DNA from: Perca fluviatilis
Lineage: Eukaryota > Chordata > Actinopteri > Perciformes > Percidae
DNA length: 64,000 nucleotides
Reading direction: 5' to 3'
Assembly (NCBI RefSeq): GCF_010015445.1
Contig: NC_053118.1
Location: 5,349,781-5,413,780, forward strand
Below, piece by piece: positions 1-64,000 of the stretch. The notes below the pieces were generated by a model. The model was not told the origin of the DNA. It searched no databases and saw only the letters and a list, made by a program, of their open reading frames with translations. Both the position numbers and the translations under genes were made by a program. Each line of letters opens with the position of its first letter. The stretch's first letter is position 1.

Positions 1-2314
1 CTTTGTAAAATTACTTTTGCGAAGAGAAGCAAGAGAGTGGGCTATGTTGACACCTAGATAGCGAAAACCAGTATGGGCCAATCGGAATGGTAAAGCACCT
101 GCCGGGATTTTTTTGCTGCCTCATTTATAGGGAAACACTCACTTTTATTGATATTCAACTTATACCCTGAAAATGAGCCAAACATTGTCAGTATTTGCAG
201 AATATCGTCCAAGCAGTTGAGTGGGTCTGCGATATAAAGTAGGAGATCGTCAGCATAGAGAGATAAGCAATGTTCCAATCCAACCCTACAGACACCAGTA
301 AGGAACGGGGAGGATTTGAGAGCGATGGAGAGAGGCTCTATAGCTACTGTAAAGAGCAACGGGGAGAGAGGGCAGCCTTGCCGCGTACCGCTTGTAAGAG
401 GGAAGTAGTCGGACCTCTGTGAATTAGTTATTACACAGGCCATAGGAGCAGAATATAAAAGCTGTATCCAAGAAATAAATTTAGACCCAAAACCAAATTT
501 ACCTAAAACACAAAACAAATAGTCCCACTCAACCCGATCGAAGGCTTTCTCCGCGTCTAATGAAATAACAACTTCAGCCGACTGAGAAGTATCGGGAGAA
601 AGCACAATATTTAAAAGTCTTCTAACATTAGATGATAACTGTCGTCCACTGACAAACCCAGTCTGATCTTCGGAAATGATGTCTGGCAGACATGGATCCA
701 ATCGACAGGCCAAGACTTTAGCCAATAGTTTTACATCCGAATTTAACAGACTTATCGGCCTCCAGCTACTACAGTTCTCTGGACATTTAAGCCTGATTCA
801 GAGTTGGAGGGAGAGAGCCCTGGCTCAATGAGTCATTAAACATGTCCAGTAATAAAGGAGCAAGTAGGGAAGAGAATTTCTTATAGAAATCAATCGGAAA
901 TCCGTCAGGACCAGGTGCCTTGTTGTTATTATTCATCAATTTAAGACAGTTTATTTCCTCTAATCGTAAAGATTAATCCAATTTTCTTTTACTATTACGA
1001 TCTATGGCAGGGATATTTAAGCCATCTAGGAAATTGTTCATTGCATCCCTGCTTGTTGGGGATTCAGATCGGTAGAGATTGGAGTAGAAGGAAGCAAAAA
1101 CCTTGTTTATTTCATTTGGATCGGTAGTTAGTGAGTGAGAAGAGTCATAAATCTTAGGTATGAAGTCAGAGGCCGTCTGACGTCTAAGCTGAAGGGCTAA
1201 GAGACGGCTAGCCTTATCGCCATACTCGTAGTATATTCCTTTGGTCCGTCTGAGGAGATATTCAGCTTTACTAGTGGAGAGCAAATCAAATGAAGATTGT
1301 AATTTAACTCTCCTGGCATAGAGGTCTGGACTGGGAGAGCTAGAATACTCTCTGTCTACGCTGAGAATTGCATCTGTCAGCTCCTGTTGTTTTTGTCTAT
1401 TTTTCCTGGCCAAATTAGCGCTGAAGGAAATAATCTCTCCACGTAAAACGGCCTTTAAAGATTCCCATAGCAAAGAAGGGGAAGTTGACTTAGTCCTATT
1501 AAACTCCAGAAAAACACTGATCTTGCTTGAAATGAAATCACAAAATTTCTCATCTGCCAGCAGCCCCGTATTGAACCTCCATTGTCTCCTAGCATTAGGC
1601 AAGAGCAATAAATCTAAAATATGCGGGGCGTGGTCAGAAATGACAATAGCGGAATATTCCGTAGATTTCACAGAGAGAAAGGACTTGTCCACAAAGAAAT
1701 AGTCAATCCGGGAATAGACTTGGTGAACCTTGGAAAAATATGAAAATTCTTTTGTTACCGGATTAAGAAAACGCCAGGGATCTACACACCCCAACTGATT
1801 TACAAGGGATGACAGCGCCTTTGACATGGCAGAGGGTGTGAGCGATCAACCTTGGGATCTATTTCAAGATTTAGGTCCCCCCCTAGGATAAGGGAATTTT
1901 AGAGAAGAGGGAGGTGACAAAAGTGGGGTTGTCCCAGTTAGGGGCATAGACACTAACCATTACAACTGGAACTTGATATAAGGAGCCACATACTATGGTA
2001 TAACGACCTCCAGGGTCAGAAGTAATCTGAGTGGGGGAGAACTGGGTGCGCTTGTTAATTAAAATTGCAGTGCCCCTAGATTTGCTGTTGAAAGTTGAAT
2101 GGAATATTTGCCCAACCCAAGGTTTACGCAGTCTAGAATGATCACTGGCACACAAGTGGGTCTCTTGGAGAAAGGCCATGTCCGTGTTAAGACTCTTGAG
2201 GTGAGAAAAAACTCTAGATTGTTTTACTGGGCCCCCAAGACCACGAACATTCCAACTCACCAGCCTGACAGAGGACCCATCTATACCCCCCTGGAGGGTG
2301 TTCAGATTAACCAT
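1..2314 (-). pseudogene. LINE ORF2 endonuclease-reverse transcriptase, multiply frameshifted
   Basis: The endonuclease begins at about 2314 with the APE motifs SWNVRGL, QETHL, GTAILI and SVYAPNWD. GGDLNLEIDPKVDRS lies near 1840-1890 in another frame, and SRIDYFF and ISDHAP follow at 1620-1720. The RT has KAPGPDGFP near 930, SSWRPISLLNSDVKLLAKV near 740-800, LDAEKAFDRVEWDYL near 540, and the catalytic YADDLLLYIAD near 230. Frame breaks occur near 1890, near 1835 and in a 7-A run near 113-119. A TAA interrupts the frame near 972, and a few codons are missing near 800. RNase H and the C-terminus lie outside the window. In life the enzyme nicks DNA and reverse transcribes LINE RNA at the nick. 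Confidence 0.9.
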
Positions 2315-2339
2315 AGATCGTATTTATTATAGCTAAGAT

Positions 2340-3453
2340 GTTAACAAAGAGAAAAGGGGGGAAGCAGGCATCCTGACCATGTTTAAAGAAAAGTACCATT
2401 AAACTCAAAAGAATAAAAAACTCCCATTGCATAACAAGAAATAAAATATTCTGGCAAAAACTCAAAAGCAAAAATGACAGCAGTAAATTGCTTCAAAAAA
2501 AGTACGGTTTATCTTTATTTTTGAGGCCTGAATTGTGAAAAGGACGAAGCGTTGAAGGCGCAGATTACTTACACAAGGCACTGTATATACAAAGTAAAGC
2601 AGGGACTTCTTAGTCAATTATCTAGAGAAGCAACAAAAAATATATAAAAATAACAAAGAAATAAAAATAATTTTTTTTATTATTAGTAACAATAATAATA
2701 AATAATAATAATAATAAAGAAACTGAATAGCAGGCAAACTTAGATTTGACTGGCCAGGCCTGGTGAAGTTTTACAAGAAGAATAAAAAGAGCCAGACCTG
2801 AGCCATGCATTTTACAAAACAAGATAAACATTATAGGTGTAAACACACCCCTAGAGCAGCAAAAGCACAAATTATTCTTCTAACAAAATTCAGCTGCAAA
2901 TAAATAGTGAAACTCTTAAGTCTTGCTGATAGGCGGCAGCACCGCATCAATGAGCTACCTACAAAATTATCGTAGACTGTAAAAAATAATCAGCTGCCAA
3001 CAACCGAGAGGGGGGCTCAAAGCAAAAAGACCCATGGAGAGCAAACCAAAGTTCACGCCTATTAAGAGGAGAGAAAAAAATAAATAAATAAAAAAATAAA
3101 TAAATAAAAAGGGAGTGAGCAGAGTAGCCATAGGCAGCCGCGAGATCAACGTTACACACTGATTACAAACACTCGTACCCCAACAGAGGAGAGAAGAAAA
3201 AGGGGGAAAAAAAGCCTTACTGGTCATAGTTACAGTTCGTCTGGTAAAAGTGGAGTGTCCCCAGACCACGAATGCACCAAGAGAACAACATACTATACTA
3301 CATTGGAGATGTCTTACCTGCAGCAGGTTCAGCGGAAGAAAAAAAAATATATACCGTATGCACACACACACATGCGAGAATAATAAAAAAATCCCAATGT
3401 ATGTCAAATCAGATGAGATTGTGGCCACACCACTTGCTTAGACCCTTCCTTCA
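2340..3453. other. LINE inter-ORF region, no recognisable gene
   Basis: About 1.1 kb separates ORF1 from ORF2. It is A+T rich, with A-runs, an AAT-rich tract near 2640-2720 and a short CA run near 3361. The open frames here are low complexity and I recognise no domain. Either this LINE subfamily has a long spacer or a second insertion sits here. Confidence 0.5.
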
Positions 3454-4323
3454 TCAGTCGCGTAAATGTTCCTGATAGAACAGTTCAGCCTGCTCCGGGG
3501 TGTCAAAGCGATGATCCACACCGTTAAGGGTGAGACGAAGGCGGGCGGGGTAGATCATCCCGAACCGTACACCTTTATGGAAGAGCAGAGACTTCACCTT
3601 GTTGAAAGCGGCTCGCCTCTTGGCCACTGTAGCGCTGAAATCCTCGTACATCTTAATGCCGTGACCCCGGTACTCAATATTGCGGCGCTCCTTTGCCCAC
3701 AGCAACAGTTTCTCTTTTTCGATGTAGCGGTGAAAGCGCACTATGATAGGGCGGGATCCCTGGCGGGGCTTGGGCCCGAGGCTACGGTGGGCCCGGTCCA
3801 GATCAAGGGGGAAGTCGAGAGGCACATCACCGGCTACTTCCTTGAAAAAATCCGCCATAAACTGCCTCGGGTTTTTGCCTTCAATTCCCTCGGGAAGACC
3901 AACCACACGAAAGTTTTGACGCTTAAAACGGCAAATCAGGTCTTCCACCGAGGCCTGGAGTCTGCTGTTGTCATCCGTCATGGAGGTCAGCTTCGACCGT
4001 AGTTCCACCACTTCTTGCTCCAGGCTTGTGATATTATCCGAGTGAGTCGAGAGGGCCGTTTCCATCTCGGAGATAGTAGACGCGTGCTTGGTCACCGTGG
4101 TAGTGATAGCTTCAAGTGACGATTGTATAGGGGCGAGGGCCGCGTTCAGAGAGGCTGTCAACTCGGCAGCCATGCTTTGCCGGGATTTTTCAAGCTCAAT
4201 GACAAGCGTCTCCAAAGTTGGAGAGGGAGGAGCAGTCGCCATCTTGCTAGTCTCAGACGCAGCAGCGAAGGCGAGGGTCTGCTGAGCTTGGTTTCTCACG
4301 GCAGAACGGCTTGACTTACTCAT
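3454..4323 (-). CDS. LINE ORF1 protein (L1 ORF1p-like RNA-binding chaperone)
   Basis: This is an open 289-codon frame starting at ATG 4323. Residues about 30-45 are polar and Ala/Pro rich. Residues about 60-135 form a heptad-like stretch rich in Leu, Glu and Thr, consistent with the ORF1p trimerising coiled coil. Residues about 130-225 (FRVVGLPEGIEG, RAHRSLGPKP, RPIIVRFHRY) match the RNA-recognition core of L1-type ORF1 proteins, followed by a C-terminal domain with RRAAFNKVKSLLFHKG and a final FYQEHL. In the family this protein binds its own RNA and assists target-primed reverse transcription. No stop or frameshift is visible, unlike in ORF2 downstream. ORF2 is separated by an unusually long 1.1 kb. 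Confidence 0.88.
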   Translation of the reverse strand: MSKSSRSAVRNQAQQTLAFAAASETSKMATAPPSPTLETLVIELEKSRQSMAAELTASLNAALAPIQSSLEAITTTVTKHASTISEMETALSTHSDNITSLEQEVVELRSKLTSMTDDNSRLQASVEDLICRFKRQNFRVVGLPEGIEGKNPRQFMADFFKEVAGDVPLDFPLDLDRAHRSLGPKPRQGSRPIIVRFHRYIEKEKLLLWAKERRNIEYRGHGIKMYEDFSATVAKRRAAFNKVKSLLFHKGVRFGMIYPARLRLTLNGVDHRFDTPEQAELFYQEHLRD

Positions 4324-4440
4324 TTTAATAGATAAAACAAAAAATCACTCAAAAAAAAAAACTATTATGACACAAAAACACTAAAGTAGAAGACGCACAA
4401 AGCAAGAATTACCGAAATTATACAGGAGACAGCCACCACA

Positions 4441-5382
4441 CGTCTTTTCCACTACATAGTTCAACCGGAAGTCCTCGATGCGTGTATGTCTGAGCCTGTC
4501 TCCAGTGCCTCCACCTGCAGGTTGTCAGCTGTGTTATACTCTCTCGGATGGCCGATTTAACTCGTCCTCATCATGTGTTACGAGCTATGTGTCATAGCTC
4601 TCCACAAACGGAAAAAGAGGAGCTTAAAATGCAACTTGCTGGTTCAAAGTTAAGACTAGCAAGTTAATTGGCAGTTAAGAAATAGATTGTATAACCTATT
4701 TACATTTTTATCATGCAAAAGACATTTTTAAAACTTTATATTTTTTATATTATTATTGGTTTAACTGATAAGCTAATCGGTCAAAAAGCCTATTGTCGGT
4801 TAAACAGTTAATCATTAGCATCCCTACCAGCAGGAATGGACATAACCCCTACCATAAAGTTTTGTTATGTAGACCTTACAAAAAACTGCAATTTAATATT
4901 TGGGCCGGTAAAAAATTATCTTGGCATGTGGATTTTTTCATCTACCCGCCAACTTGGCCAGTGAGTCAAAAAGTTAATTTGGGACAGTGGTTATGCTGAT
5001 TTAACGTTAATGCAACTTTAGCTGACACAGATCATAACGAGAAGCTTTTATCATCTTTTGAAGTTCATGTGCTTGCAGTGATCAATTATTATAGTCATTA
5101 AATCAACAAATAATATAATACAGCTAGTTGAGCTTACCAAAATAGCTAGCCTATAGGGTTTCATTAAACAAATACAGAAGGCTAACCGTTAGCAATATAG
5201 CATAAGCTAGTGTGAACAGATGATTGTTCGTAACGTTAGTTAAGACTATTGCTGTCCAATTCAAGACACCAGAATTTTTTTCCAACATGAGTGTTAAACA
5301 AATAAAAATAACGTTATTCACAATCCGAAACGTCACGCACACTCCACTTCGTTGTGTTGGTCATCCATCTTGTGGTATAAAT
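4441..5382. other. A+T-rich stretch, no gene seen
   Basis: No coding potential, RNA gene or clear terminal repeat is recognised. The first 200 bases are more GC rich and may be the outer LINE 5' region or the flank it inserted into. The rest is A+T rich with only short open frames. Confidence 0.5.
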
Positions 5383-5868
<486 letters not shown>

Positions 5869-5949
5869 TCGCTGGTAGTATTTTTGAATGACCATGCTTC
5901 CCTCCCTCATGTCCCCCTGAGAGGGGAGATATCTGTATTGGGGGTCTGG

Positions 5950-6004
5950 AAAAAAGCCTCAGATGACGCAAAATGATGATTTTTGCGTCCTCTGAGGCTT
6001 TTTT
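5950..6004. promoter_or_regulatory. 24-bp-stem hairpin just upstream of a TATA-like box
   Basis: The left arm 5950-5973 and right arm 5981-6004 are complementary over 24 bases with one mismatch and a short loop. The arms contain TGACGC, resembling a half CRE/ATF site. CTATATAC at 6014-6021 lies immediately downstream and could be a TATA box for the P2X7-like gene. Regulatory function is inferred; a foldback transposon remnant is the alternative. Confidence 0.6.
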
Positions 6005-6206
6005 GCCCAGAGGCTATATACTACAGCAGTAGTAGGAGCTACTTCTGCATTTCTTCCAGCCCGCCCATAGGGGGTGGGACCAATGGGTGGGACCCATAGC
6101 CAGTATGGGGACCTCCCTCCCAGATTGTAAACAGTGTCAGCCATCCTGTAGCTAAGCTACCTCGCTCTTGCTCTTGTGGAGAAAGCCGAGTAGTAGATTC
6201 ACCACG

Positions 6207-6998
6207 ATGGCAGAAGGTAGTTCTGAAGACGATATGGCAGAAGGTGATTTTGAAGATCTGGTGCGCGAATCTGATGCTCGTGGCTACCTGTACGAGCCGA
6301 ATTACAGCGAGGAACAGTTGCGGATGATAGAGGAACAAGAGGCTGCCGGAGCAGCTGCTGTAGCAGAGGAGCGAGATTTGCCTGGCGGTATTGAGGAAGA
6401 TCCCGGGCAGACTCGAGCTGGGGCGGATTGGTGGTGTCAGTGTTGTCGCTGTGCGCCAATGGACACAGACAGAGAGTCCTGTTGCTGTCGCGAATTTCAG
6501 CGATGCCATTTTCTTCTTGAAGAAATAGCTGAATCTGCTGACGAAACGGCACCGCCAGCATGTGTAACAGAGCACCCTAGCTTTGGTCCACACATGGACA
6601 GGGGAGTCCTGGAAACTTATTTCAGGATCCCGAAAGTGAATTGGAAACGCCAACCAAAGCCCGCAGGGAGAAACGGACGCCTGAGTATAAAGTGAGTATT
6701 TTGTTTGTTTTTCACCTCAGTCAGCTGAGCTATTGCTGTTATATTTACATCTATGCTAGTCTACTATATGTGCAAGTAGCTTGCATTGCTAACGTTGTGC
6801 TTACTGTTTTTTAGACAATATCGCCTAACAGCCTACCGTCACTTCGTGGAATGGGTCCTGCAAGGCGAGAGATTGGGAAAAGGCTATCGTCTTGTTTTGC
6901 CTGCCTGTGTTGTTCAGGACATCAGACGGAGATATCCAGCTCCTGACGGACAATACTGTGGCTATAAAGAAACTATTGAAGCTCTGGATGAGCTATGA
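6207..6998 (+). CDS. P2X7 cytoplasmic (ballast)-domain protein, no channel part
   Basis: There are two exons, 6207-6691 and 6815-6998, with a 123-bp intron (GTGAGT...TTTTTTAG) and a phase-2 junction; the product is 222 aa. Residues 1-70 are acidic. Residues 75-124 (WWCQCCRCAPM, ESCCCREFQRC, CVTEHPSF) reproduce the cysteine-rich zinc-binding core of the P2X7 C-terminal ballast domain. After the splice, YRLTAYRHFVEW, LPACVVQDIR and DGQYCGYK complete that domain. No membrane segments precede it, so it cannot be an ATP-gated channel by itself. Stand-alone P2X7-type domains are known from fish and amphibian gene families, where function is unclear. ATG 6207 sits in a good Kozak context (ACCACGATGG); an in-frame ATG at 6168 would add 13 residues. 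A THAP exon lies convergently downstream. The frame is intact, so a live gene is possible. Confidence 0.82.
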
Positions 6999-7491
6999 GT
7001 GTGAAATTGATCAGTATGCTGGTTCTTCAAAAACTTACAAATTGTTCTTGGCCAGAGGCAGGAATTCTGACTGGTGTTGAAGTCAGCAACAATTGTTTTT
7101 CATCCTCCGACGATGACACTAACGGATTATACGTGATTGGAGTCTGAAATTACATAAATTCAATAACGTTAAAAACATTTGAATGAACTGAACTTTTTCT
7201 GAAGTGAAAACAACGTAAGAATAACATTGCCAAAATAACAAGGGCACACCTCTAACATATGCACATTTAAAGGGTTACACCCGGACATAGATGACCATGT
7301 GGGTGTCAATTCTTTTGAAGTTTACAGGAATTAGCATTCTTTTGTTCTAATCTAGTCTGCAGGACAGCAGGGGTCCAAGATAGAGACAAAAGGTTGATTT
7401 CTGCTGTGAAAAGGAGCTTTGTCATGGTTGCTAAATTTCTGACATGATCTAATTTATCTTGAGAAATTTAGGAAGGTTTGAACACAATGAC
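6999..7491. other. 3' flank of the P2X7-like gene, nothing recognised
   Basis: A+T-rich sequence without a clear AATAAA close to the stop codon and without coding motifs. Confidence 0.45.
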
Positions 7492-7635
7492 CAGTGTTGG
7501 GCAAGTTACTTCCAAAATGTAATACATTATAGATTACTAGTTACTGTCATTTGAGAGTAATTAGTTATATAACAATATTACTGTCTATGAATTGTAATGC
7601 TTTACACTACTTTTGCATTACTTTCACCAAAATGA
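7492..7635. repeat. Dispersed repeat of the CAGTGTTGGGCAAGTTAC type
   Basis: It starts with CAGTGTTGGGCAAGTTACTT and continues with alternating ATTACTAGTTACTGT-like motifs, a pattern I know from short non-autonomous DNA transposons in fish genomes. No matching second terminus was found, so it is probably a truncated copy. Confidence 0.55.
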
Positions 7636-7833
7636 CAGCGGAACTTTGACTTGGCAGGTAATTTTTGAATTCCACCACCGGATCAATAATGTCTGAATAT
7701 CAGTAGCTAACAGTGGCTTTACTTTGAGAACAGTTAACTTATATACAACTTATATGTCATTGTCTAATGTTACTTTGCTAACTTTGTGATCTGTGTGATC
7801 ACAAATAGAGTCGGGTTTTAGCAAGAGTCTTAC

Positions 7834-8160
7834 CTCTAGGCGAATGCGTTTGCTACAAGATGGTCCGGGCTGTTCGTCATCTGGGAAGGTGAATATTGAA
7901 GGAATTGTGGTGCCCTTTAGAGTGGTTCTCTTCATTCCAAGTACATTGGGTTCGTAGTCTTCCTGGATGAAATGGCGACTGCAAACCCTCTTGTTTTTCA
8001 TTTTTTCGATATTGGTGCCTTCTCCAAACTTTGGGTGGTTGATAGCCCGCAACCACTGTTTCCACCGCTCCAAATCTTTAACCGGAAAAATATGGAAAGT
8101 CACTGCTTGTCCTTTTCTGGATTTGAGTGTACATCCCGGTACAAAGTAATTTCTCACCAT
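7834..8160 (-). CDS. THAP-domain protein, first coding exon, one zinc ligand lost
   Basis: ATG at 8160 opens a 109-codon exon ending at a consensus donor (GTAAGA, 7833 downward). The THAP layout is visible: VPGC with C10, FHIFPV with P26, W33/W36, a basic KMKNK stretch, then RVCSRHF with C60 and H63, and IPSIF at 86-90, the AVPTIF-box equivalent. The family binds DNA through a C2CH zinc site. The first Cys, normally at position 5, is Tyr (TAC), one base change from a Cys codon, so zinc binding should be impaired. No following exon was recognised toward lower coordinates before the convergent P2X7-like gene. It may be a gene fragment, a diverged family member or the start of a longer gene whose other exons I cannot see. 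Confidence 0.72.
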
Positions 8161-8696
8161 TTTGATGGAAATAATGCTTGTTTTCGAACTAATGTATCAA
8201 CTGTCATGGAGACTCACGTTAAACCGGTGTCTTCTCAGTTTCAGAGTCAACTAGCTAGCCAGCCTAGTTGAATTTCCCTCCCCCTGCCCTCTCAAACAGG
8301 TAGGCGTGGCTTGGGAGTGGCCTCATACAGCAGCAAAGCAAGTGCATTCTGGGATTTGGTGTCTTTCATCCATATGAGCCAAAAACACATTTTCTGGCTT
8401 ATCTCTGCCTAGAAGGCACCAATTTAAATTTTCTTTTCACATTTCTACTACATTAGTGACCCAATTTAAAGATATATTCAGCTTTCCAGCGGTGAAATTT
8501 CCCTTTTAAGTGTGTACACTACAGAGAGCGATCCTGACCTGAACTGTATCTGTATTTTTACAGAAATAAATGTTTAATGTAAAATCATTTTAAGTGTAAC
8601 ATATAAATTAATTATTTTGCAGAGAGAAACTTTCATCAACAAGAAAGGAAGGAAGAGATAATAATAGAAATATGACTAATAAGAATAATAGCAAAA
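8161..8696. promoter_or_regulatory. Upstream region of the THAP exon with a ZNF143-like site
   Basis: GCATTCTGGGATTTGG at 8344-8359 resembles the ZNF143/SBS core in reverse orientation, about 185 bp upstream of the minus-strand ATG. A GC-box-like AGGCGTGGC lies near 8302. No TATA box is obvious. The assignment is by eye only. Confidence 0.35.
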
Positions 8697-9190
8697 TGAC
8701 GCAAGATTTGGCGTTAACGAGGTAACTTCAGGTTCAACCCAGGGTTTTGTGTATCACGACTGTGGATCACTTGTTATGAAAGATATAGATTTTCAGCGGA
8801 GGTAATTTCGTACAGGGCTATTTGTCGGCTTCTTGAGCAGTGTGTTGCGGTTTGAATTATGTTGTTATATAATTTATTTGCTCTCACAATATCTTACCAC
8901 TGTTGGGGTTGCAACTAAAATAATAGTCTAAAGTAGTTTATGGAAAGCACAGTGTAATTATGGTCAGATCTTGGTCCTGACTGATGGGGAAGTGATATTA
9001 GTAAGCGTTGTGATTTGCGTGTTTACAGTGTCTGTTTTTTTTTGCCAACTGTCCTCCTGTTTTAGGAAGAAGCGACTGTATTGTGTTTTGCCTGTTAAAC
9101 CGTGTCTGTGCTCTTCATATTTATGTAGAATTATAGTTTGCTCTTTTGATGTAAAATATGCGGCTCTGGTAGATGTGTGTGATTGTACCT
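8697..9190 (+). mobile_element. Fragment of the Harbinger-like element found at 42246-44605
   Basis: Long matching blocks are shared with the element at 42.2-44.6 kb: GATTTGGCGT...TTCAACCCAGGGTTTT, GGCTATTTGTCGGCTTCTTGAG, GGTCAGATCTTGGTCCTGAC, and a block ending ATGCGGCTCTGGTAGATG. This copy lacks the terminal inverted repeats and lacks the hAT nested in the other copy. Confidence 0.8.
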
Positions 9191-9962
9191 GCTCTACATG
9201 AAGTGCCCTGAGAAAACTTCTGTTATGATTTGACACTATCAATAAAATAAAATTGAATTAATGTTGCATGTTGTGATAATTTACTTACAGAATGCCGGCT
9301 CAATTTTCCTTCATTTGAGGCTGTATCCCCATTTCTTCGCTTTAGGGAAGGCCAGTTTAAGGACAGGATCTCCCAGAGCACTGTTTACTGTGGCCGGTTG
9401 GCATTCTCATTCAAGTGGGATGCTGAGAGAGATAGTCTGCAACAATGCAAATTATGTAATGGGTGTGTATTTTATTACTCCAATACATTGTACAAAGAAA
9501 GAGAAGTCTACACACTGTGCTAAGCTACCTGAGGAAATGGCACAGATCAAAACTTATTTTTGTAGTTTTTTAAATAATCTGGTCAGATAGTATGTAGACT
9601 GTGGCTCATTTGAAATAGCAGTAATAACATAAAATACTATCATGATACATAAATACATATCATGTAGTGCATATGAAAATATCTGTATACAGTCTCTAAG
9701 ATCAATGTTCTATGTCTGCCCACATTATGTCTTATATCTCACTGATAAGGTTCCCATATTTGTTTCCTCTTTTTTTTTCCTCTTTCAACTGCAATGGGAA
9801 TATACTGTAAGGTCCATAGATATATAATTTGGGAATAACTATTACCAGTAATCATTCAAATGATTACTTTTGACTTATCAGCTTATAAATACAAATGTAA
9901 ATAAAATACAACAGGTAAACTAACATTTACAAAAATTCAATTTCACAAACCTCTGCTTAGTA
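9191..9962. other. No gene recognised
   Basis: A moderately complex open frame on + (9261-9590) has no recognised domain. A short A/T-rich tail follows. Confidence 0.4.
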
Positions 9963-10083
9963 CCTCTTAATCTTAGTAGTGTCCTTGGATAGTTGGGTTC
10001 CAACAGATCTTTTAGGGAGGGGGGCAGTCTGGCAGCCAATACTCCGGGAGGTACTGGCCTGGGAAACGTGTAATGGCTCCCTA
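9963..10083 (-). CDS. Candidate internal exon of a THAP-family-like gene
   Basis: On the minus strand an acceptor (TTATTCTTAG) precedes an open segment encoding EPLHVSQASTSRSIGCQTAP followed by KRSVGTQLSKDT, ending at a possible donor (AGAG|GTACTA). Ser/Thr-rich segments of this type (ASTSR, C/VGTQL) follow the THAP domain in several fish THAP proteins as I remember them. It lies upstream of the THAP exon at 7834-8160 in reading direction, so it cannot be that exon's continuation and suggests a second, broken gene copy. Low certainty. Confidence 0.4.
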
Positions 10084-10439
10084 AGAATAAATTCAGATAT
10101 GTTAGGAAATGGGAAGGAGACAGTGTGATAGTATTGCAAGTCGTAAGACATTTCATTTTTCATTGTAGGCATACAACAAAAAGTGTGGTAACTCAGAGAC
10201 CAGCAGCAATAGAACACAAGAAAAAAACCTATGATGAGGTAGCGTCCTCTATCTACTATAACATACATGACAAATAAAGGCACTTGGATGAGTCAAATAA
10301 CACTAAACAGTGGCAGTGCAAACAGTGCATTATAAGAAGGTATTTAACAAGTTAGATGCAATACAGATATATGTGAATATAATAAATAATAGGTAACTAC
10401 CTAGGTTAATCACATGTAGAGCTTATAACATATATTGCA

Positions 10440-11148
10440 ATATATACTGTGTAACCATCTGTCTGTCAAGGAAGACAGAAGAGAGAGAGAGAGAAAGGAA
10501 AATCAAAAGGGTTGGCAAGCAGGGGAAGCATTGCACAGAATCGGTCATGTATATCAATAAGGTAATCATTTATTTGTATCGTTTATAACATATTAGTGTA
10601 CTTTCTTGCCAGATTCCCCCGCCAAGAAAATACTGTATATCAGACGCTGCAAATGGCGAGCCGCGGCGCGTCCTGTCTCAGAGCAGGGTGGAGCAAAAAA
10701 GCTGCTGGCGCCTCCAGGGGACTTGGGGGCGCTTTTGCCCCTAAAAAAGGACTTGAACCCGGCGAGAGCACCAACACCGATACGCTGAGGATACGCGCTC
10801 CGCCATCTTGCTAAAAGACGATGTGATGCACTCACACAATCAGTCACAGACTATCTCTAGTTTCCTCTTGGCCCGAGATTAACAATATTACAGACAAACT
10901 ATAATAGTAGGCGACATCACTGTTGTTTGCTGTAGCAAACGTTACTATACAGTTAACTTAGCTACACTACTAACTTTAGTTAGTTCAGTAGCCAACTAGG
11001 TTATATAGTTATAATGTGCACAGTCACCACCCCCGACACACACAGGGATAAACCGTATGTTAGCTAGCGGTGCCACAGCCAGCTAGCTAACCAGCCAGCT
11101 AACCAACCATTAGGAAAAACGAAATTATCAATTATCAAAATATTACTC
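10440..11148. other. No certain gene; GC-rich block at 10610-10810
   Basis: A short GA run lies near 10484. A GC-rich segment has open frames on both strands but no recognised domain; its edge CGCCATCTTGCT (AGCAAGATGGCG on minus) could be a transposon end or a first exon. From 10870 the sequence is A+T rich with repeated TAGCTAGC motifs. Confidence 0.35.
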
Positions 11149-11243
11149 ACCGTTTTCAATGCTTGGGAGAGGGTCCTGAATAGTGGGAATGGATCCTTTC
11201 ATCAACAGTAGTTTTGATACATCATATAGCCCCTGATTCAGTA
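11149..11243 (-). CDS. Candidate small exon with consensus splice sites
   Basis: Minus-strand acceptor (CTCACCGCAG) and donor (AAACG|GTGAGT) bracket about 95 bases with one open frame encoding LLNQGLYDVSKLLL and KGSIPTIQDPLPSIEN. No domain recognised. It could belong with the candidate exon at 9963-10083, but no gene model can be closed. Confidence 0.3.
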
Positions 11244-12430
11244 GAACTGCGGTGAGAAATGTGCAGTTCAGTAGCTAGCTAGCTACATACAGTAGCTAGC
11301 TGAAAAGCCTGACTCGGCACAGGTTGAGGCAAGTCTCCAAAAATAAAATCCATCCACCTGTCAGCGACATCTTTTTCTTTTGGAAGGAAGTGCAGTGATG
11401 TATTTCATACTACCATCCTGGAATGATGCATTTCTTATGGTCGGTTTTCTGGGAAGACATAACTCCCGCATCTTCTCAGATTCTTCTCAGCAGCACGAAG
11501 CGAACGTTAGAAAAGGGGGCGGGTCTAAGTCGATTTTGGAACACGACACCCATTGGTTAACCGGTTTCTACGTAGCAAATACATCAAATTCTAACTGGCC
11601 CGTTTAGCTGGGAGGCGTTCTAGTTTTGTGGGGGGTGGAGAAATGGCAGCAGTGAGCGATTTCACATTTTCACAGCTTTTACTTTACACCCCCGAGCCTA
11701 TATGACACACAGAATCCCATAAAAACCCATTTTCACCATATGGGACCTTTAAATCAAAAAGGAAATGTGGATTTATTATTTCCAAATTGTCCTCTGAACA
11801 CCACAGGATGGCGCTAAAACACACAGGCTGCAAGAAGTAAGTTCTACTGGCCCTCTGGACTGACTTTGTTTCACAGCGAATAACGTTATCTCACATCCCG
11901 TTCACTGTTCAGCTCGCTGCTTTTCAGGCTGTGCCGCTGCAGCCGACAGTAACGTTACACATCGCGGATCAAATTCTTCGTAAAAAAGTCGTTATATTGT
12001 TTTGGGGACAATGACATGGCTGGATAGCTAGCTTGTCTTGTTGTTCAACATACTGTCAAATTATTTTTACTGATTGCCAACTGTACACAATGTTATTGAC
12101 TTTGGATCTTGCTAGCATAGCGTTAGCTTTCTGGCTCGTAGCTAAACTGAAGGGTTGTATCAGCTGAGCGGACTATATAAATATCTCCGGTTGCTAAGGG
12201 AGGCAAGTCGTATCTAAGGTTCTTCCTAATTCCTGGTGGAGAGAACGTTTGCATTGCATAAGAACCTGATGGATGGGAATGATTTTTCCAGGTATTAGTC
12301 AAACCGTCAGGCGTAACCAGGGAAACTGAGTTATTGTTTGGATAAACTTTAGATTTCGATTGTAAAACTAATTAAAATATGAACTAATGTTTTAAAAATA
12401 TGTTATTTGGCAAGTGACCATGGTATAAGC
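11244..12430. other. No gene recognised
   Basis: Repeated TAGCTAGC motifs lie near 11270-11300, and a repeat-like end (ATGGGACCTTTAAA) near 11740. The stretch near 11880-11960 is more GC rich and could include an upstream non-coding exon or promoter of zdhhc3, but nothing in the sequence proves it. Confidence 0.35.
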
Positions 12431-12527
12431 GGGTTAATGCCCTTCGAGGTGTCCATTGTCAGGTATTAATGGACTTCGCCGTCGTCCATTAATACCTGAC
12501 AATGGACACCTCGTCGGGCATTAACCC
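12431..12527. repeat. 97-bp foldback hairpin with 44-base arms
   Basis: Arms 12431-12474 and 12484-12527 are complementary at 42 of 44 positions with a 9-base loop. The arms start GGGTTAATGCCC and end CCATTAATACC. This is typical of a foldback MITE; a pri-miRNA-like transcript is also conceivable. Confidence 0.9.
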
Positions 12528-12538
12528 TTACATAAAGG

Positions 12539-12760
12539 ACAAACTATTTACATTTCTTCAAAAAAGGCCCAAATGTATGCCAAATCTCAAAACAGTGATG
12601 CCATTCTTCTCTGTAGAACGGTTTAGAACTAGCCTGACGTGGTTCTACTGAGATTCTAGTCAGAATGTGAGTCTGAAATCTTCTACAGAGAAGAATGGCG
12701 TCACAGTTTTGAGATTTGGCATATATTTGGGCCTTTTTTGAAGAAATGTAAATAGTTTGT
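12539..12760. repeat. 80-bp inverted repeat inside a transposon copy
   Basis: Arms about 12539-12618 and 12681-12760 are reverse complements with a few mismatches. The 62-base spacer holds the terminus TAGCCTGACGTGG of the element family seen at 32648-33496, whose interior resumes just after the right arm. Confidence 0.88.
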
Positions 12761-13230
12761 CTTTTATATGAATTATAATGCTCATTCACTGGATAGACCT
12801 ACAACCAATCAGAGCAACGGAACTCAACGCAACTGTCAACAAAACTCAACACTGTGTATCGTCTCCATAGCAACCACTCTTTGCACAATGCGTTCGTTCT
12901 AACTTCCGACTTTTAGACTTTTTTGAAGCTGGATATATCATTTGTTGCGTGTAAATATAAATGTGGATAACGTTAGTGAGAGTGACGTGCTTGCTACAGT
13001 CGCATTTCTAGAGATGAATCGGCGAAAACACGTTTTATTTCAACAAGTCACGGCTTTGTTCTAACGCCGTTGGGCGCTCCCTCTCTTCACTCACTCTCTT
13101 CACTCACTCTCTATCTCGCTCCACCATATGACGCTAACGTGCTTTCGGGCAGTTGTTGATGCTCCTCCGCTGAGGATTATAAAATGAATGCGCTGTCGAT
13201 TCTACACATCTCAATTCTCCAGCGGCAGCC
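12635..13230 (+). mobile_element. Rearranged copy of the TAGCCTG-ended element at 32648-33496
   Basis: It matches the 32.6-33.3 kb element from TAGCCTGACGTGG through CTGGATATATCATTTGTT, GAATCGGCGAAAACACG and CCATATGACGC to GAATGCGCTGTCGAT. About 60 bases near the left end are replaced by one arm of an inverted duplication, and the right end is truncated near 13230. Confidence 0.8.
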
Positions 13231-14110
13231 ACTAGACGGATCGTGGATGATTTGGGTCGGACTTGCGTTTTTTTTGTCAGTGTTTAACCGCTTGAGGTAA
13301 GTTAGCCTACTACTAATGTTTAGCGTCATCTCAGCCTCGAAAGCAAACAAACATACTGTTGTGCTGTTCTTTCTCTACTAATGCAGCATCTATTCAACAA
13401 ATTAATAACTTTATAATGATATGACAAAATGTACTGTATACATACCTTTTTGCTGTCAATGCTTTAAACGCGCATCTGATGTCAGCCTTCAGAGACAACG
13501 TAAATGTGACGTGAGCAACGTCTCTGAAAGTTGTAAGTCTTCTGGTAGCTGTGCCATGAGAAATCTCAATCATTCCCAATCTTTCAGAGACGGAGAGTGT
13601 AGGTATATGTAAGGAGATAACATAAGCACAGGCTAATTATTGTTAACTAACATGCTAGTTAACATTAGTAATTAAACCTAAACAGCTAAAGTAAGTCGAA
13701 ACTGCCTGCGAGCTTCTCCTGTACTATACGGTAATTCCTCTACTGTGCGACAGTAAGTCACTTGGTTATGACACAATCGTTAGCCTATTTTTACAAAAAG
13801 GTCTGCTACGGAGCCATAACGTGAGGTACAAGGTAATGGAGCCTTTTATACGTTGTCGTGTTTCTTTAGAAATAAACAATGGACAAATACAGTCTTTAAA
13901 CGCTTCAGATGTAAAGTTATTCGCAGTCAAGTGACGTAAAAAAAAAATGGCGGTCAGCGGAATGCTAACAGGAGGTGATGGCCAGGTAGCAACAAAATGT
14001 TAGATGGCTCGAGTTCTGAAGCGAAGCTTACCCCCTTGCTGCTGCCGCGCTTACAGGAACCGGAAAAGAAAATAATTGGCGGATAAACAAACCAACAAAC
14101 ATGGAGAAGT
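13231..14110. other. No gene recognised
   Basis: Low-density, A+T-rich sequence with short open frames lacking known motifs. Confidence 0.4.
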
Positions 14111-14300
14111 AGGGTTGGGTACTGAACCCGGAACTTTAACCGGTACCGACCGAATCAGGTCGGTACTACTGAGTATTGGTTCACGTAAAATCAAACGGTG
14201 CCAAATTTCAGTACCTGAGAGCGCGTAAGCGCAAGCTTATCTGTCCTCTCTGCATGTTGACAGAGAGCAGAGGTCCGACACACACACACAAAGATTACAC
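14111..14300 (+). mobile_element. hAT-type terminal fragment (TAGGGTTGGGTAC end)
   Basis: It begins TAGGGTTGGGTACTGAACCC and matches, in opposite orientation, the piece at 60845-61004 (GAGTACCGAC..., CCAGTACCTGAGAGC). The other terminus is missing. A short CA run follows at 14279. Confidence 0.7.
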
Positions 14301-14329
14301 CTTTTTACTTTGAGGAATCTAAAATGTAA

Positions 14330-14500
14330 GACATGTTTTCAGTTATTTCACATTTTTTTGTTAAGTACATAATTCCATATGTGTTCACTCATAGTTTTGA
14401 TGCCTTCAGTGAGAATCTACAATGTAAATAGTCATGAAAATAAAGAAACACATTGAATGAGAAAGTGTTTCCAAACTTTTGGCCTGTACTGTATGTGTAT
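14330..14500 (-). mobile_element. Tc1/mariner-like terminal fragment
   Basis: Reverse complement of the stretch starting CAGTACAGGCCAAAAGTTTG at 34739, including ATTCACATTGTAGATTCTCA-like and ACATATGGAATTATGTAC blocks. It ends near TTTGGCCTGTACTGTA. Confidence 0.75.
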
Positions 14501-14846
14501 GATTTATGTGATTTATCGCGATTAAAACTTTTAATTGTTGCCCAGCCCTAATAAATATATGACGCTGAAGCATCGGCACAAAAACACAGAGATTTTTTAT
14601 GTTGGTATAAGTTAAGTGTAAAGATATTTTTGGTTCATTATGAAACTGACGGGACAATTTAGACTTTGGCGGCCCACCAATTCTAGGTAATTAGTGGGAA
14701 ACACTGAGGTGTTAGGACTCTTGGTCTGGCAAAACAAAAACATTTCAAGAAATCACTTTGGGCTCTGGAAAACTGGGATGGACATTTTTAAAACTTTAAA
14801 AAAAAGTTTTTAATGTATAAAATGCGTTCCCCCCCCCCTTCTCTAG

Positions 14847-15309
14847 AGAACCCAACCTTAAAATGCCACCCTTTTGCTCCTCCTCTTCTTCAGTATTCGG
14901 TGACTGAGACTGAGTCCTAAAGGCACAGTGGAATACGGTGGCGGCAGCAGCAGGCATCAAGCTTAGATGAAGGATGAAGAGCCCGGTGCACAGATGCAGG
15001 GATGTGGAGCGCGGGCATGGGCAGGGCAGGGCTGGGGCCAACTGCCTACAGGCCGAACAGCGCATCCCCATCTCCAAAGACGTCATCACTTCGTCCTCTG
15101 CCTCTGCTATGTGGTTCATCAGGGACATCTGTGGCATTGTGTGCGCCGTCATCACCTGGCTGCTGCTGTTGTATGCAGAGTTTGTAGTGCTGTTTGTGAT
15201 GCTGCTGCCCTCCAAGAATCTGATGTACAGCATTGTAAACGGGACCCTGTTCAACATTCTGGCCTTCCTTGCCCTTGCCTCACACCTCAGGGCTATGTGC
15301 ACTGACCCT
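14847..15309 (+). CDS. zdhhc3: zdhhc3 first coding exon (palmitoyltransferase, N-terminus and TM1-TM2)
   Basis: Coding starts at ATG 14974 and runs 112 codons to a phase-0 donor (CCT|GTAAGT). [12 protein letters not shown] is followed by a variable linker, MWFIRD (46-51), TM1 (about 52-77, [18 protein letters not shown]), TM2 (about 89-107) and TDP, the start of the DPG motif finished by the next exon. ZDHHC3 (GODZ) is a Golgi S-acyltransferase that palmitoylates membrane proteins such as receptor subunits. Two acceptor-like sites precede the ATG: a C-rich tract ending TCTCTAG at 14846 and a pyrimidine tract ending CTTCAG at 14893, so a non-coding first exon probably lies upstream. An out-of-frame ATG at 14967 overlaps the start. 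ZDHHC7 is the close alternative, but the next exon's [12 protein letters not shown] favours ZDHHC3. Confidence 0.92.
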
Positions 15310-15521
15310 GTAAGTGGAACTTGTTTGGTGTTATTTATACACAAAAATTAAAAAGTTAAGTGATGCTTTCAACTGTCATTGGCATGCAGACAAGTTTGGG
15401 GTCTTCCATCTTTGTATAATTTGATAAAATTATAAAAGTACGTTTAGACTCTACCTACTTCATTATGATTAATGAGCTGCAAATTATGCTGAAGTTATCT
15501 ACTGTGTGTTCATTTTACTAG

Positions 15522-15646
15522 GGGGCAGTGCCAAAAGGGAATGCTACTAAGGAATACATAGAAAGTCTTCAGCTGAAACCAGGGCAGGTGGTCTACAAAT
15601 GTCCCAAGTGCTGCAGCATCAAGCCTGACCGAGCACACCACTGCAG
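15522..15646 (+). CDS. zdhhc3: zdhhc3 second coding exon (DPG loop and first half of the cysteine-rich domain)
   Basis: Acceptor TTTTACTAG and donor CAG|GTAGGG bracket 125 bases. It encodes [20 protein letters not shown], then [17 protein letters not shown], residues 113-153 plus two bases of Ser154. These cysteines and His form the first zinc-binding half of the DHHC cysteine-rich domain. The exon ends inside that domain, and the matching continuation is about 46.6 kb downstream at 62279, where phase and residue order fit exactly. I saw no competing exon between them. Confidence 0.95.
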
Positions 15647-16140
15647 GTAGGGCATGAAATTCTTACTGCCCCATTAAGGCATTCACAAACCCAATTCCTG
15701 CTTACAGCTGCAGTTTCAGTGTTGGGTATAGGGCTGTACGATTTGAAGAAAAATATGTTGTGATTGCGATTTATAATACTCATTTACGATCGCGATATAA
15801 TGGTATCATGAGTCTACTTGCTTGATTATCAGAGTAAGCCCTGACTGCAGTATGCAGATCGAGGAGTGGCTCAACGTGGGTGGAGCTAAACGTTTGACTC
15901 CGCCCACTTGCCCAATAGCAACCATTGATAGCAACCGAAGAGGAAGAATGTGTTTTTTCCTTTTTTAATAAATCTTTATTAAATCTTTACGATACAAACA
16001 GTACACTACAGAACAAACAATCAGTCATTAATACCAGACTGTTAATACAGAAAAAATGGAGACTGGAGCTCACTTCCCGCGAGTCACGCTTGCTTTCCCT
16101 TTTGTTGTTTTCCTTCACCCAACCGTCCATTGCTGTCTCA

Positions 16141-16620
16141 CGTCCCCCAGAGACCGGGGCTCGTTTCCCACGATTCGCGTCCTCCAGAGACCGGGGCTCG
16201 TTTCCCGTGATTCGCGTCCTCCAGAGACCGGGGCTTGTTTCCCGCGATTCGCGTCCCCCAAAGACTGGGGCTTCCGCAAGTTGCGTCCCCCAGAACCGGG
16301 GCTCATTTCCCGCGATTCGCGTCCTCCAAAGACCGGGGCTTCCGCACGTCGCGTCCCCCAGAGACCGGGGCTTGTTTCCCGCGATTCGCATCCTCCAGAG
16401 AACGGGGCTTCCGCAAGTCGCGTCCTCCAGAGACCGGGGCTTCCGCAAGTCGCGTCCCCCAGAGACCGGGGCTTGTTTCCCGCGCTTCGCATCCTCCAGA
16501 GACCGGGGCTTCCGCAAGTTGCGTCCCCCAGAGACCGGGGATCGTTTCCTGTGATTCGCGTCGTCCAGAGACCGGGGCTTCAGCAAGTCGCATCCCCCAG
16601 AACCGGGGCTCGTTTCCCGC
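16141..16620. repeat. GC-rich minisatellite of alternating 37- and 32-bp units
   Basis: About 14 units share CGTCCYCCAGAGACCGGGGC. Long units continue with TYGTTTCCCGCGATTCG, short ones with TTCCGCAAGTCG. Long and short units largely alternate. A long and a short unit together span 69 bases, a multiple of three, which keeps frames open on both strands; the resulting Pro/Arg-rich translations are not genes. Confidence 0.95.
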
Positions 16621-16858
16621 GAGTCGCGTTTGCTTTCCCCGTTCTTTTTTTCCTTAACCCAACCGTCCGTTGCTGTCTCGCATCCCGCAGAGACCGTGGC
16701 TCATTCCCCACAAGTCACGTTTGCTTTCCCCGTTCTTATTTTCCTAATACTGGTTCTTCTTTTCCTAAACCCAACCCCATTGTTCCGTTCCATTTTTTAT
16801 AATTAAAATAGCATTATTTATTATAATCTATATATTTTTTATAATTAAAATAGCATTA

Positions 16859-16861
<3 letters not shown>

Positions 16862-16900
<39 letters not shown>
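16862..16900. repeat. (TA)n microsatellite
   Basis: Pure alternating TA near the right end of the minisatellite-bearing insert. Confidence 0.95.
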
Positions 16901-16903
<3 letters not shown>

Positions 16904-17180
16904 TAATATGATTGCCATAGGTACTGCATTGACGTTTAAGAATGTGCTGCCTGATTTCCGCCTCCAGATGGCGCCCGCACGGAGTCAAACGTTTAGCTCC
17001 GCCCACATTTAGCCCAAACCCCGATCTGCGTACTGCAGTCAGGTGCAATTGGATTATCAAGGAAAATGCACAAAATACTAATATTTCGAAATGCTTATTT
17101 CTCAACTTAAACATGCAAAATTAAATGAGCATATAAAGAAATACATAAACAAAAATGTGCAATGCTTTTTTTTAAATAAC

Positions 17181-17795
17181 AAAGTGGCTATATTATGCTC
17201 ATTTTCAGGTTCATAATTGTAATTTGAGATTGTATCAGAATAGGTTTACATGGTTTAATTTTCAAAAAACACCATATTTTTGTTGTACTGTATTGCTACA
17301 GCTCCTCCTTTCACCATGTGTCAGGTCTGTTTTAGCTACAGAGTGAGACCTCAACTTTTGTAAGATCTTTGTTTTCGTCGCACATGCGCAGTAGCTAGGT
17401 AAGGATTACATGAGCTAGCTAGCTGTTTCTCCAACTTTGGCCTGTACAAGGCAGGATTAGCCTGGAGACTTCTTCTAAACAAGGGCACACTTCCAACTTT
17501 GCGTGGAATGCCTTCAGAACAGGGACATGTAAGTAGTTCTATACAATTTTATTTTGTAGATTAGGGTGAATTTGTGTGTGTTATAGCAGTGTTTTGTCAT
17601 TGAGAACGAGCTAGCATGTTAGTGCTAGCATGCTAACGCCGTGTTTCGGCTAGTGACGTAGAAAGCCGTACAGATTTTGAACAGCTCACCCGGACTGAAG
17701 GCAGGACACATTCAGAAACCCGTATCTCACTCAAAACCGCATGGATAACACCCCAAATCCCAGAAAAAGTGATTTATTTTCATAATATGGGCACT
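17181..17795. mobile_element. MITE with AAAGTGNCYATATTATG ends
   Basis: The left end AAAGTGGCTATATTATG and the right end CATAATATGGGCACTTT are inverted copies with two differences. No coding frame lies inside. It directly abuts the TTAA-flanked element that starts at 17800. Confidence 0.65.
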
Positions 17796-17799
17796 TTAA

Positions 17800-19113
17800 A
17801 GGTCCAGTGTGTAACGTGTTTAGTTTGTGTTAGTTAGTGTATTATCAAAATCTGTGTTGCCCGTTCACAGACTTCTCCTTTTTCATGAATATTTACCACC
17901 ACCATCAATTCCAAGTATTCCTTTTGGCTTGAAATTTTACATTAGCATTCGCATGAACTGGGGTAGACATGCCATATTCATGTGCCATCTTGAAATACGT
18001 TAAATGTAGGGGTGGTACGGTTCACAAAACCCACGGTTCGGTTCGTATCACGGTTTTAGGGTCACGGTTTTCGGTTCTGTACGGTTCTTGTTATTTTTTC
18101 TTTTAATCTTTAACACTCCACAATATACTTCAGCATATAGCTAAAATTAGCATATTGAATGCATGTTGCACAAAACATGCACACAGTGGCAGTTCTATAT
18201 TGTTTTATTTCATCATAGGTACCATGAAATCCAAAATGTTCCCACACACCAGACTATAAACGACGCTGCGTCTCTCCTACTTGACATTTCTGCACGTGAC
18301 ATGACCTGCAGCGGCACACCACTCCACTTAAGGAGCGGTCGGCTCGGTGTCTCTCAAAATCTGACGAAAATCTTTTAAACTGACCTTTGTCAATCTGAAA
18401 TGAAGACAGATTCAGCAACTGCATGGCCTATTTCTCGCTTAAAATGTTTTCAGAAACACGTTTCGGTAAACTATTTTAGTACAATATGAGATCGTATTCT
18501 GAACGAGCCGCCATGACAGTCTGTTTTGAAATTAGGGACCAGCCAGACCCATGTGACGCGATCGTCCAATCAGCTGCCATGGGTTGCGTTTGTCACGCCC
18601 ATCCCGCTCGTCATTTCCAGTAAGTGTTTTAACATAGGTGTCGAAAGTGGGCGCTACGGCAGTAAGAGGTTAGTGCACATTAACAGTGTACTGACGAACC
18701 GTGCGGTACACACATACTCCGAACCGAGACTAGCGAACCGAGCGGTTCAGGTGTTTTTTCATGAACCGTACCACCCCTAGTTAAATGGTAAGGGACGTAC
18801 AGGACATACTGCTCCGCCATTTGCATTTTCGCTGCCACATGATAAACTTACAGGTGCTGCTAATGCTGCTAATGGGTATCGTAGCTTCCCGTCCCCGGCA
18901 AGTTTGAAGAAGGAAGGAAATTTCAGGAACAGGAGTCGTCTTCTTCGCCCAGAAAAAGAAAAAGGATATTGAAAAGAGCAAGAGATGGGCTTTTTGAAGT
19001 GTGAAGGCTACCGTAGCTGTAATACGTACTTTGAACTGTGTGGTGCGAGAGTGTGGATTGCGATATATGATCTCAAGGCTAGATGGGAGAAATTCCTACA
19101 CATTGGACCTTTT
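17800..19113. mobile_element. TTAA-flanked MITE (AGGTCCARTGTGTA ends), split by a hAT
   Basis: Left end AGGTCCAGTGTGTAAC preceded by TTAA (17796-17799); right end CTACACATTGGACCT followed by T-run and TTAA (about 19114-19117). The TTAA duplication points to piggyBac/Kolobok-type mobilisation. A complete hAT at 18007-18779 sits inside. A related left end recurs at 57863. Confidence 0.75.
18007..18779. mobile_element. Complete non-autonomous hAT, 773 bp, 8-bp TSD GTTAAATG
   Basis: The terminal inverted repeats TAGGGGTGGTACGGTTCA and TGAACCGTACCACCCCTA are exact. GTTAAATG is present at 17999-18006 and again at 18780-18787, a perfect 8-bp target duplication as expected for hAT. There is no transposase frame. 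A truncated copy is at 5519-5868. Confidence 0.95.
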
Positions 19114-19230
19114 TTAATATTTTACAAAATTATATAACTAAAAACAGTCTTTTCAAAATAGACATTTTTGCTTTGCTCAACAGTACAAATGAAATAAATA
19201 GAACAATAATATGTATATAGAAAAATACAA

Positions 19231-19375
19231 AGGGGCGGCTGTGGCTCAGTGGTAGAGCGGTCTCTTGTCAATTGCAAGGTTGGTGGTTCGATCCCTGCCC
19301 CTGCAGTCCCAGGTCGAGTGTCCCTGGGCAAGACACTGAACCACGAGTTGCCCCCGATGCTGCGCCATTGGACTG
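19231..19375 (+). repeat. tRNA-derived SINE
   Basis: Box A (TGGCTCAGTGGTAGAGCGG) and box B (GGTTCGATCCC) are spaced as in a tRNA gene and followed by the body segment TGTCCCTGGGCAAGACACTG, known to me from fish SINEs. The body rules out a genuine tRNA gene. The family name is left open. Confidence 0.88.
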
Positions 19376-20069
19376 TAAACTTCGTTATTGGAATATAAAT
19401 CGAATATTTAAAAAAATAATGCTATTTGAACGAATATTAGGCAGCCCTTAATATTCAAACCTGTTATGGACATAATTTTTTTGTAAATGTGTTTGCTGAT
19501 AAACTTTGTTTTCTATTCAGATTCCAAGGCTTTTTCACGCATTTCAAAATGTAACAAGTCGCTCGGCCGTGGCTTGCATTTCCCCTGACTCATTTCCTGG
19601 TTCTACTTCTCCATTAACAACGTGAAATCAAGGAGAGGGTTAACTTTTCTTTGTTCCTCGCACTATGACTCTATGGTCGCTACTCACTCTGAAGCTACCG
19701 GTAATCACTGTCACTTTCTCACTCCCCACACACACACACACACACACACACGTCAGCTTGACGCACACACCAGCGCACAAGTATAAACATCAGACCACTT
19801 ACGTAGGCTACGGTGAAAGCTCCGAACTTCCTGTCGAAAGCATACTGTTTGTGTTTAATCCAGGGTCTGACTTTTAATAAAAAAAAAAGTGGCAGTGTGT
19901 TTTTCTTCTGAAAACATCATTGCCTGCCTATTGACATTGAGTGATACACTGACCTCTGGTGGACAGAACATCTACAACTTAAGTTTGATACCAATATAGG
20001 TCTTCCTGAAGGCATTTAATGGTCAAAATATTATTAATAAATATTCAAATATATTCAAATATTAATTAA
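19376..20069. other. Transposon-like A+T stretch with a CA microsatellite
   Basis: CGAATATTAGGCAGCCCTTA at 19424-19443 resembles a hAT terminus of the type at 43091-44120. A (CA)n tract lies at 19727-19752. The stretch ends with repeated AATATTCAAAT. No gene was found. Confidence 0.45.
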
Positions 20070-20904
20070 AGCTGCAAGCAGCGTTGGACGGGCCCTCACA
20101 CCTCTGCGCCCGTCGGGGTTACTGGCGGACGCCGCTTCTTGCGACCGCGCACCGCAAATCGTCAACAATGAAAAGGGAACTCCCTGCTGAGTTCAGTGAT
20201 ACCTCACACAAGACTCTACGTGATGCAGTTCATTAGCTGTGAAAGGGGGAGTGACCAAAGCATAGGAGTCGGGGCAAACCCTACCAATAAAAAAGGAAGT
20301 CTCTGCTGAGTTCATTGATACCTCACATAAGACTCTACCTTAAACGGGTCACCAGTTATGAAAGGGGGCGTGGCTTAAGCATAGGGGGGCGGGCCAAACC
20401 ATGACCAATGAATAAGGAAGTCTCTGCTGAGTTCATTGATACCTCACATAAGACTCTATCTTAAACGGTTCAAATGTTATGAAAGGGGGCGTGGCCTGAG
20501 TAAGTAGACGTGGTTAAAGTATAGGGGACGGCTCAGTATCACATGTAGACCACACATAAGTTTCATGTAAATCAGATGATGTTTATCATATAAGGCGCAT
20601 TTCCTGTTGCCAGTGGGGGGCGCTATGACCAAAAGTCAATATTCTCCTGAATATGTCCTCAGGCCTGGACTCTTGTTGATTTTGGGAAATTTCAAGCTGA
20701 TATGACAATGTACACTGTAGTTACAGCCACTTTCTCGTTCATCGCTAAACACTCAAAATGGCCGCCATGCCACGCCCACACAGTTTGACGAAAAGTTTTT
20801 CTTTTAATAACTTTTCATCTTTAAGGTGAGATGGTACAGACCAAATTTGAAGTCCATCGGATGAAATCTCTAGGAGGAGTTCGTTAAAGTGTACCCAGCT
20901 AACA
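20070..20904. repeat. Dispersed fish repeat with three 120-bp tandem units
   Basis: It starts GCTGCAAGCAGCGTTGGACG. Units beginning near 20175, 20295 and 20415 share CTCTGCTGAGTTCATTGATA and ATGAAAGGGGGCGTGG. Further right lie GGGGCGCTATGACC and related motifs that recur at 44.7-45.8 kb. No coding frame is supported. Confidence 0.75.
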
Positions 20905-21195
20905 ATTTTTGGGAACGTTTGTTTTTGGTTGCGCGAACGTTCCCTGAAGGTTAGGTTTGGTTAAATTTTGGTTGTGTTTTGATTATTATGGAAAGTTGGT
21001 TGAACGTTCTGGGAACGTTCGTTTTTGGTTACCTTTAGAGAACGTTCCCAGAACGTTCCCCGAACGTTCCCAGAACGTTGCAACCTTTAGAGAACGTTCC
21101 CCGAACGTTGTAACCTTTATAGAACGTTCCCCTAACGTTCCCCCACCGTTGCAACCTTTATGGAACGTTCCTCTAACGTTATTTTTTACAATCCC
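20905..21195. repeat. GGGAACGTTCCC-type palindromic minisatellite
   Basis: Many copies of GAACGTTC, separated mostly by CCC/CCA or by a CAACCTTTA insert. The core is self-complementary. The open frame reading it (20957-21199) is a repeat artefact. Confidence 0.92.
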
Positions 21196-22589
21196 ATAAC
21201 CTTTAAAAAACTATTTTTATATACATTTTATGTACATTTTATTTTATGTATTTTTTATATACATTTTTATATAAGAATCCGTTTTATTTGCCATATAGAC
21301 ACATACTGCACAAGAGAGACAACATACATATAGGCACATTAACACAATATATTGTATAAATGTAGAATGCAAATCTGCCCTACAAAGGATAAACATGTTT
21401 GGGCAAAAATGAATTAATGTCACTTTTGGGGTATTTGAGACCTCCTTTATCATGTGAATAAATATCATGAGTCAATTTCATTGTTTTAACAAGAAAATAA
21501 AGACAACCGTAACATCCACAACCATACGAGAAACCACAGCAGAAGGCCTAACAGCTGTTACAGATCTCTGCACGCTGAAGTTGAGTGTTCGCACTTTGTT
21601 TAGCCAGGCATCAAGAGAGAGGTTACTGTACCGCCGTGATCTTACTGTACTCTAGGCTCGTCATAGCCTACTTTGCCGCTTTTAATTGTCCACGTAACAT
21701 ACACATGACATATCAAATAAAGTGATGATTCCTATTCTGTCAGTGACAGCCCGGAGCTAGCTACAAGCGTAACGTTGATGCTGACACACCTCCTCACTTG
21801 GCGGAGCCTCACATCAGACGCTGAAAACCAATTATTAAATACACAGCTGGCATCCTACCTTTCCATGCAATCCGATATAATCCATGGAAGATATAATCCA
21901 TAGCAATGCACGTCATCTGCTGTATCCACAACAATCCATACGTGTTTGAGCTATATTTCCTTCTTGCTCTTAAAAAGTAGTAATCCAAGTCGAGCTTGTT
22001 GACTGTGCATCTTAAGCAGTTTGGTGGCCCTTAGTGTTAAACATATATTTATTGTTAAACAATAAATATACCTTTGTATTCAATTATAATTAAATTATCT
22101 TTATTGAGAAAATACTTCTTGTATTTTTTCATACTGTACTGCAAAGTTACTTATCTGTCATACTGTTAAACTGTGTTAGTGTTGCCACACTATCCTGATC
22201 ATTATAGCAGTAAATAGGAACAAGCAAAGGTTTTCTATTTAAAACAAATACCATGATGACTAGATCTTGGTTAGGTGTTCTTATAATGGATGCAAGTATG
22301 GTGAACAGCAAGCAAATATTGATTATATGTCAGTTACTGCCTTTTGCATGACTCCTTGTTTTTGGCACATGATACAAAGGAAGAGTACAGGAACTGCCAA
22401 ACAAGGGTCAAAGGTCAATTTTGAGCTCAAGCTTTTTTGCATACAAACATTTCTTAATTATAGCAACTAGTTGTCAAATTTTGGGAGTTTTACCTATAAT
22501 ACTTTTGTCTGGACAAAACAGAAACTTTAAAGTCATTTTTATCAGTTTCACACTAGCAAGTTAAGGTCTTTTGCCTTTGCAGGGCAGAA
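21196..22589. other. No gene recognised
   Basis: A+T-rich sequence. A small part near 21255-21360 (CCGTTTTATTTGCCAT) could be a LINE 3' tail. Nothing else can be supported. Confidence 0.4.
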
Positions 22590-23010
22590 ATGTAGTGTGC
22601 AAGATGCATATTGGAATGATAAAGTATGTAATGTGTAGGTGAATGGCCAAAGTGGGGATGACCCCACTTATCAGCAGTTCAGGAGCGTGATGGCAGAGGG
22701 AAAGAAGCTGTTCTTGTGTCTGGTTGTTTGTGTGCAGGGATCTGTAGCGCCTGCCAGAGGGGAGGAGGCAGGAGGATGGCAGCAGTGTAGAAGATGAGCA
22801 ATAGCTCTTGTGGTAGGCCATGCCTTGCGCTGCCGTAGGAAGTACATCCTCTGCAGAGCCTTTTAAGGATGTTGGACTCCCTCTTCAGGTCCTGGGAAAT
22901 GATGGAGCCCAGAAACTTGAATGAGTCGACCTTTGACACTAGGCTGTTGGATATTGTGAGGGGGAGCACTGGGGGTCCTCCACGTCTGCTGCAGTCAGCG
23001 GGAGATTTTT
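22590..23010 (-). pseudogene. L2/Rex-like LINE, reverse transcriptase C-terminal fragment
   Basis: On the minus strand LPLTISNSLVSKVDSFKFLG and IISQDLK are followed, after a deletion and in another frame, by SSCLLPSGRRYRS. These are the C-terminal landmarks of fish L2/Rex-type LINE polyproteins. Frame changes and a deletion make it a dead, 5'-truncated copy. Confidence 0.78.
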
Positions 23011-23116
23011 TCTGAGAGGCCGCTAGAGTAGCAAGAGGAAGCAAAGTTACAAGTCAAATTAAAACCCCTTATCAGCCAAGCTACGCATAATACTGATGTG
23101 AACAATAAAATAACAC

Positions 23117-23584
23117 CTGCCTGTTATAACCCTGCAGATTGTCAGGTCCTGGAAGGCCTTTGTCTTTCTGCCCTGCAGGCTATACGGTGTTACAACGTCA
23201 TTGGTTGAAAGGTTGTCAGAAAAAGTTGCTGTAAAACAAATATAGAAATAAAAATTACACATGTAGAACAAAGTGGAGAGCTTGTACAATCTCATTTTGT
23301 AAGAGAAGTCAGTTCAGTTATAATGATATTTTAATTTATGCAATTATATAGTGTTATCTTAGGGCAGGGCCACTTAATTACCATTTTGTTCCTCCTCTCC
23401 TGTTGACCGAGACTCCTGTTGAACTCCTGCAGCTCGATGACTGTTGAGCAGGGCGACAGCAACACGTCATCGACTGGAGCAGAGGGAGGTGACTGGGAGC
23501 TCCTTAAGAGCATGAGCAGCTCATCCATCTTTTCCTCAAATGTGTCCATCCGCTGTGCCATGTGGGTAATGGAGGTCCTCATGG
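23117..23584 (-). CDS. Two exons of a DUF4806-like gene, possibly broken
   Basis: The first exon (23584 to 23382) lies between AG and GT sites. It encodes a helical stretch, MAQRMDTFEEKMDELLMLL, and ends ELQEFNRSLGQQERRNKM, resembling the start of DUF4806. The second exon (23228 to 23117) encodes TPYSLQGRKTKAFQDLTIC, resembling the middle of that domain. The splice phases of the two do not agree, and the segment expected between them (with the GG motif) is not visible, so an exon is missing or the gene is dead. DUF4806 has no known function; such genes are numerous and transposon-associated in fish as I recall. Confidence 0.5.
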
Positions 23585-24224
23585 CTATGGAATAATTAAT
23601 GGTTTTAGTTGTTATACATTATAACAGTCACGTGATATGCACCAGGTTGAATTTCAGTAGTTCCATAGGAAATATGACTGGTTTCTTAAATGCATGCATA
23701 AATGTTAACTTACGCTCTGTCCTGAAATGCTTTCTTGCTTGTGGAATGGATTCATCTGAAATAAAAGACCATACAATTTGTACTGATTGCAAAAAGAATA
23801 TATGAAGTGTAAATAATGTAGTCTGTACTTAAGGTCTTACCATGATTATCTAAATAAACGATAGATGTATTTAGACAACCAAGGAGGTGTAATCATTATG
23901 TTATGCTAGGTTAGCCTGCAGTTTTGTGAACAGAGCTTCTGTTAATACATCCATGGCTTTATATCTCATCCACGTTACATGCTTTACAGCATACAGCCCT
24001 CGGATGTATAGTAAGATAAGTGTTTAAACCTAAACCCACATCGGCTCTTAGGGACATGTAAGATATTACATTAACGTTAGCTAGCTACCTAGCTAGTTAA
24101 CTAACTCCATTGTTTAGCTTGATAGCCCCGGCAGTTTTGGGAAACGCTAATGATGTTAAATCCATGTAACGGACTTTACAGCATCCATCCCTCAGATGTA
24201 TCCTAAGATAATACCATGGATGTA

Positions 24225-24437
24225 TTAATAGAACACATGGTGAATTACAGCCTCACTGCATTCAGTGAGTCCGACTGAGTTCAGCTTGACTCGCTGTATA
24301 ATGCTGGCAACCATGTCGGAGCTTTCTTTAAGTTGTTTACCAAAATCTCTCACCTTGTTGTCCAGGTTCCTTATGGTGGTTAAAACATCACCGAGGGAAG
24401 GTTCAGTCTCTGTGGCCAACTTTGATGTATCCTCCAT
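24225..24437 (-). CDS. Candidate coiled-coil exon, unknown
   Basis: ATG 24437 opens 70 codons with a helical heptad-like stretch (LTTIRNLDNKVRDFGKQLK, MVASIIQRVKLNS). It could be a first exon of the DUF4806-like gene downstream or an N-terminal piece of a LINE ORF1. No domain is certain. Confidence 0.3.
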   Translation of the reverse strand: MEDTSKLATETEPSLGDVLTTIRNLDNKVRDFGKQLKESSDMVASIIQRVKLNSVGLTECSEAVIHHVFY

Positions 24438-25035
24438 ACTAGGGCTAGCAGCTTAGCTAGCTGTGGAAAGCTAACTTGTTTCCCGCGTTAGCATACGGGC
24501 TAGCAGTCTTGAGCGGAGGAAAGTCTTTACTGTTGACAGCCGACAATGTTCTTCTTGGTATCTTCGTCCTACCTTGCGTTATAACACCGTCGGTGAAGTG
24601 TAGTCAGCATAGGTTTTAGTCAATGGCAGTATTTCAGTTCAAATTTGGGACCAAGCGAACAGATCTTTTGTCTGTCCTGTTAGCCAGGTGTGTGTACCGG
24701 TGTTGTAAACGGAAATCAGGACAGGACTTGAATCGGTCACCTGAGAGCAGAGGCACTGTCTTCCCCTACTGGCGTGGGGGTGTAACGGTAGGATTTGTAC
24801 ACTGGACTGAGACACTTGTTAGAAATGAAAGAAGTGAATTTTCTTAGTTGTGAAAATCATTCTATTGTATTGTATTTTCACCTAATACAGTTAAAAAAAC
24901 GAAATCAAGCACACTCCTCTACTTCTTGTAGACAAGTAACAAAAGTATTTTCGGGTCAGTAGGAATTTGACATCCTATCAAAGAATTTTTTGTGATTGTT
25001 GCAAGCAAAAATCCTTGATTATGCAGCACGTTTTC
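24438..25035. other. No gene recognised; left half of an older repeat
   Basis: The part from about 24960 (TTTTGTGATTGTTGCAAGC) continues after the TTAA element at 27170 (AAATGCGATGG...), so the TTAA element split an older repeat here. Confidence 0.5.
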
Positions 25036-25039
25036 TTAA

Positions 25040-27165
25040 AGGGGTGATAGAATGCAAAACCGATTTTACCCTGTCATAGTTGAATAACGACAGTTTGGTG
25101 GGTAAATAGGACATACATAGAAGCTCAAAATCCCACTGACACCCCTTTACTATGAAAATCTCATATTTTGAAACTGCCTCTGAAAACGGGCGAATCCCAA
25201 CAAAGCTGAGTTGCTTGCGCAAGCATCTCAAAATCCGGAACCTTAAGAGAACAGTCACGCCCCAACATTTACATAGGCTACACAACTGACCTGAGATCAG
25301 GTACTTTTCTGAATCTAGCTAGGTCACGCAGATCTCTGCTATTCCATTACAAAATTCACTTCTGAAACTTTTTCCCGAAATCAACCATATAAAGCTCGAA
25401 TATGGGCCGCTTTTACAAAATGGATGGCTAATTGCAAATTTTCTCGAATGTGTGCCGGAGTTTGGGTGGCCGTGTTGGTGCTGCCTGGGTTGCTACATTG
25501 CCGCCCTGACCGCAGTGTCAGCGAGCTTGTTACGCCCGCAATCTTTTACCGCAGCCCGCAGGTTCCAGTTAATCTTATAATGGGTATGTGTGTTGAGTTA
25601 TGTAAACAAACAATCGGGAAAATAAACGCCTCTTGTCCGCGAGTCTCATTGATAGAGCCGCGGTGAGATGGAGTCCATCAATGAGAGCTAGCTAGCCTCC
25701 TCCCAACTCTGACATGTGTTAGCTAAGCTTTGTAAGAACTTGAGGAACCTGTAATATTCATGCCGTGACGAAATTCAAACTGTAAATATACTTTAGTTAT
25801 GCGAAAGTGAGCAAGCTGCGGTATTTCCCCATTGTAATGAATGGGACATATAGCAAGCAGCTGTTCGTCCTACAAAGACGCCTTGCGTTCATAAAAATGC
25901 CTTAAAATCAAAACGGACACAACGGTTAGCTTTATAAGACATTGGGGAATGATGTTGTATAAGTATGTGTGACGAAATTCAAACTGTAAATATAATTTAG
26001 TTATGGCGACAATGTAGCTAGCTAGCTGCGGTATTTCCCCATTGTAATGAATGGGACATATAGCAAGCAGCTGCTTGTCCTACAAAGACGCCTCGCGCTC
26101 ATAAAAATGCCTTAAAATCAAATCGGACACAACGGTTAGCTTTATAAGACATTGGGGAATGATGTTGTATAAGTGTGGGCGAAATTCAAACTGTAAATAT
26201 AATTTAGTTATGACGACAATGTAGCTAGCTAGCTGCGGTATTTCCCCATTGTAATGAATGGGACATATAGCAAGCAGCTGCTCGTCCTACAAAGAGCCTA
26301 CGCGTTCATAAAAATGCCTTAAAATCAAATCGGACACAACGGTTAGCTTTATAAGACATTGGGGAATGTGTTGTATAAGTGGCGTGACGAAATTCAAACA
26401 GTAAATATAATTTAGTTATGGCGAAAGTGTAGCTAGCTAGCTGCGGTATTTCCCCATTGTAATGAATGGGACATATAGCAAGCAGCTGCTTGTCCTACAA
26501 AGATGCCTCGCGTTCATAAAAATGCCTTAAAATCAAATCGGACACAACGGTTAGCTTTATAAGACATTGGGACATTCAAAACCGTAAATGTATTATTTAT
26601 AGATATAGTTATGCCGGCAGCTGGCCGCGGAGCCCCGTATGCAGTATCCACAAAGGGTGACTTTGCCCTGGGTATGGAGCCCAGCAGGCTGTCGCTTTCT
26701 CGTCAGACTGTGTAGAGCTCCTAAAGTCCAACACGTCTTACCAAATTTGCAATTAGCCATCAATTTTTGTAAAACGGCCCATATTTGAGCTTTATATAGT
26801 TGATTTCTCGCTTAAAAAAGTCTCAGAAGTGAATTTGGTAATGAAACATTGCAGTGTCTGGAATATGAGATTCTGCGCTTCTCTAATGTATGTGTATTGG
26901 GGATTCGCTCCAACCAATCGCCGCGTCTCTAATGTCTGCGTATGGCAAGTCGCTCAACCAATCACCGCGCAGCTCATCTAAATATTCATGACCATACCAT
27001 ATTTGGAAGAAAAGCTCTTGTTACAAATAGGGCCAAAACACAGGGATGCATAAGGGCCAGTAAAATATCAACCAGGCCATTTTCAGCCCAACCAATGTTA
27101 CATACCCCATTAGGAGACCATAAGGAACAGTGTGAAATACCCTATATAATCATTCTATCACCCCT
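25040..27165 (+). mobile_element. TTAA-flanked DNA transposon, 2.1 kb, non-autonomous
   Basis: Left end AGGGGTGATAGAATGC and right end CATTCTATCACCCCT are inverted repeats, and TTAA flanks both (25036-25039, 27166-27169). The interior holds four tandem units of about 205 bp (25766-26590). No transposase frame is seen. Piggybac/Kolobok-type mobilisation is inferred from the TTAA target. Two other copies lie at 32290-34101 and 36691-41332. Confidence 0.9.
25766..26590. repeat. Tandem array of four units of about 205 bp
   Basis: Each unit starts GACGAAATTCAAACTGTAAA and contains CCCATTGTAATGAATGGGAC and GACACAACGGTTAGCTTTAT. Unit starts are near 25768, 25971, 26180 and 26386. Confidence 0.93.
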
Positions 27166-27169
27166 TTAA

Positions 27170-27805
27170 AAAATGCGATGGAATATACGGGATTTTTATG
27201 CGATGAAATTGCGGGAACTTGCAAAAATTGCGGGAACTTGCAAAAACTGCGGTTTGATGAAAAAGGAAAAAAGGGATTTCCCCCCAACACCCTGCTTTTC
27301 GATGATGTTCACGTCGCCTAATTACACCACTTCATAACGTTCCCATGGCAACAGGGGAAAATGGCTGCTCTTGTGTGAAGTAAACGCAACATTTTTCAAC
27401 TTTCTGCTAAAATATATGTGACTTCTTTTGCAACGAAAATGAGGGGATTATGAAATCATGCAAGCCCCACATATTTTGCGCGGAAATCTGCAATTTATGC
27501 GGCGAAAGTGCGGCATATTTGAAAAAATGCGTCCCCCGCATAAATATGCGGACTTTGGCTGATTATGCATTGAATTATGCGATTGCATAATCACGTTTTT
27601 CTGGAAGGACTGCCAAACTGTCTCCCAATTAATTACAATCCCCTCCGGGCTCAGCTCTCAGCAACTTCGGCAGTAGTTTCTAACCACAACAGCTAACACA
27701 TCCACGTGTCTCCATTTTAAACATCACTGCAGATTGACTGACTGATTTTAGCAGCAGAGGTTGATTGTGGGCGACAATGCTGTCGTGGTTAGCTCGCTGA
27801 AACTA
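27170..27805. other. Right half of the split older repeat, no gene
   Basis: GCGGGAACTTGCAAAAATTG-type repeats and GCATAATCACGTTTTTCTGG continue the sequence interrupted at 25036. Nothing coding is recognised. Confidence 0.45.
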
Positions 27806-28992
27806 CTGCCGATTGCCGAAGTTGCTGGCTGGCTACGCAACGTTGGCTAATTCCGCTAGCATACGTACAGGCTAACTATAGCCAGTTAGCTTTGTGTGTA
27901 ACGTAACAAAAAAACACCTATCTCGTAGGAGCGAAGCTTAACATTTCATTCAATAAAATTATGGTACAAAAGGAGCACTAACGTCACATGTCTTATGTTG
28001 ACAACGTGGACGCAGATATAGGAAACTCCAAAGGCAGTCTTAATATTTACCTAGTAGTCTAGGCTAACGCTGTTGCGCTAACGTTAGCAAACGTCAGCAT
28101 AGCTAGCTGTCTAAACTTGTGAAAAGCCAAAAAGCATCCCCGTCCAACCTGTGTTTCACTTTCCCTCCAATATTATTATTAGGGGTGGGGGAAAAAATCG
28201 ATACAGCATAGTATCGCGATATTTTTCGTGGCAATTATTATGTGTATAATAATTAGGGGTGGGAATCACCAGAGGCCTCATGATACGATATCATCACGAT
28301 ACAATATTATTGCGATTTTAAACATATTGCAATATTCTGTGATATATTGCAATTTATTACCTTTTTTCCAACTTCAAATTTTTCCCAGTTTCAAATGATG
28401 TCCCCAACGGACAATTTTGTCAACATTTGTTTTATCTAAAAAGATACATTTCTCTGTTTGTTCATGTCACTTCAATTGTATTGCTGCAAAATGGGGATTG
28501 TCAAGCAGCCCAACACATATATCATAAAAGATCGATACTTGGCGTCTGTGTATCGATACAGTATTGCCACGAAAAATATCGCGATACTATGCTGTATCGA
28601 TTTTTTCCCCCACCCCTAATAATAATATTGGAGGGAAAGTGAAACACAGGTTGGACGGGGATGCTTTTTGGCTTTTCACAAGTTTAGACAGCTAGCTATG
28701 CTGACGTTTGCTAACGTTAGCGCAACAGCGTTAGCCTAGACTACTAGGTAAATATTAAGACTTTGCCTTTGGAGTTTCCTATATCTGCGTCCATGTTGTC
28801 AACATAAGACATGTGGCGTTAGTGCTCCTTTTGTACCATAATTGTATTGAATGAAATGTTAAGCTTCGCTCCTATGAGTAGGTGTTTTTTGTTACGTTAC
28901 ACACAAAGCTAACTGGCTATAGTTAGCCTGTACGTATGCTAGCGGAAAGTGCTAACGTTGCGTAGCCAGCCAGCAACTTTGGCAATCGGCAG
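27806..28992. repeat. Large inverted repeat: 430-bp arms, 327-bp spacer
   Basis: Arms 27806-28235 and 28563-28992 are reverse complements with few differences. They include half of a hAT-like element (TAGGGGTGGGGGAAAAAATC near 28182, inverse near 28618) plus about 375 bp of flank on each side. The spacer begins with another hAT-like terminus (TAGGGGTGGGAATCACC near 28255). Confidence 0.93.
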
Positions 28993-29290
28993 CGGGTTTG
29001 TGTATTTGGTTGTGTTGTGTGTATTTGCATCGCATTTATGCATTTGGTTGTGCTGTGGGTATTTGCAGAATTAATGAAGTTTTTCTTTTTGCATCGCATT
29101 TATGTATTTGGTTGTGTTGTGGGTATTTGCAGAATTAATGAAGTTGTTTTTCTTTTTGCATCGTTTTTTATTTGCATCGCGTTTATGTATTTGGTTGTGT
29201 GTATTTGCAGTGCGTTTGCTGAATGCTGCACATATGTGGTCAAATGAATTAAGTTGTTTTCTTAATTTGCTGGTGTTTTGTCTATTTGCA
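28993..29290. repeat. Degenerate tandem repeat of about 80-bp units
   Basis: TTTATGYATTTGGTTGTG and GTATTTGCAGAATTAATGAAG recur two to three times. It is T/G rich on the + strand, and the open frames inside are artefacts. Confidence 0.8.
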
Positions 29291-30419
29291 TGTGTTTTCT
29301 GAAGTTGCAGGGCGTTTGCCCCTGTCGGCCACCGTATAACCAAGAAGTAATGCTTTGGGGGGGGTAGAAAGGAGAATCATTGCAAACCGCTGTAAAATAG
29401 TACTACTTTTTCGTATTTTATTCTGTTTTGTGATATCCATTGTATTTGATGTTGTTGGGTAACCGTTTAAATGTTTATTACCAACAAGCAAATTGCGCAA
29501 ATTTGTTAGAAAATAAACCCTGCAAGATGGGCTTTAAGCGAAGATAAAGGGAAAAGGATGTCCTAGGGATCTCAAAGCTAGTTCTCAGGTCCTCAACATA
29601 TCTTCCCCATTGAATGACTGGTCTAGAGTGTAAATACCTCTGGCACTCAACTGGTTACAAACAATAGGTTTCAGGGCTCGACATTAAGGCTTGTCCGCTT
29701 GTCCGGGACAAGTGGATTTTTTTGTAGGGCAAGTGGAAGAGAAATTGACTTGCCCCACAGGACAAGTTAAAACTCAAACAAAATAAAATGCCATGTTAGT
29801 TCACGTTATGTGCCACTTTACGTCTATGTTACTGATTTGAAACAATACTTCTTTTTTTTTTTCCCGCAATCCAGGGCAGCGGACCACTAACGTTAGACCC
29901 ATAGACAGTATATAAGAAGGTTAGAACCAGCCCGCTGTTCATCTCATTCTCTGCAAGCGATGCAGCATGAAAGCACGGCGAACCAGCCGGTGTTAGTTAG
30001 CTAACGTTGGCTTGCTAATTCCGCCTTAACGTTACCTCCTCGCCACATCGTTGACAGAAAACGAGAGACCCGGTGCTAATACGGCACCGGTACCTTAACG
30101 ACTGTTATCTACCGGACCAAATTGCAAAGCGGATTTAGGTGCCACTGAAATGCCTGCGCTTCTCTCTGATGCTCCGAAAACTGATGTTAGAGGCAACCTA
30201 AACATCGCAGCATGTCACGCTAGTTAACACTACACTTGGCAGCAGGTAACGTTAGCCTACCGTTAGCTAGTAGCTGGAATAAACGCGTTAAAATGCTGAC
30301 AGCTAAACGGTGTAAAAGTTGATCTGTATTTTACTGTAGTAGAGGAATGTATGACAGTGTGCAGCTGCTGTTGTCGGAAAAACAACAGATGTTGCGTTCA
30401 CTTGAAATTCGCCTCGCCA

Positions 30420-30459
30420 GCCTCGTGCTGCATTCAAAGTTGTTGTAAAATACCCTTTT

Positions 30460-30504
<45 letters not shown>

Positions 30505-30547
30505 AAAAGCCAGTGCTGCATTCAAAGTTGTTGTAAAATACCCTTTT

Positions 30548-30598
<51 letters not shown>
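30420..30598. repeat. Duplicated 45-bp unit, each copy followed by (TA)n
   Basis: TGCTGCATTCAAAGTTGTTG...CCCTTTTCC occurs twice, each time followed by a long TA tract (about 30463-30500 and 30551-30595). Confidence 0.92.
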
Positions 30599-30601
<3 letters not shown>

Positions 30602-31439
30602 AAATAAATAAATACATTTAAAAAAAAATAATAATAGGATTAAATATCAGCTGATAATCAACTGTAAAGTAGCTACACCTTTTTAAAGTATTCCTTCTGT
30701 AAATCAGCCTCTGCCGGGTAGAAATTAGTGAAATTGTATTTAGAAAAAAAAATAAAACATTTAGTGCCAAAATCCATTGTTATGTCTACAAAATTATTTT
30801 AGATATAGTATAAGTTCAAGTTTAAGTCACCACTACCTCTGGTCATTCAGTGTTTCCTCTGTTGATTTGACTGTGGCGGCCCCCCACGGCAACATTTCTG
30901 CCCCCCACGGTATCAGAAAATAGGGCTGCATTGTTAGAGTGCATGTCAGAGAAGGGCGTGGACACACAAGGATTACTAGCCAGTTGAGATGGTGTGTACG
31001 TCCTTGAGAACTGTAAGTGGTATAACTTATGTTGTCAGTTCATTTAAGCCTGGTCTTGCAAATTTAAGTTAACTGGTGAGGTCAAATGGTTTGTATTCTT
31101 CACCTGCGAGCTAAATTGCACATGGCTGTTGATTCAATAGCGATTGCTGAAAGTCCTCGCCCACGTTTGTAATTGAGGTGCGTTATTTACATGCTGAAGT
31201 AGTGACACTGCATTAAGATAATGTAATTAATAGTGGGTTTATTGTTATTTGCTACAGAGTGCTATATGTCAAGATCAAAGTTGGCCTATATAGTAACTCA
31301 AAAAATACAGTTCAATCACAACAGAAAATATGCGTCATTGTGTGTGTGAATAGAGGTGACTAAATATATTGGTTTGTGTTGCAAGTGTCAGGACCGTTTC
31401 ATGGCGGATCTGCCCCCACTGCTAGAAAAAAATCCTAAA

Positions 31440-31650
31440 GGAAACACTGGGTCATTGACTTAGTATCTCAGAATATAAACTAAGAATCTCAAAGTAATAA
31501 GAAAATGTAAAATATTGACTTAGAATCTCAATATATTGGCTTAGTATCTCAATATATTGACTTAATATCTCAAAATATTGGTTCAGTATCTCAATATATT
31601 GACTTAGTAACTCAGAATATTGACTAAGAATCTCAATATATTAACTTCTG
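31440..31650. repeat. Minisatellite of 21-22-bp units (TTGACTTAGTATCTCAATATA type)
   Basis: About ten degenerate units occur in a row, with variation at the GTATCTC/GAATCTC position. Confidence 0.85.
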
Positions 31651-32289
31651 TACACCGGCGTGCAAAGTATTACTTGATATTATGGAGTCTGGAGATCCTT
31701 TTTTTTCTTTTTGAAGGGGAAATCTATTCTTGCGGCACGTTTGTTTCTACTGTTTAAACTGAATTTTATTAATGTTAACGAATTCTGCATTAGCAAAACA
31801 CAATTAGTTTTTTTTTATAAAATGATAAATCTTTACCTGGACAAGTGACTTTTGTGCATGGACAAGTGAAACGTAAATGTACTTGTCCAAAGGACAAGTG
31901 CCTCAAAAAGATAATGTCAAGCCCTGGATTTGTTACCAGACATTAAGTGCATGTTGTTCCAAATTGGGGTGCTCAAATGCCACTTATTGGTGTAGCAAAG
32001 TTGCTCCTCCACCTGTTTAAAGTTGGTCAATGTTTTGGTGATAATCGGGCCATAGGCTAGCATACACTTTTTCGGACACACACCTGCAAAGGCGAGATCT
32101 TTCAGTCTTAGACTTCCAGTTAGGTTTTGCTCTATTTCTCTCCATGGGACAAGATGAGGGATGAGGGATCTATCCACACTCTGAGGGCCCGTAGCTGAAA
32201 GGCTCTATGGTATACTTTAAGGTTGGGGAGGGCCAGGCCTCCCGTGTTTGTGGTGTTGCAAGGTAGAGTATTTTAGCCTAGGTTGTTTA

Positions 32290-34101
32290 CTATTCCAAAT
32301 ATACTATATGAACGTCAGGCGTTTTGTTAGGAGGAGCAGCTAGCTAGCTATATGTCCCATTCAATACAATGGGAAAAGATCGCTGCTAGCTAGCTACACT
32401 TTCGGCATAACTATAGTAGCTATATTTACAGTTTGAATTTCATCACGGCACTTATATAACCTCTACCCCAAGGTCTTATAAAGCTAACAATGGTGTCAGA
32501 TTTCAATTTAATGAATTTTTGTGAACACTAGCTAGGGGATTCATTAGCTGCGACTGTCCCTTCAATCCTATGTGTACAGATTGCGGCTAGTTAGCTTCAT
32601 TTTTGGCGTAATTAGAGTATATTTACAGTTTGAATTTAGGCATTTAGTAGCCTGACGTGGTCATACTCAGATTCTAGTCAGAATGTGAGTCTGAAACCGC
32701 TCCATTGGGCTGTGATTATGGGGCGTGTTCCAACCAAACCAGGGAAAAAAATGCCTCTGCATTCATTGGATAGACCTCCAACCAATCAGAGCAATCGAAC
32801 TCAACACTGTGTATCGTCTCCATAGCAACCACTCTTTGCACAATGCATTCGTTCTAACTTCCGACTTTTAGACTTTTTTGAAGCTGGATATATCATTTGT
32901 TTCCTGTAAATATAAATGTGGATAACGTTAATGATAGTGACATGCTCGCTACAGTTGCGTTTCTAGAGATGAATCGGCGAAAACACGTTTTATTTCTCCG
33001 ATTCACGACTTTGTTCTAGCGCCGGCGGTCCCTCTCTTCAGTCTCTCTCTATGTCTCTCCACCATATAACGCTCTCTCTTTTCAGTCTCTCTCTATGTCT
33101 CTCCACCATATAACGCTCTCTCTCTTCAGTCTCTCTCTATCTCTCTCCACCATATAACGCTCTCTCTCTTCAGTCTCTCTCTATCTCGCTCCACCATATA
33201 ACGCTACCGTGCTTTCGGGCAGTTGTTGAGGCTCCTCCGCTGAGGATTTTAAAATGAATGCGCTGTCGATATCTTCTGTAACAGACAGGTGGAATCTACA
33301 CATCTCAACAAATTCAACCCAAGCGTTCTTTGGTGACGTGATTGATTCTGTTACTGTTGATCATCTGTCCGACAATCTGATTGGTCCGAACAGATCCTGT
33401 TCGGGCAATAATTGCTTCTCAACGGAGCGACTCCAGAACTAACTTCCCGACCTCGAATTTTGTGGGCGGGGCTAAGTTCGGCTGGCATCCAGGCTAGGCA
33501 TTTAGTAGTCTATTCACCCAAAAAACGGTGACTTTGCGCGGGTACGAAGTGCCACGGGCTGCCAGCCTGACGGAGCTCAATTGAGCTCACAGCAGGCCGT
33601 GGTCTGTGAAGGAAGGCAGGCCAGGCGGTGAGGCAGCAACACAGGCAGCACCGGCCGCTGAAGTCGGACAAAATTTGCAATTAGACATAATTTTTTTGTA
33701 AAATGGCCCATATTTGACCTCTACATAGTTGATTTCTGGCATAAAAGTCTCAGAAGTGAATGTAATGGTAAAATAGCAGATGAACAATGTATACAATTTC
33801 TGAGATCTGCACGACCTAGATTCAGAAGACTAACTAATCTCAGGTCAGTTGTGTAGCCTATGTAAATGTTGGGGCGTGACAAAGAGAGACTAGAGCCAAA
33901 TGAGGAGGAGCCGCCGAGTTGACATCAACTAGGCGGCTTGTTGAGATTTGCCCGTTTTCTGAGGCAGTTTCAAATTGTGAGATTTGCAGAGGAAAGAGGT
34001 GTCATTGGGATTTAGAGGTTCTATGTATGTCCTAGTTACCCACTAAACTGTCATTATTCAACTATGACAAGGTAAAATCGGTTTTGCATTCTATCACCCC
34101 T
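32290..34101 (-). mobile_element. 5'-truncated copy of the AGGGGTGATAGAATG TTAA element, with nested insertion
   Basis: The end GCATTCTATCACCCCT followed by TTAA at 34102-34105, preceded by ACCTGTCATAG-type subterminal sequence, shows the same family as 25040-27165 on the other strand. Near 32340-32480 the 205-bp unit motifs occur in reverse. The opposite terminus is absent. The element at 32648-33496 is inserted in it. Confidence 0.8.
32648..33496. mobile_element. Non-autonomous element, TAGCCTG ends, perfect 9-bp TSD GGCATTTAG
   Basis: It starts TAGCCTGACGTGGTC and ends CATCCAGGCTA. GGCATTTAG occurs at 32639-32647 and again at 33497-33505. A short subterminal hairpin follows the left end (ACTCAGATTC...GAATGTGAGT). 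Inside is an array of four 47-50-bp units (33015-33215; CTCTCCACCATATAACGCTC). No transposase frame. Its termini and 9-bp duplication match the 8.75-kb element at 46364-55110. Confidence 0.88.
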
Positions 34102-34123
34102 TTAAAAAAAAAAATGTCTATGT

Positions 34124-34525
34124 TAGTCTCGCTTTGCCAGACCTTCTTCCACAGCGCTATGGATGAGGGTCTGGCTAGTCCATACAGCATTCCAGGATGG
34201 GAGAAAAACATGCTCTGGTTTATTGTCATATCTTTAAACCAATCACAATCATCATGGGCGGCACTAAGCGGCGGACAGAGCCACCGTGCCACTGCAAAAA
34301 AAGCATCGGGAGGGAACTTATTTTGGTGAAACGTGTAAGTTCAAAAGTTGTTTTTGTTGTGCAGATTGGACAGATAGTCTAGCTAGCTGTCTCAATTTAC
34401 CCTGCAGAGATCTGAGGAGCAGTTAACCAGAGACCTCATAAATCGACCGGAGTTTAAAATTCCAACACAAAGAAAGCATATGGTGAGATCACGTGACCGG
34501 CGAACTGCATGGCTGCTCTAGGCTA
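34124..34525. mobile_element. MITE-like repeat, TAGTCTCGCTTTGCCAGACC end
   Basis: The left end is followed by a hairpin between CCAGACC and GGTCTGG. A possible right end AGGCTA stands at 34520-34525. I did not find a target duplication. A related end occurs at 58035 (TAGTCTTGCATTGCCAGAC). The type is common in fish genomes. Confidence 0.6.
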
Positions 34526-36690
34526 GAGCTCTCCGCCCCATCTCCGTATTTTTGTTGAAATCCAGGTCTATTCTTTTTTATACAACGCCAATCCTTTGAT
34601 CTGTCACCACGGTAACTTAGCGGAATGCCTGCAGGAGCAAAAAAGCAGACCCCGCTGCAGTTTAACCGAGCAAAGAACTCTGCCAACGACGCTAGCATGG
34701 TGACGGCTAGCGAGGTTTCGGATGCTAACGCAGATCTACAGTACAGGCCAAAAGTTTGGACACACCTTCTCATTCAAGGTGTTTCTTTATTTTCATGACT
34801 ATTCACATTGTAGATTCTCACTGAAGGCATCAAAACTATGAATGAACACATATGGAATTATGTACTTAACAAAAAAGTGTGAAATAAATTCTTCAAAGTA
34901 GCCACCCTTTGCTTTTTTGATAACTCTGCAAACCCTTGGTGTTCTCTCAATGAGCTTCATGAGGTAGTCACCTGAAATGGTTTTCACAAGCAAAGGGTGG
35001 CTACTTTGAAGAATCTAAAATATAAGACATGTTTTCACTTATTTCACAATTTTTCATGCTCTCATAAAACGATGGATTGGAAAGTTTGTAAGTACACCAG
35101 AAGTTTATGAACACTTGCCTGCTCTCTTCAGCTCTCTGTTGCTGCTGCTGCTGCTACCTGCAGTTAGACGAGTGCTTAGGGCCGTCTATAAATTACTACA
35201 CCGAAAAGAGTTACAACAAAAATATTTATTAATTCAATGATTAAATAAGGTAATGTCTCCAAACTTTTTTTTATGAGAGCATAACCTATTTGTACTACTT
35301 GTAGACGTTTGGTATCATTTCGGGCATTATTAGTGGGGTAATTTACGAGATACAAACGTGGGTCCGTTAGCCCCTGCGCTAAGCTATTCAGCTGATAACG
35401 CTACTCTAGTTAACTCTTCCAATGTAAGACCCAGGTGAAAAAAGCTTCTGGGGGGGTGTTTGGCTCGAGGTCATGGTGCAAAGGACCCTAGGGTGAATTA
35501 CTCCGAACCATCACTTTAAATCAGGACAGATCGGAGGTCAACCACACAAAAGCCCAAAAACACATATCGGACATGTTTAATGCAGTTGTGGAATCCCACG
35601 ATCTTACGATATGGAGAATGCACAATCCTACTAGCAAGGATTAGACCTTTTTTTTCCCACACGTCAACGCACCCACTCCCGAATTGATTATATATTGTGC
35701 TCCAATGTACTTAAGGCAATGTTCCACACAACAGCAATGGAACCAGCAATCATGTCTGACCACAGTGCACTGATAACCACATTCCATTGTGATGTTAGGA
35801 GAAAAATCTAGAAGGTGGCAATTCAATAATTCCCTTCTCCAAAACACAGCTTTTAATACAGAATTTGGAGCCAAACTAGCAGAGTTCATATCAATCAATA
35901 CTGGCTCAGTTTCGGACCCGGAGGACATCTGGCAAGCCACTAAAGGATTTATTAGAGATTTCACATCTTCCTTTGCAGCAAATTTGAAGAAAAAGAGAGA
36001 GGCAAGGATTGTGGAGTTGGAAGAATGTTGTAAATCGTTAGAGCAATCTCTTAAGACTTGTTTTTCTAAATCTACACATACTCTTTTAGTTACAAATTGA
36101 GCAGAGCTAAATGATTTGCTAAAAAGGAGAGCTGAATTCATAATGCACAGAGTGAGGCAAAATTACTATTTTAATGGCTGTAAAACAAGCAAATAGCTAG
36201 CTCTGAAATTAAAACAAAGAGATTCCAGAGCTGCTATCAATAGCATCCGCACGGACCGAGGTAGCTCAACGAATCCTAAAGAGATCACTGCCACTTTCCA
36301 ATTCTTTTATTCAAAGCTGTATGAATCCTCCTGCAATCCAGATCCGACGCAGGGCCAAAAGTTCCTAAGAGAGCTAAACCTGCCTCTTCTTGACCCAGAG
36401 GAGGCAGAAGAAGTGGGTCAACCTATTACGTTAGAGTAACTCAAATCAGCGTTAAAAACAGCTAAGAAAGGGAAAACACCGGGGTTGGACGGAATTCCAT
36501 TGAAACTCTTAATACAGTTCTTTGACACACTAGGACCTATCATTTCACAAACTTTAACCTCGGCCATAGAGAGGGGCACCTTTCATCAACAAACCAACAC
36601 TGCACTAATTTCGGTCATACACAAAAAGGGCAAAGATCCTACGGAGTGTTCAAATTACAGGCCCATCAGCTTCATTGGGACTGATATTAA
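34526..36690 (+). pseudogene. Tx1/L1-like LINE, internally deleted, split by a Tc1-like element
   Basis: ATG 34625 starts a short ORF1-like N-terminus (MPAGAKKQTPLQFNRAKN) that stops at a Tc1-like insertion at 34739. ORF2 appears from about 35660 with SRIDYILCSNV and MSDHSALITTF (end of the endonuclease), a linker (35789-36100), then TPGLDGIPLKLL and YRPISFIGTDIK of the RT N-terminus. The RT stops abruptly at 36686, where a TTAA element begins. Stops, frameshifts and missing middle parts make it a pseudogene. Confidence 0.78.
34739..35270. mobile_element. Tc1/mariner-like fragment
   Basis: CAGTACAGGCCAAAAGTTTG follows TA, the Tc1 target dinucleotide. On the minus strand LMKLIERTPRVCRVIKKAKG and a neighbouring aromatic stretch are readable, without a full transposase. 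The right border is uncertain. A second fragment lies at 14330-14500. Confidence 0.6.
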
Positions 36691-39600
36691 AGGGGTGATA
36701 GAATGCAAAACCGATTTTACCCTGTCATAGTTGAATAACGATAGTTCGGTGGGTAAATAGGACATAAATAGAAGCTCAAAATCCCATTGACACCCCTTTA
36801 CTATGAAAATCTCATATTTTGAAACTGCCGCTGAAATCGGGCGAATCTCAACAAAGCTGGAAGTTGACGTCAACCTCCCAAAAACCGGAACCTTTGTCAG
36901 CCCATGGGTGTATTAAGAGAACGGTCACGCCCCAACATTTACATAAGCTACACAACTGACCTGAGATCACGTAGTCTTCTGAATCTAGCTAGGTCACGCA
37001 GATCTTTTCCATTACAAAATTCACTTCTGAAACTTTTTAATGCGAGAAATCAACTATGTAAAGCTCAAATATGGGCTGCTTTACGAAAATGGATGGCTAA
37101 TTGCAAATTTTGTCCGACTGTGTGTCGGAGTTCAGCGCCGGTGCTGCCTGTGTAGCTGCCTCGCCGCCCGGCCTACCTTCCTTCACAGACCCCGGCCTGC
37201 TGTGAGGTACTTGGAGCTGCGTCACGACTGGCAGCCCACAGCACTCCATACCCGCGCCAAGTCACCATCTCTTGGGCTAATGACAACCAAATGCCCCTGC
37301 CCTGACAGAGCTCCAGGGCCTGCAAGTCTCCTCTTCCTGCTAGCTAAATGCCCGGTGTATGTGAGTGAGAGCGCGGTCAGCGAGCTTGTTACGCCAGCAA
37401 TCTCTTACCACAGGTTTCAGTTAATCTTTTAATGTGTGTAATTATAATGTGTTGAGTTATTTAAACAAACGATTGGGGAAATAAACGCCGCTTGTCCGCG
37501 AGTCTCATTGATAGAGCCTGCTGCTGGATGTAGCTCTATCAATGAGAGCTAGCTAGCCTCCTCTTAGAATTCCTCTGAAATTCACAAATATTCATTAAGG
37601 CGAGACACTACAGGTGAATAGGGTAACATTTTAAAATAATAGATATCACCATGAAACTTCCTCAGTTGATTACTTACATAAGTATATAAAAAAAATGTAT
37701 TACAAGTTTTTGAAATGTGTATGTTTAATTATGCAAATTAGGCATTATCTCATTAAATATGCGCGATTTTGCATATATTTTCGGTAGATAGATCTGAACA
37801 TATGATAAAGCCAGGTGCAAAATTATTTTTTCATTTTGTTTACACACAAGATGAAAACAAAATTACAGAGGGATTTCAGGATATCTGCTTTCATTACCTA
37901 GAAAATCCAAATATACTGTCCATAGCCTTAAAAAATCGATTTTCGCTATATCTTTTTGCTTAAAATGTCACATAAATCAGGCCAGGAATGATTTATTAAC
38001 AAATCCCTCTGTAAATATCTTCAGAATACTGCTAAGTGTATAACTGGAAAGTTTGGTGTACATAGGTGCTACATAGGCTGAGATGTTTATACTGGAGAAT
38101 GACAAAAACCTCATTTTGAGAAAACGGCATTTAAAGATTTAAATAGGGGAATTTAATACATTTCTATTGGAAAAATTGCTCAAAAACCGAATAAATGCCC
38201 AGGCCCTTAGTAATAATAATACAGAATATTTCAAGCTCATGAAAATTGATTATTTAATAAAATGGCAGGCATATAAGGCCTACAAGTGCAGTAACTCATT
38301 GAATTAACATTTGCGTATCATGCACAAAGTTGCCAACAAAACCCACGCTAGACAGTTGTATGGACAGAACAAGACCAACAGTAGATGTCACAGCTTTCTA
38401 AAGTCTAATTGTCCACTCCAGCACCATATGTAGGCTAGTTTAGCTGTGCTTAGACTCTTGAGCCTATGTTTTACACTGGCAGTTGTGACAGCCTCAGCTT
38501 TCGAGATCCTGAGCATTTCAGTTTCTCTCGTTGAATTGACCATCACAACTGTTCTCTGAAGCCACAACTTCTCCATAACAGACAGCATGGCAGAGGCACC
38601 TTCATCAAGGTGGAGATGGCCATACTTAACAGAAAGCATGGCAGAGGCACCTTCATTGAAGGTGAAGATGGCCATACTTGCTGCTGCCTCAAGCTTACTT
38701 TCCCCACAAAACAGTCCCCTCAGTCAGCCGATGGAGAAGCTAACTAACCAGGCTCCCATCAGCACCGGTTCATAACAACACAACAGAACCAAACTAATTA
38801 TGAATCATTCAAAAGACCAATATTTAGAACATTGGAGAAAGCAAACCAAGTAGACTAAATTGTTATTTGACCACCAACTAGGTCAGACAGACAGGTCAGT
38901 GAGAGAGAGAGAGACAGGCTCAGTGACCACCAGCTGGGTCAGACAGAGATGCATTTCCTCCTCCACTGGGAAAAACTATCTTCACTAAGAGAATTACACC
39001 TTGGAAAAATAGCCAAAAAAATAAAACTTCCCAAAGTTACCACCAGAAAAGAAGCTGGTAGTTCTCCTAGGAGACAGCAGCTCTACTGACAGCTAAATAT
39101 GGATCTGTCTGCCACAGCCTGAGGGACTCACAACCACTTAGGATCCCAAAATTATAGATTTGTTTAGTAGCCTATTATATAGTAATTATATTATACAACC
39201 ATTTTAACTGTTGTGTAATGTAATTGTTTTGTAATATAGTGTGTTGTATCGCGATCAGTACAGTGTAGTTAGTATATATGTGACACATATGACATGTAGG
39301 CTATATGACTTTGTGTAAACTGCTTCTGCAGAGAGAGGGTCTGATTACCTCCGCTGTCCGAAAACTCCTGTTTTCTGAACGACAGTTGACACATCGACGT
39401 ACTATGTGAAGGCATTTCATCATCTGCTGTCTTAGTGTGTAATCCCCTGGGTCTTCTTACTAATAACAACTGTTTTCGTCTTCTCTGAGGTGATTTTCGA
39501 CCGTTTTCGACGCATTTATTTTGACATTCTGAACTACCGCGGAAATGTCAGAGCGCGTCACGTGACCATTCTAAGTGAATCACGTTGTCAGGAATTGTCA

Positions 39601-41332
39601 TCAGCCAATGAGATTGCGCATTTAGCGCTAAATCCCCCCTTTTACTTTCACGATTGGTTGCTGATGAAAAGGAAATGACCATATTTGGATCCAACAGCAT
39701 TGTAGAGGAGAGAGAGAGCTTTCCAACGGTATATGAGATGACAGGGTGCAGACAGCGATCGTGAGCGCGGGATGATTTAGAACGCCAACTTCTGTTGAAT
39801 TTAGGAGAAATCTACCGACGCAAACTGACAAAGTTTAGTAAAATAAAGACCTAAATGTGTATTTTTGACTTTTTTTCACCTAAAGTCTGAAAGAAGATAT
39901 GTAATTGAACACAAATAGCCAAAAATCTAAAAATTGACCATTGAAAAAAAACTGATGTTTTTGCCTGCCGTGTCTCGCCTTAACTTGAAATCGGACACCG
40001 TTGTTAGCTTTATGAGATATTTAGCTAGATGTCATATATGTGGCATGACGAAATTCAAACTGTAAATATACTCGAATTACGACCAAAAATGAAGCTAACT
40101 ATCTGTGATTTGTAGCTAGCTACACAGGTAGCTAGCTAGGATTGAAGAGACAGTTGCAGCTAACGGAAGCCCTACTCTTCACAAATATTCATTAATTTGA
40201 AATCGGACACCGTTGTTAACTTTATAAGACATTTAGCTATATGTTGTATACGTGGCGTGACGAAATTCAAACTGTAAATATACTCGGAATGACGCCGAAA
40301 ATGAAGCTAACTATCCGTGATTTGTAGCTACACAGGTAGCTAGGATTGAAGGGACAGTTGCAGCTAACGGAAGCCCTACTCTTCACAAATATTCATTAAT
40401 TTGAAATCTGACACCGTTGTTAACTTTATAAGATATGTATCTAGATGTTGTAAACGTGGCTTGACGAAATTCAAACTGTAAATATACTCGGAATGAAGCC
40501 GAATATGAAGCTCACTATCCGTGATTTGTAGCTACAAATCTACATCCAGCCGCAGGCTCTATCAATGGGACTCGTGGACAAGCGGCGATTATTTCCCCAA
40601 TTGTTTGTTTAAATAACTCAACACATTATAATTACACACATTAAAAGATTAACTGGAACTGTGGTGAGAGATTGCTGGCGTAACAAGCTCGCTGACCGCG
40701 CTCTCACTCACATACACCGGGCAGGAAGAGGGGAGTTGCAAGCCCTGGAGCTCTGTCAGGGCAGGGGCATTTGGTTGTCATTAGCCCAAGAGACGGTGAC
40801 TTTGCGCGGGTATGGAGTGCAGTGGACTGCCAGCTCCAAGTACCTCATAGCAGGCCGGGGTCTGTGAAGGAAGGCAGGCCGGGCGGCGAGGCAGCAACAC
40901 AGGCAGCACCGGCGCTGAACTCCGACACACAGTCGGATAAAAGTTGCAGTTAGCCATCCATTTTCGTAAAGCGGTCCATATTTGAGCTTTACATAGTTGA
41001 TTTCTCGCATAAAAAAGTTTCAGAAGTGAATTTTGTGATGGAATAGCCCGATAAACAATGTATAACTTTGCAGTGTCTGAAATATGAGAGTCTCCCATGT
41101 GTTTCTATGTAGTTTGCTCAAACCAATCAGCACGTAGCTCATTCGGAATATTAATGAGCATACCATATTTGGAAGAAAAGCTCTTGTTCCAAAAAGAGCC
41201 ATATTCACAGGGTAGTTCAGGGCCTAATAAAATAGCATTCGGGCAATTTTCAGCCCAACCAATGTTACATACCCTATTAGGAGACCTTAAGGAACAGTGT
41301 AAAATACCCTATATAATCATTCTATCACCCCT
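36691..41332 (+). mobile_element. TTAA-flanked transposon, 4.6 kb, containing a second TTAA element
   Basis: AGGGGTGATAGAATGC at the left and CATTCTATCACCCCT at the right are each flanked by TTAA (36687-36690, 41333-41336). Tandem units of about 203 bp occur at 39990-40540. The left border cuts a LINE reading frame. Removing the nested element at 37599-39979 gives about 2.3 kb, close to the 2.1-kb copy at 25040-27165. Confidence 0.9.
37599..39979. mobile_element. Nested TTAA-flanked element, 2.38 kb, GGCGAGACAC ends
   Basis: Left end GGCGAGACACTACAGG follows TTAA 37595-37598; right end CCTGCCGTGTCTCGCC precedes TTAA 39980-39983. The neighbouring tandem units near 40182-40215 and 40381-40410 contain the uninterrupted target (CACAAATATTCATTAATTTG), an in-window empty site. 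No transposase was recognised; a 51-bp tandem duplication lies at 38586-38690 (GCAGAGGCACCTTCAT). Confidence 0.88.
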
Positions 41333-41336
41333 TTAA

Positions 41337-42245
41337 GTTTAGGGTTAGGGGATTGGTCATGTACATGTAAGCATGGACGCCTGGCCAATAGTAGTGTGTG
41401 AACACTATTGAAGGGCAGGTCTTGGCGTGGCCATAGTGGGATTCGTAATATCGCAACCCGGGAAGCTGCGCCAATGCGGGACCTGAACGTACATTACGTA
41501 GGGGGGGGGGGGGGCAAACGTTAGTCAATATCGAGAGGTTTGATGCACAAGGTCTGCGGTACTCTGTCATTGCAAATGTAGTGGTTAACAGTTCATCTCC
41601 ATGCATATACAGACTACCTTTAACAATTCTCTACTATAAACAAACTTCTTAACCCCGCTGACCACAGGGGACAGCAGAGAGAAATGAGAGAGTGACTGAG
41701 AGGGTGGAGGGGGGTAGGCAGGTATGGTGGTTGAAAGAGCAGGGGAGGTGGTCAGGTTGTTGTAAATGGTGTCATAGGCGCCGATTGATGTTTTCCACCG
41801 TGAGTGCTCACAGGCGTACGTCGTTTAAAAAAAAAAAAAAGTAGTCAATAGTTGTTTGCATTTCAAAATCTTAGGAAATGGACAGCGGCCGACACGAACA
41901 CACGCGCCTATTAACTCGATAATAAAGCCGTAAAGCAGGCTTTCAACTCAGGACAGCGCCACTTCTCACAAATACAGATAGGATTGGAGATGAGAAGTTT
42001 AACTGACATGTAACCGCCATCAGCTTTGTGGGAAATTAAGAATCAATGACACCGACATAACCAGTCACACTATGACAGACTCTCCACTTAGCTTCAACTG
42101 CAATGTTTAATTGCACGGTATCAGCGCCTATGAATGGTGTTGATTTTGGATTGAAAAAGTGGGAGAAAGAGTTACATTTGTCCACTCTGAAGGTTGTAGA
42201 AACTTTGTCAGGTGGGTTAAGAAGTTTGTTTATTGTAGAACACCG
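41337..42245. other. No gene recognised
   Basis: Contains a 14-base G run (41501-41514) and an A run near 41828. Open frames lack known motifs. Confidence 0.4.
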
Positions 42246-44605
42246 GAGGCCTGTACTACGAAGCAGGATTTGGCGTAAGCGAGCTAACTTCAGGTTCAAC
42301 CCAGGGTTTTCTGTATCAAGAAGGTGGATCACTTGTTATCGGGTTCAATCGCCATGGTAACTCATGCTGAACGCCTAACCTAGTCGGGAGTAGGTTAAGT
42401 TGGAGATCAGAGATCAACCGGTGTTAAAGCACCGCCTACTGACCAATCAATACTCTGTTGATAACGGCGTCACCGTTCTTAAAGAAGATCAGGCAGACCT
42501 CGGTGCAGAGAGAGAGAGAGGGAGGGGGAGAGAGAGGGGAGAGAGGGGTGCGCTCATAAAAATTAAAACCTTTAGAGACCGACAATCCCGTTAACATTCC
42601 CTGATGGGTATTTTTATGAAATATATATATTTTAATAGGAGGGAATTACAAATCGGCTATTTGTCGGCTTCTTGAGCCGTGTGTCGCCAATGCGCACATC
42701 GGTTTGAATTATGTTTTTATATGTTTTATTTCACGATCGCTTACCACTGCTGGGGTGGCAACTGAAATAATAGGCTGAAGCACAAGCGTAATTATGGTCA
42801 GATCTTGGTCCTGACTGATGGGGAAGTGACCAGTGTAGTCTAATGTAGGCTATTATAGTGGGTGTACTGTATATTGGCCAGAATCTGCCTTTGGGGCCGG
42901 AGGGGGGCATGTCATAGTGGGGGGGCCTGGGTGTCCTCCCCCAGGGAAGTTTTAAGCATCAACGACTTCATTTCCTGCATTTCCATACACTTTAATGCAC
43001 CAATTTATGGTAAAAATACCTTTATTCAGCCTGTATATATGTTAAGAAAAAAGCACGGATGACAATTCAAAATTTAGCAAAAATATAATGTAGGGCTGGA
43101 CCAGAATATTCAAATATTCGTTCGGTGGGTTGGTATTCGATTTGAAAATTTGACATTCGAATATTCGTTTTTTTTTATTTTTTTATTTTTTTTTTATTTA
43201 TTTTCTGCATTTATCTCTCGTTCACACTCCAGTCCAGTTGGTGGCGGTAATGCACATTTAAGTTTGTTTGCCAACCGCCAATAAACTACAAAGAAGAAGA
43301 AGAAGATACTAAACTACCGATATTATGGGATTCTTCACCTTTCCCATTTTCTTCACTAGCGGAGCCAGTTGATATATCAAACTCTTGCCGAAACCAGTCG
43401 GGAGAAGAGCAAAAACACACGATGACGCCCACTTCGAGCATTTAGCAAGCTGGGCAGAGAAGCTAGCGGCGATAACAAGTGCGGAAATGGAAAACTATTT
43501 CGCGTTTTCCGTTGTGATTTGGCCAGAAACCTCAACATTGTGAGGCGAAGAGATCGTTTTGGAATATAAAGCTTGGATATTACATTTCCTTGGACTCTTG
43601 GGGATTTATGAAAATCAAGTTTTGGTCAAAATACCACTTTGTTGCTGAAAGGACAATGAAAACAGGTATGCATGCACTCTCGGCAGCGCCGATTACGGCT
43701 GAATTGTTTTATTTTCTGTTACTTTGTAACAGTTGTGTACATGGCTGTATATTTTAAAGATTTAATGCTATAAAGTTATAAAAACGCTCATGAGTGGAAG
43801 TTTTATCGAGGTTACAGCGACGCCCCAGTCAAGTGTCCTGTTGACGGGACGGTGATCCTTGAGAGGTTAAAAGTTTATTAATTCTGAACGCGTCTGGCCT
43901 GTCTATCTATATTGCACCAAATACAACACTGCACTCCCTTGTGAAGTCGTTTGGATGAAAGGTTCTCAAAATAATCAAAATGCTAACAAACAGACACATA
44001 GAGATTCCTGCCTTTATTAGAGATAATATGTTCAGCCCCCTCTCTCCTAAGCTTCGAATATTCGATACTCATTACTACCGAAGCTTCGAAGCTCAAAAAA
44101 TGGTATTCGGACCAGCCCTAATATAATGGAAAGTAGCATATGTTGTTACGTGTCATCATATTTTTAAGTGGGTATAGCCTATATAGAAATCCTGGAGCTT
44201 ACTATCACGTAGACCACACCACTCGAAGTGATATTGATAGGATAAGCGTTGTGATTTACGTAAAACAGCGTCGGCTTTTTTGCCAGCTTTCCTTCCTGCT
44301 TTCCTTCCTGCATTTTGCCTGTAAAACCGTGTTTGTGTTCTTCATATTTATGTAGAATTATAGTTTGCTCTTCTTGTTTAAAATATGCGGCTCTGGTAGA
44401 TGTTTGCGATTGGTCGTGGTGTGCAAAGACCGCCTCTTTTATGTGAACGCGCGCGCCTCTGAATTGGGAAACCCTGAGTTGACTGAACAAGTTGATAACC
44501 AGCGTCGTGATACAGCTTATGCGGGACCGCGCTTGTTAGGTTAGGTGAAGCCATTATCTGAAAGAGATCCAGGGCATGTTGATCTTGCTTCGTAGTACAG
44601 GCCTC
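42246..44605 (+). mobile_element. Harbinger-like DNA element with 20-bp TIRs, hAT nested inside
   Basis: GAGGCCTGTACTACGAAGCA at the left and its inverse at the right are exact over 20 bases. Internal sequence matches the fragment at 8697-9190. No clear target duplication is visible, and no transposase frame is preserved. Superfamily is from memory of similar fish termini and is uncertain. A GA-rich tract lies at 42506-42545. Confidence 0.8.
43091..44120. mobile_element. Complete hAT-type element, 1030 bp, 8-bp TSD ATATAATG
   Basis: Termini TAGGGCTGGACCAGAATATT and the inverse TGGTATTCGGACCAGCCCTA match with a few differences. ATATAATG stands at 43083-43090 and 44121-44128. No transposase frame. 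Inserted into the Harbinger-like element. Confidence 0.95.
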
Positions 44606-45875
44606 AGGGGACCACGCGAAAACCAAAACGTAATGCTAGGAGATAAAAATCAGTAAATATTGAGAAGTGTGAGCTGCAAGGTCTGTGATACATTCCCATT
44701 GCAAATATTTCATTAACATTGATTAACAGGGCAAAACTCTTATATGTTGATTATAGCGCCCACTAATGGCCAATCTTTGCCAAATTTGGTACAAATCCTC
44801 AGAGCAAAATGTGCAAAAATTAACATATTGAACATTATAACTCATAAAGGACAAACTATTAACATTTCTTACACACAGTTGATACATCTTGGATGTAACA
44901 GTATGGATTAATTTCACAAAGACCTGAAAAACTCTGGACATCTAGGCTGGATGCAAAACCTTCTATAAGGGCTAAGAAGACAAACAAAAACATCAGCAGA
45001 AAGGGGCAGCTGTTAGCTTTTAGCTCCAAAAGACCCTAAGTTTCGACTATTTATAATTATTAAGTTATAAAGTTACGAGTCAGAAGTGCCGTTTGGCGTT
45101 GTATACAACATGCTTGACCTCAGAAGTGGTTAAAAGGCCCAAACTGGTATATGTTGACTATAGCGCCCCCTAATGGCCGATCTTCGCCAGATTTGGTAGA
45201 GAGCATCGTAGTGGGATATTGAACAAGCATCTCAAGTTATTTGCTGATAACCTTTAATTTGGCCGAGATGTGATTAAAGTTAGTGTTTAGAAGCTAGCTA
45301 GGAAAATTTGTTTGGTCGTCAAATGCGCATACTTTAACATAGCAACATTCCTTCAATAACTTTTTGTCAGGTCCATCTGGTGATCCTACCTACCAGGTTT
45401 CGTGCAGATTGGTCGCACGGCCTAGGACAAGTTCGAAAAAGATGTGACTCATATACGTGATTCAGTTGGATCCAGTGAACGCGAAGATGTATGGTTTTTG
45501 AATGTCGGGAGTACGGTGTTGGAATTATAGGGCCAAACGCGTTTTTTCTGCTATAGCGCCACCTAGTGGTGGAAGTGGGTCAATTATTGCGACTGAGGTC
45601 CTTGCAGAGTTTTGGACTAGTCCTGAAAATGGCAACCCCCCACCATGTACGGTTTAGGCTGTAGTCGGAGTTCTAGGCGGAGAAGAATAATAATGAAGAA
45701 GAAAAAAAATAAAAACCTTTAGAAAAACAATAGGGTTCCACGCTCCGCTGGAGATGTGAACCGCATTGCCTTGCAACACGTGGTTCCCATGCCCCCTCGG
45801 GCTTGGACCCCTAATAAAAACTTTTAGAAAAACAATAGGGTCCCACAGTTAGCTTTGTAAGACCTTGGGGTAGCT
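44606..45875. repeat. Dispersed repeats with TATAGCGCC blocks
   Basis: TATAGCGCCCACTAATGGCC and TATAGCGCCCCCTAATGGCC at 44752 and 45161, followed by GCGCCACCTAGTGG at 45557 and a tail CCCCTCGGGCTTGGACCCCT near 45792. Related motifs lie at 20.6 kb. No gene. Confidence 0.65.
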
Positions 45876-45966
45876 GTGATATAAGTGCCGTGACGAAATT
45901 CAAACTGTAAATATATTATAGTAATGCCGGCAGCTAGCACGAGCTAGCTACCGGCAAAATCGAGAC

Positions 45967-46363
45967 AAGAACTCTGGCAAGACCAGAGGCGGAGGACTGC
46001 ATTTTTGTGCATAATGAATGGAGTACCAACCGCAGGATCGTTGCCCAGCACTGCTCACCTGACCTGGAAGCCCTGTCTGTAATATACAGGCCATTTTATT
46101 TACCACGAAAACAGCACACTGCTGTCTACATAGCCCTCGATGCTAACGTTAGCACGTTTGGCTCACTGCTAACCATAGTGAACAAACTGCAGCGCGATCA
46201 CCTGGAGGGGATACATATTGTAGCAGGGGACATTAACAAGGCGTCCTTAAAGTCTGTACTCGCCAGCTTTTTCCAGCATGTAGATTGTGCTACTAGAGGG
46301 AAGAACACACTAGACCATGTATACTCTAACATCAAGAAAGCATACAAAACTGCACCTCTCGCT
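45967..46363 (+). pseudogene. L2/Rex-like LINE endonuclease, left part (interrupted)
   Basis: Reading + the frame gives RGGGLCIFVHNEW, CSPDLEALSVIYRPFYLPR, HIVAGDINKASLKSV and TLDHVYSNIKKAYKTAPL, landmarks of the APE-type endonuclease of L2/Rex-like LINEs. It breaks at Pro-Leu and resumes at 55111 with LPHLGQSDHIQLF. This split frame defines the borders of the 8.75-kb insertion. The LINE copy also contains later stops. Confidence 0.88.
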
Positions 46364-46381
46364 TAGCCTCGTGAGACCGTC

Positions 46382-46419
46382 CTGATCTCGCAAGCTCCAG
46401 TTTTCCACTCGCAGATCAG
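46382..46419. repeat. Left subterminal hairpin of the 8.75-kb element
   Basis: CTGATCT at 46382-46388 pairs with AGATCAG at 46413-46419, 18 bp inside the left end. Confidence 0.65.
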
Positions 46420-46540
46420 TCTGGCATCTTGAGGTAGAGAAAATTTGAAGCCATTCGCCAAACGACCGGGCCAATCAGCATTGGTTTTGAGGCGGGTTTA
46501 GGTGTGACGCAACGAGAAACGACTGTTCAGTCTAAACAAC

Positions 46541-48497
46541 ATGGCGGCTTCCACGGACGAGATGAGTGTAACTATTGCGCAAGTTTTGTCCGAATTAGAA
46601 AGTATTCATTCATTGAAAGCAGAGCAAAAAACGGCACTGGAGGCTTTTCTCGGAGGAAAAGATGTTTTTGCTCTTCTCCCGACTGGTTTTGGCAAGAGTT
46701 TGATATATCAACTGGCTCCGCTAGTGAAGAAAATGGGAAAGGTGAAGAATCCCATAATATCGGTAGTGTCTCCGTTGGTTGCCCTGATGAAAGATCAAAT
46801 CAAAGAGGCTGGGAAGCTAGAAGTCTCTGCCACGCAGCTGGGAGGAATGAACGACACAGACATTCTCCACGGCCGATTCCAGTTGGTGTTTGGTAGCCCT
46901 GAATCTTGGTTACTGAACGAGAAATGGAGGAATATGCTTTCTTCAGAAGTGTACCGTGAAAACTTGGTGGGGATTGTCGTTGATGAGGTTCATGTCACAT
47001 ACAAATGGTAAGTTTAAAAACGTTAACGTTTGCTACGTTACCTAACTTAATTGTATGTTAAACGATGGCATTAGAAGAACCACAAGGTCCTTGAAGCCAA
47101 ACTAACGCTAGCTAGCTAACAACTCAGCTAGCTAGCTAACAACAAGTACTATCAATTTGTTCATAAGCAACGTTGGCTTACAGTCACAAAATGATGAAAT
47201 GTTTTTGTATGTTACATAAACCTCTATATTTATGTTGTATGTCAACGCCAAACAACCTATCCATAGTGATAAGCTAGCCAGCGTTAGCTAACTTAACATT
47301 GCCCTTGCTGTAAATGCTCCTATGCATGTTTTTTAACCTTTACTCAGTAAGACTTATTGTTGGATCTCGTTTTCTGTCAACCAGGGGAGAGGGTGCAAAA
47401 GGGGAGGCTGCCTTCAGGGAGAGCTTTTCTAGGCTGGGAGAACTCCGATCCATTGCCAAAGAAGGTGAGCTAGTTAAAATGGTTATTGGGGGCCAAAGCA
47501 GTGAAGCTCTGTAGTCATCCGTCGTGTTTCTACCTTTTCTTATGTGTGTTTGCCTTTTTGTCTTTCCGGTACACCAGTGTTAGCGTTGACAGCATCTGCG
47601 GATACAAAGAACAGACGCCGGGTGACCAAGCTGCTGCATATGGAGAATGCAACTAAAGTGACTGTGAGCCCAAACAGGACAAACATCAGACTTGGACTGA
47701 CACAGGTTCCTTTCAATGACTTCAGCTGCATGGACTGGGTATTGAAGGAGGTCAAAGATAAGGCACTGTCAATGTCCCCCATCATTATTTATTGCAAATC
47801 ACTGAAGTCAGTAGGAAAGGTGTTCAGCTATATTAAAGCAGAACTTGGTGAAGATGCTTGGATTGAACGGGACCAGGATCATAAGGCTGAAAACCTTCTG
47901 ATAGGAATGTTTCATAGTAAGACACTCACACATCATAAACAACGAGTGCTGGCATCGTTTAATGGAGAGGGGAGCTGCAGAGTTGTAGCAACAACAGCTC
48001 TCGGGATGGGCTTGAATTTTTCACTCTATATGTTCATGTGCATCTGATGTTTGTGGAGAGCCTATTCTTAAACATGAGTTGTTAGAACCAGATGTTTTCA
48101 TTGATCTGAAATGTAGAGCGGTAACAGAAGATGATAAAACCTTAGTCCGGGATATGTTGGAGGAATACAGGAGCTCTTTAGTTAACGACACTGCTCGTCT
48201 CTTCACTAGCAGGTCAGCCTGTACGGGATTTAGCACTGAACTTATTGAGGCAGTGGTAGAACACAGCAAACACATATTTGACTTGGCTTACATTAATACC
48301 TTCCAGTATTCAGAGCACGACATGCAAGAGAAATTTTACTAGTAATTAGTGAGGTTTTTGGTGATATTGAGTTGGATATAGAGCCTACTTCCCACAAGGA
48401 CTGCTTCACAGAGCCAGACATTGACTACACAGGTTATTTTGATGATAAGGATGAGGACTCAAGTGAGATGGGAACCCAACACAGCAGCACAGACTGA
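46541..48497 (+). pseudogene. RecQ-like DNA helicase of the 8.75-kb element, disabled
   Basis: Exons are 46541-47007, 47385-47464 and 47578-48497, with consensus GT/AG junctions whose phases agree. The start AACATGGCGG is a good Kozak site. Motifs in order: motif 0 region (LKAEQKTALEAFL), Walker A LLPTGFGKSLIYQ, SPLVALMKDQ, motif II VVDEVH (DEVH for DEAH), KWGEGAKG in place of the aromatic loop, motif III LALTASA, motif IV IIIYCKS, motif V VVATTALGMGLNF. Motif VI (QxxGRxxR) and the zinc region expected next are gone: at about 48020-48034 the frame changes and jumps to CASDVCGEP. A second frameshift near 48318 separates it from the acidic tail (EVFGDIELD), ending TGA 48495-48497. RecQ enzymes unwind DNA 3'-5'. 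This copy cannot couple ATP hydrolysis normally. Confidence 0.85.
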
Positions 48498-48748
48498 CTA
48501 TCACCACCATTCAGGTGCGGGCCATTAGTGTCTCTTACAACAACTCAGAATATTACTCAACCTGAACTCAACCTAGGTTGTGCTCTTGTGTTTTGTAAAG
48601 ATTTTAAATTACTTTGCCATGTACAGTTTCTTGAACCAATGTAATTGATTAAAGCTGAGTGTCACTGTTGCTCCAAACTGTTTGTTTTCACCTGTTAAAA
48701 TAGATTGATTGATACTTGCATCATTGTGAAACAAAGTTACTATGTGAT

Positions 48749-48779
48749 AATAAAACAATAACACATGGTACCTTTTATT
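48749..48779. terminator. Back-to-back polyadenylation signals of the two convergent genes
   Basis: AATAAA on + at 48749-48754 serves the helicase; TTTATT at 48774-48779 is AATAAA on minus for the DUF6589 gene. The signals are 20 bp apart, so the two 3' ends are tail to tail and probably overlap. Confidence 0.6.
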
Positions 48780-50315
48780 TCTCCTTTTTAATTTAAGTTT
48801 CAGAAGTGATAGAGGTAGTCAACGTGCAAGTTTACAAAGTTTTCAAATGGGTAGGTTCCTCCACTCTTTCAATTTGGACCACATCCCTTCCCATTCCAGA
48901 ACCTGTTCCAGGTGAGACTGTGAGCCAAGTGAGGGGAGAGCGTGGCGTTGACCTGCATGGTCAGTAGGAGTGTGCTGTAGGCATATTGGGTATGTCCGTA
49001 GGCCTTATAGAACAAGAGTGCTACAGTATACAACTTCAACAACCTCTCTCCATCTCCCTCCACTGCATCCTGCATGTTGGACAGAAACAAGCCAAAGCAG
49101 AGTCTTGCTTCTGTGTGTTCTTTTTTGTGGTGCCTTGAACCTGTCCTGGCTGTATCTGGCACAGACACTGAAGCTGCAGCGAAACCATGTTGTTTCCTCT
49201 CATGGTTCTCCCTTACATTCCAGTACTTGTAGACCACCTTGCAACCTGGCATGCGGCATGGGAGCTCCTGTCCCTTTAGAGGCTGTTCGCTGGCAGCGTC
49301 TCTGGCACCGGTTAAAATGTCAGCAGAGTCTGGAAACACACCAAATCTGTCCACAACTTGGGACACAATGTCATGCAGCCAGCTCCTTCTCACCTCCAGT
49401 GAACCAGTCTGGATGTGTTCGGGGATGAAGCCTTCTGGGACATCTGTTGAGACATACAAAAAAGTAATGATGATAAATACATATTTTTGGAGGCAGCAGA
49501 CATGACAAAAATGAGAATTTGAAATATTACATTTAAATAAATGATTAAATTGCTTCAGAAAAAAATATAGTGACCAGTCAGTGGTAGTCAGTGTATAACC
49601 ATGATTGTGCTCAACTGTTTAACCCATTTAAGCGTTGTCATTTTACCATTAAGGCCGGGAAAGCGTTGGTCATTTTGTAGGATTAGTTTTTACTATTTTC
49701 TGAGTTTTCAGGTTTTACAGACATTTTTGGTAGGCATTTTAGGCCTAAATGGGTTTAGTGATGACAATAACTGGATAAACTGAGGTCCACACAGCAGTTC
49801 TTTTAGAAGAACTCGTACCTGCAAAATCCTTCAGTCCAAAATGCTCCATCGCAGCAGCCAGGAAGAGAGCAGCAGTGTCCTTCTGCACAAACTCTTTGTG
49901 CATTGAATGCAGTATGTGGGCCTTGTTTTGCATTGCTGCTCCTGTAAAAAGAAAAAGATTGCGTGTGAATTTTTTTTATTTTTGGAGCGGACTCATGCCA
50001 AATTCATGGTGGCAGGTCTTCATCTCCACTCACAGTACACAAGTACGTTCTCACCAAAACAAGTACCAAGCCTTAATTCATGGTGGCTGGAGTTCATCTG
50101 CACAAAGTATAACCCTGAAAAACATAATTTAAAAAAGGTAGTTAGAAATGGCCCGACAATGCCGACACAAAAACCAGTATGCAGAATATGCGTACGTACA
50201 AAACACACATACCAAGAAGAACAAATAAGACCACAGAGAAAAATGTCCAAATCACTACAAAATGACTTTTTTTTTCATGGTGTCATTCATGATGACCTCA
50301 GCCTGTTCATGTTAG

Positions 50316-50360
50316 AAAGCAGTGTCTCATGATCTGAAAGAGATCATGAGACACTGCTTT
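50316..50360. repeat. Perfect 20-bp-stem hairpin in the DUF6589 gene
   Basis: AAAGCAGTGTCTCATGATCT (50316-50335) and its exact reverse complement (50341-50360) with a 5-base loop. It lies in the interval where an exon of the DUF6589 gene is expected. Confidence 0.95.
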
Positions 50361-53259
50361 GAAGAAGACCTTGTGATATATCTAAAGGCATAGATAAACA
50401 TGAATGAAAAGACGGAGTGCTACAGCAATAGGCTACTGGCAAATGGTGCTTGCACACCTGATTAACCACTTCATCCAATAGTATGGCACAGAAAATAAAG
50501 ATGGTCACCAAACTTCAAGGCTGATATACAAGGCTGGGATGGCAAGGCAGCTATATTGCCTCCCTGGGCTCTTCCTAGACAGGGTACATGTGCAGTAAAG
50601 ATCTACGCTGCACATGCAAAAAGGGCTCATTAGATTGCGTGAGACCATTGAATGGAGGGGTGCTTGTTTACTTTCACATGAGCTCACAGTCCACCCTCTG
50701 ATCGCGCTGCCTGTGTGTGCGCTAAACCTTTTCCTTACCTGTGTGGATCTTTACTGCACATGTACACTGTCAAGGAAGAGCCCAAGCAATATGGCCGCAT
50801 CACCATCCCAGCCCTGTGAACAGCTATTGGCTGTTAATACACTACTGTCTTGGTTAAAGTTTGAGGTCAAACATTTAACTTCACTCACCTCAAACAAGTT
50901 TCAGATTGCATGCCAATCCTCAAACTTGAAAACAAGCCCTTCAAGTCGGTCCTCCACACTTTCCCCTTCAGCAAAGGTCCACTGAAGGTTCCTACTGTTC
51001 CCCTCCGTCAGCCGGTCACCGCCGACTAGAATGCTCTCCAGTCCATCTGGGCCTTTTGGAGTATACCTACATGACACATATGTAGATTTACATGCTTTAT
51101 CAATACACTTCCCTTCAGACCAAGCTGAAGGCATTTCTCCTATCCAGTGCCAAATGCCCATTGTGAAATTTGCCCAAAAGTGAAATTTCCCACCGCTGCC
51201 TTAGTTCACACTTACTCTTTCTGGATGTGCTGTAGAACATCCACCAAGTCTCCAGATTTGTTTTCATCCTTGAAAATAATTCCAAGAGTGTACTATAAAG
51301 ACAGAATGCATGGATTGTAGTGACAAAGGTTTGTGTTTAAAAAAACATACCTGTACATTAGTGACTTCTTAAGCAACAAAGTTACATGAATGTCCAACAC
51401 ACAATACAGTGTATTTCATAAATACTTACATGGGTGGAGACCTCTGACATGATCTTTGAAAACTTGTGAGGGATGTGACGAACCATGACTGTGGAGAAGG
51501 GCTTGAAGGCATCTAAGTGCTGTGCGAGGATCCGGCTGCCCAGGACTACATATTCACAACGCATATGGGCTTGGGTTTCAGGGCCAGGGAGGGAGTCCCC
51601 AATGTCGTACTCCATGATTGGCTGAGTGGGCTTGTCCTTGCTGAGATGATGTGAAGGCACTCTGTCTTCGACCGCAAGGTGGTGGATCCAGTGAAGTGAC
51701 TTGTTCCCTCGGACGACAGACTGGTGGTGTGTGCGAACAAAAAAGTCTAGATTGTCAAATATAATAGCATATGTAGGTGGTGGAGTTGACCATGTTGGTG
51801 ATGCTTCTACTGGCAAAACTCCAACACCCAGATGTGTCATTTCCTCATCCGTCAGTGAACTGAAGGTGAACACAGGTGTGCCATCGGCAGGCCCCTGGTC
51901 AGTCTGCAGATCCGTCTGTAAAGTACTGGTGGTGGAGCCAGTAGCTCCCTGTGTGGCAATGGTGCCATCTGAAGTGCCTTGAGTAGTTTCATCTGTAGAG
52001 AAACAAAGAAAAAAGAAATCAACACAATGGATAAGTGGGCTACACAAGTTAGCATTGAGCGCTGACACATTAATACCCTAAATGCATTAATAAGATCACT
52101 GACAATTGTCATGGATAGAGCAATTTGGCAACATTATTGGCTGGTCCCTCTCACCTGTTAAGATGCACTGCTCCATGCTTTGCGTAGCTGTGTCCAGGTC
52201 CATCGTGTCACTTAGTGCTCTTGTTGCATTAGCTCCCTCTGCATCCATATCCCTGTGTGTGTTTTCCGCTCCTGGAATAGCACGTCCTTCATCCGCATCC
52301 ATGCCTCCATGTTCCTTTTGGGAGTTAAGGAAGACTTCGTAGCCTACTTTCAGTAGCTTTAAGTCTTCGCCGCAGGTCGTTGCTAACTGCTTTTGTTTTC
52401 CAACAGCATGAATGTGTGTGGTGGTTATGCCCAGTTTGCTTAACCTTTTGTAAACTGCTTTTTTCGCCCCACCATACTGAAGCACACTGTTCACATAGTA
52501 GGCAAAGGCTGACAAGTGTGGTTCCCTTCCCTTCAAGGCAGCAGAAGCACAAGTGGGATAGGGAGATCCTTTGGTGATTTGCGAAAACATGGAAAATGTG
52601 AGTGGTGCCATAGACTCGAGATCTGACTGCAAGTTTGCAAAAGAAAATGCCTTCAAATCATCAGCTGATGTCCGCCAAAGCATGAAACCCTTGAGTGGGT
52701 TACAAAGGAACTTGATCTCATCCTCGATGACTTGAAGGATGTCTTGCTTAAGTGGTTCTAAGAGTTCTTTGTGTTTGACTATCTGATTGGCAGCCCATCT
52801 CCAATTCTGCTTTGCAATGTTTTCCACAATGCCTGCTGTGTTTGCTTGACATACAATTCTGTCACCCTTTGGATGTGATGGGTAGTGAATAATAACCTGA
52901 AACACAAACCAAAGGGTTCATTAGTAAACAACTAGTATACTCAGATTCATAAAATTAGGAATATGTTATCCTGGGGAGCCAAATCCTGATACAGCACCTA
53001 GATGCATCAAGCCTTTAGCAACAATGTAGCTAAATTCCCGAGATAAAGATGTTCTCACAAGGCAACCATGTTCATTACAGATCAGGCAGTTTACACTTTT
53101 TTAATTACAGCCAATCTATACACTATAAAGATAAGATACTGGTGTGGGTGATTTGTGTATGTCATATGGATATAAATATCGGGGGCGTGTATATGCTATA
53201 GCTATAATAAATAATAAAAACATGGGGGTAAACAATCAAGGCTGAAGATTCTCTGAACT

Positions 53260-54210
53260 CAGTTCAGTTTAAGTTAAGTTTTATTTTTGTCATTGCTACA
53301 TCATAACAACGAAATATTTTTAGAGCAAAAACAAACACAGGCATATAATTTTAAACTGTTCACCCGTTTGCCTTATCTATATATGTCCCCATGAAAAGAA
53401 TTTACCCATGACTTTGTACCTAATTTAATTTAACTCCCTATAAATACCCCTAGAATGACTTTTTACCTAAGTTAACTTCCCATAAATCCCTCTAGAAAAA
53501 CCCCATAAAGTGCTATGCCCATTAAAGTGCATGGTGCAATCGATAAATCGTTGTAGTGTTTTTGAAGCAATGCAATGTCCAGGTCACAGGTATTGATGAT
53601 GTATGGGCAGAGACATTATGTCACAAAGGGATGTCCGATGGGGAATGGGGGGGGTAGTATGTCCATTAAGCAAACTGACTGCATGGGGGTAAAGACTGTT
53701 GGCCAGCCTGCTGGTTTTGGCCCTGATGGACCTATATCTTCTCCCTGAAGGCAGCAGTTGAAAGAGGTGATGGGCTGGATGTAAATGGTCCTGGAGGATG
53801 TTCTTCACTCGTTTCATGCAGGTGTACACAGTTGGAATGTCTGGGAGGACGACCCCAATGATCTCAGCAGCTCTCACCACTCTGTGTAGGGCGTCCTTCT
53901 CTGCTCTTGTGCAGGCAGCAAACCATACCAGTAACCCGTAGGTCAACACACTCTCCACTGCACAGTGGTAAAAGTTGACCATGAGTCTCTGGGGCAGTTT
54001 TTCCCACCTTAGCTTCCTAAGGACGAAGAGGCGCTGTTGGGCCATCGCTGTGGCAGAGGCGATGGTTTTCCCCCACGACAAATCCTCCGTCACAGTTACA
54101 CCTAAGAACTTAAAACTAGAGACCCTCTCCACCACCTCATTACCAATGAGGAGGTGGAGAATGGGGAATAGGGAATGGGGTTTGATGTTCTCCAGGATCA
54201 TCTTTTTTTA
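53260..54210 (-). pseudogene. L2/Rex-like LINE RT C-terminus inserted in intron 1 of the DUF6589 gene
   Basis: From 54201 downward: VSSFKFLGVTVTEDLSW, AMAQQRLFVLRKLRWEKLP, VWFAACTRAEKDALHRVVRA and LLPSGRRYRSIRAKTSRL, typical C-terminal LINE sequence, then a 3' tail with TTTATTTTTGTCATTGCTAC at 53280. It is a 5'-truncated copy, younger than the host element and on the same strand as the gene. Confidence 0.85.
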
Positions 54211-54962
54211 GTCATTTGGGATCCTAGTAGTTACATTTCCTGCCCGTGTACTAGGCCTAACGTTAAATCAGTCATTTCAGCACTTTGATATGTCAATGTC
54301 ACAATAACAGACTTAACCAAATACAAGTTATGTTTCACATTTAATTGAAATTACCTCTGTCAAACTTTGCCGTGCCGTCTTTGGGATTACATTCTCTGTA
54401 GTCGGCCTAGAGTATTTTGGAGCTGGAGGCGCTGTTGGTATTGGGGGTTGGGGACACGTCATAGAAGGGGTCGGCACTCTGTCCCGTTTTTCTGAGCGTT
54501 TCTTGCCTACGGTTGACGATACGGCACTTGCCTGTAACGTGACGGTTGAAGTTGATGCTTCTGCTGGGCTTGTTTCTTTCTCTGCTTCTTGCCATCTTCT
54601 AAAAACGTCTAAGTCATTCTCTAGTCTACCAAGCAAGCAGAAGCAACGCATGGAAATCCGACCAGATCTAGACACATTTTCAGACAGCGGTAGCCCTAAT
54701 TCTGTTAGCCGCTCGCTAATGCTTTTTTCTCTAGGATCCTTCGTTTGGAATATGAAACGGGAACCTGTAATGGTGCCTTTTATTCGTAAATTCTTGTTAC
54801 ACAAACGGCAAAGATCCTTTAACGACATGTTGTTTACTTGTTGAGCTAACGAACTATGCTTTGCCTGCAGCAGCACGGGTAGCCGGCTTGTGGTTGTATT
54901 TTAATCGTCGCTCTGTTAGTACGTCATACGCTTCGTTGATCTGATTGGTTGATTTGGCACGT

Positions 54963-54989
54963 CTATCACCAACATAGGTGGTGATAGAC
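54963..54989. repeat. Subterminal hairpin near the right end of the 8.75-kb element
   Basis: TCTATCACC and GGTGATAGA form a 9-bp stem with a 9-base loop. Confidence 0.75.
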
Positions 54990-55056
54990 AGATGGTTTAT
55001 CCAATCAGCTAACCAGGATTTTCGCCCCTTCCCAAAAGTTCTCCAACGGAAAGTTC

Positions 55057-55097
55057 CCAGATGGACATGCTGAGCAAATGCGAAGCAGTCCATCTGG
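55057..55097. repeat. Right subterminal hairpin of the 8.75-kb element
   Basis: CCAGATGGAC (55057-55066) pairs exactly with GTCCATCTGG (55088-55097), 13 bp inside the right end. Confidence 0.8.
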
Positions 55098-55110
55098 CGG
55101 AGTCAGGTTA

Positions 55111-55240
55111 CCTCTCCCTCACCTGGGCCAGTCAGATCACATCCAACTATTCCTGATCCCAGCATAAATCCCAGTCAGAAGGACTATCAAAACCTGGCCT
55201 GACACTGCCCTGTCCCAGCTCCAGGACTGCTTCCAATAAG
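55111..55240 (+). pseudogene. L2/Rex-like LINE endonuclease, right part
   Basis: Starts PLPHLGQSDHIQLFLIPA, then a stop and KTWPDTALSQLQDCF. It is the direct continuation of the frame broken at 46363. Confidence 0.85.
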
Positions 55241-56238
55241 GACATGGTTGTGTGCAATATGTTACAGAACAGAGCCCTTTGTTTATTATGATTTCATCTT
55301 GCTTGTATGCTGCACAATTTACATTACAGCAGAGTTGTACAACTGAATGTTGACTCAGAGTTCAATGTACCTACACTAGTTCAATTAGTATTAGTAATCC
55401 AATCCAATCCAATTTTATTTATAGAGCGCATTTCACAGATAAGAAATCAACAAAGCGCTTTACAAGGTACATACAAACATACATGGGGTAAAGAAAATAC
55501 AGCATGACATGAGGAGAGACGAGGAGAAAAAGGCAACTCCCAGACTATGCCCCCACTAGGAGTACAGTATGGGAACAGGAAAAAAACACCTCAGCAACAA
55601 TATAAGCACATAACCAATACAAGGGCACACAAGACACACAATGGGGGAGGGGGTTGTTGGGGTGCATGGGGGAGGGGGGTGTTGGGGTGCAGGTAGTCCA
55701 GCACAGGCAAGCAGACATCTGATCCTGCAGCCAAACAAAGGCGCTGGTCACAGACCCGCCCGCCTGTCTGGGGGTAGAAGCGGAGAAGGCGCTGGATGGG
55801 GGGGGGGGTGATTGCATATCTGTATATATGTAAGAGTTTGTGTGTGTGTAGGCCTGAGTAGTCAAGGTACTGTACTACAAGCTATAGTATTTTATGTCTT
55901 TGAATTGTTTTTACTTGAATATTTACATTTTAAAGAAAATAAATAAGAACTGTTTTCATTCAACATTGTGCCCATTATTATCATCAGTGATTAAGTAACT
56001 CAGACTTTTTAAAACACATTTTTAAAGGATATTGTCTAATTATCGTTATCGTCAAAATCGCCAAAAATATTTATTTTTTGTCCATATTTATTGTTCACCC
56101 CTCGTGAACAATAAAAACGCCAAGCTTTTAATAATTCGGCTAATCCGGCTACGACGGAATATTAACCATTTATTAGCCCAACAGCATGTGTTTACAGAAG
56201 CATGGCTAGCAACAACCAAGGCCAAAGTTACCCACAAT
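55241..56238. other. No gene; short dispersed repeat near 55395-55480
   Basis: AATCCAATTTTATTTATAGA...AAAGCGCTTTACAAGG is a short repeat familiar from fish genomes. G-rich tracts at 55640-55690 and 55797-55808. Nothing coding is recognised. Confidence 0.5.
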
Positions 56239-57756
56239 TAGGGTGACCAGACATCCTGGTTTGACCGGGACAGTCCCGATTTTGAATTGCATGTCCCGAC
56301 AAAAGCCTGTCGGGACGCTAAAATGTCCCGGTTTACACCAGGAGCGGCGTGAGCCGATTTTGCCGGGGCTTCAGCCCCGAATGTTTTGAGTGTAGCCCCA
56401 AATGTGACTTTGTCCAGTTTATTCTTCCAAGGCGAATAGAACAGGCAGCTACGTGCGGGGTCAGACCATGCTGTATTTGTTACTATCACCTAGCAACTGT
56501 CTCTACGTGAGGAAAGCTGTGAAAGGTGAAGTTTTCGGGGGAATCATAGCCAAATCAGTCTAATAAATTGATGCCATCAACACAATTTAGGAGTGCAATA
56601 CTATGATTTAGTTTGAAGTTCCTGTGAAGTTTACGGTCTACATTTTCAGACTCAACCACACGGAGCTCTGAAGCAGACCTGTGCGTCGCTTAGTGTCCAC
56701 TCTCGCTGTAAAATGCTGGGCAGCTTCAGGATTATGGACGCGCTCAGCTGTGGACATGCTGCCGCAGATATGTTACGTTTGTGCTCCGTGTATTTCTGCA
56801 GTAGTTTCGGGTTTCCACCTCTGATCTAGAGCAACGTACAGCCACTTCCCTAGCTAAACTATTTCTCATTCAGTCAGCCAAGCGGGGCTCTGTGTCTGTC
56901 GAAAGGTCTGAGATCCACCGTATCAGCAGAGCAATCACGTAATGCACAGCAGGCTATGGTGCAGGTAGATTATTTTCTGAAATATAGTGACTTTATTCTT
57001 GTAATAGCCTATTATACCTTCATTTTTCTCAAAATATCACGACTCCTCCAAATCACAGAGAACACAGATATACTGTATTTTGAATGTGCACAAAGTTTTG
57101 GACATTGCTCAAACACATCTGAAATATTACAGTCCAGGGGTTTAATACATTAACAACAAAAGATGCAAAACAGGAGGGAGGAGTAAATGATGCCTAGGCT
57201 ACATGTGTGCTGACTCAGATATATTTAGAAAACTCGATCCAAAGGAGAATAAATATTGAAAGCAATACAGAAAGAATGCCTGAGAGCTTTACTTAAATAT
57301 ATTCCATTATGTTTGGATTGTAATCTAGGTTTCTCTTCACATAAAGATATTTGCAGCATACATTGATTCAGAAAAAGGTAGCAATAGGTGCATACACATT
57401 CACCAGAAAGCAGGAAATGAAGTCTTTAATGCTCAAAATTTTCAATAAATCATTTTAGTTCTTTTGGTGTTATTGGAATAAATAACACTTCAAAAAATCT
57501 TTTTTAGAAAAAATCTCAACATAAATCTCATACTAAACTGAAAAAGGCTGTTGCTGCAATTTTGTTAATTTTACCAGAAAAAAACACTGTTATTAATAGA
57601 TAAGGAGCCTATGATAAAAATAATGAAGTTACGGTCTGTGTATATGTCAGACCTGGGCTAGCACATGTTGACGTTAAAAAGCGTGTGCGCCTGAACAAGC
57701 ACTACGGTCACGCGCAAAGTGTCCCGGTTTTAGTTCTGGGAAATCTGGTCACCCTA
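56239..57756. mobile_element. Complete hAT-type element, 1518 bp, 8-bp TSD CCCACAAT
   Basis: Ends TAGGGTGACCAGACATCCTG and the inverse AAATCTGGTCACCCTA, with CCCACAAT at 56231-56238 and 57757-57764. Internal TCCCGRTTTTG / GTCCCGGTTT repeats lie near both ends. No transposase frame. Confidence 0.95.
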
Positions 57757-57862
57757 CCCACAATCCATCAGGTGTATCCCACAGTAGCCCAAAATACACA
57801 TCTCTTCCCCTCTTACAGTAGATGTCCTAGGGAAATAACTGAGGGTCTACTCAAATTCTTAA

Positions 57863-58750
57863 AGGTCCAATATGTAATACTGACATCTAGTGTTTAACGC
57901 TTACTGCAGTCCAAAATTTTAAATACTGAAAAGAGTTGTCTCCCCCGGCCCCTCCTCCCCAGTGTCGAAGTTCACAGGAGTTACCTGCTGAGAATGCTAA
58001 ACTCAACGTCACACAATGTCATGTTAGCTTGATGCTAGTCTTGCATTGCCAGACATTACTCCACAGTGCAGCGGAGTTGCTAGATGCTGCTATGTTAATG
58101 GTTATAAAAGCCTGTGCTCTCGCGGCGCTCTGTACCTGTAACTGTAACAATAATGACAGCTAAAAAGACCACAACCTTGCAGAGCTTTGTGCCCGACTGA
58201 CAGCCACCTTTTATTGGCTTAACATCACTGCAACCGCTAAAAAGACTGCGACCTCACGGTCGTCTGTACCCATGGCACAGTCACTGTCTGTCAGCTACGC
58301 CTGCTGAACAGAAGCGGGGGAACAATTTCAGCAAGGGGGAGATTGTCGGTACTACTACTGCCAGACCCATTATACAGCTTGTCTATACACTGCCAGTTTT
58401 TAAGAAAGTGTGAATCATCTTACTGTCCAAGATATCATAACCTTGAAGCTGGCGATGGTAACGTTAGCTGCAATAACATAACATAACGTTACATACATTG
58501 CAAAGCGACCTGTAGAGAACACTGTGTCCTAATACAAAAATTCAGGCTAGTTTTGCCAAAGTTTAATTGCATGTTTCCGTTATGAGGAAGTCTAACTTAC
58601 AGTTTCTGGCATATGTCATAGAGTAGCAGTATTAGCAGGGCGGCGTTAGCACCAGTTAGGATAACTTCTAAATTTTGTTTGCGAGTAACTAACTTGAGTA
58701 CTTTATATCATTTAATGCAAGCTCATTAATGTTGAAATAATTGAAAATTA
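57863..58750. repeat. TTAA-type MITE end and other repeat pieces
   Basis: AGGTCCAATATGTAATA after TTAA at 57859-57862 matches the left end of the 17800 element. TAGTCTTGCATTGCCAGAC at 58035 resembles the 34124 repeat. The right border is not found and there is no gene. Confidence 0.5.
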
Positions 58751-58759
58751 TTTATTGTT

Positions 58760-59135
58760 GTCACTGTTGACGAATGTTTTGACATGTCCCACAGGCCAGT
58801 CATTCATGTGAGCTTGTTTTTCTTTGAGCAAAACAAAATCTCCAGTTTTGATGTTGGGCTTGTCATCTGTCCATTTCTCTTGACTCTGAAGAGTGGCAAG
58901 GTATTCCCTCCTCCATCTCTTCCAGAAAGTGTCTGCAAGACACTGAAGTTATTTCCATAGTTTCGTATGAAGCGTTGCTGGGTCAAAGTTGCCAGATGGT
59001 GCCGATAGAGCACTGGTCTTCTGAGTTAAGATCATTGCCGGCGTGAAAACAGTTGGCATGTCTGGGTCGGTAGACACTGGCACTAATGGTCTGGCATTCA
59101 TTATTGCCATCCTCAGCCATCAAGGTACTGATGAG
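58760..59135 (-). pseudogene. BEL/Pao retrotransposon fragment: integrase end and DUF5641-like domain
   Basis: On the minus strand, in shifting frames, STLMAE, IMNARPLVPVSTDPDMP, TPAMILTQKTS, then RRWRREYLATLQSQEKW and LKEKQAHMNDWPVGHV are readable. This order is the integrase C-terminus and DUF5641 domain of BEL/Pao elements. It has several frameshifts, no LTRs are seen, and it is cut by the hAT at 59136. Confidence 0.75.
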
Positions 59136-60093
59136 TAGGGTTGGGTACCGAAACCCGGTTCCACTATGGTACCGGTTCCTACGCAAACGGTAGTATTCGG
59201 ACCGGATTAGAACGCAAATTTCGGTTCCTCATTTCGGTTCCGACTGAAATATTTTCCCTCTGTCGCTCCGGACAGCAGCAGACTCTTTTTTTCTTTCTCC
59301 CTTTTCTGCCGAGTGGCGCACGTGCCCGCTAGCGGTGTGAAGCGCGTGTCCGCGCTATTCCCCTGACATGCACTCTACAATCCCTGCTGATAGACGGCTT
59401 TTTGTACACGCTCTGAAACAGAGGTAAAAATATCACACTTTCTCTGTAGTCTACCGTTAGCTAGCTACCGTAAATGTAGGCTACTTTTAAAATGGCATAT
59501 TTTCCCTCTGGGCTCACCAAAACGGACGTGAAAGCATATTAACTATTCACTGACTGCACGTGATCACTAGTAAACACTTCCTCTGCTAGTCTATCGTTCA
59601 GGACGAGAGCCTGTAGCCTGCCCTTTCAAACTCTTACCTGTGTGTACAGACCTCTTGGACACCGTCTGAGAGAGTTTTCTCCTGAGCAGTAGGCCTACAT
59701 GCCATAAGTCAGGAGAGGTGTGGTATCTTGCCAGAGAAGGCAAATATGGTCATTTTTCTGCAAAAGAACTGCTAAAGTTTTAAGCTGGTTGGCATACCAA
59801 CTCAACATTTATTTTGTTGTTACTTTTTAATAGTGTAACTGTTTGTTAAATTATTGTAGCTGTGTGTTAGGTGACTTAGGTTTACTTATTATATATTTAA
59901 GTACTTTAAAACATTAATATATTGTTAAATTGAAATAATTTTCAATTTAAAAAAAAAACTCCATAAAAAGCCTTTCTTTTGTCATTTTTCAGTTTTTCAA
60001 GAATCTGTTTAGGAATCGTTTAGGAATCGGAATCGTTTTAAAAGTACCGGTTCGGGATCGGAATCGTAAAAATCCAAACGGTACCCAACCCTA
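59136..60093. mobile_element. Complete hAT-type element, 958 bp, 8-bp TSD CTGATGAG
   Basis: Ends TAGGGTTGGGTACCGAAACC and the inverse CGGTACCCAACCCTA; CTGATGAG at 59128-59135 and 60094-60101. No transposase frame. Fragments of the same or a sister family lie at 14111-14300 and 60845-61004. Confidence 0.96.
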
Positions 60094-60101
60094 CTGATGA
60101 G

Positions 60102-60800
60102 TATGAGCACTCCCACCAACCCGCTCTGAGGATTTGATCCATAACTCGTTGGAGCAGTGCCAGAGCAGATGTGATACCAAAAGGCAGTCTGCAGTATCTG
60201 AAAAGTTCTTTATGTGTATTAATAGTCAGCATTTCACATGACTCTTCCACATGCATTTGTAAGTAAGCCTGATTTAGGTCGATTTTGCTGAGTTTTTGTC
60301 CTCCACTTAGTTCAGCAAACAAGTATTCAATTAGAGGAAGGGAATACTGCTCCGCTGTTAACACAGAATTTAGTGTTATCTTAAAGTCTCCACAGGTCCA
60401 GATTCCCCTGCCTTCTTTGGTACTGGAACGATGGGCGTGGCCCACTCATTGGTTGTCACAGGCTCCAGAACCCCATTCTTCTTTCGTCTTGCTTTCATAA
60501 ACACAGGTTTACCATCAGGTCTTACATGCAGCTTCACTGTAATTTATTTCATGCTATCTAACTCCTCTCTGAAAACCTTCTCATGCTTTTCCAGTATGGC
60601 TTACAGGCGAGTGGAACTGTGTGACCGCTTCCTCACATCTTGCCATTCAAGTCGGAATTTCTTTAGCCAAACACACCCCAATTGCAGGATAATTTCTCTT
60701 AGTAATGTAAACTGGCAGCTTGGCAGTTTGGCCATTACGGTTAACAGTCACCTCAGTCATTCCTTTCATGGCCACTCAATGTCCAGTATACCCCTTAAAA
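60102..60800 (-). pseudogene. Gypsy-type reverse transcriptase fragment
   Basis: Reading minus: NGVLEPVTTNEWATPIVPV in one frame, then GDFKITLNSVLTAEQYSLPL, KLSKIDLNQAYLQMHV, RLPFGITSALALLQRVMDQI, with a frame change near 60400. These are the N-terminal RT blocks of Ty3/Gypsy elements. The sequence switches to BEL-like sequence just after MDQIL, before the catalytic YxDD. Confidence 0.8.
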
Positions 60801-60844
60801 ACTGTGTCTGAGGGTCTCAGTAGCAGATACTTCATCAAATACAT

Positions 60845-61004
60845 ATCTGTCACATATGTAGAGAGAGAGAGACAGATGCTCGCGCTTACATGCTCTCAGG
60901 TACTGGAAGTTGGCACCATTTGAATTAACATGAATATCTCCTCTGTAGTACTGACGTAATTCAGTCGGTACTCAAAAAAGTACAAAGTTCGGTACCCAAC
61001 CCTG
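60845..61004 (-). mobile_element. hAT-type terminal fragment
   Basis: Ends TTCGGTACCCAACCCTG and matches the 14111-14300 piece in reverse. A short GA run lies at 60861-60872. Confidence 0.65.
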
Positions 61005-62278
61005 GTTTTGATGCAGTGGACAAGTCAGACTGTCATCATCAATTTTGCCTGTGGTTAATTTGCGAAACAGAAATTGCTCTTGAGATTAGCGCAGTGGTTG
61101 TTCATAACGTGCCTATTCGGAACGGGCTGATTGCTTGGCCTCCGGTATTGCTGCTTGTAGCTTTCTCCCAAACCATTGTACCTCAAAACAGGCCCGTCTC
61201 CAGGATTTTAGCAATACCGAGGTCCCAATTTTGTTTATATTTCCCTGATCTAAATACGAACAAGAAAATGTTTGGAGAGCAGCTAATGTATAACACTAGC
61301 TTCAAAACCATGTCAGTGTGGGCAGTAGCATGAATAACAAAGATAATTAAGTAAAATAATATGCACCATAATTTCATCTTTGTGTTTGAGTTTGCATCAT
61401 TTTGTATTTGAATTATAGAAACAAACACAGATGCATTCCATACTTCAAAACTGACTTTAGCAGTTTAAAATACAATTAAATGTCCAGCTGTTATTACAGA
61501 CGTGAAGTAATCAAAGACTTTTGCCTCTTTCATGAACTCATGGTAGTGTGCTGATGCAGAATGTAACACTAATGTATGTCAAAGGTGCCTAAGTTTTTGA
61601 TCATTCCAGCCCACTTTAACCCGTGGTTGATTTGATTAAGAATGCAGCTTTGCAGTTACTCTGTGATGCATGGTTCAGTCGTACCCATCCGGCCCGTTAT
61701 GACAGCAAATATGCAAAAATATGCGTAATCAACCACCCAAACCAGACCGAGTACAGAGACAGACTTAGCCGGTGAGTGTGTGTGTGTGTGCTTGAGAAGG
61801 GAGAGAAAAACAAACAATCTTACTGGCTTGACTGTTTTTAAGTGTGGATTTAATTAGCGGAGGTATTTTGCCAGCATCAACATTATTAGTGTTATAACTT
61901 AGTAAACTCACATAATTGAGTTGCAGTAATGTTTTTCAAATAGGTGTAATTATCACCGGTATCCTGCTGCGGACAATATGCTTGACTGTGTGCCGCTTGC
62001 GGGTTTTTTTTTCTTTCAAACTTAATTTTGCGTTTCGCTTAGTTTTCTTTACTGTTTATTAATATTGAACGTGTTGCTATCAGGGGGAAGACTTAGTCTC
62101 TCTATAAGAGGAGTGTTGAAGTCTTTGTGTAAAGATGGTACACAGCCTCCATGTTTAATTCCGTCAGCCTGCTGCATGTAACTTCTTTTCTACAGTTATT
62201 GTTGTTGTCTTGAAGGGTTGATGCAGTATACATTTTATTTCTTTTTCCTTAACACTTAACTTGCTATCTCTCCCACAG
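61005..62278. other. Intron sequence of zdhhc3, no gene recognised
   Basis: A (TG)n tract near 61776. The last 40 bases form a good pyrimidine tract for the acceptor at 62278. Confidence 0.5.
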
Positions 62279-62375
62279 TGTTTGCAAACGCTGCATACGC
62301 AAGATGGACCACCACTGCCCCTGGGTCAATAACTGTGTTGGGGAGAACAACCAAAAGTATTTTGTGCTTTTCACA
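62279..62375 (+). CDS. zdhhc3: zdhhc3 third coding exon (catalytic DHHC motif)
   Basis: Acceptor CTCTCCCACAG and donor ACA|GTAAGT bracket 97 bases. The first base completes Ser154, then [12 protein letters not shown] (164-167, the catalytic cysteine C167), PWVNNCVGE and KYFVLFT up to residue 186. The DHHC cysteine carries the acyl intermediate in this enzyme class. The remaining exons (TM3, TM4, the TTxE region and the C-terminal tail) should lie to the right, outside the window. Confidence 0.95.
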
Positions 62376-62813
62376 GTAAGTTCACTGCAGGAATGAGTGT
62401 GCTATTAAATGGGCTGACCAAGTTGCAGTAAGAAGTTGCCATTAGATTGTAGCTTATTTGTAATGGGAACAAACATTTTTTTTGTTTGTTTTTTAATACT
62501 GTGCAACTCCTCTTAAGGAGGTGAAATCAGTAGATGTTGTTGTACAGATGAGGGATTCCTTTGTAAATACTAGGAGTGTGACAAGATACCCAGCTGACGA
62601 GACGATACATGTGCTTGGGTTCACAAGAACAAAATTTTAACACCATTTTAAAGATCAATGACAAAATATGACTGGAAAAATTGTCTTTTATTCAATCAAA
62701 AGTCACAAAATGAATCACGAAACTCAAATGACTGGCTTTTGACCTGTATACCTAACCTCTTCAGACATGATAACTGCAGCGTGAGTTTCTAATTCTAAGT
62801 AAACAGGGCTCCA

Positions 62814-64000
62814 AACTAACTTTTTGCCTTAGTGGCACTGGTGCGCCTAACTTTTTTATTTAGTGCACCAGCACAAAATTTAGGTGTACCCAAATTTTTC
62901 CTTGTGTTGCTGTTAATGCTGAATGGCGATACACAATATAGCTCTAGTAAAACAGATTGTGATTAAAATAAAATGCAAAGACAGGGTTTCCTTTAGCAGT
63001 TTGAAAATATACAGCAGCAATGTAAATGAATGTTATCTAAATGAAATAGCCTAGGATATATATATAAAAAAATATATATATATCTCTGAGAAAGCTCCTT
63101 CACTTGTTTTCAACAACAATAACTGACGACTGATTAAAAGAGAAAGAGGACGCCCGGATAGCTCAGTTGGTATATAGAGGTTCGACTCCGACCTGCAGCC
63201 CTTTCCTGCATGTCATACCCCCTCTCTCTCCTCTTTCATGTCTTCAGCTTTCCTATCAAAATAAAGGCCGAAATCTTTAAAAATAAATAAAAATAAAAAA
63301 ACAGACAGAGAGAGGGGGAGTGCGATGGACTGAAGCGTATGCTACTCACAGAGTGACGGCTGACTCATTATGAATGGGTCCAGCAGGGGTCAAATGCGCT
63401 TTGGCGGGTCAGCGGCGTTACACACGTCTTGTGTAGGCTATGAAATGTCTGTATCGTCACAGCGCTGCATTTTTATTAACTATGATATTCTGGCCATGGG
63501 ACACATCTCTCGCCCAGGTCCAGCAGGCTCTGTCTTACACGCTATTACTCATAGAACTGATGTTAGTTGAATTTAATAACTTCTAATGTGTTTTTGCCGT
63601 GGCGGCCGCAATAACGGATAGTTACCAGCGGAAAAACTGTTACCAATACAGGTTTCCCTTTCATACTTAACACTATACAGCTGTGTTAATAACAATTAAA
63701 ACTGTAGACAAATGTCAGCAGTTTGGACCGGTGGCGCTGTGTCTCTCCATGTTGCAGTGGAGCCGTGTGTGAGTAAATGGGGGCGGGGCTGCGCGGAGGA
63801 GAGATCCAAACACAGGCACGGCTTTACAGAAGGAATGGGTCATGTAACGCAATATTAAACCATATCGATATAAACGACATTGCTTGGTTTGTGGAGAGGC
63901 AGCGGATGCGAGGACGTTAGGTGCACCGGTGCGAACTAGGAAAAATCTTAGTTGCACCCTTACAAATTTTTGCACTTTTAAGTCGCACTCTAGAGCCCTG
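62814..64000. mobile_element. hAT-type element (CAGGGCTC ends), 1.19 kb, with nested SINE
   Basis: Starts CAGGGCTCCAAACTAACTTT and ends with the inverse-like CACTCTAGAGCCCTG at the last base of the window, so the right target duplication cannot be seen. Repeated GTGCACC motifs lie inside both ends. No transposase frame. Confidence 0.75.
63151..63300 (+). repeat. tRNA-derived SINE with a deletion between boxes A and B
   Basis: GCCCGGATAGCTCAGTTGGTA is box A with flanks, followed after only about a dozen bases by GGTTCGACTCC (box B), then CTGCAGCCCTTTCCTGCATG and a TCAAAATAAAGGCC tail. The normal spacing of about 30-40 bases between the boxes is lost. Confidence 0.85.

Follow-up and report, generated by a model that had tools for sequence, protein, structure and literature searches.

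Two split genes that converge on each other in the genome of the European perch (Perca fluviatilis), one coding for a RecQ-type helicase and the other for a protein of the uncharacterised family PF20231 (DUF6589), raise the question whether they represent neighbouring host genes or the two genes of one mobile element, and to which group of transposons such an element might belong. The genes are situated in a window of 64,000 nucleotides, which is the whole stretch of DNA analysed here (C7:5349781-5413780 of the 951-Mb Perca fluviatilis assembly). The best explanation, to which we assign a probability of roughly 0.83, is a dead AcademH-type DNA transposon, in which the DUF6589 protein would have acted as transposase with the aid of the RecQ-type helicase.

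Borders and insertion site of the element

The whole transposon covers positions 46364..55110 (8,747 bp, no strand assigned) and runs from TAGCCT to AGGTTA. It is flanked on the left by the 9-bp target duplication CCTCTCGCT (46355..46363) and on the right by CCTCTCCCT (55111..55119), also without strand, which differ at one of the nine positions. Among 374 pairs of the hexamers TARCCT and AGGYTA that are spaced 0.2-20 kb apart within the window, 0.04 pairs would be expected to carry 9-bp flanks that agree at 8 or more positions, and two were observed. One of these is the present element; the other is a separate element of 849 bp at 32648..33496 (no strand assigned) with the same terminal hexamer and the exact 9-bp duplication GGCATTTAG, which shares only short matches of 12-21 bases with the 8,747-bp element. 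Apart from TARCCT, the latter showed no long terminal inverted repeat. Its right end has a strong hairpin potential (z -4.4), while a hairpin at both ends is unsupported, because the left end reached a z of only -0.4.

The insertion site lies within a LINE-like frame on the plus strand, the left part of which is found at 45938..46363 and which resumes right of the element from 55120. Judged by eye, the open frame on the left looks like a LINE endonuclease; Pfam gave no match for it. Element bases 1-3 provide its stop codon, and when the element and one duplication were removed in silico, the frame continued from KKAYKTAPLA across the junction into HLGQSDHIQLFLIPA before reaching a stop. Since the LINE-like frame is restored across the empty site, the transposon was inserted into an older repeat. 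On a larger scale, zdhhc-like exons are present on the plus strand at both sides, namely at 14974-15309 and 15444-15647 and as a further DHHC exon near 62307, and hence the element appears to sit within an approximately 46-kb intron.

Gene content and decay of the window copy

The helicase gene is encoded on the plus strand, with its first exon starting near the left terminus. Exon 1 (46541..47007), recognised by Pfam and GT/AG splice sites, contains the Walker A motif TGFGKS and a DEVH box. Exon 2 (47385..47464) is defined by GT/AG splice sites, and exon 3 (47578..48021), which extends through GMGLNF, by its GT/AG junction, Pfam and the comparison with relatives. C-terminal coding remnants follow in more than one frame (48022..48525, plus strand), and the polyA signal AATAAA is located at 48749..48754 (plus). 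Pfam matched the domains DEAD (E=1.6e-14) and Helicase_C (E=3.7e-5), and the 37 sequence matches in PDB are named RecQ, BLM, WRN, Q1, Q4, Q5 or just ATP-dependent DNA helicase. RQC and HRDC domains were absent from the Pfam matches of the two helicase relatives scanned, and phage records showed no match to the helicase DNA.

The DUF6589 gene is read from the minus strand, beginning at 54828 near the opposite terminus. Its exon 1 (54355..54828) harbours ZAD-like cysteines, one of which is lost, and is followed by exon 2 (52155..52896), exon 3 (51430..51992) with FDNLDF and the first candidate Asp, exon 4 (51216..51292), exon 5 (50889..51066) with GGDRLTE and the second candidate Asp, exon 6 (49820..49941) and the last exon (48869..49443), which contains a C2H2-like finger. 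The polyA signal AATAAA of this gene is found at 48774..48779 (minus), leaving 19 bp between the two signals in the middle of the element, close to the 20 bp given in a first-pass annotation made from the sequence alone. The GT/AG exons and the flanking duplications around 46364-55110 also bear out its description of two convergent split genes in one bounded insertion. A LINE-like fragment is nested in intron 1 of the DUF6589 gene (53584..54207, minus) and matched Pfam ALKBH8_N (E=2.2e-10), a match that is common in LINE reverse transcriptases.

Both genes are decayed. After GMGLNF, the helicase lacks a stretch that counts 86 residues in its P. flavescens counterpart P0019 and there includes GRAGR, helicase motif VI, and the frame changes at this place. 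The DUF6589 gene has an in-frame stop in exon 5 (between DWHAI and NLFE), a frame break in exon 6 and, in the last exon, no counterpart of the relatives' LDLHLEHLN segment; likewise, a SARDHGTL segment was not found in this gene of the window. Because both genes carry deletions and broken frames, we conclude from the sequence that this copy is dead and incapable of acting alone. The first-pass annotation had advised looking for an intact copy; in the stretches retrieved, the other four perch coding loci described below are likewise incomplete or diverged.

Features of the DUF6589 family

The assignment to PF20231 is carried by relatives rather than by the broken copy itself, single exons of which gave E-values of 0.0026 and 0.024 (17 and 13.8 bits) against a curated cut-off of 27 bits, whereas six relatives of the joined DUF6589 protein scored between 79.5 and 152.4 bits. 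Altogether 46 relatives were found (16, then 30 more), those named coming from fishes, amphioxus, one hydrozoan and one mussel; one scan of viral contigs revealed no DUF6589 relative. Simple patterns were counted in these 46 proteins, many of them partial, and recovered the first Asp motif in 26, GGDR in 30, DWHA in 32, the C2H2 finger in 20, the Glu motif in 17 and the ZAD-like cysteines in 20. The C2H2-like motif proposed earlier is therefore a recurrent pattern among these often partial relatives. Support for the ZAD-like motif is weak: its cysteine pattern likewise recurs in 20 of the 46, and the Pfam family zf-AD matched just one relative (P0166), below the cut-off.

Nine relatives have all three candidate acidic residues, and in eight of them the spacings are 150-162 and 307-317 residues, P0143 being the exception with 121 and 268. 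We infer that the candidate residues in FDN, GGDR and LHLEH may form a DDE site. Structure prediction contributed little, as the models of DUF6589 relatives were poor, with a mean pLDDT of 44.4 for P0008 (15 rows) and 52.1 for P0014 (44 rows). A fold search of PDB with the low-confidence P0014 model returned 172 matches at E<=10, none of them at 0.001; the P-element transposase appeared among them at rank 50 (E=4.9) and was discounted. A profile search of PDB with DUF6589 gave nothing below E=0.36.

Copies in the perch genome and linkage of the two genes

The genome was queried with the 5' 644 bp of the element, which yielded 1,405 first-look candidates, 40 of which were scored; after exclusion of the window locus, 39 copies were examined. 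Both ends are kept in 33 of these, while in 6 of the 39 the right end fell below the score limit, one of them (L002) being the 5' end of the coding copy on C11. The two-ended copies start with TAGCCT in 26 of 33 cases, end with AGGTTA in 27, and 27 of them measure 501-513 bp. The 9-bp sequences on either side agree fully in 19 copies, differ once in 5 and twice in 2, and match at five positions or fewer in 7, so that 8 or 9 of the nine positions agree in 24 of the 33. When the flanks were shifted by 11-30 bases as a control, 8 of 9 was reached in 1 of 165 trials, within an AT-rich repeat, and no exact flank repeat of another length (6 to 13) was detected in the surveyed perch copies. The 9-bp duplications and TARCCT ends noted for the window element are thus a property of many copies.

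The pairwise identity of the 33 copies ranges from 89.5 to 97.1% (median 94.5%). In the short copy L006, element positions 1-341 are fused to 8573-8747, the two parts overlapping by a few bases. The short copies are internally deleted derivatives, which would have been moved in trans. Taken with the borders and the Pfam domains, these genome-wide copies uphold the initial view of a two-gene DNA transposon that combines a RecQ-type helicase with DUF6589.

The first-pass annotation had also stated that the view would fall if the two genes were unlinked in other copies. A query with the helicase found five perch loci (the window, C11, C15, C3 and C1), and at all five a convergent DUF6589 gene lies beside the helicase; at the four loci other than the window, the two are separated by about 3.8 kb (C11), 0.36 kb (C15), 0.08 kb (C3) and 14.7 kb (C1). 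The proposal that the pair recurs in convergent orientation was therefore verified at these loci, but its second part, that both genes are enclosed by ends and a duplication, did not extend beyond the window, since among the 2, 0, 9 and 0 end pairs tested at the four other loci none with a duplication (<=2 mismatches) enclosed both genes.

Relatives of the pair occur in several fishes and in amphioxus, and those of the DUF6589 protein additionally in one hydrozoan and one mussel. Going by locus tags alone, consecutive tags join the pair twice in the amphioxus B. belcheri (Bbelb_119360/119370 and 373990/374000) and twice in the goby M. chulae (WMY93_012698/012699 and 002922/002923); since the six Bbelb tags encountered all have a final zero, their numbering is taken to advance by tens. 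Furthermore, contig size is given for 41 of the 46 DUF6589 proteins, and 12 of these share it with one of the 120 helicases listed out of 877 found (hand count), a weak sign of linkage. Four of these 12 have consecutive tags and two have tags far apart, namely Bbelb_077770 and 072100 as well as WMY93_000017 and 001158, which are not adjacent despite equal contig size.

Classification of the element

AcademH is reportedly a lineage of the Academ superfamily treated by Kojima in 2020 in Mobile DNA 11:15 and, going by the title of that article, is said to occur in animals and fungi. In a later paper, duplications of 9 or 10 bp are ascribed to AcademH and of 3 or 4 bp to AcademX, a difference tied to helicase versus nuclease (PMC10045372), and DEAD and Helicase_C domains are linked to AcademH, KolobokH or Helitron in the accessible part of a second source (PMC10799480). 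The available portions of three other articles add no further defining feature (PMC10294476, PMC12210899, PMC8290104). The perch element encodes a superfamily 2 helicase with DEAD and Helicase_C domains, and its copies have 9-bp duplications that are exact in 19 of 33 cases and agree at 8-9 positions in 24 of 33. In this comparison by description, made on helicase and duplication length with the excerpts at hand, no differing feature was found. AcademX belongs to the same superfamily but is described there with duplications of 3 or 4 bp and with a nuclease in place of the helicase, whereas the perch element has 9 bp. Since the helicase and the duplications are as described for AcademH, we call the perch element a new family of AcademH, by description. 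The earlier suggestion that no described superfamily has such features is therefore not supported, in view of the AcademH features given in the excerpt (PMC10045372). We infer that DUF6589 is the AcademH transposase; the term DUF6589, and hence a link to AcademH, is absent from the literature searched.

The same absence would fit a separate superfamily, in which a RecQ helicase was independently joined to a DUF6589 transposase that also makes 9-bp duplications. This is an unlikely alternative, although the AcademH likeness was drawn from descriptions, and although the Kolobok lineages, in the text available, indicate that RecQ helicases became associated with transposases repeatedly (PMC9587614). 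The perch element shows the helicase as well as the duplications of 9-10 bp that the excerpts report for AcademH. We regard it as improbable that the animal helicase-DUF6589 elements form their own superfamily, apart from Academ, in which a DUF6589 recombinase with zinc fingers would cooperate with a RecQ helicase in such a way that the 9-bp stagger is determined by strand unwinding and not by a second nuclease.

Much less can be said for a Kolobok-type element. Kolobok targets TTAA, whereas the perch duplications are 9 bp long and vary in sequence, which contradicts this identity. The likeness is confined to the RecQ helicase beside a DDD/E transposase, which the accessible text reports for KolobokH only from fungi and for the red-alga Kolobok-1_CCri with the helicase on the complementary strand (PMC9587614). 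A MULE (MuDR) element that acquired a helicase is just as hard to credit, being contradicted by the absence of any Pfam match to the MULE transposase domain in the 10 frames or 8 relatives scanned; long inverted repeats are missing, too. Duplications of about 9 bp are typical of MULEs, and this length alone speaks for them. Finally, two neighbouring host genes without any transposon are scarcely conceivable, for although the helicase bears the name Werner-like or RecQ1 in public models and is fused to zdhhc exons in one perch model, the target duplication with its empty site, the gene pair at several perch loci and the survey of many copies with their own duplications contradict this reading, including the syntenic single-copy genes that the first-pass annotation had considered.

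Possible mechanism and gene annotation

For the AcademH-type transposon, a cut-and-paste mechanism with the DUF6589 protein as transposase is most likely. Its ZAD-like and C2H2-like zinc fingers would recognise the ends, and a DDE-type site with the candidate residues in FDN, GGDR and LHLEH might cut and join the DNA, leading to insertion with a 9-bp stagger. The RecQ-type helicase, whose gene has the opposite orientation, may open the DNA at the ends or at the target.

The uncharacterised family PF20231 (DUF6589) is hereby tied to a mobile element and predicted to be a transposase. Moreover, our data suggest a transposon origin for many of the helicases that fish gene models call RecQ1, RecS or Werner-like. 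The labels Werner-like and RecQ1 are also those attached to the helicase by public gene models. Among those of P. fluviatilis, P0017 matches the helicase exons without any difference over its whole length, and P0025 consists of a helicase part and a zdhhc-like part that are both identical to the window, a perch case in which a gene model joins helicase exons to zdhhc-like exons.

Related helicases and gene models

In the cyprinid Siphateles boraxobius, the closest helicase among the matches listed (P0018) is 89% identical to the perch protein, whereas the closest DUF6589 protein (P0001) shares only 58% identity with its perch counterpart. The two are encoded on separate contigs, and the sequences may therefore reflect two families, an exchange of parts or a horizontal transfer. 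Among the best 120 of 877 helicase matches, many fish and amphioxus entries to which public databases give the names RecQ1, RecS or Werner helicase look like transposon helicases. In the public perch gene model P0025, helicase exons 2 and 3 of the main transposon (47385-48047) are fused with zdhhc-like exons, which lie at 14974-15647 and near 62307 in the window. Either this model was therefore joined wrongly, or it includes an exon that has been trapped.

Other elements in the window

A second element with TAGCCT ends (32648-33496, 849 bp) is flanked by an exact 9-bp duplication and probably represents another AcademH-like family, one that lacks recognisable genes. A 49-bp piece at 12630-12678 is 94% identical to its first part; a right end accompanied by a duplication was not found for this piece within about 3.4 kb downstream. 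Furthermore, a 1,030-bp element at 43091-44120, which we take to be hAT-like, has ends of the TAGGGCTGGACC type and lies between two identical 8-bp copies of ATATAATG. It carries in reverse orientation 105 bp (43313-43417) with 99% identity to helicase exon 1, apparently a fragment of the gene acquired by capture.
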